A stretch of DNA of 64,000 bases from Myrmaecium sp. VS I D KN 1. Its lineage: Eukaryota > Ascomycota > Dothideomycetes > Valsariales > Valsariaceae. The notes under the pieces are model-generated. The model was not told the origin of the DNA, searched no databases, and worked only from the letters and a program-made list of their open reading frames with translations. This document shows positions 1 through 64,000 of this stretch, piece by piece; the first letter of the stretch is position 1; each line of letters opens with the position of its first letter. Both the position numbers and the translations under genes were made by a program. The stretch lies in NCBI GenBank assembly GCA_019775845.1, contig JADQAV010000002.1, positions 310,001 to 374,000 on the forward strand. Reading direction: 5' to 3'.

Positions 1-1161
1 ATTTATCTTGGATTACGGTTCTCTTGCGTTGCAGCTATCAATTACGGAAGCATTTGATTAGGTTAGACAGCGCGTTGGTTGGTTATATAGGTAATATCTT
101 CCTATTCGTGAGCCTTGTACCGCTTCCGCAGCGTGCCTCGAATTATTCACACGCCATATGCGTGTTTCCTCACTCACAGTTCATGTGTGTCCTAACCCGA
201 ACGTGCACGTTGTCCCCCCCTTCAGCCTTCTAATGCAAGTGAATCCCAAGATGCCTTGAGAATCAAGCTGATGCCTGGCGATCTCTTGCTTCATACTCCC
301 GAAATGGAAGGTACGGCATAACGGATACATGACATCACATATTCCTTCTTCTTCACTTTCTCTTCCGCCCTCAACATCATCGCCTATCCTTCCATCCTTC
401 CATGTATCCGACAGGACAGCCATCATGTCACCAAGTCGGTCAATGAAAGGGCTCTTCAACGTCTGGACGCAGAAATCCAATCCCGAACCGGCTGATACTA
501 TCAACGCTCGTTCCAGTCAGCAAGAACAAAACAGACCGTCAGCGTCGGCATGGCGACTTGAAGGTACGAATCACAGTGAAATGACTTGCATACACATTCT
601 TTTACTGACATGCAAGTCATTCCTCAAGGGCTCTCAGTCGAACCAACTACCGCGGCATGATCCAGATCTCCACCTACACTGAAGCAGAACGATTCTGAAA
701 CCGACAGTGAGATGTCGTGTCACAATCTGGCAGCTCAAAAATCATAGCAGATGGAGCAGTCTTGAGCCTTGTGTTGTCAGCGTTCCATTGGACTATGCAC
801 ATAGTTATCCTAAGGGTATGTTGAATTTATTGGTATGAAGTCTCATACCAGACAGCTACTAACAGATACAGGGCGTCTAAGACGACCGGTAGTGAGCACT
901 TTTCTCGCTTTTCAGTCCTCCGGAACCTGCGTGACAATAACTCCACCTTCACGCTTTTATATGTACTACACCAAAAGACCGCTATGCTAAAGCAAAAACT
1001 CCCTCCAGGCCAAGTGTAAACTCATAACGCAGCCATGCCAATACGCTAACAATGCATCATCTCTCCGTGACACCATACTTCGTATCCTAAAAGAAAGCTG
1101 GAGAAAAACAGACGACATCAATCCCACGAGTACGAAGAAAAAGGGAAGAGAAGAAGGCTTT
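1..1161. other. Intergenic, no gene recognised
   Basis: Only short open frames without recognisable domains are present. The right end must hold the 3' UTR of the amino acid permease, which ends at 1162 on the minus strand. No RNA gene or repeat was seen. Confidence 0.5.
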
Positions 1162-3013
1162 TCATATCCACGCCGCCAACTTCTGCCAGAATCCAACCGG
1201 AACTCTCTCTTCCCACGCTGCATCCTCCTCGTCCGCCTCCCGGCGGCCGGAGTCAATGTCGGCCAGCTCCGGCTTCACGACTGGGCACCGCGACACCAAC
1301 TTGTGACCCGCATACAGCGCGACGAACAGAATGACGGAGATGTAGGCGACGAAAAAGTTGGTCGTGTTCCACGGCAAGAAGCTCGTAAATCCCTGGGTGA
1401 GGATGATGAGCACATTGAAGCCCAAGCCGTACCAGCTCAGCCAGGGTTGGAACGGAGCGACAAAAGGCAGAGTCATGTCGTTGCGCGGCATGTTGCGAGC
1501 CTTGAGCGCGCGCATGAAGCCCAGGTGTGAGGCGTTCAGGCAAGCCCAGGTCAGAAAGCTCGCCACACTCGAGATATTGGTTAACCAGTTGAATGCGTTT
1601 TGGCCAGCGGAGGAGACATTGAGGAAGCCAAGCAGGCCGATGAGCGAGGTGGCCAAGGTAGCAATGTACGGAACGCCGGTGCGGCCGATGGTCTTGGCGA
1701 GGAACTGCGGCGCGTGGCCGGATTCGACAAGGCCGACCATCACGCGTGAGCCGGAGTACACGTTCGAGTTGGCTGCGCTGAGCACGGCGGTCAGAAGAAC
1801 TGCATTGATGATGTGCGGAAGCGTGGAGACGCCTGCAATGGAGGCGGCAATGACGAATGGGGACGCGGAAGCATCGGAGGCGCCAGACTGGAGCCGGGAA
1901 TCCGTGCAGGGAACGAGCAGCCCAATAAAGAAGATGGTGAGACAGAAGAGCAGGACGATGTACCAGAAAGTCTTCTTGATGGCGATGGGAATGGTCTTGC
2001 GAGGGTTCTCCGTCTCTCCGGCGGCAATTCCTACCAGCTCAGTACCCTGGTACGCGAAACCGGCCTGGATAAGGACAGCCCAGAAACCGACAAACTTGGC
2101 AACTGCACTGGACCCAACCGGACCAGAGATGGTACCAGTGTGGTAGTCCGGGGAATTTTCCGAGAGAAGATACGGCGCAAAGGGGCCAGGCGACTGCGTC
2201 CAGTAGTGGAAGCCAAGATATCCTTGCTGACCGGCGCCAGCGTCGATGCAGATGGCGAAGATCATGAAGCCGACGATGGTGATGCACTTGATGCTGGCGA
2301 ACCAGAACTCGACTTCGGCATAGGCCTTGACGGGAAGGAAGTTGACGGCGGTGAAAACAGCCCAGAAAACACCAATAAAGATCGCGATGTTCAAGGATTC
2401 GTTCCAATACTGGATGATAATGCCCGCGGCGGACAACTCCAGTGCAAAGGTAATGGCCCCTAGAGGGCACAGTCAGTCTCGGTGTCGTAATGGAGCAGGC
2501 GGGTGCGGGAAGCCCCTGTGGACAAGCGCTTACATGCAAACCAATATATCCAGCCCATTGCGAAGCCCAAAGACGGGTCGACGAAGCGCGTCGCGTATGC
2601 GGTGAACGCACCGGCGATGGGGATGTACGCGACCATCTCACCCAAGGCCACCATCACCGAATACACGATCGTAGCGACGAACAAGTAAGCAATCAGGGCA
2701 CCAACAGGTCCAGCCTTGGCCAGGGCAGCTGTGACACGCAGTCAGCATCTCATCTTTTGCGCGATGCCAAGACAGCATCCCACTCACTTCCACTGGAGAT
2801 GAACAAGCCCGTGCCGACAGTGCCTCCGATGGCAATCATCTGAAGATGTCTGTTCTTGAGCGTGCGCTGGAGCTGCGCAGGCTCTTCCGTGGCGCTCTGC
2901 TTCTCGGCATCGTAGCCACTGGAATTCAGATCATCCTGCGAAACATTCATGGGCGTGAGGCCCTCGGACTTGACTTCGGCGGCATTGGCGGTGACATCGG
3001 TGGTGATGGCCAT
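1162..3013 (-). CDS. Amino acid permease (APC superfamily, YAT type)
   Basis: Predicted plasma-membrane proton symporter for amino acids. Minus-strand exons 3013-2788, 2728-2534 and 2459-1162 give 572 residues, the usual length for fungal YAT permeases. After a hydrophilic N-terminus of about 60 residues comes the family hallmark IGGTVGTGLFISSG in the first membrane segment, followed by about eleven more hydrophobic segments and a short polar tail. The motif GTELVGIAAGETENPRKTIP, typical of the middle of the family, is intact. I chose the ATG at 3013 because the frame upstream has only a TTG. Both introns (59 and 74 bases) have GT-AG ends and the exon junctions restore conserved sequence (SSGTALAKAGP and WFAWAITFALE). 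The substrate cannot be read from the sequence; general amino acid, GABA or dicarboxylic amino acid transport are all possible. The ABC transporter is upstream in the same orientation, 1.26 kb away. Confidence 0.93.
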
Positions 3014-4273
3014 GTCGCGCGCTGCCAAGGGGGTGAGAGAATCCAAAGATCAAGGCAGTATTTAAGCTATAGGGGACGCAACCAGTGCGTATGGGCGAGG
3101 GGAGAGCGTGGAAGGTGGAAGGTAGGAGGTAAGGTGAAGCTGTGAGAAGACAGACAGCCATGATGAAAAAGAGTCAAAAGGCAAGACCGGCATCGGCATC
3201 GGCAAAAGTAGCACAGCACGCCTTCACGCACACAGACACACCGAAAGCTCCAAGTGAAGAACCTAGCAGCTCCGCAAGAAGGCCGAAGACAGCATGTGCA
3301 AAAATTTCTTCAGGATGGTGTCTGTCTGCACGCTCTAGGCCTGATGTTACGGTAGGCTAAGCCCTGAGCCGTAATACCTTAGGTAATAGACCGAGGTTGA
3401 TCCGCTCGGATGAGAAGCAATCGATCGTATAGAAGAAGAGGAGACGAGTCGACAAAAGGCGAGAAACAGTAAGTGGTATACATTGCTGTGAAGAAGAGCA
3501 TATCTGATTTATTATATTAAGAGAGTTTGAATACTAAATTCAGCTCGTGATAATTACAAGGGAAGCATGAGGCCCGAAAACAGCTCTCACCCTCATGCGC
3601 CACAAACGCTACCCGATGCGCCACATCACACCAAGGGAACGAACGACAGGGAAAACTTCGTCGGCCAGCCACGCCACCCGATCTCTCGCCAGATCTTTAC
3701 AGCAACAAGGAATCCCACCAAGGATACCCACCGCGAAGAGGATCTCGTGACTGATGGAATTCCAGGCTCCTTATCGTTTCTCTCAGCGTTCCGCGGAGGC
3801 TACAGCCGATCAGTGAGAAAGGCATGCAGCGAATGTACAAACGAAGCGAACTCTCCAGACACACGCCTTGACGTCATATGGCGGTGAGAGAAGACCGTCC
3901 CTTGCAGCGGGACGGGGCGCGTCCCCGATCCAGACTCTGCCGATCGTGCCGAATCAGCTGAGCGAAACCCAAACACCATGCCAAGCATCGCCATCTCCAT
4001 GCCCACATAACAGGTTCGACATGGAATGGGGAATCCGTTGAGTAAGATCTATCAGTGTGCTGTTTTGTTTTCCAACCAGAAAAGCGAGTGGTCAAAAGTT
4101 CACAAAAGACCAAGTCCAACAATGTACGGTTCTTATCATGTACGCCTTCGTATCTACGTCTGATCGAGCATGAAAGAGCCGTAACTCTACGAGAGCCAGA
4201 GGACTTTATGTCGCCGCCCCGCGATGCGCAGTGTAAATCATTTTCTCCTACTCGCCATTCTTTTGTGAATCGG
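3014..4273. other. Intergenic between permease and ABC transporter
   Basis: Promoter side of the permease and 3' side of the ABC transporter. A 106-codon open frame at 3567-3887 has no recognisable domain and no splice context, so it is not called. No repeat or RNA gene was recognised. Confidence 0.5.
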
Positions 4274-7200
4274 CTAACTTTTATGGCTGGCTATCTCTAT
4301 CAACTCGTCCAATTCCCCTGTTTGCCTCAGCATATCTAGAAACACGCCTTTGCGCCCAATCAACTCCAATGGTGAACCAAACCTGCGTACTAATTAGCAT
4401 CTAACAAGGGACAAGGCAAGGGAAAAGGCGACAAGTACTCACTCCAAGACCGCACCTCCACCCATCACGATTACCTTGTCGAAATCCATCACCGTCCGCA
4501 GCCGGTGCGCGATTGCGATGATTGTGGAGCCAGGAAACTCCTTCCGTATGATCGCTTGGATGAGATTGTCGGTCCGCTGGTCCACCGATGCTGTGGCCTC
4601 GTCCAACAGCACCACCTTCGATCGCCGACTGATGGCGCGAGCCAAGCTCAGGATCTGCCGTTGGCCCTGACTGAAGTTCTCTCCGCCGGCGAGCACAGGT
4701 GTGTCTAAGTCGATTGAGAGGACCTCGCCGGACGAGCCGGCTGCGCGGACAGCAGCATTCCCGTCACGGCTGGGCGCGTTCACCGATGCGCAGGCGGACA
4801 GGATCCCCTGCAGCTCCGTCCCGTCCATCTCCCCGAACGGATCCAAGTTTTCTCGCACGTCCCCGGAAAAGAGAACGGGATCCTGCGGGATCATAGTGAT
4901 GCTCTGTCGGAGACGATGGAGAGGCAGTCGTGTCACATCGGCCCCATCAATAAGGATCCGGCCTGCGACAACGCGCGTGAAGCCGAGCAGCGATAGTCCC
5001 AAGGTGCTCTTCCCACTGCCGGTCCGCCCAACGATGGCCACCCTCTCGCCAGGTTTCGCTTCGATCGAAACATCTTTCAAGATATCCGCCCCATCTTCCT
5101 GATACCGCACCGTGACGTTGCAGAGCTGCACATGCCCTTCCGCAGGCCAGCTCGCCGGCACATCCTGCACCGACTTTGGCTCCGGCTCCCTCTCCGGCTC
5201 GATGTCGGCGTACTCACACAGCCGCTGGAACGAGTTCAGTTCGACCTCTAGCTCGTTCATGTTCCGCACAAGCGTCAGGATCGTTTGGCTGAGGCCGATG
5301 GCGTTAGTGAGGGAGAAGCCCACCAGGCCGGGCGGGCCAGCGTTCCAGTACGCTACCCACCCGGCTGAGAACGCCACCGTAGCCGCACACAAATCGGACC
5401 GGACGGAGACCCAGCGGTTGCAGTTGTACTGGGCTTCGCAGGCGCGCGTCCGCTGGGCTAGCCGGTCCGCCAGCAAGCCGCGGAAGACTTCCTGCATGCC
5501 CTCTCCCCGGGCTCGGATGACGGTCATGCCAGCGGCAGCGTCATCGAAGTGAGAGAAGACGGGCGAGTAGCTGATGGCGCAGAGCCGCTTCACGGAGACC
5601 TGGGCGCGCGTGTACATCTCGCCGATGGCGAACCCAAGCGAGCAGACGACCGCGGCAGGCAGCGCAAAGATGGGCATGATGGAGGCGATGCTGAGGATGC
5701 GGAGCAGAAATCGTAGGCCGTTGTCGAGCGACATACGGAGCCAGTCGACCAGCACCGTGTCGACCGACTGCATGTCCATTCCAAAGCGATTGAGGGCGCG
5801 GCCAACCGGGTTGGCGTCGAACCAGGCGATGGGGGCACCGAGGATGCCGGTGACGAGGCGGCAGTGGAGCTTCTTGGCCGCGTTCCAGCTGCCGTTTTGG
5901 AAGGTGATGTGGTTGGAGAATTGAAGGAGGAGGAACAGGGTGACGGCGCCGGCGTAGATGGCGAGGTTGCGGACGGAGTGGGAGTGACTGGAGTCTGTTT
6001 CCTGGCTGGTCCAGATGGACAGCCAGTAAGTGATGGAGAAGAAGGCGAGCTGGACGAGAAACGCACTCAGCAACGCGGCGAGGGCGTACGGTAAGCCTCC
6101 AAAGAGGAGCATATAACGCCAAACTATCACATGTCAGCCTGTCGGTGAATTTTAGTCCATCTATGAGACACTTACACAACGTCCTCGGAATCCGGCCTTC
6201 CGCCTGGCTCTCTTTCACCAGACCATCCATGGGACTTTCCAAGGCATATTCCCTCGACCCTTGAGGATCAATAGCTGTTAACTCTTCTACGCCATCTGCG
6301 ACAATCGTCGATTGAGAAGACGTCTCTCCTTCTTCCTGCTCCAATAACACTTCCACCACTTCCACCACCTCCACAGCGGCATCCTTAGCGCTCTGTTCCG
6401 CAGCACTCTGTATCTCACTATGATCTCTGGTCACCACACTCACTACCCTCCCCTCCTCCAATCTTACCAAGACCTCCGCCTCCCGCAACCCCGCCGGCAG
6501 ATGCGTGACCAACACCACCGTCCTGCCCCTTAGCAGCCCCCCGCGAAAGCAGCCCTTCCACACCGTCTCTGTCGTCTGCGCATCCAGCGCCGAGAATACA
6601 TCATCCAGTACGACTGTGCCGGCATGCGAGTATACCGCCCGGGCCAAGCTCACCCGCTGCCGCTGGCCCCCGCTCAATGCGGCGCCCTTCTCGCCCACCA
6701 TCATGCCGTCCCCGCCTGCGAACCCGCGCAGGTCCTCCGTCAACCCGCACGCCTCCAGCACCCGCCGGTAGCGGTCCGCGTCGTATGACGTGTAGAACAG
6801 GATATTGTCACGCACGCTCGCGTTCTGCAGCCAGGCCGTTTGCGGCACAAACGCGACGTCGGCCGGGCAGGTGATGGAGCCAGCCTCGAGGACGGTCTCG
6901 CCGAGGAGGCTGAGGAGGAGACTGGACTTGCCGGCGCCGGTGGGGCCGGTCACGACGTTAAGCACGCCGGAGCGGAAGGCAAGGGTGATGTTGGTGAGGG
7001 TGAAGGCGGCGTCAGGCGTGCGGCGGCAGGTCGCGTTCACCAGCTGCGGAGGCCCGACCGGGTGCCGCTGGAAAGGAATGGAGCTGTCGAGGTAGGCGTC
7101 CACCCGACGGAGAGACTCGAGGCCCTGGGCCGCCCAGCGGCAGACGTTGGAGAGCCAAACAAACTGCGCACGTAGCGTCTCGACGATGGCGAGGGATGTG

Positions 7201-8931
7201 AAGGCAGCGGGGGCACGCAGGGGCTGGCGGGTGCCGAGAATGTAGACAGTGAACATGACAAGCAAGCTGAGGAGTGGGAGGAGGTCGCCAGTCATGGAGA
7301 TGATGGCGGAGGTGACGTTGCGACGCCAGATATGCTTCTGCTCGACAGCGCGGAGGGTGTGGATGTTTCGCGCGATCGCCGTCTCCCAGCCGAAGTATTT
7401 GAACGTGCGGATGGAGGAGAGGTACTCGGAGATGCGCGAAAGCCGTGCGTCGGTGGCGCGCAGAACGACTTGCTGGATCCGGGACATGCGACGGGAGAAG
7501 ATCGCCGGCAGCGGCGTGAGGAGGATGAGGGTGAGCACTCCGACCAGGGACGGCCAGCCCAGCATGCGGTAGAGTAGAGTCATTGCGATTGCGGTGGAAA
7601 CTGTACCAGCGGTGGCCACATAGAAGATATCTCGCGCCGAGTCGATCGCATCCACATCATACGACATGAGCGTTGTGACATTGGCCTGCTTTGACCGCAC
7701 CTTTCCGGACTCCTCTTGCTTGGTCTCTGCCGCATCCGGGAACGCGTACGAACGCATCATGGTTTGGAAAATTTCCTGGATGAGCGCCAAATCTACTCTC
7801 AGCAGCAGCCGCGTGCTTGTGAAGATGTACTGCTGATACGAGATCGACCGGGCCATCGGTCCAACGAACAGCAGGACGATCCACACAACCGGGTGCACGA
7901 TTGCCGCGCTGGGGTCCTCAAGGTATGCCAGCAGCCGGTACATGGCATACGGCGCGATGTACTCGACCGTACCGGTCATGAGCGACCAAAACATCATGGT
8001 TCGGATGTCGGCTTTGAGTACGCGGCAGAGGGTGAGGAAGGTTTTCCCACCCTTCAGTCGAGCCGTGATCACCTTCTCCAGCCACTTCAGGGGAGCGTCG
8101 TAGGCCGGCAATGGGGGCAGATCGTCCAGGATGAGGTCGCGCCGACATCCTCGGAAGATGAGTTGACTGATCCATCCGTAGGAGCAGTAGTAGGAGAACC
8201 AAGAGCACGTCTGCTCCGGCGACACCACGACGGTCTTCTCGTCGGCAGCCTCATCCAGTCCTACAACGAAGGCCGGACGTGGCCTGGGCTGGACAAATGG
8301 TATGAGAATTGCAGCGCACTCGAGGACCAGCTTCCAGAGACACAAGCGCCCGGTACCAGAATAGGGGCCGATGATGATAAGAGGAAGGAACTGTTGCAAG
8401 ATGGACAGGGCCGCCAAGGAGAAAACGGTCACGTTGAGATGAGTATACAGCATCCCTCTATATGGTTCCCTGCAAACAAAGCGGGCCATACAGAGACCAA
8501 AGGCATAGACCTGCAGCAGTACATCTCCCCACAGTCGCTGTCGGACAGCCACCAAGAAATCCAGTGGGAGCGCCGCTGTGATACAGATGGCTTGGGCCAG
8601 GAACCATGCAAATGCCACTGATGAATTTCCAAGCTCTTTCGTGAACGCTCTCTTCGACGGTACGAAGAACCGTTCGTACAGCGAGAAAGCCAAGAGCATC
8701 AACAGCGAGAGACCGCAAAGGCTGACCTGGACGTAGCCTGCGGCGATAAAATCAACCACATGGTGCATACGCTCTCGCCATAAAAACCTGCATCGCGAAT
8801 GCGTTAGCAACTTCATCCACTCTGGTGTTAGAAACTCACCTTAAGTCCAAATCCTCCGTCACCTCAAGAAGCCTTCCCGACGCGGCACCGGGAAGAACGG
8901 CCGATTGCAGCGGGATCTGATACGCTTGCAT
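4274..8931 (-). CDS. ABCC-type (MRP-like) multidrug ABC transporter
   Basis: Full-length ABC exporter, likely in plasma or vacuolar membrane, for organic anions, conjugates or toxins. Exons 8931-8840, 8787-6176, 6123-4443 and 4382-4274 give 1497 residues. The order is an N-terminal five-helix TMD0, TMD1, NBD1 (Walker A GPTGAGKS near residue 645, signature LSGGQRQR near 737, Walker B VVLDD), a linker, TMD2, and NBD2 (Walker A GRTGSGKS near 1270, signature FSQGQRQILSLARA near 1386, Walker B VVLLDE). The last exon supplies the conserved tail EFGSPLELIGRKGVF and a final QTGE, confirming the 3' end. Introns are 52, 52 and 60 bases. The linker is rich in Val and Glu (residues about 840-870). An in-frame ATG at 9069 would add 46 residues of poor quality; I preferred 8931, where the ABCC-like N-terminus begins. 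Both ATP sites look competent. The substrate is unknown. Confidence 0.95.
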
Positions 8932-9518
8932 GCTGGTGATAAGACGCCCTGGAAGGTTGCCATGAGGTGTGCCTGCCAAAACACCACCGCAAAACCCCGG
9001 CCGTCTTCCTTTCATATGATTCCCACGACCTGAGCGGAACCGACCAGGGAGCACGCGAGCGCAGGGCATAAAGGTGCTTAGTGGAGGCTGAGGTTAGCGG
9101 GCCGAGCAGAAGCGATTCGATTTCCCGATTGGGAAAGTGGCGAAGCGAGCAGACGTCGCACCACCGGCCGATACCCCGCGGAGCGACAGCCGAGACGGCG
9201 TGACCCGAGACGGCGGATTTGACGTTCTCGCGAGCGTTATCGCCGCCGCCGAAGAATGGGAATGGGCGGAGTCGTTATCATTCCGGCTGAGCGCACCGGA
9301 AGGCGGGCTATCCTACGAATCATACGTTTTGAGAATATCGGAGTGAGTGAACGAGGTCTTTCTTATCGCAGTATCTAACATTGCCAAACTCCACAGCGCC
9401 TCGAGCAATCCTGTCGCCATGGCGCAGCCTGTCCCAGCGGACGGAAACCCCTGCAAACCGAATCGTGAATGAACGATCATGACACGTGTGACATACATCT
9501 TGCAGCACTTGCAATCAG
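8932..9518. other. Intergenic, ABC transporter promoter
   Basis: Lies between the ABC transporter start and the 3' end of the Zn2Cys6 regulator gene, both on the minus strand. A 69-codon frame at 9137-9346 has no recognisable domain. No clear regulatory site can be defended. Confidence 0.5.
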
Positions 9519-11640
9519 TCAGATGACGAATCCCAACCCGCCCGAGAAACACTCATTCACACCTCCGCCATTCCCCTCCTCAACGCACTCGCGGATCAGC
9601 CGGCCGACGCGTCCAAAGTGACTCCCCCACAACCCTTCCGCCTCCCGCAGCACCTCCAGCACCCACGCCCGATAGATGGCGTCCCGCACCTCGGTCGCGG
9701 CCGTCATGAGGATGCGCGGCCAGACAGTCTGCGGGCTTGGCGGGCGTGAGGTGCGGACCCAGAGGGCGATGCGGATGGCGCGGGTGGCGGCCTCCTCGGC
9801 CTGCACGAGCTCGTCGTTGTCGTTGGCAAAAGGTTGATTGTTGGGGGCGTGCCGCCGCAGCAGGCGCCGCCAGACGATCAGCACGCTGTAGTAGCTGGCC
9901 AGCAGCAGGAGGCGGTTGAACTGCTTGGTCGTCAGCTTGCCACCGAGGGTGCGGGTCGGGTCGGCGATGGCCTCGAGGGCGGGCCGGATGAGCGGGTCGG
10001 CCTCGGTGCGGCGGCGGATGGCGAGCAAGTCCGTCCGGATGCTAGCCAGGGTGGCCGCGGTCGTGGTCGCGTTCGTGTCGGGCCCGTGCCGCGCAAGCGA
10101 GAGCACCCGGATCTCGACCGTGTCAAGGTCGAGGATGAGTCGAAGGCAGGCTTCGAGCTCGACGAGGCCGGGGTTGGATTGGATGGCGGCGCGGGGGAAG
10201 GCGAGCCCGACGAAGTCCTCCGAGGCGCGCAAGGCTTCCAGGTTCTGCAGGAGACGGCCGGGCGCGCCGGCGTACGCGGCACGGACGTCGTAGCTGCCTA
10301 GCCAGACGAGGACGCGCGCGCCGATCGGGGAGAGGGGCGGTGGGGAGGGGGTGCCGGGGCTGCGGCGGAGGGTGCGGCGGGCGTCGACGAGGTCCGCGGC
10401 GTACTCGAGGTGCTGGGCGAAGCGGTCGACGTCGCGGGCGGCGAGGAGCTCGTATTGGAGGAGCAGCCAGATGGTGACGGTGATCTTCTCGAAGTGGGCG
10501 GGGAAGTGGTCGTCGGCGTGCAGGAGGGCGATGGCGAGGCGGTAGCGGCGCTCGGCGGCGGCGGCGTTGAAGCGGGAGGCAGGGTCGGTCTGGGAGAGGT
10601 GCAGGCAGGTCCAGGCCATGATGGCGTGGTAGAGGGGCGCGTAGAAGAGGGCCATGTTGGTGAAGATCTGGCTGTAGATGTCGTCGTTGGCGGACTGGCG
10701 GATCTTGACGTAGCCGGTCATGATGTCCATGTAGTGCTGGACGAGTTGCTGGTCCTCTGGGTCGATGACGACGCGGTTGGTGAGTGGGGAAGCGGATATC
10801 ATCGTGGGCGAATCGTCGATGTCGCCAGACAGCTCCGGTCGCATGGCATCCACGCGCGTATCGACATAGCCGGAGGAAGTGGTGGTCATCGGAGGTTGAT
10901 GATGTTGGTTCGGCGGCATGACCATCTCGCCAGGCAAGGAGATGCCGTTCGACGTGGAACCAGCGAACATCCATTGGTCTAGCAGATCGAAATTCCAGTC
11001 AAAGTCCAGCAATGGTGGCACGATGCCGGCATCTTGGGCGAAGACAAACTGCTCCTGCCGAGGGACGAGACCAGCACTCGCTCTCGCGGTTGATGGAGAC
11101 GAGATGGATGAAGGCGTCAACGGTTGCTGAGACTCGGCGGAAGCGTCTGCAAAGGCCGCCGCCGCCGTCGTCGTCCTTGGGCCAGGGAAATCATACTCGG
11201 TGATACGATCGGATGAGTCGTTTGCGGAGGTCCCAGGCGACTCTGGCACGACATGCTGTGGGCGTGCATCGTCATCCTCGACATTGGCTCGTTGACCGCC
11301 GCCGCTCCCTGCTGGAGCGCGGGAGGAAGAGGAAGAGGCCAGGATGCTGTTGTACGGCGAGTTCACAAAGCGAACGCGGTACTTGGAGGTGGCGGTGAAG
11401 TCGACGACGGCCCGGTCGAAGGAGCAGTTCAACGTCAGTCGGTCGCAGGCACCGCACGTCGGTTTCCGCTCATCGCAGCGGACGCGCCGACGGCGGCAGG
11501 TGAGGCAACCTGTTGTTGTGTGAGAAATGAGCCTTCATCCCTCTCCCTCCGCGCCTTCGGACGGCTGATGGCTGGTTACTGTGTGGGTTTGGATTGGCAT
11601 TACCTGTCTTGGATCTGCGGGGGCGAGCCTTTCCGGTCAT
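9519..11640 (-). CDS. Zn2Cys6 transcription factor (Fungal_trans_2 type)
   Basis: Nuclear DNA-binding regulator of 675 residues, encoded by exon 11640-11604 (37 bases) and exon 11509-9519. The splice joins MTGKARPRRSKTG to CLTCRRRRVRCDERK, giving a complete binuclear cluster with Cys at 14, 17, 24, 31, 34 and 41 (spacing 2-6-6-2-6). Without the tiny first exon the cluster is lost, which fixes the start. A low-complexity Ser/Ala/Thr region follows, then an acidic-aromatic patch (LLDFDWNFDLLDQWMF), then a helical regulatory domain from about residue 260 that resembles the Fungal_trans_2 family (QQLVQHYMDIMTGYV and later helices). It is divergently transcribed from an MFS permease whose ATG lies 560 bases away, a common regulator-target arrangement. 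The target assignment is inference. The intron is 94 bases. Confidence 0.92.
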
Positions 11641-12199
11641 CGGGGTGGTGCGGTGCTGGCGGCGGGCTGGAGAAGATGATGGCTCGCATCGCATCGCATC
11701 GCGTGGAGGACGCGACGAAGGCGAGGAGGTGACCGGAGAGGGGAGTTACTACTACCTACAGGTCGGATCATTCAGTGTGAGTGAGACGGGACGAGCGCAT
11801 AGTCCCGAGTCGGTCGACGGTGGGGCGGCGGGCGATAGGGGACGAGAGGGGACTCACGGGCCTGTTCACCCCGCACTTTTGGCGGCGGAAACATCATCAC
11901 CAACTAATTTAGCCTGCTCGCTTGCTTATCTCGCCCCGGTCGTCGGCCCACTCCCTCCCCGTTTCGGTATGCCACACCCGACGTTATCACCTCCGCCCAT
12001 GTTGCCTCGACGGCTCTCTCACCCCGTCCGGACGAGGATAATTATGCTGGGCATGCCGAGTCTGGGAAAAGATGTGCACAGTACAGTCAGTGTTTCGATT
12101 TATCCGACTGGAACGTTTCGCATGCTTGTCGTGTAGGACTCTGCACTTCTACTTCTTCATCTTCTTTGTCTGCCTACTCCTCAACCTCCACCAGCTGCG
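11641..12199. promoter_or_regulatory. Shared divergent promoter, regulator and MFS permease
   Basis: These 559 bases separate the ATG of the Zn2Cys6 gene from the ATG of the MFS gene, so both promoters must lie here. A GC-rich palindrome with CGG/CCG triplets (around 12026-12035) is a possible binding site for this class of factor, but no site can be assigned from sequence alone. A C/T-rich stretch precedes the MFS start. Confidence 0.55.
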
Positions 12200-13839
12200 A
12201 TGGAGAAACGATCCGAAGCGGTTGAGGCGACCGCCGTGGGTGACGGCGCTGCCGACGCTGCTTATGGCTTCTTGAAGGAACATGCGGCTCAACCCCTCAC
12301 CGCCGCCGAGAACAAGCGCATCTTGCGGAAGATCGACTTCCATCTCCTGCCCTTGGTATGTAAAATCACCGCACGGCAGCTCTACACGAACTCTATTGTG
12401 CAACCTGCTCTGCTTCAGCCTTGCGGACTTGGCTCCTCCTACGGTCACATCAGTCTCAAAGCCTTGCTTACTAACATGGCTTCCCCCAGATGGTCATTAT
12501 TTACACCCTCAACTTCATGGACAAGAACGCGCTCTCCTACTCGGCCAACTTCGGGCTCGAGGAGTCTAACCATCTGGTCGGCAACCAGTACAGCTGGGCG
12601 TCCGGCAGCGTCTTCTACCTCGCCTACCTCGTCTCGCAGCCCGTCGTCGCCCGGCTAATCGTGCGCTTCCCGATCGGACGAGTGGTCGCGCTGGCGACCA
12701 TCTGCTGGGGCGGGGTGCTGATGACGACAGCGGCGTGCCGCTCCTTCGCGGCCCTGATGACGGTCCGGGCCATCCTCGGCTGCCTCGAGAGCTGCATCAA
12801 CCCGTGCTTCATCGTGATCTCGAGCCAGTGGTGGACGCGGGAGGAGCAGCCGCTGCGGATCACGTTCTGGTACCTGGGAAACAGCATCGGCCAGGTGTGC
12901 GGCGGCCTGCTCGGCTACGGGATCGCGCACATCCCCGCCCACCGCCTCGTCCCCAGCTGGGCCTGGTTCTTCCTGATCTTCGGCGCCGTCACCGTCCTCT
13001 ACGGCGCCTTCCTCTTTTACTACCTGCCCGACAGCCCGATGACGGCGCGCTGGCTGAGCGTGGCGGACCGGGCGCGGGCGGTCGAGCGGGTGCGCGAGAA
13101 CCGCACCGGGATCGAGAACCACGTGTGGAAGTGGAGCCAGTTCCGAGAGTGCGTGACGGACGTGCAGGTCTGGATCTTGGTGGCGACCTTCTTCCTGGAC
13201 GACATCCCCGCCGGTGGCGTGGGCAGCTTCGGCAGCATCGTCGTCAAGGGGTTCGGCTACTCGTCGTTGTACTCGACGCTACTGCTGGTGCCCCTGGGCG
13301 TCATTCAGGCGATCTGCATCCTCTTCGGCGGCTTCATGACGCGCCGCTTCACCAACATCCGACTCTGGCTCGTGGCCGGGTGTCAGGTTCCCGCGCTGAT
13401 CGGGGCGGTGCTTCTGTACACCTTACCCCGCAGCGACTCCCGGGGCCTGCTGGGCAGCTACTACATCGTGCAGACGCACGGCATCGTCGGCACGCTGACC
13501 ATGTCGCTCGTCGCGTCCAACTTCGCCGGGTACACGAAGAAAGCGACGGCGAGCGCGATGATGTATGTCGCCTTCTGCGTCGGCCAGGTGGTCGCGCCCC
13601 AGCTCTTCCTCAGCGACGAGGCGCCCCGCTACCAGACGGCGTTCCGCGCGGCCTTCGTCTGCTTTGCGCTGTGCATCTGCTTGTGCTTGGCCTTGCGCTT
13701 CTATTTAATTTGGGAGAATCGCCGGAGGGATAAGTTGGTGGTGACGGATGGGGTGGGCAGCGTGCATGTGGCGGAGGGTAGCGAGTTCATGGATCTCACG
13801 GATAAGGAGCAGAAGGCTGTGTTTAGATATTGTTACTGA
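12200..13839 (+). CDS. MFS transporter, allantoate permease (ACS/Dal5) family
   Basis: Plasma-membrane proton symporter of organic anions or vitamins such as allantoate, nicotinate or pantothenate. Exons 12200-12355 and 12490-13839 give 501 residues with about 12 hydrophobic segments. The first exon ends in the family sequence RKIDFHLLPL, and exon 2 opens with MVIIYTLNFMDKNALSYS, the Dal5-type first helix. GVLMTTAACRSFAALMTVR and the loop SQWWTREEQPLRI match the family pattern. The 134-base intron restores phase. It is divergent from the Zn2Cys6 gene at 9519-11640. The exact substrate cannot be told. The length is normal and no damage is visible. Confidence 0.93.
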
Positions 13840-14332
13840 GGCTGATCGGGTTAGGTTCGAAGAAGGGAAGTGAGTGGAGAGAAGGGGAGGAGGTTAGGTG
13901 GGACTGCTGGGTGCGGATGGTACAGCGGATTGGAAATGCTTTCCCAATGCTTCCACCTACTACTACAAGACGTTCACTACTACTTCCAGCAGATTCGCAT
14001 GTGATTTCTCTCATTCGTACATATAAGTGGATATTACTCAGCATATCCTGGCTGCGGGGTAACGCATGGAAGCGATAGGATTACTTGAATAGGAAAGTGT
14101 GTTATCATCCTCCGCACCACCACCTTGACCACCACCATGCGCAGATCTAAGCTGATGGGGGAGGGGTTCAGAGTGACTGAGCGTATTTTGTGATAAGAGC
14201 ACCGTTGCGACATGGATATCACTCTTTATTCTCGTCCTCCCTTCCGTTTCACGTCTACCTCCCGCGCTCACAAGGCTACGACTTCCACGGATACGAAGAG
14301 CAATACGACATCTTGGACATACAGTACCTACC
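13840..14332. other. Intergenic before M20 peptidase
   Basis: Contains the 3' side of the MFS permease and the promoter of the M20 peptidase. No gene-like frame or repeat was seen. Confidence 0.5.
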
Positions 14333-16183
14333 ATGGGTACACCAGAAACTCTCGACATCCCTCACCAGAGGCCAAGAAGGACCAAACTTCACATCCTCAA
14401 AGCCATCCTCCTCCTCCTCGGCCTCAGCATCCCTCTCCTCCTCACCCACCTCCACCGGTCCTCCCTCCATCAACATGCAAAAAACACCACCAACAACACC
14501 AACAAAACAACCGACCCCAAAACCTGGTGTCCCCTCCCCCCTCCCCTCCCCGCACCCACCCACCCCTACCGCCCCTCCCTCTACCTCGAAACCAGCCCCT
14601 CCATCTTCCGCACCCAACTCACCCGCCTCCGCGCCAGCATCCGGATCCCCACCGAATCGCACGACACCTACGGCCCCGCGACCTCGGACACGCGCTGGGC
14701 GATCTTCACCCAGCTGCACGCCACGCTCGCCTCCCACTTCCCCGTCCTGCACGCCGCCTTTCCCCCGCAAAAAATCAACCGCTACGCGCTCCTCTACACC
14801 CTGCCCGGCAGCGACGCGGCGCTCAAACCGCTCCTGCTGACCGCGCACCAGGATGTTGTTCCCGCGGGCCCGGTGGGGGCGTGGACGCACCCGCCTTACG
14901 ACGGCTGGTACGATGAGGACGACGGCTTTGTATGGGGGAGGGGCGCCGCGGATTGCAAGGGCAATCTCGTGGGCGTTTTGGGGGCGGTGGAGGAGTTGTT
15001 GGGCCAGGGGTGGCGGCCGCGACGCACGGTGCTGGTGGGGTTGGGGTTTGATGAGGAGGTTGGGGGGGAAAGGGGTGCGGGGGAGTTGGCGCGGTGGTTG
15101 CGCGGGGTGTATGGGGAGGGGGGTGTGCTGGCGGTGGTGGATGAGGGGGGGATGGGGGTGCGGGGGTTGGATGGGGGGAGGGTGCTCTTGGTCAGGCCGG
15201 CGGTGGGGGAGAAGGGGTATGTGGATGCGAGGGTGAGGGTGAGGGCGCCGGGCGGGCATAGCTCGAGGCCCCCAGATCATACGGCGATTGGGGTTGCGGC
15301 GGAGGTGGTGAGGGGGTTGGAGGAGGGGAAGCGGATGTGGAGGCCGTGGTTGGGGAGGGAGAGCCCGGTAAGGCGGATGTTGGAGTGTCGGGTGCGGTGG
15401 GCGGGGGGGAGCGTGCCGGAGTGGTTGAGAAGGGGGTTGGAGGATGGAGGGGGGGAGGAGGAGCTGGCGGAGCGGTTGGAGGGGGAGGAGCGCTGGTTGG
15501 TGAGGACGAGTTCGGCGGTCGATGTTATTGCCGTGGAGGGAGGCGGGAAGGTCAACGCCCTGCCTGAGCTGGTGGAGGTGTTGGTCAACCATCGTGTGGC
15601 GTTGCATGACTCCGTTGCGGCGTTGAAGGAGCGGGTGACGGCGACGGTGCGGCGGGCGGCGGAAGCGGTGGGTGCGAGATTCGTTGACGGCGAAGCCGAC
15701 GACGCCGCGGGATCAGCATCCACCACCACCACCAACGAAACCCTCATCACCCTCGCCTTCCCGCAAACGATCGAGGTGGCGCCGCTCTCGCCGACCTCCA
15801 ACGCTCACGCGGTGTGGAACGTGTTCGCGGGCACGCTGGCGGACGTGTTCGGCCACACGACGCGGGATGGCGGCGTCGTGGAAACGGTGGTCCCCGTGGG
15901 GGATCTCATGACCGGGAACACGGACACGCGGCACTATTGGGGGTTGAGTGAGAATATTTATCGGTTTACGCCCGTGCGGGAGGGCGCGCGGTGGAATGCG
16001 CATGCGGTGGATGAGCGGGTGGAGATGAGGGCGTTGGTGGAGGGGATGAGGGTTTATTATGGTATGTATTTTGCTTGCTTGGTTGGTGGTGACTGTGGTG
16101 GCCATCCTGTCCTTTCTGCCTTCCTTCTTGCTAACTTTGCGGTTCTAGATTTGATATTGAATTTTGATGCTTTTGAGGAGTAG
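14333..16183 (+). CDS. CPS1: M20 family peptidase, carboxypeptidase S-like
   Basis: Probable vacuolar zinc carboxypeptidase of the Cps1 type, releasing C-terminal residues from peptides. Exons 14333-16061 and 16149-16183 give 587 residues. A signal anchor lies at about residues 20-40 (ILKAILLLLGLSIPLLL). Metal and catalytic positions are intact: TAHQDVVP (His near 172), GRGAADCKGNL (Asp near 207), GFDEEVGG (Glu pair near 240), APGGHSSRPP in the dimerisation domain, and the C-terminal TDTRHYWGLSENIYRF (His near 534). The second exon adds DLILNFDAFEE, matching the usual end of this family (YYDLI.NFD). The 87-base intron is a multiple of three and stop-free, so unspliced RNA would still be open. 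Codons end mainly in C in the first third and mainly in G afterwards, which creates long G runs. Confidence 0.92.
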   Translation: MGTPETLDIPHQRPRRTKLHILKAILLLLGLSIPLLLTHLHRSSLHQHAKNTTNNTNKTTDPKTWCPLPPPLPAPTHPYRPSLYLETSPSIFRTQLTRLRASIRIPTESHDTYGPATSDTRWAIFTQLHATLASHFPVLHAAFPPQKINRYALLYTLPGSDAALKPLLLTAHQDVVPAGPVGAWTHPPYDGWYDEDDGFVWGRGAADCKGNLVGVLGAVEELLGQGWRPRRTVLVGLGFDEEVGGERGAGELARWLRGVYGEGGVLAVVDEGGMGVRGLDGGRVLLVRPAVGEKGYVDARVRVRAPGGHSSRPPDHTAIGVAAEVVRGLEEGKRMWRPWLGRESPVRRMLECRVRWAGGSVPEWLRRGLEDGGGEEELAERLEGEERWLVRTSSAVDVIAVEGGGKVNALPELVEVLVNHRVALHDSVAALKERVTATVRRAAEAVGARFVDGEADDAAGSASTTTTNETLITLAFPQTIEVAPLSPTSNAHAVWNVFAGTLADVFGHTTRDGGVVETVVPVGDLMTGNTDTRHYWGLSENIYRFTPVREGARWNAHAVDERVEMRALVEGMRVYYGMYFACLVGGDCGGHPVLSAFLLANFAVLDLILNFDAFEE

Positions 16184-16783
16184 CTTAATGCACTGGGAGG
16201 TGTTTATAGGTTGATTGCGGAGGATGTTCTGGTTCTGAATGCTTGAGATGCGTCGTCCCTCAATAAATGGCGTGTTATCTATGGGGTAACTGGGAGAAAT
16301 GCTTGATTTGGTTCACGGTTGTCGTCTTTTTCCGCTTGTTACTGTAGATGGATTTATTGTTCCGTTCTGATATATATTTACAAACGATTGATCCGTCCTG
16401 CAGCTATGAAGCTATCCAAAGCTACTTCTGGCTTAGAAATTTTGAGGTTATAATAGAGACAAATGACATAGCAACAAAAAATGGATATCATTCACTCTCC
16501 CTACAACGTAAAATGATAGTATATCACAGTGGTGAGCCCGGCGCTGTGGTACCCAAGAACCTCCACAGCCGGGACCATTCCCCATCGTCGCCAACAAATT
16601 GCCGTTTCAGGAAACCGACGGGACGAGCCGAGACACCACTCCCGAAGCGGCAACTCCATCCCCTCCATAACCGACGTCCCAACGACGTCCCATCATTCAC
16701 CAAAGGCAACATATCAAGGCTCAAACGCCCACCATGCCGGTACGAAAGATGGCCAGGCACATCATCTCCATCCGACAAACGCG
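16184..16783. other. Intergenic before amidohydrolase
   Basis: AT-richer spacer. An open frame runs from 16529 into the amidohydrolase, but it begins with GTG and lacks an ATG before 16784, so it is treated as 5' UTR. Confidence 0.5.
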
Positions 16784-19752
16784 ATGGCCACCAAAACCGC
16801 AACAGACTTCGGGCACGCCCCGCCAAAGCCATTCACACGCCACCTCCACACCTCCTCCCTCCTCCTCCTCAGCCTCCTCGCCCTCCTCCTCGCCTTCACC
16901 GTCCTCAATCCACTCAACCCGCACACCAACCACCCCAGCATCCTCCCCCCCACCCACCTCGCCCACGGCCTCACCCACTGCGCCCACAACGCCATCCGCC
17001 CCCACATCTCCCCCTCCCTGCCGGAGCAGCGGCTCGCCCGCCCCCGCACCGGCCTCATCACCACGATCGCCAACGCCACGCTGGTCAACGGCGACGGCAG
17101 CCTCACGCCACACGTCCGCGTCTCCTTCCAGTCCGGGCTCATCATCAGCGTTAGCAACGAGACATCCAGCGCCACCGCCCTGCTGCCGGGGCCGGACGTT
17201 TTAATAGATGCCCACGGCCGCCACCTCACCCCGGGCCTCGTGGACGCGCACTCGCACGCGGGGGTGCGGGCGCTGCCGCAGCTGTGGGCGACGGAGGACG
17301 TGACGGAGGTGGTCGCTGGCGGGGGGGGGTTGTTGCCGGTGACGCCGTGGGCGCGGGCGGTGGATGGGTTTAAGCCTGGGGATGCGGCGGTGCGGCGGAT
17401 CGCGGCGGGGGGCGTGACGACGAGTTTGGTGCTGACGGGGGCAAGGAATTTGATCAGTGGGGAGGGCGTGGTGGTCAAGATGAAGGGGGGGAGGGGGTGG
17501 GTGGGGGATTTGCTTGTGCAGGGGGAGGATGGGGATGGGGGGAAGGGGGAGAGGTATTTGAAGATGGCGGTGGGGGAGAATCAGAAGAGGGAGTTTGAAG
17601 GATCGGCGACGGGACCGGCGACGCGGTTGGGGAGCGCGGGATGGTTGCGCAGGGCGTTTGGCTGGGCGCGGGCGCTGAGGGAGCGGCAGGATGGGTGGTG
17701 CGAGCGAGCCCGGAAGGGGGAGCGGTTCGGGGTGGATGAGCGCTACCCGGAGGACTGGGAGTGGCAGACGCTGGTGGATGTGCTGCGCGGCGACGTCCGG
17801 GTCAACGTGCACGCCTATGAGACCCAGGACGTGTACATGCTGCTGGGCCTCGCGGATGAGTTCGGCTTCCGCATCACGGCGCTGCATCATGCGCTGCATT
17901 CTGAGGCGATTGCGGAGGAGCTCCGGAAGAGGGATATCGCGGTGGCGGCGTTCTCGGACTCTTGGGGCGACAAGGTTGAGCTGTATAATGTTAGCTCGCT
18001 CATGTTGGCCCGGCTGGAGGAGCAGGGCGTCCGGCTGGTTCTCGTGCGTGATCATCCTGCCGAGCCGGGACCGTGGCTGGCGTATGAGGCGCAGATCGGA
18101 CATCATTTCGGCTTGTCGGCTGAGGGTGCGCTTCGGTCGATTATGGCTGAGCCGGCGCGGGTCCTCGGCCTGGAGAACCGGCTGGGCATGATCGCGCCGG
18201 GTTTCGACGCGGATGCGGTGATCTGGGATCGTCATCCGCTCGCTGTAGGCGCGACTCCGCTCACTGTGTTTATTGATGGAGTGGCGGAGGTCAATGCGTC
18301 GGCGGCGTTATGGAGGGAAAGTGAAGAGCTTTTGCACGATCAGCAGCCGCCAGGCTCGAGGCTGGAGACGCCGCCGGTGGCGGAGGCGGAAGCTTGTCGT
18401 GTGGGTGAGAAGGACTTTGTCGTTACGGGTGTGCGGCGAAGCTGGGTTGGTGAGGGCGGGAAGAGGCTGTCTAGGGAAGGCATCGAGGCGGATGCGCCGA
18501 TCAACTTTGTCGTCCGGAATGGGACTGTGGCCTGTGTGGGGCAGTGCGCGGAGGCGGTACAAGCAGCGTTGGAAAAGGGAGTCCGCGTTCTGAACTTGAC
18601 GGATGCGTGGATCACTCCGGTCAGTCTTACCTCTCTTGTTCTTACGACTTCTTCGCTGATTCGTTTTGTCCAGGGAGCCACCGTTTTGACCCGACAGCAC
18701 GGCTTGGCCGAGATTCGCCAGGAACCCGTCACCACGGATGGGACGTCGGCCGGCGATGACTTGAACAACGTTGTTTCCGCGGTGTACGGGCTTCAGTTTG
18801 GTGGGATCCATCTCCAGCGGGCGTATCGCGCTGGTGTCACTCGCATCATTACTGCTCCTCTGACCAGCGGATTTCTTCATGGGATTAGTGCTACTTTCCG
18901 CGCTGGGGCGAAGAATGGTATCCTCTTCCCTTGTACTGTATTTACTGTTCATTGCACACCGCTGACTGATCCCCCAGCTCTCGACGACAACGCTATCATC
19001 AACCCCTCCACCGCTCTCCACTTCTCCCTCGATCCCAACGGAAAAGGTCAGTGGATTATCCCTCCATATAGTCCCGTATCTAACCCTCCCCAGACGCCCC
19101 CAACCCCCCCATCTCCACCCGGATCCAAACCCTCCACACCCTGCTCTCCTCCCCACCCCACCCCGCCTACGCCCTCGCCGCCAACGGCAGCCTCCCCCTG
19201 ATCCTGCACACCCACTCCGCCACCACCATCGCCCAACTCATCCTGCTCAAAACCCAGCACTTCCCCTCCGCGCGCCTCATCATCGCCGGCGGCGCCGAAG
19301 CGCACCTCCTCGCCGCCGACCTCGCCAGCGCCCGCATCCCCGTCATCCTCGCACCCTGGGGCTGCGAGCAGCTCTGGTGGTCCCAACGTCGGTGCTTGCC
19401 GGGACCCCCGCTCACGGACCGCCACGCGGCGGCTCTGCTGCTGGATGCCGGGGTTGAAGTGGCGTTGGGGAATCTGGATGATACGAATAATCATGTGCGG
19501 AATGTGTGGTGGGAGGCGGGGTGGGTGATGGGCGGGGGTGCGGGTGCGGGGAAGGAGAGGGCGAGGGTGATGCGGATGCTGGCTGGGGCGGTGGAGGAGA
19601 TGTTGGGGCTGGATGGGGAAGATGCGGGGTTTGTGGTGTGGGAGGGGGAGCCCTGGGAGTTTGGGGCGACGGTTGCGCTGGTGGTTGAGGGTGGTGTGGT
19701 GAGAGCATGTTGGCCGGGCCCGGATGAGGAGGGGGAGGTGTGGGAGGGATGA
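16784..19752 (+). CDS. Membrane-anchored amidohydrolase-like protein, two-part
   Basis: Amidohydrolase-superfamily protein of 935 residues. Exons are 16784-18619, 18674-18917, 18978-19046 and 19094-19752. A signal anchor lies at about residues 20-43. The N-terminal half carries the metal-dependent hydrolase strand LTPGLVDAHSHAG (HxH at 156 and 158), a later HAYETQDVYMLLGLADEFG segment, and an end typical of imidazolonepropionase or CE9-like proteins (GMIAPGFDADAVIWDRHPL). The C-terminal half repeats the fold outline (a TPGATVL strand, then LILHTHSATTIAQLI, ARLIIAGGAEAHLLA and IPVILAPWG) but lacks an HxH, so it looks like a degenerate second domain. The first two introns (54 and 60 bases) are multiples of three without stops; the third (47 bases) is not and must be removed. 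The natural substrate is unknown. The start at 16784 is the first ATG in the frame. Confidence 0.85.
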
Positions 19753-20425
19753 TGGAAAGGAAGGGTATCCTCTTGCTTGAAGAAGATGAGGTTATCAGGT
19801 TGTGGAGACGGTGGATGAGTGCGTGAGTTTGGGATGAAGGTTCTGGGAGAGAGCTCGTTTTATTTACATATCGTAAGTGTTTTTTTTCTTTCCGTCTCTT
19901 TTTCTTGAAATATATTTGAAGTTGAACTTTATATGTAAAGTGCACCGTTACCTCCGAAGAACGATGACCATGTCTTTTCTTGTGCTGAGAAGAGAGGTAA
20001 ACCGCTGAGAGATATGTTTCATTGGGCACAAATTCGGCAGATAATTAGGCAGATGGCAAAGAATGATACGTGTTCTAGGGTCCCTAGCAACACGTTCAAC
20101 CGTAACTAACGGTCGCCTGAAATGACTTCTTCTTTATTTGCATGCTCGAGGTACGCAAACAGCGGTGAGGCTTGTGTGTGACTCTTCCGGTCATCAAATC
20201 TGCGTGCTGACTCGAAGCCAAGTGTCACCTCTCCATTACAACCACGACCTGCGAATGGATACTATCCTCCCTTCTACATCACCTTACCAACAGTCAATAC
20301 ATACCCGTTTCCGTCGGTGCATCTTGACTCTCCTGCGCCATTCTACGCGCAACCGCTTCGGGTACGTATACACCTTATCTTCATCGTCGCAACTAACGTG
20401 CTCCGCCGGAACAACATCGAAAACG
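19753..20425. other. Intergenic before FunK1 kinase
   Basis: The kinase frame is open upstream to about 20138. An in-frame ATG at 20254 could add 57 residues, but that stretch looks like a 5' leader (Ser/Thr/Arg-rich, with a donor-like GTACGT at about 20360). No other feature was seen. Confidence 0.5.
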
Positions 20426-22204
20426 ATGGCGAGCTTAAACGCTCAATTGCAAGGCCGAGTCCTCGTCGACGTCCCCAACGTCACGGAGACCTTTCTCAAC
20501 GGGACATTTATCGGAACGCAGCTGTGGCAGAAGCACATCCTCGGCAACCGCGAAAGCGGCTACGTCGACGGGCAGTGGGTTGCCCTGCGCACGTCACCAC
20601 ACCCAGACGTACCCACGATGCAGAACTTCATCAACAACACGACGGCGACGCTGTCCGCGTGCGCGGCCGCGGACGGCTGGACGCCCCGACGGGAGCGCTG
20701 GCTGCGCATGCAGTCCTCTATGCAGTCGGACGTGATCATCCTCGACACGACGGACTTCGCGTACGACGCGCCGAAACGCGCGTTGGTCATTACGGTTCTG
20801 CATGCGGATCCGGCGATGGACACGAAGACGGCGCTGTGCCTGGAGATGGCGGAGGCGGCGCGGCGGACGTTTCGCAACCAGGAGACGCGCCGGTTTGTCA
20901 TTGGCGTGTCGATTTGTGGCACGCTGTTGCGGACGTGGGTGTTTGATCGGGGTGGCGCGGTCGTGTCGAAGGCGGTGGATATTAACGCTGGCTATGGTGC
21001 GTATACGCTGGTTTCGGTTCTCAGCGCTTTTCTTTTTGTCGGACAGCTGGGGATGGGCTTTGACCCGACTGTCATGGCCGATGATGAGGGAGCGTATATG
21101 GAGGTTGAGCCTCTCGGTCGCGTTCATCTGGAGAGAGTCCTTCGCCACTCGGATTTGCTGGTTGGACGCGCAACCACCTGTCGCACCGGCTTTCTGATTG
21201 TGGATGGCGAAAAGGTGGACGTGGTGATCAAGGACAGCTGGCAGAATCCTAAGAAAGAGGACGAAGGCAGACTCTACAAACGAGCTGCCGCCCGCGGCGT
21301 ACGTCACATCCCGAAGTACTATCATCACGAAGTGGTCACGGTCGACAAGCGGCCGGACGAGGTGCTCTCCAACATCCGCGGCGAGCTCTCTCTGGAGCAG
21401 CAAGTGAACAAGATATGGCGGATGGAGCTCCAGGACTACACATGCATCCCCGCTTTCATGCAGCAGGAATCCCGCCCCGGCTCCTCGCTCCCCGATCTCC
21501 GAGCGCGGTATCCCCTCCAACGAACACGGATCAGCACACGCGAGCACCGCCGCCTCTTCGTGCAAGACGCCGGCAAAGGGATCACAGAAGCATCCTCGCT
21601 AACGTCCATGCTCTCCGCCTTCCGCCACTGCATCGAAGGCCACGCCGACCTGCTCCGCAAAGCCAACATCCTGCACCGCGACGTGTCGCTGGGGAACCTG
21701 ATGATGCGCGAGCGCGCCGGCGGCGAGGTCGAAGGTTTCCTCATCGACCTCGACCACGCCATCGACGTGGAGCGGCTGCGGCGGGAGCGGGCGCCGCAGA
21801 CGACCGGCACGAAGCCGTTCATGTCCGTCCGCCTGCTCAAGGGCAACGGGCATCATTGCTTCGTTGACGATTTGGAGTCGTTTTTTTGGGTCCTGTACCG
21901 TATTGCTGTTTCGTATGCTGGACCGGGAACGAGGACGGAGATCCATCCGCGGTTCCAGGGCTGGTCGAGCGAGCATGAGCCCGCGGTGGCGGCGTGGAAG
22001 GTCAGGGAGATTGGCAGGATTCGGTTGGCGGCGGGGGTGCCGGTGACGGAGTACTTTCGCCCGGTCGAACCGTTGCTGTTGGGGATGGTGGATTTGTTTT
22101 TTCCGGATGGTAAGCCGCTGGAGGAGGAGGACTTGTCGCTTTATGAGCGGCTTATTGAGCTTGTTGAGCGTGCGATTGTCGCTTTGAAGGGGGATGCGAA
22201 ATAA
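20426..22204 (+). CDS. FunK1-type fungal protein kinase
   Basis: Single-exon gene of 592 residues matching the fungal-expanded FunK1 kinase family. The N-terminal region (residues 1-250) has the usual FunK1 lead with the segment GMGFDPTV. The kinase core then shows the lysine strand VVIKDSW (Lys near 269), the catalytic loop ILHRDVSLGNLM (His near 417), the metal motif IDLDHAI (Asp near 441; DLD replaces the standard DFG, as is normal in this family), TGTKPFMS in the activation segment, and DDLESFFWVLYRIAV. All catalytic residues expected for the family are present, so it is probably active. FunK1 genes expand greatly in some fungi and their roles are poorly known. The length is typical and no frame damage is seen. 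Confidence 0.9.
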   Translation: MASLNAQLQGRVLVDVPNVTETFLNGTFIGTQLWQKHILGNRESGYVDGQWVALRTSPHPDVPTMQNFINNTTATLSACAAADGWTPRRERWLRMQSSMQSDVIILDTTDFAYDAPKRALVITVLHADPAMDTKTALCLEMAEAARRTFRNQETRRFVIGVSICGTLLRTWVFDRGGAVVSKAVDINAGYGAYTLVSVLSAFLFVGQLGMGFDPTVMADDEGAYMEVEPLGRVHLERVLRHSDLLVGRATTCRTGFLIVDGEKVDVVIKDSWQNPKKEDEGRLYKRAAARGVRHIPKYYHHEVVTVDKRPDEVLSNIRGELSLEQQVNKIWRMELQDYTCIPAFMQQESRPGSSLPDLRARYPLQRTRISTREHRRLFVQDAGKGITEASSLTSMLSAFRHCIEGHADLLRKANILHRDVSLGNLMMRERAGGEVEGFLIDLDHAIDVERLRRERAPQTTGTKPFMSVRLLKGNGHHCFVDDLESFFWVLYRIAVSYAGPGTRTEIHPRFQGWSSEHEPAVAAWKVREIGRIRLAAGVPVTEYFRPVEPLLLGMVDLFFPDGKPLEEEDLSLYERLIELVERAIVALKGDAK

Positions 22205-23180
22205 GCGCGAGAATGGAGGAGCGGGATAAGGGATTGCCGGCTGAACATGTACGATGGCAGATACCGGACTAGGGACGTGTGCGCACTGATACCCCACGGG
22301 GGACTCGAGTGAGTGATCATTCTCTTTGAAGATATCCCACTTCCTTCAATAATCAATATTTCCCTTACTCAAAGCAGTGATACATCATGCGTCAACCTTC
22401 CGGAAGCTCACTATGTTTTCATCATGTATCCTGTGCTACATGCGTACTCGCACGTTCAAGGTCTGTAAGGCTTAGTCTTTATCCTCGAACGCAATGACTC
22501 CCGCCCTGCACCATACTATGGGCTGCTCGATGTACAGGGAGAACATCTTGCCTCCCACCCCGTCGAGCCATGAGCTTAGGTGAATGAAGTACTTTTGATA
22601 AGTGTGACCATGGCTTTGTACGTCCAGCATTCTGACACGACCTCTATCAGCATAATATCTGGACCAGAGGCAGGATCCGATCATTATCACAAGAAAGGTC
22701 ACCTCAGAAAGCTCAACTGTGCCCCGCTAGCCAAATTCACCATGCTGGCTGAACAACCGCTTACTAGTATATTCGTGCTTTCTCGGAGCCGCTGGCTGCG
22801 CACGCCCAAGTAATAGACCTTTCGTGATGTTTACAGTTCCACTCGAATGAGTCCTCCTGGCTGAGGACACCATCCTCTCGATATCTCTACTTATTCTTCC
22901 AAGTCAAATTTAAACATTGTCTTTCGGTGCCGACTTCACTAGTTCCTGCGGGAATGGCCCAGCTTGTATGGCTTCAGAGTGTTGCTAGAGGATGTACCAT
23001 GCCACTACGCTTTCCATAATCAGCTAACGGCTAATCTTATGCCCTTACAAGCAAACTAGGGCCCGAAACCTCATCCATTGCGGGCGGAAAAAGACCACAA
23101 ACCTCCAAACAGGTGGTGCCAAAAGATCCAACGAAGGAAAAAAGATCCGAACAAGAAACCCCAAACCACCTCACGTCTCC
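22205..23180. other. Intergenic, no gene recognised
   Basis: Convergent region between the FunK1 gene and the membrane protein gene. Relatively AT-rich; short open frames only. No repeat or RNA gene was recognised. Confidence 0.5.
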
Positions 23181-24196
23181 TCACCGCTTCCCCCCATCCA
23201 ACTCATGCACCACCCTCTCATCCTTCCCCATCTCCACCCGTCCCCGCCCATCCATCTCATTCCTCGCCCGATCATCCAACTCCGTCAGCGACGACGGGGC
23301 ATCACGCCTTGGTGGCGGCAGCGGCGGCGGCGATGGCGGCGACGGCGGCATACCCTGCGACGCCCGCCTTGGCCCCTTCTCCGCCGCCGCTACCTCGGCT
23401 TCCAGCAGCTGGGCGCGCGCGAGCGCGCGCTTGCTGCGCCGCCACCGGTAGAGCAACCAGCTGGCGGCGAGGAGGGCGAGCGCGGCGATGGGGACGAGCA
23501 CGCCGATGGCGATTTTGGCGGAGGTGTCGAGGCCGCTGGAGGAGGATGTTGATGAGGGTGTGGAGGTGAGGGTGGGGGGGTGGGTGGCTGTGGTGGTTGT
23601 GATGGCGGATGTTGCGGTGGCGAGGGTGCGCTGCCCGCCGGTTTCGATGGTGGCGATGATGTTGCCGACGGCTAGTAGGGGGGTGTTAGACGCTGGGTGC
23701 GTTGGACGGTGGAGGGGCGGAAGGGGAGAATGTGAGTTTGAGGAGAGGTCTAACCTAAAGTAAACGTCCGATTGCTCGAGCACATATCCGGCAGCAGCGG
23801 CTCCACACTCTCATCACGGATGCAGTAATACTTCTCAATCGTGCACTTGACGACACCCTCACCGAAGTACAGGTTATCCTTGACCGGGTCGAGGCAGAAG
23901 GTCGGGCAGGCGGTGCTGTTCCAATCCGGGTCGGTGCAGCTGCCGCGGCTGTAGAGGGCCGAGTCCGTCTTCACCGTCGTCTCCGGGGTGAGGATGCAGA
24001 GGCCGTTGGAGACGCAGGCGCTGCCGACGGGGCAGCAGGCGCTGGGGAGGGAGGCCGTGCAGGGGTACTCGTCGTCGGCGGTGTTGCCTTTGGGGTGGAA
24101 GCAGGTGCCGTTGGTGCTGTTGGTGGCGGCGTGGGCGAGGGATGTGAAGAGGAGGAGGAGAAGAAGGAGGGGATATGATGATGAGAGCGAAGGCAT
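23181..24196 (-). CDS. Secreted Cys-rich single-pass membrane protein
   Basis: Type I surface protein of 310 residues. Exons are 24196-23755 and 23671-23181. A signal peptide (SYPLLLLLLLFTSLAHA) is followed by a Cys-rich ectodomain of about 140 residues with a dozen cysteines (segments such as CCPVGSACVSNGLC and CPTFCLDP) and several N-glycosylation sequons. A Ser/Thr stalk leads to one transmembrane helix (IAIGVLVPIAALALLAASWLLY), a basic stop-transfer patch (RWRRSKR), and a cytoplasmic tail with a Pro-rich stretch. This plan is common in Pezizomycotina wall-stress or adhesion-like proteins, but I do not recognise a named family and propose no function. The 83-base intron has a weak donor (GTTAGA) but restores phase and removes a stop. 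An ATG nine bases upstream (24205) is an equally possible start. Confidence 0.8.
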
Positions 24197-25348
24197 TGTT
24201 ATCATCGGTGAAGTGCGTCTTTTCCTCCCCGATGATGATTGTACGACTTGAGACAGTGAGAAGAAAAGACAGTCAACGCAGGGAAAGAGGATTAAGAGAA
24301 TAAGGCTGCGGCGGGGAGCTGCGGTGGATTTAGAGCGCATCGCTGGCAGTCCCATCTTGCCCCTCCGGTCGGTTATGTGGTAACCCTCTCGTACCCCCCC
24401 TCCTTCTCTATTGTTGGTGGAACAGATCTTGACTTGGAAAGGCAGGTCAACAGCGGTCCTGTTGGTATTTTAGTGCTGCAGCCCTGTTGCACGACCGGGG
24501 GAGGAGGGTCGTCGCCGATCACCTCCAGACTAGCGGGACTCGCTCGCCGAAACATGATGGCTTCCTCATTCCAGTGCCGCCGGTGGCTCCTGAAACAGAA
24601 GATGAAATTCGACTCGTGGAAAACGGTCTCTCGAACGATTGTTGCTACACTTCTGAGGCAGTATACAGCATGTATGAAGCTTCAAATTCGAGGCTCAGAG
24701 AGGAGAGCTGCAAGCGCCGGACGGTTCCGCAGGCTCTAGCCTTAGCTGCAGGTTGCAGTGTTGGTGGCTGAGAGGTTCAACCGGCCATCCCAATCAATCG
24801 GCGGAGAAACTCAGCCCCCACTCCCTCCATACATAATCTCACGCATGGAGGGTTGTCCTCGACATTGCATTGCAGATGCTGCCTGTGAGCGTTCAGATGA
24901 TGGTCTCACAACATAACAAGCGGAAGCGCCTGCACCAGGATTGTCTGACCACCACCAACGAAACCTTAGGTTTACATCTCCGTCCGTTGCCGTCTGGCCG
25001 CGCTGATTCGACGTGAGATGCTTCGTATTGCGGTGTCTCCCGGTGCGTCTGTTTTTCCCTATGCGGAGTGTCGTGAACTACTTTCACCGTTGAGACCCTG
25101 AGGTTTGCCTATCGGCGTAGCGGCACGTCAGAGCACGTCGCCGCTTCGTGCCGAGTGAACGGCTTCTTCCCGAGCCGCTCTCCCGCAATAAGCTTACCTG
25201 CGAGGCTAATTCGACAGCGGGGACGCACAGACGTGCAACACCACTTGAATAGGTATCGTAAGCGCCGCTCCGCGGAACCCCGCATCGCTGACCTGGATGT
25301 GCAGTGGTCTCGCGATATTGACGGCAAGCAAGCACGTTCAACTGACTC
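24197..25348. other. Intergenic, divergent spacer
   Basis: Separates the membrane protein from the HET gene, so it holds both promoters. Open frames here are short and have no recognisable domain. Confidence 0.5.
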
Positions 25349-27294
25349 ATGGCCTGCGCGACCTGTAACTCTTTCAAACCTCCGCCTTTGCCTGCTCTGA
25401 TCTGGAGAAAGGAGCTTTCTCTCTCCGACTTCGTGCGCTCCGCTGGACGCTGTCACTGCTGCAGCGTGATTCTGGAAGGATGTCGCGGGTGTCTTGCGCA
25501 GCATGGCTTGAGCGAGAAGTCGGTTAAGAGTGTCGCCCTCTGTATGGCGTATCAGAGGGGCGTTGAGGAGAGACCGTTTGATAAAGATATTACGCTGAAG
25601 ATGACAGATGAAACGGAGTTTTGTGTGGAGTGGTTTACGCTGGCAGGTGGGTATGTGATCTATCAATGTCTAGACTGCGCGCTGACAAGGCATGCATGAT
25701 AGACGAAGACTGTCCTTGCCCGGAGTCGTGGGATGACATGCCCGTATCTGAGCGTATATCGCCGGATACAGGTTCTGATGAAGCGTTCCAGAAGGCATTG
25801 AGGTGGATCGAGGATTGCGATGAAGAAGGAGAACACGAGTTCTGCCACAGGCCCAAAGACCGCACGATGTTTCCTAAACGCCTGGTGGACGTCGGCCTCA
25901 CAACCAAGATCATCAAGCTCGTCGAAATGGACCGTCCAGTGGACCGCTACATTGCCCTCAGCCACCGCTGGGGCCTGGTCCAGATCATCACCACAACCGC
26001 CGCCACCTACCACGCCCACCTCCAACGCATCCCCGAATCCGCCCTCTCCAACACCTTCCGCCAAGCCGTCGAGCTCACCCGCCGCCTCGGCATCCCCTAC
26101 ATCTGGATCGACTCGCTCTGCATCCTGCAAGACTCCGAAGCGGACTGGCGCACCGAATCCGCCAAGATGGCCGGGATCTACGCCTCCGCCCACCTCACCC
26201 TCGCCGCCACCGCCTCCGCCTCCGGCGCCGGGGGCTTCTTCCGCCCGACCCCGGACGTCGCCGTCGCCGGCCGCACCCCCGGCGGCGGGGAAGCCTACCG
26301 TCTCTGGTTCCGACCGAAGGTCGAGCATCTACTGGCCGACGACTGGCGCGCCCACAAGACCTTCCCCTTGCTGTCGCGGGCCTGGATCTACCAGGAGCGG
26401 CTGCTGAGCCCGCGGGTGCTGCACTTCGGCCCGCACGAGCTGTACTGGGAGTGCGCGTCGACGGCGACGTGCGAGTGCGGCGCCCTGGACGCCGACGACG
26501 TCGCGGAGCCCTTCGCCAAGCTGTTCTACGCGGACGTGCTCGCCTACGGCGCGGATGAGGGATACCCCACCCCGATGCTGTGGCGCAGTTTGGTCATGCA
26601 TTATACGTCGTTGGCGCTGACGAAGAGTAGCGACCGCGTGGTGGCGGCGGGGGGCGTGGCGAGGCAGGTGGCGGCGGTGAGGAGGGAGCGGTATCTGGCG
26701 GGCTTGTGGGAGGGGAGTTTGGTCGAGGACTTGCTGTGGGAACCGCAGGGGTGCACGCGCGTGGGGAATGGCGTGCCGAGTTGGAGTTGGGCGAGCGTGG
26801 AGGGGAGCGTGTACTACGCCGACGCGCCGCTGTTTTGGAGTGTCGATGGCCCGGCGGGACAGGAAAGGGCGTTTACGGCGCAGGTCGTGGTGAAGCAGTG
26901 TCGCTGCGAGCTCGTTGGCCCGGACCTGTTTGGAGAGGTGCGGGGTGGGAAGTTGGTGCTGGTGGGAGTGTGCCGGGAGGGAGTGCTGAGGCTGGGGAAA
27001 GGTCGGTTTTGCGACGTGCTACTTGACGATGGTATCGCCTTGCCCGTGAAACTGGACTCTCCTGTTGACCAAGGGACGCCAGGGCCGTTCCAGGATCGTG
27101 AGCTGGTCATCTGCATCAGGATAGGGACGGCGAAAGTGGCATCCCATGATCCTGTTCAGTATTCGCTCGTTGCCAGACGATCGCAGCACCCTGCCAATGC
27201 GGATACATATAAGCGCATCGGGTTCTTGCGGTACGAGCTGAAGAAACAGGATCCTTATGCGAAGGGCAAGCAGAGGATTGTTACGCTTATTTGA
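25349..27294 (+). CDS. HET-domain protein (heterokaryon incompatibility type)
   Basis: Probable self/non-self recognition protein of 629 residues. Exons are 25349-25646 and 25703-27294, with a 56-base intron joining CVEWFTLA to DEDCPCPESW. The N-terminus begins MACATCNSFK and has the usual pre-HET Cys-rich lead (GRCHCCSVILEGC). The HET domain follows at about residues 175-330, with all three classic blocks: YIALSHRWG; TFRQAVELTRRLGIPYIWID with SLCILQDS; and AGIYASAHLTLAATAS. A C-terminal block ends in the usual WSWASVEG-type sequence (VPSWSWASVEGSVYY). Fungal genomes hold tens to hundreds of such genes, and only a few take part in incompatibility. The frame is whole, and no partner NLR or STAND gene lies next to it. 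Confidence 0.92.
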
Positions 27295-29513
27295 ATTTAT
27301 CAGCACGCTACAACAGCGCACTGTTCTGGCCGGGACGAGCAAGGTTTCTCATAGCTCTGAAGTGATTCAAGCCTATGTTGAGTTCGGATAATCGTGTCCT
27401 GGTTCAAACTGACCACAGCATTGTTCGGCCCGAAGAGATTTGACAAAGAAACAATACCAAAACATTGAAAGGATGATGACTTCCCGGCCTCGCAAACGCC
27501 TCAGCCCATATATCCACAATGAGGCAGGGGGGGTTCTCGCCTCTTGGCTAGCCGCCAGGTTCCAGACGATCCTGATGATGTTGTTGGTCTTCCCATCTCG
27601 CAGTCACTGGAAAGCCGTTCTAGCCTGGACAATTCACTTCCACAGCGTCTGGTGGGAGGCTATGAATGAAGTTGCAACAAGTTCGTCTACAGGAGTCGAG
27701 GGAGTCGGTCGTAGCCAAGGACGTCGATTCCATTGGCGGCCGTGTTGAACACGCGCTTGATCTTGTTCTTCCAACAATATTTATAACTTCATGGGAACTT
27801 TGACTCATGACTAACACCTCCACACCAAACCGATTGCCGCGGGCTCGAGCGCGCTCAGAGAGGAGCGTCGACTTCGCTCATAAGTAACATAGCAGGGCTG
27901 ATGAGTACACCGTCCAAGAGTCGGTGAGCTTGGTATTCGACGAAGGGCATATACCCCACAGTTATAGCCGGTATCCGAACTCATGCTTCTAGAAGACACA
28001 GTGTGAAGTATCCGATGGAGGCTCGTTCCAACGGTGGTAACGGCGTCAACCGTCCGCAATACCAGCATCCGGGCATGGATCTATGGAGGCAATATACTTG
28101 AATTCGACCATTGCCGCTTTTTTGAAAGTCAGCGGTCGTGCTTGGACGGGCCGGCGGAACATGGGTATTCTGTCAGTACTCAAGAATCGCCGTGGCAGCT
28201 AGTTGATCTACAACCATGGTTGCGCCATCTGCATGGGGATGCTTTTCGAGTTATCCCGGTAAACGACCATACCGCCAGCTGCCGCCAGTTCTTCATGCAC
28301 GAACCGGGCCAAGGACTATAGCAATTTACCTTGAGCTCTCAAATATTCAAGGGCTGTATCTTGTCGCCTACACAGCACCCCAACATCGAAATTGCAATTA
28401 AGATATAGTATAAGGTCCACAAAACCGTTATCCATCCACCAAATTCAGCTTTCTCACAGCCAATTAGACCTTGCTGATATAGGATGATCCGAGCGGAATC
28501 GGTCCGGGTGGGTGTTCCCACCCCTGCAGCAGGCCAACCGAGCTCAAGGGGCAGTATCCCTACAGTGTGGCTTGCAGACCGTCTATCCGACTCTGCACTT
28601 CCACCGAGCTCAGCCTTCTACGGAGTATGGCAAAGTCGTTGCATCGGGCCTTTTGATATCAGTGATATTGTTCTGGAACAATGACTGCCGCTTTTCCATG
28701 AGATCGCGAGAGAATCATAGGGAAAGATTTCGGCTGGTTGCACCCATCGGCTCTCGACTTCACTTCGACGAGAGAGACACCGGCTTACACTATTGCAAGG
28801 TGCTACCGTCTCTGGATGTGCACCTTAACCGAGCGATCTTGGCTGCCGGTACTCGACCGGCATCTTCAACCTCCCATCGGGAATGCCGCATAGCCGCTCA
28901 GCCCGTGCCTATCGGATCCCTATTCTGGCATTCTGATTGTGCATACTATGGGTGAAACAATACTCGATGGGGTGAATGAGATGGCGGGAATAATGGCTGA
29001 CAGCCGCGCCGACGTTTCGTTTCAAGGATGTTTCAGTTGGAGAGGACGCAATGTAAGAGCCACTCCGGATAACGACTATATCAGTGGTTATAAGCAAAGG
29101 AGCGTCTACTTTGCGGTGATCCAGAACAGGGGTCGGTCATATTTCGGCCTCGGTTATCTCACCTCCTGTTCGATTCCACCACTCCGGATCGCGTCTCGCC
29201 TGATTGAAACACCCAACGGCAGCAGGTTCATATGTCCAAAACATCTAACCGTTTTGAAGAGAAGCAATGGGTCTGCGTAATGTCGTCTCCCTACCCCACG
29301 ATGGATCATATTCCCCTAGGTACATATATACATTTGAGGTGCCCTGGGAATGCCTTCGAACTTTCACTTGCAACACGCTTCTTCGCTCTCTTTCGCGTTC
29401 TCTAGGTGCTTTGCGCCGCTTCCAGTCTTTTCAGATCATTCGTTCCCAAGTCGCCTTGACGGCGCTCTCGTTCTCTACAAGCTAGTCTTCGTTTCTTGTT
29501 CCTCTGGTCCAAC
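27295..29513. other. 2.2 kb gene-free stretch upstream of CDH
   Basis: No frame here resembles a known protein and none has convincing splice context. A short perfect hairpin (GGGTGGG/CCCACCC, 28507-28524) is present. The right end must contain the cellobiose dehydrogenase promoter, and it becomes pyrimidine-rich just before the ATG. It could be a long regulatory region or decayed sequence. Confidence 0.5.
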
Positions 29514-32361
29514 ATGGTCCGCTTCTCCTTTCTCGCCAGCGCTGCGCTGCTGGCTGCGCGCGCCTTCGGTCAGCAATCTTCTGCCATGACCGACTCCAAC
29601 ACGGGCATCACCTTCCAAGGTCGTCTGGATCCTACGGGCTTCTATTTTGGTATGGCGCTGCCGGAAACGCCTGGGAGCGACTTCATCGGTCAGATCGTTT
29701 CGCCCCTGACCGACGGCGAGGGGTGGGGGGCCGTCGCGCTGGGGGGAGCCATGACGGATTGCCTTCTCGTGGTCGCATGGCCCAATGGCGACGACGTTAT
29801 GGCATCCATCCGGGAGGCAACGTGAGTAGCCGTATATGGCCTTACCTTGATATGTGATGCTAACCCTTTGCAGAGGCTACACCACGCCTGCCGTCGCCTC
29901 CGCTAACGCAACCCTGGAGCCGATAGCGTCCGGGACGTTTGTCAACTCCACCCATGTCTCATACACTTTCCTGTGCAAGGGCTGCATCACTGGCGACAGT
30001 CAGTCCTTCAACGCGTCCGCCTCAGGCGGCGTCTTGGGCTGGGCTTACTCCGATTCCGCTGTGACCACCCCCTCCAGCGTGTCCACCGCATTGAGCTACC
30101 ACTCTGCCGGCTACGGTCTTTTCGGCATGATCTTCTCGAACGCGACCTCGACCCAATATGACACCTGGGCTGCCATGGCTAGCCCGGTCTCCTACACCTC
30201 TTCGGGCAACTCCTCTACGAACAGCACGACTGGCAGCAGCAGCAGCTCCTCCTCTACTGGCACAAACACAACCGCTACCGTCTCGAACAGCACCTACGAC
30301 TACATCGTGGCTGGTGCTGGTGCTGCTGGTATTGTCGTTGCTGAGCGTCTCGCTGAGAGCGGTGCCAGTGTTCTCCTCATTGAGCGCGGTGGTGCTTCCA
30401 CGTACGCCACCGGCGGCAATGCTGTTGTCTCCTGGAATGACACCGTCACCGCTTACGACGTGCCGGCCCTCTCCTACTACCTCACCTCCATGGATGGCAC
30501 TGCGGATGCTTACTGCACGGACACTGCGGATGAGGCTGGATGCTTGCTCGGTGGCGGTACGATGGTCAACGCCTTGATGTTTGTCCGTCCTCAGGAGGCC
30601 GACTTTGACGACAACTGGCCCACTGGCTGGAAGTGGGCTGACGTGCAGGATGCCGCTGAGCGCTTCTACTCGCGTAACCCCGGCACTCTCCTCCCGTCCG
30701 CCGATGGCAAGCGGTATGACCAGGGCGCCTACAACGTCCTGTCCGAGTTCTTCACCTCCTTCGGATTCTCCTCCGTCAACGCCCTCGAAGAACCCAACAA
30801 GAAGCATAAGGTGTTCTCTCACCCTCCCTGGGATATCCAGGACGGCGAGCGTGCTGGGCCGGTCAAGTCTTACCTCCCGAAGGCCCAGGCCCTGTCTAAC
30901 TTCAAGCTCTCTCTGAACACCAAGGTCATCCGCGCGGTCCGCGAGGGCTCCACGATCACTGGTGTGGAGATTGAAACGGCGGCTGGTGCCCGTCAGATCA
31001 TCAAGGTCAACACTGGCGGCAAGGTGATCCTCGCTGCCGGTACCCTCTCCACTCCCCGCATCTTGTTCAACAGCGGCATCGGCCCTAAGGAGCAGATCCA
31101 GACCGTCGCCAACGGTTCCGTCTCCGTCACGCTTCCCGACGAGGCCGACTGGATCGAGCTTCCTGTCGGCAAGCACCTGATGGACCACCCCATCTTCACT
31201 CTGGAGTTCACCACCAAGAACGCTCTGTCCACCCTCACCCAGACCGCGTTCACCTCCCCAAGCACCTCCAACATCGACCTGTTCGCGCAAGGTAACGGTG
31301 TCCTCACCCAGTCTGGTCAGCGCCTCAACTTCTGGACGTCGGTCCAGATCAGCGACGGCAGCACCCGCTACTTCCAAGGCACCTGCAACGCGCCGTCCAA
31401 CTCGACCATCAAGATGAAGATCTACCTCACCCACGGCCTGACCTCCACCGGCGAGCTCGGCATCACCTCCGACGGCGCGACCACCTTCATCACCAACCCG
31501 TGGATGAACACGGACGGCGACAAGGAGGCCATCACCACCTTCCTCGACTCCCTCCTCGCCCAGACCCGCCTTGCGAACAGCACGCTCACCTATGCCTCCA
31601 CCACCGGCGGCTCCACCAACGTCTCCGCCTCCGACCTCATCAGCTCCTACATCACCGGCGCCCACTACGTCGGCACCGCGCGCATGGGCGCCTCAAACGA
31701 TGGCTCCGCCGTCGTCGACACCGACACCAAGGTCTTCGGCACCGACAACCTCTTCGTCGTCGACGGTAGCATTCACCCCGACCTGCCCACCGGCAACACC
31801 CAGGCCATCATCATGGTGGCGGCCGAGAAGGCGGCCGAGAAGATCCTGGCCCTGGGCTCGAACAGCACCTCCAGCTCTGGCACCGCCACCAGCAGCGCGA
31901 GCCCCGTTGCGGCCGTCACCTCTGCAGCTGCCTCCTCCCCCGCAGCGGCAGCTTCCACTCCCGTTGCCGTCGTTTCGTCAGCCCCTGCTGCCGGAGTTTC
32001 GGCCCCGGCCGCCGTCGCTTCCTCCGCTCCTGCGGCCACATCCGCCGCGGCCGTCTCTGCGCCAGCTACCGTTGCTTCCTCCGCTCCCGCCTCCTCTTCA
32101 ACATCATCCAGTGATGACGCCGGCGATGATGATGATGAAGACTGCTCGGACGATGACGACGCCAGCTCCTCTGCCACTGCCGCTGCTGGCACCAGCCCTT
32201 CCGCGACTTCCGCGACCGCCTCGGCTGCGGCGGCAACCAGCAACGCCACCGTGGCCAAGAAGTACTACCAGTGCGGCGGCAGCAACTGGACGGGCCCGAC
32301 CACCTGCGAGGCTGGCTCCACTTGCAAGGTGCAGAACGAGTACTACAGTCAGTGCGTGTAA
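29514..32361 (+). CDS. cdh: Cellobiose dehydrogenase with C-terminal CBM1
   Basis: Secreted flavocytochrome (AA8 plus AA3_1) that oxidises cellobiose and passes electrons to lytic polysaccharide monooxygenases. Exons 29514-29821 and 29874-32361 give 931 residues. A signal peptide (about 1-20) precedes the cytochrome domain, with likely haem ligands Met80 (LGGAM) and His179 ([12 protein letters not shown]). A Ser/Thr linker (about 208-242) leads to the GMC flavodehydrogenase: FAD motif AGAGAAG near 249, catalytic His700 ([11 protein letters not shown]) and Asn744 (TGNTQAII). An Ala/Ser/Pro linker contains an acidic run ([17 protein letters not shown]) and is unusually long. It ends in a CBM1 with four cysteines and the usual aromatics ([12 protein letters not shown] and NEYYSQC). 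This is an ascomycete class II layout. The gene is convergent with the RraA-like gene, with 127 bases between stop codons. All catalytic residues are present. Confidence 0.95.
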
Positions 32362-32488
32362 GAAGCATCGATCACGTTGGCGGTGGGAACCTTTTTCAAT
32401 TTTCTCCCTAGAAATCTTCGTGTACATATTTTTTTAGATACTTTCCTCAAAATCAATCAAGGTTCTCCATCTCAACATTGACATCCTC

Positions 32489-33397
32489 TCACTTTCTGAA
32501 CTTCGCCAGTGCCTCGGCCATCGGCATGCCGTTTTTGAGCGCCTCCATGGTCTTCTCGTCGATCTCCTTGCGCGCCTGGCAGATCTCGACGACCTTCTGC
32601 ACCAGCGTCGGCGGCACGACCACAACTCCGTCTTGGTCACCGACGATCAGGTCCCCAGGGTGCACCCACAGGTCGTCCTTGAACTGGACGGGCACGTTGA
32701 TCTCCGAGGCGCGGGTGAAGGTGTTGGAGCCCAGGATGGACTGCTGGCGGGCGAATAGCTAAAAGATGAGACATGAAAGCAAAATTGATGAGCAAGCACT
32801 ATCTCACTTCTTCTCAACCAGCGGAGGGGTTGCTGGCGGGTGAATGAAAAAGGGAAACTCACCGGCAAACCCATCTCCTGAATCTCGCCCACATCGCGGA
32901 AGCGGCCGTCGACAACAACACCAGCAGCGCCCAAGACGCGGCTCCGCTGCGCCATCAGCCCACCAAAGCACGCGCTGTACATGCCAGGTGGCTGGGAGAC
33001 AAAAAGAACCTTACCCGGCTCGTTGGCGTCGGCGAAATGGCCCGCAGGCTTGGGCGAGGTGCTGTCGGCGGCCGGGACCATTTTGACGGTGACGGCCTCG
33101 CCGATGACGGTCGTCTGGCTGCGAGGGTCGGTGCCGGCGAGGACGGGGGAGAACATGCGGAGGCCGTCGAGGTAGCCGCCGAAGGGCTGGCCGAGTTTGA
33201 CGAGGGCGTCGCCGATCTGAGGGTGAGATGGGGTTCGTTAGATGGTGTTCACCACTTGTGTTCTTTTGCTTTGGCCTTTTGTCTCGAATATCCCATTTGC
33301 TCTTTTTTCACAGCTCTTTCACGTATTCAGCGGTTAGGCGGGAAGAACGTACGTCGCAGGAGGCGAAGGGGCGGAGAGCCTTGACAAGCTTGGACAT
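32489..33397 (-). CDS. RraA-like / HMG aldolase family protein
   Basis: Member of the RraA/4-hydroxy-4-methyl-2-oxoglutarate aldolase fold, whose fungal enzymes probably cleave or decarboxylate oxo-acids with a divalent metal. Exons 33397-33353 (15 codons), 33216-32863 and 32758-32489 give 222 residues, with all three in phase zero. The protein starts MSKLVKALRPFASCDIGDAL, matching the family opening. The core has PPGMYSACFGGLMAQRS and the signature VVVDGRFRD, which supplies the conserved substrate- and metal-binding Arg and Asp. The C-terminus VHPGDLIVGDQDGVVVVPP is the usual strand pair before the last helices. Database labels such as ribonuclease E inhibitor or demethylmenaquinone methyltransferase are historical and unlikely here. 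The physiological substrate is unknown. Confidence 0.9.
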
Positions 33398-35036
33398 TGT
33401 ACTCAGTTTCTTACGCCGCTTCTCAAATGATTGTTTATTTGATCGTGCTGGATATATTATATCGTCGGTGCCTGCGGAGGAGCGGATTCAACCGGCGTTA
33501 TGTTCAGATCGGATGGGCCTAAGTGCCTCGGCTGCCGAGCTGCAGTGGGGCGTCGTGAGGCTGAATGCCATCACCGTCAAGCAGGAACGCAATGGTGTGA
33601 TGCTGGTTGAACACCACCGAAACCATACAATGTGGACGCTTATCACTCACAGTCTATGTGAATAGCGTTACAGTTCGCGTTCTGCTATTGTTGGGTGACA
33701 ATGTGACTTTCATCGGATACACACAGTCACGTGCTAATAACGCTTGGGCCTGATTACCTAATCCCGCCCTCCTCTAGGCAGCAACGCCAAGACCATCCCC
33801 TTTACCTCGACCTCACCACAACCAAACCACCAACGTCAACACCAAGATCAACGTCACCACCACATCCTCATCAACTGCATCTTCATCGACACTGCACTGC
33901 ATCCACATTTTGACAGCCATATCGTCGCTCGCGCAGAACATGCATCCGCGCGCTGCTGTTTGACTGCGACCGTGCTATCGACCGCATCGACGCGTCTCCA
34001 GGGACTACCCCGACAGTCAGCAACAACGGTAACTACAAACCCTCTTTCTTCCCTCTTCCCTCACCATCACAATATAGCGACGCATACAATGTGTGCACTT
34101 CTTCCGTTGCACCCTCACCCAACCCACGCGCACCGCGACCGACGCCCTTTCCCTCCCACTCAACGACAGCGAAGAACCAACGACGCGATGACGAGCGCAC
34201 CCATCTTCGTGACCAGTTTCGCCGCCTCCGACGGTTTTCCCTGGAACCCACACTTCTCCCTCGGCAAGCAAACAGCTCGCTGTCTATCAACACGCTTGAG
34301 CAGCTTTTTGTCTTGCTTGCCGATGGCGCAGACGTGCTGGGTCTTCCGAGAGAACTGGGAGGTGGATGATCCCTGGGGGTGATGCAGGAGCTTTCTTCCT
34401 CCCTTCTTTCCATACCTCGTTCACGAACACCCTCAACAGATACGCTTGAGCGCTGGTCAGGCGGGGATATGGAGAGTGGGGATAAAGGGAGAAGCTACTT
34501 TTCGTTTTCGACCGTTTGTTCTTCCCCTCGTCCGCTGGTTGGGAGTAGGGCGAGGAGAACAGACTCACACGAGGCGGGAAAAGAGAGAGGGTCCATCTTC
34601 GTGACCAGCTTCGATGGGAGAGGGAAAATGATGCTCTGCGGCAGCTGCACAACATGTACGCTTGTGCTTCCTCGCTGTGGGCTTCTTTTCCAGATCTCTC
34701 ACTGATTCCTGGGGGCTTTTCTTCTCTTTTCCCGCTGGGGCTGTTCCGATCGCTGGCAGCCAGCACCGCTGGGAGCTGCTATGGTGGATCCGGAACTGTC
34801 TATACGTGTGGGTCATTCTTCCTGCTCTGGTCACGTGGTGCATTGTGAGTTGGCGTCAGAGGGAAGGGGCGGTGTTTGGAAGCATGTTTCACAAAAGAGG
34901 CTCGGATCGCAAGCGGGGTCGTGGAGAGGGAAATTCGTCATCAATCTTTGAGGAGTCCAAGGCTGATGGGTCTCTCCTCTTTCTTTGTAGATAGCACAAT
35001 AATTTACAACACTTCCATCAGTCGCACATCTCTACC
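33398..35036. other. Intergenic, 1.6 kb, no gene supported
   Basis: Divergent spacer between the RraA-like gene and the coiled-coil gene. A 16-base direct repeat (CCATCTTCGTGACCAG) occurs at about 34200 and 34591. A 140-codon frame at 33960-34382 is low-complexity and unsupported. Pyrimidine tracts and a TTTGTAG at 34984-34990 suggest a spliced 5' UTR for the downstream gene, which I cannot prove. Confidence 0.45.
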
Positions 35037-36458
35037 ATGACAACATGTTCGCCTCCTGCTTTGCACACGCTGCCGGAGCGTGTCCACCGCACCCTCACCG
35101 CCGCCGTCTCGTATTCTTCACCCTCTTCAGGTTCGCTTTCTCCTGAATACGCCAACAACCATCACCACACTACCACTACCAACGAAACCTACCTCCCCAA
35201 CCTCACCCTCGACCTACAGATCGACCGGCTCGCGAGCACAGCCTCTTTCCGTCTCCGCGTCTCCGTCGCGCTGCGCGGGATCCGCACCAAGACCACGCTC
35301 TGGCTGTGCGTGCCGACGGAGCGGCTCGCGGCCCTCTCCATCGTCGATGATCACGCACATCCTCCTCCTACGCCCGCTGCCGCCAGCACGCTGACGGATG
35401 TCATGGGTCTGCGGCTGCGACTTCATGAGCCGCCGACGCTGGTGGCGCCCGATAGGGTGGAGCTGGCGCCGAAGACCAGGGCGATGGGGGAGCTGCTGAA
35501 GGGCGTGTGTGGTGTCGCGACGATGGCGCAGCCGGTCGAGGTGGTGGTGTGGGTGGAGCGAAAGGGGTTGGAGGGGTGTGAAGGGTTGCTCGGATGGTTT
35601 GGGGATCATCTTGGGCTGGTCAGGAGTGCGCGGCCGGTGTGGTGGGAGGGAGAAGGGTTGGAGGGGATGTATAAGGGAAAGGGGGGACGGGTGGTGCCTA
35701 GGGATGAGGTGGTGGGGTTGTTGGGTCTGGTGGGCGGGGAAAGGATGGAGGGAGATGCTCATGTGGGTGAGGAAGAGCCGCCGAGTTACGATGAGTTGGG
35801 GCCGGGACCGGTGGTGATGGGGGCTGAGGCGAGGGGGGTGAAGAGGAGGAGAGTGGAGGGGAAGGATGGAGTTGCGGAGGTGGTGGCGGCGTTGGACGAG
35901 TTGCGGCAGAGGGTGGAGGCGTTGAGAGAGGAAAAGGGTGATAAGGGAGGGAATGAGAGGCTGAGGAGAGTGGAAGAAGATCTGGATGCGCTGAGGAGCG
36001 GAGTCGAGATGCTGGAGGAGAGGATGGAGGAGAGATTCATGGCGCTCGGGAGGGAGTTTGACAAGAAGCTGGATGGCCTGAGCGAGCGGTTGGAGACGAG
36101 CTTGCGAGCGAGGCTGGAGATGCAGTTTGAGGACCGGTTCGAGCCGCGGTTGATGGAGGCGTGCGAGCAGCTGGAGCGCGACTTGAAAGAGAGATTGCGA
36201 GTGAGGTTGAGCAAGGGGCTGCGGCAGAGATTCGAGGATCGCCTGGACGAGGTGGCGGACGAGTTGGAGGAGAGGTGGGAGGAGAAACTGGAAGAGATGA
36301 GGGAGGAGACAGAAGGGAGGATCGAGGATGGATTTTCCGAGGCGAAGAGCGAGCTGAGGGAGATGATCGAGGAGGAGATGAAGGGGGTCGAGGAGGCGGT
36401 CAAGGAGAGCTTGGATGGGGCCATGTTCTCTGTCAAGTGGGAAAAAGAGAGAAAGTGA
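35037..36458 (+). CDS. Conserved fungal coiled-coil protein with PPxY motif
   Basis: Single-exon gene of 473 residues. The N-terminal 230 residues look globular, with segments typical of an uncharacterised Pezizomycotina family (LAPKTRAMGELLKGVCGVAT and YKGKGGRVVP). A short acidic stretch then carries EEEPPSYDELG near residue 248. This is a PPxY motif that could bind WW domains of an Rsp5-type ubiquitin ligase. A basic patch GVKRRRVEG follows and could be a nuclear signal. The C-terminal 190 residues are nearly all charged heptads rich in Glu, Arg and Leu, predicting a long coiled coil. No enzymatic motif is present. Codons are strongly G-ending, making the sense strand very purine-rich. Function is unknown; an adaptor or scaffold role is only a guess from the layout. 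Confidence 0.8.
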   Translation: MTTCSPPALHTLPERVHRTLTAAVSYSSPSSGSLSPEYANNHHHTTTTNETYLPNLTLDLQIDRLASTASFRLRVSVALRGIRTKTTLWLCVPTERLAALSIVDDHAHPPPTPAAASTLTDVMGLRLRLHEPPTLVAPDRVELAPKTRAMGELLKGVCGVATMAQPVEVVVWVERKGLEGCEGLLGWFGDHLGLVRSARPVWWEGEGLEGMYKGKGGRVVPRDEVVGLLGLVGGERMEGDAHVGEEEPPSYDELGPGPVVMGAEARGVKRRRVEGKDGVAEVVAALDELRQRVEALREEKGDKGGNERLRRVEEDLDALRSGVEMLEERMEERFMALGREFDKKLDGLSERLETSLRARLEMQFEDRFEPRLMEACEQLERDLKERLRVRLSKGLRQRFEDRLDEVADELEERWEEKLEEMREETEGRIEDGFSEAKSELREMIEEEMKGVEEAVKESLDGAMFSVKWEKERK

Positions 36459-36664
36459 GGTCCGACCTGACAGACAGATACCCTTAAACGCGGATGCTGG
36501 AGACGGCTGCGGTCGTAGAAGAACGAGCGTGTTGCCTGTGACCACGTCCTCACTGTTTGATGCTCGTCCGGGACGTGATTGGATTCCCTGCCTGGTGTGC
36601 TGGGCAACCACTACACCAAGCAAAAAGAGTGAATACCAGGCATTTATATTGGCAAATGAAGAAA

Positions 36665-36783
36665 TACTCGGACCGAGACTTGAACTCAGGACCTTCAGTG
36701 AACAGCGGGATGTGATCCCTCGCCTTCAGTGAACTAAGAGGCAACTGTTAGACTGACGTGATAACCAACTACACCATCCGAGC
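36665..36783 (-). tRNA. trnV-AAC: tRNA-Val(AAC) with 45-base intron
   Basis: On the minus strand the sequence folds as a canonical tRNA. The acceptor stem GCTCGGA pairs with TCCGAGT (one G-T pair) and is followed by discriminator A. The D arm begins GTGTAGTTGG (box A). The anticodon stem is TCAGT/ACTGA and the loop CTAACAC has anticodon AAC. The T arm is CTGAG-TTCAAGT-CTCGG with box B. The mature length is 74. The intron (36701-36745) sits after position 37, the standard site for nuclear tRNA introns. The intron carries a copy of the 12-base stretch GTTCACTGAAGG, which also spans the intron-exon 2 junction, so part of the 3' exon is duplicated inside the intron. Confidence 0.88.
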
Positions 36784-37849
36784 TGATGCCATTGCTGGCT
36801 GCTTGTTGAAGCACAATGGTGTTGTTTGTTTTATAAAGCCTTGTCTGTCCGCATGGTGAGTAATTGTTCAACTGCAAGCAGAGTTTTCTCCATTTCCAGC
36901 CCTACCTGGTGGGGCCGCGGCCCCCCTTCCCTAGCTCAGCCACTAACGGGGACAAACTCTTGCCCTTCTCCTCACCTGCCATGACGATGTGAATGGCAAA
37001 AGCCGATGGCCATGACGGACGAATCTCCTCCAGGATCATGCTTGACTCCCGGTGCGGGTCTGAGCGGCATAGTCCCGCCGGAAGCACTGGCAATGCCGGA
37101 GTGGCGGTCTGCAGGACGGTACTCCAGATGGAAGAGTGACGCTTCGGTATCAATTGTCCCACGGAAACTCCATTGCCACTTCACACAATCTTTAAGGCAT
37201 CATGCTGATGCAGCCAGCGGTGATGCAGTAGTGTCGGGAGGCGACGGACCGCTCTCCCGTCTCCATCAACCGTGATCTCTTTGCCGGTGTCGAGCGGAGA
37301 TAAGCTCGACTTTGAGGCGCCAAGGCAGGAAGGTCTCCACCGTCCATGACAACACCATCGGTCATTGGCCCCCTGGGGCAGCCGGCCCGTCTCTAAGCTC
37401 CTCTCAAATATTATAAATGTCGAAGGATGGCTCCCGTTGTCCTGGGACACCATATACCGCCTCTATTGCCGAGAGATTATTGGACGGTCTGAGTCTTTTC
37501 GTGGAGAACGTGCGGGACCCAGGACGGTGACGACGAATAGCACTCAGCATTGTACCCCGGAGTGATCCATCCGATAACGATAACGATAGCGGTGGAACAG
37601 GCGGGAAAAAACTGCGTGGGCTTACCAAGCTGGCCTTCTGGACTCCTCAACATCTGTCCGGCCTGCCCCAGGAGCTTTTATCTTCTCCTGTTGCTCTCTC
37701 AATTGCACTTCAGAACTCTTCTCTCACCCGCCTCGGGGACTAGAGAAACGGTGTTTAGCGGACGTTGAAGCACCAAATCGAGTGCTCCCTTCTCCCGCTG
37801 ATCCAGACCTCGCCTGTCCTTGTTTTATCCATCTCTTAGCTGCAGAAAC
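36784..37849. other. Intergenic before DHA1 transporter
   Basis: No gene-like frame was recognised. A G/C run (GGGGCCGCGGCCCC) at 36912-36925 is a strong short palindrome. The final 200 bases are C/T-rich, as expected for a 5' leader of the MFS gene. Confidence 0.45.
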
Positions 37850-39727
37850 ATGCAGTCCTTCCTCCAATACCGCCGCGCCGGTCTCGCCGCGCAAGCCCAG
37901 ATCGACCGCGATGTCGAGAAGGCGCGGCTCATGACCCGGCAAGCGCAGCCAGCAGACGCTCACGAACACAACATCGATGCTAATAACCGGCCAGGACGTG
38001 ATCCCACCCCGGACGCAGACCCCACCCGGAACGACCCGATTGAAGAGGTGGAATGGCGGCGGGAGTCGACCTCGAGCGAGAAGTCCCGCAGCGTCAACGA
38101 GGAGAAGCGGGATGAAATTGACGCGCTCGCCGATGCCGGGGGCATGCAGCGACTCGACACCATCCGTACCCGTTACTCCGCCCGCACAGCGCTCGGCCGC
38201 AGCCTCACGGGCATCCACGTGCGCGACCGCCATGCCCACGAGGGCGAGGGCGAGCAAGTCTTTGTCGTGGGCTGGGAGGGCGAGGACGACCCGCTGAACC
38301 CTCGCAACTGGAGCACCGCACGCCGGATCGGTGTGACGCTGCAGATTTCCCTGATCGCCGGTTCCATCGGTGCCGCCAGCGGAATCGACGCAACCATGCT
38401 CCCGCAAGCGGCCAAGGACCTGCACGTGAGCGATGTTGCGGAGAGTCTGGCAACCGGTACGTTCATCGAAGCGTTGCCTCCATCCTCTCACTGACGTGTC
38501 GTAGGCCTCTACCTGATCGGCGTTGGCGTTGGCTCCCTCTTCGCCGGCCCCTTCTCCGAAACCTTCGGCCGCAACGTCGTCTACACAGGCGGCATGGCCA
38601 TCTTCATGATCTGGATCATGGCGGCAGGGCTGGCACCCAACTTCGGCGCCCAGATCGTCTTCCGTTTCCTCGCCGGCTGCAGCGCCTCCACGCCCATCGT
38701 TTGCGCCGGCGGCTCCATCGCGGACATGTACAACTCGCTCGAGAAGACGTACAGCTTCCCCTTCTTCGCCGCTGTCGGCTTCGGCGGGCCGATGCTCGGC
38801 GCCGTCATGGGTGCCTACATCGGCCCATCATCCGCCGTCTCCTGGCGCTGGACCGAGTGGACGATCCTGATCCTCGCCGGGGTTATCCTCGTCGCCATCC
38901 TCCTCTGCATGCCCGAGACGTACGGGCCGGTGTTGCTGGAGTGGAAGGCGGCGCACTACCGGCGCATCACCGGGGACCAGCGCTTCAAGTCGGCGCACTC
39001 GATCATGGACTCAACGCTCTTCAGCCGGCTGAAAGTGAGCATGACCCGGCCCTTCCTCATGCTCACCGAGCCTATCATTGTCGCCATGACGCTCTACCTC
39101 TCCGCCCTCTATATCGTCCTCTTCACCTTCCTGATCGGCTGGCCATACATCTTCGAGTATACCTACCATACCTCCCAGGGTCTCGGCAATATCATCTTCG
39201 TGGCCATGTTCGTTGGTACTCAGCTTGTGTACATCCTCGTCCCGATCATTTACCGGCGCACCAAGGCGGCCCTGCAGGCCTCCGAAGCCGGCCAGGCCGG
39301 CGCCGTCGCCCATTTCCAGCCCGAGATCCGCCTCACCTTCGCCATGTACGGGCCCGCGCTCGCCATCCCCATCTCGCTCTTCTGGATGGGCTGGACGGAC
39401 TTCGAAAGCATCTCCATCTGGTCGCCCATCCTGGCCAGCACGCTCTTCGGCTTCGGCGTGACCGGCCTCTTCATCTGCACGTACATGTACATCATCGACA
39501 GCTACGAGACGTACTCGGCCTCGGCCCTGACCTTCGTTGCCCTGGCCCGCTACGTCATTTCTGGTGGTATGACCGTTGTCGGCATCCCGTTCTACTCGAA
39601 CATGGGCACCCATTATACCCTTACCATCCTGGCCTGCATCTCCGTCGCCCTGTGCCCCATCCCATACGTGCTGTACGTGTATGGCCCTCGCGTGCGGGCG
39701 AGGAGCAAGTACGCGTTGAGGAAGTGA
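37850..39727 (+). CDS. MFS transporter, DHA1 family (polyamine/multidrug type)
   Basis: Plasma-membrane drug:proton or polyamine antiporter. Exons 37850-38456 and 38505-39727 give 609 residues with a 48-base intron. A long hydrophilic N-terminus of about 155 residues (acidic and Arg-rich) precedes DPLNPRNWSTARRI, the family signature before the first helix. The second exon continues with LYLIGVGVGSLFAGPFSETFGRN, a DHA1 loop motif between helices 2 and 3. The central loop includes PETYGPVLLEWKA, a conserved feature of TPO-like DHA1 carriers. About 12 helices are visible. It ends in a short basic tail (RVRARSKYALRK). There is no adjacent regulator or biosynthetic gene to suggest a substrate. 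Confidence 0.92.
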
Positions 39728-40592
39728 GAGAAGTGCGGGGGGTGCGAGAGGTGCGAAGGACGCTTGTTCGTCGGCCGAAAAGGAAGATGTGGCCTTTTCG
39801 TAGATTTATGGCATAATGGAATAGACCGGCCTGATGTTTATATAATGATTCAACGTTAAATGGTATTAGGAAGAAAATAGACTGTCGTACCTTTTTCAAA
39901 CCATTCGCTTTTCGCATTATACAGGACTGCTAAACTCCCAGCAGTCCCATTTTCGTCACTGAACCGGTTAGGCAACGGTGACGCTCTTTCGGCAGCCGTC
40001 GCCAGAAGCTTTGCAAGGGACATTGTGGCACGGGGGTACTGGCTCTTCTGCTCAACATCCTGCTGTTCCTATCCTGCAGGGTAAGTAACGTTGAGAACAT
40101 CTTTGACGTGCATGGTCTCCGCACTACATCCTGCCTTCAGGCATGAAGTTCGTCAGTCGTTCAAGTAAGTCATATCATCTGGCCAGGCTCTTCAGCTCAT
40201 GTTATTTTTCTGTGTCCTATCTCCACGTGCGTGCCAATTTCATGTACGTTCGAGGGTGGTCTTGTATCATTCTTGCTCTCTGTCACGTCCCTTTTGTAAC
40301 GAGCGAACAAAGACGGCGAGTTCTGCACGATAAGCCTGAAGAGTCTTTGATGGCAGCCACTCCGTCGATTCAGAAGGCCGTGTTTCTGTCGGGTGCATCG
40401 GCGAAGCCGCAACGAAGTCGGAATGCTTAAGAAGAAAGAAAAGAGGAGTGTGCGGAACGTTGGCCCCCGAGAAAGCGGCACACGGCTTGTCTTTGTTCCA
40501 TTTCCCGAGTAGGAAAGCACCTTATATCAACGACACCGTTACTCCACTTCGTCTCTTCCTCTCCACGACGGAAAATCTCAAAATCCCCTGAA
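39728..40592. other. Intergenic before TAATC-biased genes
   Basis: No gene or recognisable repeat was seen in these 865 bases. Base composition becomes mixed and AT-richer, then changes abruptly at the start of the next frame. Confidence 0.45.
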
Positions 40593-42007
40593 AATGGCCA
40601 CCCCGTCGTCTAATCCGGGCGATGCCCAAAATCCGATAATCTCTGGGTATCATACCATAATCCAGGAAAGCAAGAGCAAATCCGCTCTGCTGAGCGCATA
40701 ATCGCCGAACAAAGGCGCATAATCGGTGCCTCCGAAGGCTTAATCACAGCGGTCTATCGTACGATCGACGGTAAGTTCGCTCCGCTGTCTCACACGTGAA
40801 GGTCGAGGTTAGCATCGAGCTGACGAACTATAGCTCTAAATAATCCTTATCCGTCGGCTGCGCTACAGCCTACTAATCTCCTCCGGGACCAAGACGCGGA
40901 ATAGATGCAACTTGACACCGTTAATCCCATCGGGCAGGAGGCCTTGCATAATCTACAGGCGCAGCACGACGAGGCCATGCAAGCTCTTCGCACCGACAAA
41001 AATCGGCTGGAGACGCAACTGGCAGCGCGGGAGCGGAAGGTAGAAGAGCTCCGGAAGCAGGTCTCCGAGCTAAGAGATGAGGAGGACCGCCTCCGGCAAG
41101 AGATCAGAGATCTTACTAACCGCTCGCCATCCCCCCTGCCCATATTAGAGGACCCGCGCGTGGCCTGGTTTCAAGCCGAAGCCGAAACCCTCCGGAGTGA
41201 GCTGTGTGATGCTCAGCCCGAGCTCGCCAGGGCCCGGGACCCGCCGTTGCAAATCGTGGTCACGAATGATCCCCCGGAGCTCCGAGCCCTGATGCGGAGC
41301 TATGATCTCCTCTTCGAGGAAAATAAGCAGTCGCGGGAGCGGGCGAACGATCGATTCCGCCAACTGCAACGGCTGCAGAAGGAATACCATACCGAGCGGG
41401 AGTCTTTGCACGAGGAGCTCGCTCAAGCTAATAGCAACAACCATAATCGGTGCGAGCGCATCACCGAGCTCGAAGACAAACTTAATACCGCGCTGGCCTG
41501 CAACGTCGGCGCGCTACAAAGTCGCACGGAGGCGCTGGCCGAGGGGGACCGTCTGCGGACCGAGAACGGGCGGTTGACCGCCGAGTTGCAGAGAACGACG
41601 GCGGCGCTGGAGCACGCGAACCGGGAACGGGAAGCGTCGAAGCGGGCGTTCGCATCGATCTCCCGCCAAGTCGACCTGCAGCAGAAGGGAACCATGCAGG
41701 ACTTGGTCGCGCGAGGCTACGGAGAATTCGCGGAGCGTGTCCTCGGACGACGGAGGATTGAGTATCTCAATGCTCTGCCGTCGGACAATCGATTTGCTCC
41801 GCCGCCGAATAATCGATTTGCTCCGCCGCCGAATAATCCTGGCGCTCCGCCGTTGGATAATCCTGGCGCTCCGCCGTTAAATAACCCCAACGCTCCGCCG
41901 CCGAATAATCCTAATGCTCGGCCGCCGTCTAACTCCAATGCTCGTCGAATAATCCTGACGCTCCGCCGTTGGGTAATCCTGATGCTCTGCCGATGAACGA
42001 ATACTGA
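40593..42007 (+). pseudogene. Broken coiled-coil gene with Pro/Asn tandem repeats
   Basis: Unrecognised gene. A plausible start at 40593 (MATPSSNPGDAQNP) leads through a short exon, a clear 63-base intron (40771-40833, GTAAGT donor, CTGAC branch, TAG acceptor), and a long second exon. The longest intact frame, 40905-41996, encodes 363 residues. About 290 are charged heptads (for example LETQLAARERKVEELRKQ), indicating a long coiled coil; the rest is a tandem APPPNNPG repeat. The frame seems interrupted in about three places (early, just before 40905, and in the last repeats), so the gene is probably decaying, unless translation starts at 40905. Asn is mostly AAT, and the pentamer TAATC occurs about 20 times on the sense strand between 40611 and 42070, unlike neighbouring genes. 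No transposase or other enzyme motif is present. Function and origin are unknown. Confidence 0.6.
41772..42007 (+). repeat. 24-base coding minisatellite, about 10 units
   Basis: About ten direct units of the form GCTCCGCCG.. followed by AATAATCCT, encoding APPPNNPG-like octapeptides. Most units are 24 bases and one is four bases shorter, which changes the reading frame of the last two. The first units are the most diverged. Confidence 0.85.
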
Positions 42008-42232
42008 CGCCATTATCTAATCTGTGAGCATCAAAGAGGATAGGAGGGAGGGAGGTTAATCAGTTCTAATCATGTATTGGTTAAATACTGATGCTAAGCG
42101 CCCTCCAGGCATTACTTCTCGTACCTGCTATATAATACTCTTCTCATATATAATTTCTCCATCTGATGCTCGTATAATATGTGACCCGGTGCGCTTAACG
42201 GAAAAATACTTAAATAAGGATGAAAACGTGCT

Positions 42233-43899
42233 CTATATAATCCCCATCACTTCAAGCAGTAAAATGGGGAAGATGAGAGAGATATCCGACGCCAACGGAT
42301 ACAGCACCACCCTTGTCTCCCTCTCCCCCAACCGCACACACGGGCGGCCCGTATTCGTGCAAAAATCGCACGCCGTATGCGGCTCATGATAGCGGTAAGG
42401 GCGGGCGGAATGCGCGAGGTTGTAGTGGGCCGCGCAGCGCATGCCGGCATTGTTCAGGCGGCGGAAGCGGGACATGCCGAAGGCGCGCTGGGCGCGGACG
42501 ATGGTGTCGATGGCGGCGAGGAGGGCGAGGGCGGTGGGGCGGTTGGCCGCGATGAGCTCGCGGAAGGGTCGAGCTCGCCCGTCCCGGAAGATGTGCAGGT
42601 GGAGGAAGAAGATGGTGAGGGTGGGGATGAGGGTGAGGGAGGGGATGTGCTGCTCGATGAGCTGTTCGGCGGCTTGGTCGGAGATGGCGGCCGGTTCGTC
42701 GTCTGAGAGGTCGATTATAGTCTGGGGCGCCGGCGGTGGCCTCCGTTCCAACGGCGTCTCCGGGCGGCTGCGCGGTGGCGGATTAAGCGGTGGCGGATTA
42801 AGCGGTAGCGGATTAAGCTGTGGCGGAGAAGAGCCATGAGGAGTCCGGAAGGCGTTATTAGGAGGAGCAGGCGGGGAGAAGATCTGTCGGCCACCGTCCA
42901 GGACCACCGCTCCTCGTTCGAGGGGCCGATTAGTAGTTTGTCGATTATTACCGAGAGATCCGTAAGTCACCATCGGCGTGTTAAAACCAGGCTGAACAGC
43001 CGCAGGATTAAGTCCAGGCCGACGATTCCGCGTCGAAAAGCGATTATATCCCGGCTGCGACGCCGCGGAACGCGGTGAATTAAGCAACGGCAGCTGCGTA
43101 GGCGCCGTATTAAACATCTCAAGCCGACCCTGAGCGGCCAAGGGCGAAGAACCAGCCGGCAAGACCACGGGATTAAGCCTAGGAGACGCCATCGGATGAC
43201 GCGCCGGCCGAGACACCGGAGGATTAAACATCGGCCGGGAGGCCGGAGGATGAGGATCAGTATTAGACCCAGGAGACTCGGACCCAGAATGAAACGGACT
43301 GCCGATGGACCCGCCAACCCGCAACCGCTTCCCAGGCCGCCTATCCGTCCCCGGCGTCCTAGGTCGGGCGTGAAATCCCATCACAGACGACGTCCGCGAG
43401 GGGGATCGATTAGCATCCCGCATCCGATCCGATCCGCTGGCCGACATTAAGCCCGCTGGGCAGGCTGATGACGGCAGCTCATCTGCGCCCGCGATACTAC
43501 GCTGGATCCTAGCAGCGCCACGGCGGGCTCGGAGAGCGATGTACCGCTCGTGCAGAGCGTCGTGCTGCTCCTGCAGCGCGTCGTGGTGTGCGCGCAGGGT
43601 GTTGTAGCAGCCGTGGAGAGCGTCGTGCTGGGCTTGTAGGGTGTTGTGTTGTTCTTGGAGAGTATTGTGCTCAGCTTGCAGGGTGTTAACTCTGCGGTCA
43701 CGGCGGTGTCGTGCGCTTGCAGAGTATTGTAGGTGCGTTGTAAGGCATTATGAGCCTGTTGTGAGGCATTATAAGCTTCTTGTAGGACATCATTAGCCTC
43801 TTCCAAGGCATCATTAGCCTCTCGCAAGGCATTATTAGCCCCATGGTGGTCCATGAGATTAGGAAGAGCTTCGGCGTCGCGGAGCGCTTCGTCAGCCAT
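42233..43899 (-). pseudogene. Coiled-coil gene with Cys motif, frame-interrupted
   Basis: Unrecognised gene, convergent with the previous one. From the ATG at 43899 the product starts MADEALRDAEALPNL and enters about 20 heptads of the type NTLQAEH/DALQEQH. The heptad series switches frame once near 43,690, then stays open to 42233, so the gene is either slightly broken or carries a sequence error. After the coiled coil comes a 230-residue Pro/Asn/Arg-rich region with an LNPPP repeat, then QTIIDLSDDEP, which looks like a SUMO-interacting motif. A C-terminal domain of about 140 residues follows and holds CDFCTNTGRPC and VVLYPLA. Sense-strand TAATC is again frequent (about 12 copies). A 404-residue product could start at 43447. 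No known family is certain, and the function is unknown. Confidence 0.6.
42772..42826 (-). repeat. 15-base coding tandem repeat, 3.7 units
   Basis: On the plus strand the unit reads GCGGTGGCGGATTAA, repeated with one or two substitutions. On the coding strand it gives the LNPPP pentapeptide repeat of the Cys-motif gene. It parallels the Asn-Pro repeats of the convergent neighbour. Confidence 0.85.
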
Positions 43900-44243
43900 G
43901 AGGGTGGATGTCGTGAGGAATGAGGTGGATGGAGGGCCTTTGGCGTCTCAAAGACAAACTGACGTCGGTTGGAACGGGCCGTGCGAGGGCGCCTGAGGCT
44001 GATGAGGGGCCTTTATGAGGCTTCTGGGTACCTATACAGAGGGGCCTTCGACTACGTAGAGCAAACCTCAGGCTACTCAGAGTAAGCCTCCAACTTCCTA
44101 AACAGGCACTCCACAAAAGGCTCAAGCGGGGCTCTCGCACTTCCTAGCCTGAGAACCAAGGCGAAGACGCAAGAGCACGATATCTCTATAACGAACCAGA
44201 CGCATAAACACCACATAAATTGCACTATCAGCAAACGGACTGA
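43900..44243. other. Short spacer, no feature
   Basis: Lies upstream of the frame-interrupted coiled-coil gene and downstream of the second Zn2Cys6 gene. Contains several imperfect GAGGGGCCTT and AGGCTT words around 43997-44090, with no recognisable gene. Confidence 0.45.
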
Positions 44244-46944
44244 CTACAAGAAAGGAAACCCCTCCTCAGTAAAAGGGACGAGGAACGGATCGAGATCACC
44301 GCTGAAGTCAAAAAGACTTGCGTCGGCGGTGAACTGTTGGAACGAGGAACGATATCAGCAAGGACACTTACAGATGAGAAAACAACGAGAGAGGAACTCA
44401 CATTCAACATTCCCGTATCCAGGCCCCCCATCCCCAGCCCCACCCCCAACGCCACAGGATCAGGCAGCGTGCCCGCCGACACCGCAACATCATCCACAGC
44501 AGTCTCATCCGCAAACCCCCCCTCCCCCTCCCTCTCCCCCTCCCTCTCCCTCTCCCTCCGCCTCAACCCCTCCACCGCCCTCCCCACCGCCTCCCCAACC
44601 GCACACCTCTCCTCCCCCACCCCCATCGACGTCACAGCAGCCGCACCCATCAACTCCCCCCCATCCAATCCCCCCTCCCCACCCACCTCCCCCGCCGCCC
44701 TCGCCCCCCTCCTCCCCCGCAGCCGGCGCCAATGCACCTCCAAATTGCGTCGCAGATTCGCGCGCATGCGACGCTCCGCCTCCTCGCGGGTGCCGCCGGC
44801 GCGCGCCACCTGGACCAGGTCGAGCGCCATCCGCAGCCAGCCCACCACGCGCCAGTTGCCGGACGTACTCTCGCGCGCGCCGTCGAGCAGCAGGCCGATC
44901 GCGGCGTTCTCGACCAGCGACGCCAGGGCGGCGTGCTTAGAGGCTTCGAGGTGGGCGAGGGGGCCCGGAGCCGGGATGCTGGAGGGGGTGGTGGTGGTGG
45001 TGGAAGGAGAGGGTGGGGAGGGCGAGAGACGCACCTGTGTGACAAGCTCCCAGCACACGCCGAACCCGGCGGCGGCGACGTCCTTGCCGAAGCCGCCGAG
45101 GCCGATGGAGAGGCCGGCCGCGTCGTCGTCGCAGGGTCCCGTGCGCGCGGTCGGGTTGCGGATGGGTGGTTTGCCGCCGCCGCTGCTGGGGGTGGAGGTA
45201 GAGATCGAGCGGCGCATGGCCGCGTCGATGAGGCTGAGGATCGCGACGGAGGAGTCGAGGAGCCGATGGCGGGAGTGCAGGTGGCGTGGGTCGAGGGAGG
45301 AGAGGGGCGCGTAAGGACGGTGCAGGGCGAGCTGGGCTCGGTGGAGGAGGATGAGGAGATGAGTGGGCGTGAAGCTGTCTGGGTGGGACTGGTGGAGCGC
45401 CCAGGCTTCGGCGAGAAAGGGCTGGAGGGCGGTGTCGAGCGTGAGGACGGTGGCGTAGGAGGCGGGCTGCGGGCCGTTGATGGCGGCGGCGATGTTCGTG
45501 CGGAGGGGCAGCGAGCGCGAGAGCAGAAGGAAAGCGGTTGTTTGGGTGTAGACGATTGAGGGCTTGGGCGGGGGAAGTGAGGGCATGGTTGGAGTTATCT
45601 CGGCGTCGTCGACGTGGAGGGGCGTGGCAGTGGTGTAGTCAGCGCTGTTGACATGGATGGGCATGCCGAGGTCGAGAGAGGTCTGGAGGTCCAATTCGAG
45701 GATGGTATACCACAGACGGCGACGCATCTCGGCATGGAATGGCGAGACGCGGACGTAGGTGGTGGGATCCTTATGCAGGCCCATTGCAAAGGCGGTGCGG
45801 ATAGCCATCCCGGCGGTGATCCAGGCGTGGTCGCTGTGCAGGCCGTTGGCCTCGTAGGCGAGCAGGTGGAGACAGGAGATCTGGAGGAAGGTGAGGCTGA
45901 GGTGGGCAGCCTTGGTGTGCTGGATGGTGAGCCAGGTCCAGACGGCGTTCAGCCACGTCGGGATGGGGTCTTTCGGGTGATTGACGGAGACCGTTTCGGA
46001 GACGTAGCAGGAGCTGTTGCCGCAAATCGCGAGGAGAAGAGCCAGGAACTGGCCACTGGCAAGCTCTGGCTGAAGGTGGTACTGGGCGTATTGCTCCTGA
46101 AACGTGGGGATGTGAAGGATGCGATGAACAGACTCGCCAATGTCGAGGTACAAGTCGATGAGCTTGTCTAGGTGGGGGCGCGGAGGCAGGAGATCTCGCA
46201 TGACCTGCATATGCTGCATTTCGGCCGGGGACAACTTGCTGATGCGCTCCTGACCCTGCTGCCACATGGCGCGCTTGACGGTGTTGAGCGCAGCGACTTC
46301 ATCGGATTTGGAAGTGCTGAGAAAGTTGGCGATGTCTTCGAACTGGAAGAGGTGTGAATGATACGTTCGTGTAACTTAAGACCTTAGGGCTTTACCTGCG
46401 ACAAGAAGATGCCAATATTACTTCGACCGCGATACGTCGTGGTGTCGTTCTCGCCGCGCAAAATTTCCTTGGGCTTGACGACGGTCCTGCCATCAAGGGG
46501 GCTCACAAACTTATCCACGCCATAGCTACCATACCAGTGCAGGCCATGGTACGATTCATCACGGTGCTCTTCAGACGCAGGCTCGCTCCTCTCATTCAGA
46601 CCGTCCACAACCGTCTCGCTATGCGGCGGGAGGGCGTGCGGACTGGGCTGGGCGCGGAAGATGAACTGAGCGGAGCGGCCAGGCGAGGCGAGGCTGGTGG
46701 GGGTGGGGATGCGGTAAGACGGCGCGGCTCCTCCCGACGCCGCCTGCGCGGCTGACCTCCCGCCTTCCGCCGGCCCCTGCAGATGTTCCACGGCATAGGT
46801 GCAGCCATTCCCGCGGCCGGAGCGGACGCACTGGGAGCACGGGCGGGTCAGATCGCAGCGGATCTTGCGGAGGCGGCACTGCGAGCACGCTTTGACGACG
46901 CGCTTCCGACGCTTGGCACCGGCTTCAGTCACGGGCGCATCCAT
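44244..46944 (-). CDS. Zn2Cys6 transcription factor (Fungal_trans type)
   Basis: Nuclear regulator of 859 residues. Exons are 46944-46396, 46342-44402 and 44333-44244. The DNA-binding cluster is VVKACSQCRLRKIRCD followed by CSQC and a final Cys: residues 20, 23, 30, 36, 39 and 48, with a slightly long last spacer of eight. The second exon begins FEDIANFLSTSKSDEV, then has the middle homology region of the PF04082 type (KLIDLYLDIGESVHRILHIP, ISCLHLLAYEANGLHSDHAW, RRRLWYTILELDLQTSLDLG). The last exon restores an acidic-aromatic tail (SLFDFSGDLDPFLVPF) that could activate transcription. Residues about 540-760 are low-complexity. It is divergent from a monocarboxylate-type MFS gene 416 bases away, a likely target. 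The overall plan resembles XlnR-like regulators, but the cluster differs and I do not assign a pathway. Confidence 0.92.
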
Positions 46945-47360
46945 CTGCTCGCGAAACGGAGGTCGGTCGTCGGTTGGCGTCCAGGGGGGGCAGCGGTCGG
47001 CCGAGACGGGGGTTAAGAAGTGCGCGCGTCGGGCAACGGGCTCTTAACTCCGGACCGCGTCGGCCGGCTTTTTACCCGATGCGGCTAAGATCCGCACGAA
47101 GAGATCGGTCGGCCATCGCATCTCCGCGTGCTTCACCCAAACAGGCATGGTCCACGCAGAATTGGTGACATTAGCTGATGAGGAGGCGCCCGGGGGGGTC
47201 AAAACATATAAGGAAAAGAAAAAAGTACCCCGTCGATGGAGTTTCACAGCTTCGTCTCTCCAGCGACTCTGTCCTCTTCTTCAGCCTTCACCCGACCGAC
47301 CCCTTTCCCATCCGTTGCTTTCCTTCAATCACCCCCCACTCAGGCCCCCATCGCAAAAAC
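46945..47360. promoter_or_regulatory. Divergent promoter with CGG-N7-CCG
   Basis: Shared promoter region of the second Zn2Cys6 gene and the MCT-like MFS gene. It contains inverted CGG triplets seven bases apart (47082-47094) and a CGG-N1-CCG at 47051-47057. Inverted CGG half-sites are the classic target of Zn2Cys6 dimers, so self- or pair-regulation is plausible but unproven. A long C/T-rich leader precedes the MFS ATG. Confidence 0.45.
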
Positions 47361-48821
47361 ATGGCCGCCGCCGTGACCAACGACGCGCCCACGCCGAGGC
47401 TGAGCCAGGAGGACCTGGATGTCGAAAGCAAGGCGGAGGACAAGGTCGACACCACCGCGGTGCCCGTCGACGAAGAGCGACCCAAATCCGCCGGCGATGG
47501 CTCGTTCAGCAACGGCGGCGACCCAGAAAAGGCTGAGCCTGCCGCCGCCGCGCCCTCTCACTTCAACCCGGCCTCCTTCCCCGAGGGCGGCAAGCAGGCC
47601 TGGCTCGCCGTGATCGGCGGCGCAGCCACCATGCTCGCGACGTTCGGCTACCTGAACGCCTTCGGCGTCTACCAGGAGTACTACCAGACGCACCAGCTCG
47701 CCGACCACACGCCGGACGACATCAGCTGGATCGGGAGCGTGCAGATCTTCTTCCAGTTTGCCGGAGGCTTCGTCGGCGGCCCGCTGTTCGACAAGTACGG
47801 GTTGGTGGTGAGTGGACGAGCTCTCTTATACTCAAAACCATCGCGATGCTAATTCCACCCCTTCTAGGCCTTCACCCCCGCCGCCCTGGCCTACACCCTC
47901 TCCATCATGATGACCTCGCTCTGCCACACGTACTGGCAATTCTTCCTCGCGCAAGCGCTGCTGGGCGGCCTCAGCATCGGCCTGATCTTCTCGCCCGCCC
48001 TCGCGATCGTGAGCCACTACTTCTTCCGGAAGCGGGGGATGGCGCTCGGCCTCGTCGTCGCCGGCTCCTCCATCGGCGGAGTCATCTTCCCCATCATGCT
48101 GAACCGCTTGCTCTACCACCACCGCCTCAGCTTCGGCTGGAGCGTCCGCATCTGCGGCTTCCTCGTCCTCGCCTGCCTCCTCTTCGCCGCCAGCGTGATG
48201 AAGCCGCGGCTGCCGCCGAGCCGGAAGAGCGCCGACTGGGCCGCCCTGCGCCGGCCCGTCTACCTCCTCACCCTCCTCGCCGTCTGGTTCCTGATCTGGG
48301 GCATGTTCGTGCCGTTCTTCTACCTGCCCTCCTTCGCCGCCGCGCGCGGCATGAGCTCCACCCTCGCCCTCTACAGCGCCGCCATCCTGAACGGGACCAG
48401 CTTCTTCGGCCGGCTCGGCGCCGGGATCATGGGCGACCGGATCGGCGTGTACAACATCCTCATCGGCTGCAGCGCCGCCTCCGCCGTCCTGCTCTTCTGC
48501 TGGCAGCGCGTCGTCTCCAACGCCGCCATCCTCGTCGTCGCCGCCCTGCTCGGCCTCGTCGTCGGCGGTATCGTCAGCCTCATGAGCGCCTGCGTCGCCA
48601 AGATCACCCGCAACCCCGGCAGCATCGGCTTCATGCTCGGCGTCAGCACCGGCCTTTGGGGCTTCGCCGGCCTCAGTGGTCCCCCCATCGGCGGCGCCAT
48701 CATCGACGCCAGCGGCTGGGCCGCCGTCGGCGACTATGCCGGCGCCTGCCTGCTTTTCGGCAGCTTCGCCCTGGCTGCCGCGAAGTGGGCCGGCCATGGC
48801 AGCCTGTTGGGCGTTTTCTAA
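47361..48821 (+). CDS. MFS transporter, monocarboxylate (MCT/MCH) family
   Basis: Plasma-membrane carrier of 466 residues. Exons are 47361-47807 and 47868-48821, with a 60-base intron between KYGLV and AFTPAAL. A hydrophilic N-terminus of about 75 residues precedes FPEGGKQAW, the MCT family signature at helix 1, then FGYLNAFGVYQEYYQTHQL. The central segment FSPALAIVSHYFFRKRGMALG matches the helix 4-5 region of fungal MCH proteins. There is a large cytoplasmic loop between helices 6 and 7 and about 12 helices in total. Yeast members carry riboflavin (Mch5) or unknown solutes, and in moulds such carriers often sit in catabolic or metabolite clusters. The divergent Zn2Cys6 neighbour is its probable regulator. 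Confidence 0.92.
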
Positions 48822-51167
48822 GACCTCCCCTCCCTCCTCGGCGTGGTCTTCTCTCCTGGGAGACATGATATTCCTATTAGAGATAATGCATTGGGACCGG
48901 CAATCAGTGGACCTATGTATAAATTCAATCCCACCAGCTAGTATCGAGATCATACATCATATTGTTGATTTTCGTTTCCCATGTCATGACATTGGGGCGA
49001 CACGGGCATATGGCGGAGTTTTCATTTTCGGCTGTAAGATAGATTCACTCTTGGAGAACGTTCGCAATACCCTGCACCATTGAATAGATGGCTTCTCTTC
49101 TCTTGTCAGCCCCCTGCTGCTTATTTAATCCGGTTTTATTCTTTTTTTACTCGCAACCGGGGACGAATCCTCTTACGAACGAAGCCAATCCACTTCGTGT
49201 GGTCGGGAATGTCATTTGATAGCATCCGCATATCACCCTTGCCATTCCAATCTGGAATGTATCCTGGCACTTTGGGGAGTATAAGGCCCAGACTCGGTCG
49301 TTTCGGCTTGTAATACGTTCGCGCCAGCTCACGTCCCGAACTCTGTCACCGATGGCTATAAATAAGCCGGTCTTTCCAGAACGCGGACGCTTCTCTCGCA
49401 ACCTTTCGTTGGTGGCAGTGACGTTGGACGGCTGGGGATGATGGCCATGGGTGTTCCGTGAGGCCAGACAGTGCCCCAGTTAACGTTGAGATCGTTCCCA
49501 TATCGAGCAGCGTTCTGCTTTCCTGGCCTTGCTTCCGTCTATTCGGTGCCGGCCAAACAGACGGCTGCATTCACCTCATTCCACCATGTCTATTCTCTGC
49601 CGGTCGGTTTCGTCTGGAAATAGCATACGATAGCATGGAGGCGCAGCTGTTGTAGACGCACTTTATCACATCACACCGCCTCTGAGACGGGAGGAATGAA
49701 TAGGAGCAAACAAAAAACAAGGTTTAGAAAATGCTTTTTCTTTCCTCTTCAACGTGGCACCCTCACGATCGACGAAGATACCAGTGTAGCCCCGTCTGGA
49801 ATGGCCAGAAAGTGACCTTGCATGTATTCATAGAAGAGGGTGGCTGTTGTAGTCGGCAGTTTTCCGAGACGCAGTCAACGCAATCAACCCGAGGCTGAGC
49901 AGTGTCAGCGTTGACCAATCATCATGCTCGCGGGGGGGAAAGTACCTGCGACCAGAACAGACAAGGCTTCGTTATCTCTGCGGGGAGAAGGTCGTAACCA
50001 ATCAAATCCCAGAGAGTTCATGTACAGCCTTGATGCGAAGATGCGCACAGCCTAGAGAAAACGACAAACCAAACATCCGCCCAAGGAAGACCAGGATAAA
50101 GGTGGAAATCAGGGGCCAGGGCGGTGACCTTAGCGTCGCATCTCGTAACGACGAGTCTTTCCGGGGGGGATGTCTGCCGAGGCATTGCCGTGAATTTATG
50201 TAAGAACAAGAGCCTCCGTTCGCCAGCCTGTGCTCCGGTGTCGGCAATTGCCCGGGCGGGCTGTTGAAGATCTTCGCTGTGTGGGGCCAGGGACAGAGGC
50301 GGACAGGGGACATGGGGAAGTTTGGGGCATATCTGATGGCGCTACTCGCGGAGATGCTATCCGTGTGTACGAAAGATAATTCTTGCCTCCGCTCGACAGC
50401 TTCGCGGAGTGGATCATCGGCCGTGTAGCTACAGCCGAAGGTATGACCATGGTATGGTCCCCGGATAGGCTGAGGCTGTATTCTCTTGCGTTGCGTACCC
50501 TCGGCGTTATCTGGCTGCTCGTGGCTAACGTGACGTTAACGGAGAGTATGCTTGTCTGCGGCAGAGAAAGAGTAGCTAATCTTCCACTAGAGTCTTAACG
50601 CGAGTAAACATATCCTGTGTGGCTAGAATAGAAAGGTTCTGTCACCATCGCTCGCTCGCTGACAAGGGTGCGTAGAGACTGCCCCGTTTCAAGATCGGCG
50701 AGCGTAGGAACGGAGAGGAGAGCTCCCGGGAGGCTAGGTCGAAATACGTACAGGCGTGATAGGCGCGGGATATTAGAGATGTGAAACGCCGAGCACTCGA
50801 TTTGTGCCCAATCGTCGAGGTGGAGGTGATAGCTTTTTCATGCTGCGCCCGGACACCAAAAAAAGCATCCAGATACAGAAGTCCTGTCTCCACTGTCATC
50901 ACGGGCCCTAGCCAGGGGATGAACGGCAGAAGCCCTGCCGCTTGCCCAATGATGTCGTTAGGGACGTAACCTGCTCTCCGTCACTGGCCCCGGTAATAGG
51001 AGCAGTTTTCATTGCTGTGGGTTTCGAATCCGATATGATTGTGCTCCTGCCCTGCGTTGCAGACGGGTGAAATATAAAGCTCCGTAGTCCCGCTCCTGGA
51101 TTTCCTCTTATGCATGCCCGATTGCGTGCGCATCACTTTCCCTGAACCTATCTGAGTTCTTGTCGCC
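48822..51167. other. 2.3 kb intergenic stretch, no gene seen
   Basis: Only short unsupported frames on both strands, with mixed composition. A GGTTTCGAATCC word near 51024 resembles a tRNA B box, but no tRNA folds around it. The right end contains the promoter of the PD40 protein gene. Confidence 0.45.
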
Positions 51168-53120
51168 ATGCGCCCGATCCTCAGCATCATGGCGGGCGCT
51201 AGCCTCGCCGTGGGTATGATCATGCCCTCGACAGGTGATTCAGGCAATCTCGAGCTTGGCTTCGACACCATGTTCAAAGCGCGTTCCGCCCGCGGACTTC
51301 CTGCTCTCGGCAAGAAGGGCGCCTTTCTAATGAACAGGATCGCCCCCTCTGTCTCCGAACTGTATATCGCGAATGCCGATGGCAGCAACGAGCGCCGGCT
51401 GCTCGGCAACGAGTCCAGATTCGACTATCACGCATCCTTCTCCCCGGACGGGCAATGGATCACCTTCACTAGCGAGCGCAACGGGGACGGCAACGCTGAT
51501 CTCTACCGTTGCCGATCGGACGGCACCGGTTTGGAAAAGCTGGTGGCGACCTCGTCAGTCGAAGATGCCGGTGTTATGTCTCCTGACGGCAGTAAGATCG
51601 CCTATGTCTCGACGGCCAACGGATACAAAGCGAACATCTGGGTCAAGGATCTCAACACCGGCGACCAGTACAACTTGACCAACACCAACGCAGTCAAGGG
51701 CAACACGAGTCTCCCAGACGGCCACTTCCGGCCGAGTTGGTCGCCGGACGGGGAATGGATCGCGTTCTCATCGGACCGCAACACCCAATGGCGCGGCCAC
51801 GGTAACGGGACCGGATGGGAACACACCCAGGAACTCTCCATCTATGTAATCCGGCCCAACGGCACCGACTTTCGCAAGCTGGCGACGAAATCGGGATACT
51901 GCCTCGGCTCTCCCAAGTGGTCGCCGGACGGCAAGCGCGTTGCCTACTATGAGCTCACCACTGAAAACACCTGGGGCGCGCACCGTCCGGAATCTGTCGC
52001 CAGCGTCACCGGCCAGATCGTCTCCGTCGATTTCGCAACCGGCACCGACCGCGTGGAACACACCACCGGCACCGGGCTTAAGATGTGGCCGCAGTACATC
52101 TCGAATGATACGATCGGCTACCTTCTCAAAGGCACCGACAATGAAGGCATCTACTACGCCTCCACTTCGGGTGCCAACCACACTGGCTTCCTCGGCACGT
52201 TCCGCTCCCCCTCCTGGTCTCCGGACGGTCAAACTCTCGTGTATGAGAAGCAAAGCTTCACGCCCGTCCGACCAATGGAGAAATCGCTCTACTCCTGGGA
52301 TCCGGAGTGGGACTATCGCTTCACGGACGTATTCCCGATGCTGTCTCGACAGGGGCGGTTGGCCATCACCCAGAAGCAACTGGGCAACAGCTCCATTGTG
52401 AGCATGGATCCGTCTGGGAACAACGAAAAGATGGTGTTCGATACATTTTCAACGAACACGTTGAATGCGTCACTCGTGAGCCAAGGGCTCGCTGGTGCTT
52501 TCCAGCCCGCCTGGAGCCCGGACGGCTCCTGGATTGCCTTTGGGCTGGGGGCGTGGTTCCAGTCGCGAGCGACGGGCAAGGCGCGCATCTACCGCGTCAC
52601 TGCGAATGGATCCTACTACGAAGCCCTCACGGATGGGACGGTACACTCGGGCTTTCCAAGCTACAGCGCTGACGGTCGATACCTGGTCTACCGGGAGTGG
52701 GGTCTGCGATACGGATTGCGGCTGCTGGATTTGGAGACGAAACAGATGACGTTCCTGACAAACGCGACCGACAATTTGCCTGGCTGGAGTCCGGATGGGG
52801 AGCGCATCGTGTTCACGCGGAAGGTGAGCTACACCAACTTTGACGTCTGCACCATTCGTCCCGATGGGACGGATCTGCCGGTCCTCACGTCGAGCGGTGC
52901 GAATGATGCGCATGCGGTTTGGAGTGCGGATGGACGGATCCTGTTCAGCACGGGCATGTATGGGTTTCGCGAAGAGGCGGCCGGGTACGACCAAACGTTC
53001 CAACCGTACGGACAGATCATGGTGATGGAAGCAGACGGGAGTGGAAAGAGGCTGTTGACGGATAGCATGTGGGAGGACTCGATGCCATTGTATATTCCGA
53101 ATGAGTATCTGGTATCCTAA
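51168..53120 (+). CDS. Secreted TolB-like PD40 beta-propeller protein
   Basis: Single-exon gene of 650 residues. A hydrophobic N-terminus (MRPILSIMAGASLAVGMIM) is a likely signal peptide. The rest is a chain of about nine PD40/WD40-like blades. Each carries an (S/W)SPDG or SADG core followed by a hydrophobic strand (for example FSPDGQWITFTSERNG, WSPDGEWIAFSSDR, WSPDGKRVAYYE and WSPDGERIVFTRK), interleaved with YIANADGSNERRLL-type repeats. Such propellers are common in bacteria (TolB, DPP-IV N-domains); in fungi, stand-alone secreted versions are annotated as TolB-like and are uncharacterised. No hydrolase domain follows the propeller, so it probably binds rather than cleaves. The lack of introns and the bacterial style of the repeats would fit an old transfer from bacteria, but that is inference. 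Several N-glycosylation sequons are present. Confidence 0.85.
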   Translation: MRPILSIMAGASLAVGMIMPSTGDSGNLELGFDTMFKARSARGLPALGKKGAFLMNRIAPSVSELYIANADGSNERRLLGNESRFDYHASFSPDGQWITFTSERNGDGNADLYRCRSDGTGLEKLVATSSVEDAGVMSPDGSKIAYVSTANGYKANIWVKDLNTGDQYNLTNTNAVKGNTSLPDGHFRPSWSPDGEWIAFSSDRNTQWRGHGNGTGWEHTQELSIYVIRPNGTDFRKLATKSGYCLGSPKWSPDGKRVAYYELTTENTWGAHRPESVASVTGQIVSVDFATGTDRVEHTTGTGLKMWPQYISNDTIGYLLKGTDNEGIYYASTSGANHTGFLGTFRSPSWSPDGQTLVYEKQSFTPVRPMEKSLYSWDPEWDYRFTDVFPMLSRQGRLAITQKQLGNSSIVSMDPSGNNEKMVFDTFSTNTLNASLVSQGLAGAFQPAWSPDGSWIAFGLGAWFQSRATGKARIYRVTANGSYYEALTDGTVHSGFPSYSADGRYLVYREWGLRYGLRLLDLETKQMTFLTNATDNLPGWSPDGERIVFTRKVSYTNFDVCTIRPDGTDLPVLTSSGANDAHAVWSADGRILFSTGMYGFREEAAGYDQTFQPYGQIMVMEADGSGKRLLTDSMWEDSMPLYIPNEYLVS

Positions 53121-53525
53121 ATAGGAGGACAAATGTATTCTCTTGAATTCCTCTGCCGAGAATGTTATATGTGAGAGCTTTCATAGAGTGCAACTGATGG
53201 AAGACGGTCAGCCTTCATACTGACCAGACGAAGGGAAGCTACTCCGCTCCGTATGAGTCCGTTGCCTGCGCTTCAGCAACCTACCAGCCCGGGCTGCACT
53301 TCATGCCGCTCTGCCACTCCAAAGTAGTGAATCACTTCCGATCAGATCCGGTCAACGCACCGACGCGGTAAAGGTGTTCCGTCACCTCCGCCGCCGGGGA
53401 CAGGTGAAGCGGCATCGGTCCGAAAAGTAATATAATCTGATGGGTGAACAGCGCGAGGGTGTGGTTTGCCGCGTGAGGTAGTGATGAGTCGTTGCCAAGC
53501 GGAGCGGAGGCTTGGCAATCCATAA

Positions 53526-53534
53526 TTATCTGAT
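53526..53534 (-). promoter_or_regulatory. SreA-type GATA site (ATCWGATAA)
   Basis: The minus strand reads ATCAGATAA, a perfect match to the ATCWGATAA consensus of the fungal siderophore GATA repressor (SreA/Urbs1/SRE). It lies 160 bases upstream of the siderophore-esterase-like ATG. A weaker ATCTGATGG lies nearby at about 53437. By established knowledge this factor represses iron-acquisition genes when iron is plentiful; use here is inference. Confidence 0.6.
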
Positions 53535-53694
53535 CGCATCAGCGCAAGAGCGGTTCCGGGCCAGACGTCGGACAAGTGAGGCATTGGTCTATGGTATATG
53601 TATATACATATACTTAATTTACTAATTCTAACCACCATTTTGCAGTGACCTCGCGTTACTTCTGTGTACTTCCCTCCCTTCCCGACCCGCAGGC

Positions 53695-55001
53695 ATGTCA
53701 GCCATCGAATGGACAAGCGCCAGGCAGTGGGACCTCAAAAGTGACGAAGGGGACGTCTTCCGGATTCAGGTGTCCTGGCCTGTTGCATGGGAAGGTCCTA
53801 AGGATGTGAGGGCGGAGCTGAATATCCTGTGAGTAGTAGCATTTTCTCCTTCGTCATATGGGTTCGTGTCACTTAGCCTTTATTTACCAACCTTTCCTTT
53901 TCCTTCGTTCCCCACCCCTATATGCTGTCGGATGGCACAAGCAAGAAGTTACGACAGCGAAATACTGAGGTACTCCGTTGTCCTCATTCACGTCTAAGTT
54001 GCTACCTGCCTTCTGCTTTCTGCCTTTTACTTGGATAGCTGATAGCCCTCGTTGCCAGCACCTGAGGCGTTCACTCTCCCCTCCTTGTGCTTCCAGCCAT
54101 CGTTTCCTGTGGATGCATAACCAATAGCTCCTCTGATCAAGCCATCCATGACCTCCGCCAACCTCTTCACTGACGTCAAATCCCTTCCAGCTACTGTGTC
54201 GACGGCAATGCCTTCTTCGGCGCGGGTACGGAAATCGCCCGGCGTGCCCTCTTATTCCCAGTTCTCCAGAATTCTGGCGCTGTCCCTATCATTGTAGCCA
54301 TCGGCTACCCAAACCTCAAACTACCCTACAGCAGCCGGCGCAACTACGACCTCACGCCCCCATGCCACCAGTCCCGCCCTTGCCATCAGCCCACCACCTG
54401 TCAATGCCGGAAAGACTCCTCCTCCTCCTCATCATCATCCATAGCACCCTTTCACACCGGTGGTGCCGCCCAGTTCCTTCGTTTCATCAGCAACCACGTG
54501 CGTCCCTTCATCCGTTCCCTTTTTCCCTCCGGTCTCATCACGCACTCCACTCTCTTCGGACACTCATTTGGTGGTCTCTTCGCCCTCTACGCGCTATTTA
54601 CCTCCGCCAGCGATTCCCAGGCAGGCTTCGACGCCTACATTGCAATCTCCCCTTCCATCTGGTTCGGAGAGGCCAGCATCCTACCCTACCTTACCTCCTT
54701 CCTCTCATCCCCTGCGACGCCTGTGACGCCCAGCCTCTACCTCGGCTACGGGTCTTTGGAAGACCATCCGGAGCGCAAGCCATGGGAGAGTGACGAGGAC
54801 TGGGAGGAGCGGCGGCGCCAAGGCGAGATGCGTAAGATGGGGTTTTGGTGCGAGGAGGTGGCCGCGCAGCTGGAGAGAAGTAGACGTTTAGGCGACAGGA
54901 TGCGGAAGAAAGTATGGGAGGGCGAGGACCACGGGAGTGTAGGGTTTGTGGGGTTGCAGTGGGGGATGTTGGCAATCTTGGAGGAAGGAATGGAGCGTTG
55001 A
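53695..55001 (+). CDS. Siderophore esterase-like alpha/beta hydrolase
   Basis: Putative esterase of the IroE/PF00756 type, similar in plan to fungal enzymes that open triacetylfusarinine C or fusarinine siderophores inside the cell. Exons 53695-53828 and 54191-55001 give 314 residues. The start MSAIEWTSARQWDLKS is followed by FRIQVSWPVAW. The splice recreates LYCVDGNAFFGAGTEIARR, equivalent to the YVLDGN strand of the family. IVAIGYP precedes a Cys/Ser-rich insert (residues about 105-125, five Cys and eight consecutive Ser). The nucleophile elbow GHSFGGLFALY places Ser170, followed by YIAISPSIWF. The C-terminal GEDHGSVGFVGL supplies a catalytic His. The intron is 362 bases, the longest in the window, so an extra small exon inside it cannot be excluded. 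No secretion signal is seen, consistent with cytosolic action. Confidence 0.85.
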
Positions 55002-56099
55002 AAGGAGCGCTTGGTGGGTTTCTAAGAGTGGTTGAGGGAAGTGCTAAGGTAGGGGAGGTAGGTCTGATAGGACTGTAAAAGACCGTCTCCAAGCGCGGCC
55101 TCGACATTAACAATGTGTTTCTCAATTGCCTTTCACAGTAGGAATACCCGATACTAGTGGTATATTGAATCAAAAAACTGGAGCATTGCTGGCCTCTATC
55201 CCTCTCTTTGATTCAATGGCTGCCCTTGTGCTTCTGCAGAATAATTAGTAGTGCATGGTGCTATAGACCTCCTACATTTCTGGATTCGAACATCCCTATT
55301 CCGTTTTCATATATGGGATTATCCACAGTAAGTATGACCCATGCCTGTAACAGCCTGCCTGACCTATCTCCAGTTATTGAAGATTTGTGTATCTCCACAA
55401 GCTCCTCGGGATGCTCTGACGCCTAGCGTTGCAGTGCATATCACATACTGTATATACGTGTAGTCATATTGTGGACCTAGGTATCTTCGGAGGAGCATTA
55501 CTCACGAATGTGTGTACAAGATAGCCTGTACAGCACCACCTTGCCCACTCTCAGGCACACATGAGCATGCCTCTCGTTGCTCAGGCTTCCACGGAACGTA
55601 AGCGGGGTGCCTTTCACCTCTCGACGTCAACGTAACGTCTTCACTTCACCTCATCCTCACCAAACATGGCTTCAAAACCCCCAGGTCATTCAGACGCCTC
55701 GACTGTTTAGAATGGTTTTAATCGAGACAACCGTCCGCAAAGCATAAATAACCAGGAAAAAAGCCCGTGCAACTCCTTCAAAAGACGGATGACCATCGAT
55801 CTATACTCGATCAATCGAGTTGTACACGAGGAGCTCAAAGGCTAGTTACATGGCGTATATGGAAGACCTGTTCTTCATTGATCAAAGTACCCATTCCTCT
55901 CGCATCGTCTCGAGAAACAAGTGGACCCAGACTGATTAAGCGCTTTGCTTCAGATAAGAGTTGACAGTTGAACGGAAATCGTGATCCTGAGTATTAACCC
56001 AGACATCAAAGCGTCTCTTTCAACTTATGGCGGACCCCGTCCGAGCCCAGAGGAGGAGGTGAAGGAGGAGGAAAGATCAAAATCCCGTAGACTCCGTTT
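55002..56099. other. Intergenic, no gene recognised
   Basis: Convergent region between the esterase and the broken zinc-finger gene. AT-rich in its centre (55430-55470), with short frames only. No repeat family was recognised. Confidence 0.5.
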
Positions 56100-57738
56100 T
56101 CAAGACTCGCCCAGAATTCCGGAATCCCCTGCATCCGGCGCAGGAATAGCAAAAGGAAATCCCTCCCCGCTCGAGAACCCATCCGCCTCGGTCCAATTAC
56201 TTAATAAAGACCAGTCCAAAACCTCCGGAACCGGCGCTTCCACCGCTGATGACTGGGCAGGAGGTATGAGCTCCCTCCCTGGTACAGCAGCATCGACGGG
56301 GTGTAGGGGAAAGCCCTCCGCCGGCTGGTAGTTCTGCCACTGCCGCTCCCTCCATCGATCGAGCAAGATTCCGATGATACACATCACGCTGTTCCGGAGA
56401 ACGTCCTGAACCGGCGGCATATCTGGAATGTCCCGAGTGAACTCCTCCACGACGCGCGGCCCTTCCTGATGGACGAAGGCCTCCAGTCGCTCAATTTTCG
56501 TCAGAGAGTGGCGTCTCAAGGTATGGCGTAGCGGGGAGCGGCTCGTCCGAAAAAAGGATCTTGTACACCATGAACCAGGACTCCTCCTGCGTCATATTTC
56601 TTGGCGTTCTCTTCTTGATCACTACCATCTTGCTCCGTGTGATGCCCTCCCACGCACAACGCGGGCCGAGCTGGCACGCCTGCTCTTGCTTCCCATGCTC
56701 CTCGAGAGACTCTTGGCTCGCAAAGACGGCGTTGCACCGCGTGCAGTGGATGGGGATCTCGTGTCGTCGCTCGAGGTGCTGCTTCACCTTGGTGACGGTG
56801 TCGAGGTATATGTACTTGACGCAGTCGAGTTACGGATTTGTCGCCCGCTTCAGGAACGGACACGCAAATTTTCTGCCCAAGGGGGCGGTCTTGCGAATTT
56901 TCGATGGCCTTCGCATCGTCTCGTCATCATCTTCTTCCGAAGGTTCCCTCCCTCGGCGAGGTGGGCATGGCCTCATCTGCGCTATGGTAGTAGACGGGAC
57001 CGGCAAGTTCGGACAGTTATGCTGCTGTTCACTCCATGCCAGAGCATCCGACGGCTCATCACTCTGACCTCTCTGACTCAATTCCTTATGATAGGCCTTT
57101 AGAAAGTCGGCTAAAATGGAGTGGGACACGGCCTCTATATAACTCTGCTTAAATGGTGACTCAGGAGTCGAGTCGTCCATTGCATCCGACCATTCGGACC
57201 AGCTCGGTGTAGATGCAGGCGAGTGAAGGCATGCGTGACCAATATCGTGCAACGCTACGGTAGAGTACGCCGCCTCGGAAGAATCAACGGATGCAGCTCT
57301 CGACTGCGGCAACGCATTGTCCCCGGTTATCTTTACCGTACCCAGCCCTTCTGGCTTGATCCTCTGGGGTTCAGGATAACAAGGGGACTTCGGCCATGAC
57401 GATAAGGTTGCGACCTCTGCCAAGTGATCGCTTTCCGACACGCAGTGGTCCAGGCTGAGTGAATCATTCGTCTTGAGGTTACTCCTACAGAGACTCTCAG
57501 ATGTGCTATCATTGAAGTCGCTTGAGTGGACGCAGGCACAGAGAGTGCTGCAATCGAAGTTCGTTGCGGAAGGGAAGTGGGTCCAAGGATCGTGACTATC
57601 CTTTTTCCAGTGCTCTATGGTACCCGGAGTAGGATCCCACACGAGGTCGGCGGTCGTATGGTGAACACCCGGGTCCTTGGGCAAAGAGGCAGCCTGGCCT
57701 ATGTACTGGCCTTCGCTGCTCTCCAAGATGGGTCCCAT
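56100..57738 (-). pseudogene. Broken C2H2 zinc-finger gene
   Basis: Matches a common Pezizomycotina plan: a low-complexity N-terminus, then RKFACPF, then a C2H2-like region and an acidic tail. From ATG 57738 the frame is open for 302 codons to a TAA at 56830-56832. Directly after it, in the same frame, come LDCVKYIYLDTVTKVKQHL, RRHEIPIHCTRCNAVF and ASQESLEEHGKQ, the expected zinc-finger continuation. The tail (ERLEAFVHQEGPRVVEEFT) continues in another frame after about 56,505. Two interruptions in the conserved part make a recently inactivated gene the simplest reading. Short introns do not rescue it, since the gap is only one codon. If the TAA were read through, a longer product would still hit the later frame change. 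Function would be DNA or RNA binding; targets are unknown. Confidence 0.65.
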
Positions 57739-59010
57739 AACGCTCAGATTGCGCTATACGAGTTTTTAGAGGTCGTTCTTTCCCTGTCCTTTGTCCAAGT
57801 CCACCCGTGAGCAAAAGGTCACGGCGGGCGACGTGAATGAAAACGAAAAGCTAACGTGCAGAGATGAAAAGATCAGATAAAAGGACAAGCGCCCATGCGC
57901 ATTGGAAAGCCGGAAGATAGGGCAAGGATCCTCAGTGAAATGGGAGCGGAGGGTGGTGGGCTTTTGTACCCATCACGCATGGCGAAAACGGCGTATGAGC
58001 ACACCAACGGTCTGTTAACGGCTGTTAACAAGGCGAACGCCGTCAGTGCCACAGACTACCGATTGTTGGCCAGCCGATCAGGGTTATTATTACTGCGTAA
58101 GGAACGCCGAATAGCATCGGGTTTCCCCAAAATATACAGTAACAGTCTCCTGGCGCAGCCGGTGGTTAGCGCTAGCGTCCTGCGTCTTAATCGAGAGATT
58201 GTAATTCAGTCTGAGGTGGGCAGGGATCCAAAGCCACCTGACATCAAAAGCAGCAGGCCGCTAACCGTCAATCTTACCAAGAAACTGTGCAGTTACAGTC
58301 TCTTGGTGCGCCCCGGCGGCTAGCGTTATATCTCAATATAAGGTGTATACGCATGGCTAGAGAGGAATAACAGCTGCGGGACAGTTCTTGATTAGCCCCC
58401 AGCCAGCGAAAGCAAGCAGCACGGGAACCATCGGTCATGCCAACAGCCTGGGCGAAGCTTAGTGCATAAAAGCCCCTGCCTGTGAGGCTGAAACCTCAAA
58501 GCCGATCCCAAGAGGCGAACCGGGGCCTCTCGAAATAGCGGCTGCTGCGGACGAATGGCCTCTCTTTCCACGGCCGATGGTTAGCGTCCTGTTTGCTTTT
58601 GCTGACGGATGGCTTTTAATCCCTGTTCAGGCCAATCAAAAGCTGCCCTTCAAGCTGTGATTCCTCTCCATCAAGACGTGCATGAGAGTACGCTAACCAT
58701 CAGCTGCGCCAGATGTCTGTATGTACATATGTACAGTACAACCGTGTAGGAGCAGCCTCGAGATCAATAGAAGCGGTACGGACGCTAGGTAATCACCAGT
58801 CTTGGCAGCCTGGTTGACAACCACGTGGTTGTTGTGGCAGCCCAGCACGATTCGATTGGTGTTACTTTGGATTTCTGTTGGCTCGCTGCAATATAAAACT
58901 TACTAGCTCACAGATATGCCATACCAACGTCTCGGCACCGTAGAGAGAAAAGAAGGAAAACCCTTTCCAGATCCAGCTTGGAAAAATGCAACATCTTCCG
59001 GAGATCTCCA
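57739..59010. other. Intergenic, contains inverted-repeat relic
   Basis: No protein family was recognised. An open frame at 57895-58323 (142 codons) has no known domain and overlaps repeat-like sequence. Words built on GGTTAGCG and its reverse recur five times between 58160 and 58700, suggesting a degraded mobile element or local duplications. Confidence 0.45.
58152..58712. repeat. Possible MITE-like inverted-repeat unit
   Basis: The plus-strand 21-mer at 58152-58172 (TGGCGCAGC..TGGTTAGCG) recurs in inverse orientation at 58692-58712 with 2 mismatches. A related partial copy lies inside at 58578-58592, and a diverged direct copy of the left arm lies at about 58290-58328. The interval has no coding capacity. 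No clear target-site duplication was seen, so element status is tentative. Confidence 0.35.
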
Positions 59011-62000
59011 TCATGCGCCCCTCTCCTCCAAAGCCTGCTTGATCGCTGCAAGTACGAAGTCAGCACACACGCAACGCAAGCAAAAGAATGAAGGAGACTC
59101 ACCGTCAACACCCCCCTTCGCATCACCAAACAGCATGCGGGTCCGCTCGCGGAAGAAGAGCGGGTTCCCGACCTCGGCGTAGCCGCCGCCCATGCCGCGT
59201 TTCATGACGACGACCTGCTTCGCCTCCCACACGCGCAGGACCGGCATGCCCGCGATCGGACTGCCCTCCTCCAGCGCGACGGGGTTGACGGTGTCGTTGG
59301 CGCCGACGACGAGCACCACGTCCGTGTCCGCGAACTCGTCGTTGATCTCGTCCATCTCGAGGACGATGTCGTACGGCACCCCGGCCTCGGCCAGGAGCAC
59401 GTTGCACTGGCCCGGCATGCGGCCGGCGACCGGGTGGATCGCGAACCGGACGTGCACGCCCCGCTCCCGCAGCCGCCGCGCGATCTCCGCGAGCCCGTAC
59501 TGCGCCTTCGCCACCGCCATCCCGTACCCGACCACGATGATGACGGACTCGGCGTTGGCCAGCGCCTCCGCCGTCTCCGCCGCGCTGGTCTTGATCACCT
59601 CGCCTTGCGGTTCCGCGGCCGCGGTCTGCGGCGTTGCGGGGGCGATCCCGCCGAAGAGGACGTTCTTCAAGCTCCGGTTCATGCTCACGCACATGATCCA
59701 GCTGAGGATGCTGCCGGAGGTGCCGATCAGGGCGCCCACGCTGGTGAGCAGCGCGTTATCCAGCATGAACCCCTCCGCCACCAGCGCGAAGCCGCTGTAT
59801 GCGTTCAGCACGGTGATGACGACGGGCATGTCCGCGCCGCCGATGGCGGCCGTGGTCGTGTAGCCTTTGAGGAAGGAGAGGACGGCGCTGCCGCCGAGGC
59901 AGGCGGCAGCGATGGCGGGGTTGCCGGGAGCCATGGTAAGAAATGCACCCATGGTGCCGACGTTGGCGGCGAGGAGGGAGGAGTTAACGATATGGCGGCC
60001 AGGCAGGATGTGCGGCTTGGACGACATCTTGGCCGCGAGCTTGAGGAAGGCGACGACGGAGCCGGTGAAGGTGATGCCGCCGATGACGACACCAAGATAG
60101 GCGGTCACCAGGTGGAGGGTGGTGGCGTGGGCCACATCCGCCATGACGGAGCCGATGGAGGTGAGGACGGCGGCAAGGCCGACGACGGAGTGCAGCGCCG
60201 CGACGGTCTGGGGAAGGTCCGTAGCGGTGATGCGGCGGCCGATGACGAAGCCAAGGATGGAGCCGATGGTGGAGACGGTGGCGAACTGGAGGAGGACATC
60301 CGGAGTGAAGCCAACAGCGAGCAGCGAGGCGAGGATACCGGATACCACACCCAGAATGCCGAGGATGTTTCCACGGCGAGCCGTGGTTTGAGAGGACAGG
60401 CCGGAGATGGAGGAGATGCAGAGAACAGACGAGGCGAGGTATCCAGCTTGGACGAGTCCCGCCATACCCGTGCTTGCCGCAGCGATGTATCCACCACCAA
60501 ACAGAACACCGGGGATCGCATAAAGCCAAGGGTACTCGGGCGGGTCCGTCGGCCGCTTGAACATGTCCAGCATACGCTTGGTGATGACGAAGCCTCCAGA
60601 GACGTTAACGAAGGACAGAAGAACGGACGCCGCACCGAGGAACTGCGGCAGCGTCTCGGGAAGAACGCCGCCGCCCATGATGAAGAGCCCGCCCACCCCG
60701 ACCATGCCGGAGATGGCGTTCGTCACGCTCATCAGGGGGGAATGCAGAGCGGGCGCAACGCCCCAGACGGCGCGGTACCCCACGAGACCAGCGAGAGCGA
60801 AGGTGAAAGCGTTGTTCATGAAGACGGGGCCGGTAGCCTTGCCGAGCGCGAGCACGGTGCCGAGGCCGCCGGTCACGACGCTGACCTCGCGGGTCGCTTT
60901 CTGCCAGGGAGTCAGAGCCACTGCTGTCTCCTTCGCCTCGACCTTGGCGGGCTTGACGGGCGCTGGCGGAGGAGCAGGTCGCGGTGCCGGGGGGAGAATC
61001 TGGCCTTTGTAAGTGACGATGGCGCCGCGGACGACCTCATCCTTCAGATCGACGCCGAAATGCTTGTCTTTCGGCGCCATGGACAGCAGAAGCTTAGTGA
61101 TGTTGTTCGAGTACAAGGTCGAGGATTGCGTGGGGAGTCGGGAGGGGAGGTCGGTGTAGCCAATGATCGTGACGTCTTTGTGAGTGACCAGTTTCCCAGG
61201 CACGGTAGCGACGCAGTTACCACCCGCTTCTGCCGCGAGATCCACGATTACAGAGCCTGGCTTCATCGCCTCGAGCATCTGCAGGGAAGTCAGCACTCCG
61301 TCTAGCCTCACCGCAAGGACCTACACACACCTCTTCAGTGATAAGCTTCGGCGCTGGTTTCCCCGGGATCAACGCGGTCGTGATGATGATGTCGACATTC
61401 GGTGCTTGCTTCGTGAATAACCGTCTCTGCGCCTCCTCAAACTCCTTCGACATCTCCTTCGCATAGCCACCCGCTCCCGCGCCCTCCTCCTTGACATCCA
61501 CCTCGATGAACTCCGCCCCCAAACTCTGCACCTGCTCCTTCGCGGCGGATCTCACATCAAACCCCTTGACCACCGCCCCCAGACGCCGCGCCGTCGCAAT
61601 GGCGCTCAGTCCCGCCACCCCCGCGCCGATAACCAGCACGGTGCACGGCGGGATCTTGCCAGCCGCAGTGACCTGGCCGGTGAGAAAGCGGCCAAAGTGA
61701 TTCGACGCCTCCAGCACAGCCTTGTAGCCGGCGATATTCGCCATCGAGCTAAGCGCATCGAAGGTCTGGGCGCGGGAGATGCGCGGGACCATATCCATCG
61801 CGAACGCGGTCGCGCCCTGACCCGCAATCTTCTCGACCAACCCGCGGTTCTGCAACGGGTACAAGAACGAAAAGACCGTCTGACCCTGCCTCAACGCGGC
61901 GACCTCGTCGTGCGGCGGCTCCGCGCCCGGCGCGCGCACCTTGAGCAGGATGTCGCTCTCGCGCCACACCGCGGCCGGGTCGACCAGGCGGGCGCCGGCG

Positions 62001-62415
62001 GCCTCGTAGGCAGCGTCGGTGAATTGAGCCTCGGCCCCGGCGCCGCGCGCGACGAGGACCTGCTGGAAGCCTTTCTTCAGGAGCAGGGCGACGTTCTGCG
62101 GGGTGATGGCGACGCGGCGCTCGGCCGGGTAGGTCTCGCGTGGGATGCCGACGGTCAGGGATGAATAGGGGATGGCGTCGATGGACGCGGGGGTGGTTGC
62201 ATCATCCCCTGCAGCTGCAGGTGCCGGGGTCGCGGACGTGGAGTGGAAAAGGTTGCTTGTCCTGGTGACCTTGCGGGGTGGATGCGGCGGCAGCAGTCGC
62301 GTTCGACTCCCCGCTGCCGTCGGGACGGTCTGATGCTGGCGACAGAGTGAGGGAACGTGAAGAACTGGCGAGACGATTAGTTTTCGTTCTGCTCTCTGAC
62401 CTTCTTCTTCCGCAT
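59011..62415 (-). CDS. NNT: Mitochondrial NAD(P) transhydrogenase
   Basis: Proton-translocating transhydrogenase of the inner mitochondrial membrane, making NADPH from NADH. Exons 62415-62401, 62335-61331, 61278-59103 and 59045-59011 give 1076 residues. An N-terminal basic, Ser/Thr-rich leader ([14 protein letters not shown]) fits mitochondrial import. Domain I begins [20 protein letters not shown] and includes [20 protein letters not shown] and the NAD motif [20 protein letters not shown]. Exon 3 starts [20 protein letters not shown], followed by a Pro-rich linker, about 12-13 membrane helices (domain [20 protein letters not shown]), and domain III with [40 protein letters not shown] and [10 protein letters not shown], the NADP-binding signatures. 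The last exon ends in [11 protein letters not shown]. The five-codon first exon (MRKKK) is the least certain part; an unseen upstream start is possible. The 57-base last intron is stop-free and a multiple of three. Confidence 0.92.
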
Positions 62416-63560
62416 CGTGTATTCATTCAGCCTGAATCAACATACCGCCAAGTCCGCGACGCCCGAGCTGCGCCAGCGCCCCCGGATCCAACGTTCTCAG
62501 CCTCGGCCGCACCACCGCCGTTGACGCCGACCAAGCCATCTCTCGCGCAGCAACCGCAACTCTTCACTTTCTTTGCGAAGCGAAATCAGCGTCAAACGCG
62601 CGGAAGCAGCGGAAGAAGGCACGGAGGAGTGCCCAGGGCGAGCATTCACGCTGTCTCCGCGATCCAGGGAGTAAGGAGAGAAGATCTCACGCCACCGGCG
62701 AGGTCCTGCGTTTCGTGCGGCGGGAAAAGCCAAGGGTACGTACGGTACGGGAGAGTGAAGGGAGAAGGAAGGAAATGAGTGAGGAGAGAGGGGAGGAGGA
62801 GAGGAGGGAGAGAGGGAGGGGAGGTACAAGGTAAAGAAGTACCCGACCCTGCCCAAGGGAAATAGGTAGGTAGGTAGGTGCTACATCACCCGGAAGCGAG
62901 ATTTGCCGTGCCTTCTTTGGACCTCGTCTGAAGGTCCTTGGAGCGGGGTGTGAAAGGAGGGGGTTGGTTGTCCTGTACGGATACCTGGGACGGACAGGGT
63001 TGGTGGGTGCAGGTGGATGGATGATGACTCCCGGGCGCGCGCGACATCGGACTTCACCCCGTCGGCCGGTTCTCCCCCCCCCCACCGACCAACCGACCAA
63101 CATCATCGTTACCACTTGCTCCTCCCACTTCCTTCGAGGAAATGAACCAGCGTGCTAACCACAATCCACAGCGCTGAAGGATCTGATTTCGGACATGCGT
63201 ACCACGATGCTTGGATGTTTGAAGCAAGCTGGCAGCTGGTCTCTCCCATAAACGTCAAGATGAACACGACCCATATATCAACATCAACTCCATCAACACA
63301 ACAAGAGCCTCAGCAGGACCAACATAGTCCTTCCTACTCCCCGCGTCGATGAAACTCCGAGAAAAATCTTATCTCGAAGATCTGCGCACCACCAGAGGGA
63401 GTGAACATCAGGGTACTGATCAAAATCTCAGGGCATCTCCACTCGGCGCCCCACCCGCTCCGCCAGCACGCCCCCACCGCACCCACTCATCACCCATCAC
63501 CCCACCTCACCTCGTCGAGTCCAGCCTCAGCCTGATCCTCCCCAACAAAGAACAAAACAC
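62416..63560. other. Intergenic, purine/pyrimidine-rich spacer
   Basis: Holds the transhydrogenase promoter. A long GA-rich tract lies at about 62755-62825, with a short GTAG tandem (62865-62880). No gene was recognised. Confidence 0.5.
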
Positions 63561-63718
63561 CCACAACTCACAACTCACAACTCACAACTCACAATTCACA
63601 ATTCACAACTCACAACTCACAACTCACAACTCACAACTCACAAACTCACAAACTCACAAACTCACAAACTCACAAACTCACAAACTCACAAACTCACAAA
63701 CTCACAAACTCACAACTT
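63561..63718 (+). repeat. ACAACTC / ACAAACTC minisatellite
   Basis: About eleven 7-base units (CTCACAA, two with T for C) followed by about ten 8-base units (CTCACAAA), a clean change of unit length within one array. It lies at the 3' end of the PEX8-like gene, and its last bases include that gene's stop codon. Confidence 0.95.
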
Positions 63719-64000
63719 ACTCTCCCTCCCCCCACTCATCATGAACGCATCCCCTAAAACCTTCTCCCTTCCCCCCCTCCCATTCCACCACCCCACCGCC
63801 AGCACGCCCTTCTCCGGCTCCATCTCCCCTCCTACCAGGACCTCCCAGAACCGTCGTCGGACCGCGTCTCGCATCGCCGGATCCGCGATCCGTCCGACCA
63901 GGTCCGCGCACGGGTCCAGCCACTCCTCCAGCAAGGGGACGGGCAGGTAAGGCAGCGCGTCCAGCAGCGTGAGCGTCAGCACTGCTTGCTCCGACAGCGG
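63710..64000 (-). CDS. C-terminal part of PEX8-like peroxin, ends SKL
   Basis: The frame is open to the window edge, so only the last 96 residues are seen. They read LLDALPYLPVPLLEEWLDP, then ADPAMRDAVRRRFWEVLVGG, then VGWWNGRGGREKVL and a final GGRESKL. The C-terminal SKL is a perfect type 1 peroxisomal targeting signal. The RRFWEVLVGGEM and WWNGRGGRE segments resemble the C-terminus of filamentous-fungal PEX8, an intraperoxisomal peroxin known to carry such a signal. PEX8 helps release receptor-bound cargo at the importer. The assignment rests on memory of the family and a short fragment, so another peroxisomal matrix protein is possible. The stop codon TGA is the first part of the adjacent minisatellite. 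Confidence 0.5.
   Translation of the reverse strand, partial: PLSEQAVLTLTLLDALPYLPVPLLEEWLDPCADLVGRIADPAMRDAVRRRFWEVLVGGEMEPEKGVLAVGWWNGRGGREKVLGDAFMMSGGRESKL

Follow-up and report, generated by a model that had tools for sequence, protein, structure and literature searches.

The two genes considered here lie in a window of 64,000 nucleotides (C10:310001-374000), taken from the genome that was searched, which comprises 25,660,682 bases in 66 contigs. The window, whose positions are used below, is fungal, given the Fungal_trans and MFS genes in it, and probably comes from a filamentous ascomycete. The two genes of interest converge, gene 1 running from 40594 to 41996 on the plus strand and gene 2 from 43899 to 42233 on the minus strand, and the following features were distinguished:

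40594-40904, plus strand: 5′ part of gene 1, with an ATG at 40594 opening a frame of 35 codons; eight TAATC
40905-41996, plus strand: main ORF of gene 1, 363 aa, a coiled coil followed by Asn/Pro repeats; nine TAATC
41771-41992, plus strand: 24-base tandem array of gene 1, encoding Asn/Pro; six TAATC
41997-42232, plus strand: flank on the 3′ side of gene 1; TAAT six times in sense (three of these being TAATC) and twice in antisense
42233-43447, minus strand: main ORF of gene 2, 404 aa with an Asn/Pro-rich middle; eleven TAATC in sense
42338-42370, minus strand: CX2CX6C motif of gene 2, read from the sequence
42772-42827, minus strand: 15-base tandem array of gene 2, encoding PPLNP repeats; three TAATC
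43447-43899, minus strand: 5′ ORF of gene 2, with an ATG at 43899 and a heptad coil; five TAATG and one TAATC

The heptad-like coding stretch of gene 1 is in a different frame from that opened by the ATG at 40594, a probable 63-base GT-AG intron occupies 40771-40833, and an in-frame TAG (40902-40904) directly precedes the ATG of the main ORF at 40905. Within the 24-base array, spacing falls by four bases near the 3′ end. Near 43700 the coil of gene 2 switches to the main ORF's frame and runs on in it; the open frame of that ORF extends upstream to give 504 aa. Both genes may be decaying, or may have a structure beyond what was resolved. The C-terminal part of gene 2 is predicted with low confidence to be helical (mean pLDDT of the predicted structure, 43), and its residues QTIIDLSDD (42698-42724, minus strand), which have one TAATC inside their codons, resemble a SUMO-interacting motif.

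No relatives of these genes were found in a protein collection at E-values of 0.001, 10 and 0.01, two of the searches scoring the best 7998 and 8000 candidates, and viral contigs held none for gene 2. NCBIfam and Pfam gave nothing for the main ORF of gene 2 and, for gene 1, only matches under the curated cut-offs, and the single Rfam match fell below its gathering score. A search of the 25.7 Mb genome found no second copy of either gene, four weak matches to gene 1 (E 0.004 to 0.84) being taken as coiled-coil noise, and comparison of the two genes with each other gave no convincing alignment, the best covering 22 residues (E 0.074). A preliminary description of the locus had suggested that the pentamer TAATC might be a DNA-level mark of a gene family; with neither a second copy found nor a convincing alignment between the pair, this suggestion is not supported.

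The same description had reported about 20 copies of TAATC on the plus strand alone between 40611 and 42070 and a reversal at 42.7-43.9 kb, with about 12 copies on the minus strand alone, in each case on the sense strand. Direct counting bears this out: the plus strand carries 20 copies at 40611-42071 and the minus strand none there, the minus strand carries 12 at 42713-43861 and the plus strand none there, and the bias tracks the sense strand of each gene. One extra plus-strand copy, at 42238, is antisense to gene 2. Over the whole window the total is not unusual (64 copies on both strands, 57.5 expected). Outside the island there are 31 in 60.7 kb, both strands summed, and the 1.5-kb windows beyond it, within the 64-kb window, hold at most three TAATC per strand and at most seven TAAT. 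In 500 dinucleotide shuffles of each gene, the 17 copies in gene 1 (40594-41996) compare with a mean of 1.6 and the 12 in gene 2 (42233-43899) with a mean of 1.4, the maximum being six in both cases; since nine copies sit in the two tandem arrays, not all of them are independent. The three copies said to lie beyond the end of gene 1 are present, at 42018, 42057 and 42067, as against 0.7 expected for this flank of 236 bases, and at least three were obtained in six of 500 shuffles.

For comparison we assembled 50 ordinary frames (stop to stop, at least 200 codons, 71.3 kb in total, which may take in some intron or non-coding sequence) from six 10-kb samples of the genome with 51-59% GC, from two other loci and from the remainder of the window. 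These contain 15 TAATC in sense and 16 in antisense, 24.6 being expected from shuffles, and 37 TAAT in sense against 67 expected, with 55 in antisense; the excess seen in the island is absent from these sampled frames. The observed/expected ratio of TAAT in these frames is the third lowest of the 256 tetramers. As a separate observation, the ordinary frames avoid TTAA, TTAG, TAAT, CTAG and CTAA on their sense strand more than codon usage would predict. A pattern of three spaced TAATC matched the genome 46 times, and 30 of the matches were examined as loci, five of which were the window itself. Among the other 25, 18 are below 40% GC, and in none of the remaining seven does TAATC exceed five copies on a strand over roughly 3 kb; one more locus had six and one copies on its strands. 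The reversed pattern is commoner than the TAATC triple (90/85 against 29/17), and there is accordingly no general enrichment of such triples. We rejected the idea that dense clusters of TAATC recur across the genome, the loci examined with this triple-spacing pattern (30 of the 46, plus one) being AT-rich or sparse apart from the window. The 18 AT-rich stretches have 24-36% GC and longest stop-free frames of 50-209 codons, and are perhaps RIP-degraded repeats. The TAATC/TAAT signal is real, strong and unusual relative to the sampled parts of the genome.

The core of this signal is TAAT rather than TAATC. TAAT occurs 23 times in sense and twice in antisense in gene 1, and 24 times and once in gene 2, a density of about 15 per kb in sense with near absence in antisense; when the 16 TA-initial tetramers were compared, the best sense counts after TAAT were only five (gene 1) and seven (gene 2). 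Synonymous shuffles that retain each gene's own codons place TAAT as the top tetramer and TAATC as the top pentamer in both genes, ranked by z among the words present, and the top hexamers are not the same in the two. C follows TAAT in 15 of 18 cases in gene 1 (65% in shuffles, p 0.079) and in 12 of 24 in gene 2 (33% in shuffles, p 0.061), a mild preference that is non-significant in either gene. CAAT is depleted relative to the same shuffles: it is the lowest tetramer in gene 2 (3 against 11.9), and in gene 1, where its count is 3 against 9.5, only TCAT ranks lower. TAAC is not enriched (three sense and four antisense in gene 1, three and one in gene 2). Hidden stops in a shifted frame were rejected as a cause, since they would lift TAAC, TAAG and TAAA too and none of these is raised in sense. 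The six sense TAAT of the gene 1 3′ flank were equalled or exceeded in 42 of 500 shuffles and are not significant alone.

Codon usage alone does not account for these counts. AAT is favoured over AAC in the three ORFs of the island (46:17, against 200:490 in the 50 ordinary frames), which bears on the earlier proposal of foreign codon usage, but shuffles keeping each gene's usage fall short of the TAATC count, the 21 copies in the three ORFs comparing with a mean of 7.0 and a maximum of 14 in 2000 codon-preserving shuffles. Stricter controls used the pooled frame pieces of both genes. The 42 TAAT of this set compare with means of 22.5 in free shuffles, 31.2 in 40-codon blocks, 33.1 in 20-codon blocks and 30.4 with codon junctions preserved, and were reached in none of 1000, 1000, 1000 and 100 shuffles, respectively; such counts are not clean probabilities, since the island was picked for TAAT and TAATC, the frames were chosen by hand and the frame-changed ends were left out. 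With the arrays collapsed, 36 TAAT remain, against 19.2, 26.2, 28.2 and 25.8 in the same order, and again no shuffle reached the observed number. The pooled TAATC count of 27 was reached by no shuffle, and the 22 left after collapsing the arrays by three of 1000 20-codon-block shuffles. For single genes, the TAATC count of gene 1 was reached in seven of the 100 shuffles that preserve codon junctions (in ten once its array was collapsed) and that of gene 2 in 37 of 1000 20-codon-block shuffles (182 of 1000 with its array collapsed). The pooled excess therefore survives array collapse and the stricter shuffles, and the strictest single-gene tests are weak.

Codon phase and repeats bear on how the word could have accumulated. 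It had been argued that amino acid content could not explain TAATC because the word falls in more than one codon phase; both phases do occur, but the 20 copies of the two long ORFs comprise 17 in the phase NNT-AAT-C and three in NTA-ATC, so the argument is weaker than stated and the excess in these ORFs is largely a matter of choosing T-ending codons before AAT. The 5′ part of gene 1 has TAATC in both phases, in a stretch whose reading frame is uncertain. Tandem arrays of 24, 15 and 21 bases are present. Outside the two main arrays, the flanks of 14 gene 1 sites are no more alike than those of random positions (0.254 against 0.258), so copying fails to explain them, and the flanks of nine gene 2 sites resemble one another a little more than expected by chance (0.297, against a random mean of 0.265 and a 95% limit of 0.296), so some copying is possible there. 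Repeat copying was rejected as the sole cause on these grounds.

It is possible, if doubtful, that the word has no reader at all, and that the two genes are fast-evolving, Asn-rich, low-complexity orphans in which a shared codon-context habit (NNT before AAT) and repeat expansion have generated a functionless TAAT. A habit surrounding Asn codons could yield the pattern, given the predominance of one phase, and the preference for AAT, the arrays, the slight likeness of the gene 2 flanks and the partly broken appearance of the frames are all compatible with it, as is the finding that block shuffles absorb part of the excess and that it weakens in single genes. However, the pooled TAAT count exceeds every shuffle even with the arrays collapsed, TAAC and most other TA-initial words are not raised in sense, the same top word is found in two genes that have no detectable kinship, and three TAATC copies are found beyond the ORF, in the 3′ flank.

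Since the bias tracks the sense strand and reverses where the genes change direction, an RNA signal is to be expected rather than a site in duplex DNA, and a function at the RNA level is the best supported reading. The suggestion in the preliminary description of a motif in the RNA has fared best of its three, in view of the sense-strand bias, its reach into the gene 1 3′ flank and the fact that UAAU is a known fungal RNA-binding specificity for which this genome encodes a protein; taken together, its interpretation is partly supported. UAAU is the site of the fungal Puf1/Puf2 class (PMC8304900; PMC5465220; PMC4654594), whose PUM domain binds it and whose RRM-like fold dimerises, Puf1 being described as favouring dual UAAU with a spacer of 3-4 nt (PMC8304900). 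Puf sites are given there as typically located in 3′ UTRs (PMC8304900), and ZEO1 mRNA, which is bound by Puf1/Puf2, is reported to have multiple UAAU in its 3′ UTR (PMC5465220). According to work on Fusarium oxysporum f. sp. niveum, its sole RRM-bearing PUF protein, FonPUF1, recognises the PMP1 and PMP2 motifs of yeast in vitro and also binds an A-rich motif (PMC10128047).

A candidate reader of this kind is present in the genome. A gene near position 1,147,900 of C10, the contig that also holds the window, matches both RRM_1 and PUF domains. The best solved match to its PUF domain is that of S. pombe C56F2.08c (6ny5; E 1.5e-115, 189/370 residues or 51% identical), and there is a match between its RRM and that of C56F2.08c as well (6nww; E 5e-10). 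Judged by these similarities, at least one predicted member of the Puf1/Puf2 (Jsn1) class is encoded in the genome. At C26 and C64:815 kb, two other PUF loci, no RRM was found in the parts scanned, and further PUF places were noted at C64:1050 kb and C10:1672 kb.

We tentatively propose that the UAAU arrays are Puf1-type binding sites controlling both mRNAs, a reading to which we give well under an even chance. What is observed is that TAAT exceeds, on one strand, what codon usage gives, that the sampled ordinary frames lack this excess and that the candidate reader is encoded in the genome; selection for the word, its binding by Puf1 and an effect on expression are what we infer. The transcripts of the two orphan genes would be studded with UAAU, the word being kept at the RNA level, and its likely reader would be the RRM + PUF protein encoded on C10, the best candidate at a similarly tentative level. 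Several Puf1 molecules on one mRNA may make it less stable or less translated, or direct its localisation, and binding would keep both genes under common post-transcriptional control. The resemblance to Puf1/Puf2 targets lies in the several sense UAAU (23 and 24) and in the RRM + PUF protein; the differences are that most sites are coding, that each transcript region carries over 20 copies and that the dual spacing is missing, none of 45 neighbouring TAAT pairs having a spacer of 3-4 nt and 34 of the 45 spacers measuring 11-59 nt. Gene 2 has UAAUAAU overlaps at two places, and gene 1 has two pairs with spacers of 0-10. Fold predictions make TAAT sites no more accessible than other tetramers of A and T. 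The spacing, the coding location and the lack of extra openness lead us to liken these transcripts to Puf1 targets rather than to class them as such, and the predominance of one codon phase also counts against the Puf1 reading, as do the weak single-gene tests, the slight likeness of the gene 2 flanks and the binding of an A-rich motif by FonPUF1. Pmp3 genes are, by analogy with yeast, possible conserved Puf targets; after the Pmp3 genes of this genome, TAAT occurs four times in sense and once in antisense (one pair being 5 nt apart) in one case and zero and three times in the other, which is uninformative.

It is unlikely, though conceivable, that some other RNA-binding protein reads UAAU or UAAUC, of the Cyp33-type RRM, STAR/KH or YTH kinds, leading to DSR-like decay or to a decoy function. 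The slight preference for C after UAAU would be in keeping with another reader. STAR/KH (Quaking) proteins recognise UAAY sites, of which UAAU is one form; UAAC is not raised in sense, unlike what a UAAY element calls for, and the STAR element was rejected. The Cyp33-type RRM consensus is given as YAAUNY (PMC10115415), which is at odds with the depletion of CAAU, and this element was rejected as well. A short word repeated in sense over the transcript recalls the DSR/meiRNA elements of S. pombe that are described for Mmi1 (PMC4077057), and the genome has a YTH match with two internal stops that are maybe introns; however, the DSR word UNAAAC is absent from the sense strand of both genes, and the Mmi1 element was set aside.

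An improbable account is that foreign origin or RIP-type mutation placed the TAAT copies. The lack of second copies and of detected relatives would fit it, as would the existence of AT-rich stretches elsewhere in the genome and the somewhat higher TpA/ApT of the island, but the island has 52-61% GC per kb, inside the range of the window, and the other TA words are not raised alike. RIP was rejected as a cause, the indices being little changed between the island and the rest of the window (TpA/ApT 0.70 against 0.57; second index 1.18 against 1.19). DNA-level sites, for instance for a homeodomain protein, are very improbable, since, although TAAT is the homeodomain core, a binder of duplex DNA reads both strands and the counts here (23:2 and 24:1) flip with gene direction.

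Returning to Puf1-type control, it is a more doubtful extension of this proposal, though still a possible one, that the coding sequences of both genes are filled with UAAU such that each mRNA serves Puf1 as a high-capacity target or sponge, bending the choice of codons and amino acids. The known Puf1/Puf2 sites, as far as the sources cited describe them, are dual or multiple UAAU, usually in 3′ UTRs, and here the sites are mainly coding; no report of UAAU arrays in coding sequences was found in the accessible portions of the literature on UAAU and fungal Puf1/Puf2. If the proposal is correct, transcripts with more than 20 UAAU each, mainly in coding sequence, would be natural multivalent Puf1 substrates, RNA-binding sites would be able to shape codon and amino-acid choice, and these genes would provide a handle on the role of the RRM-PUF protein in filamentous fungi.
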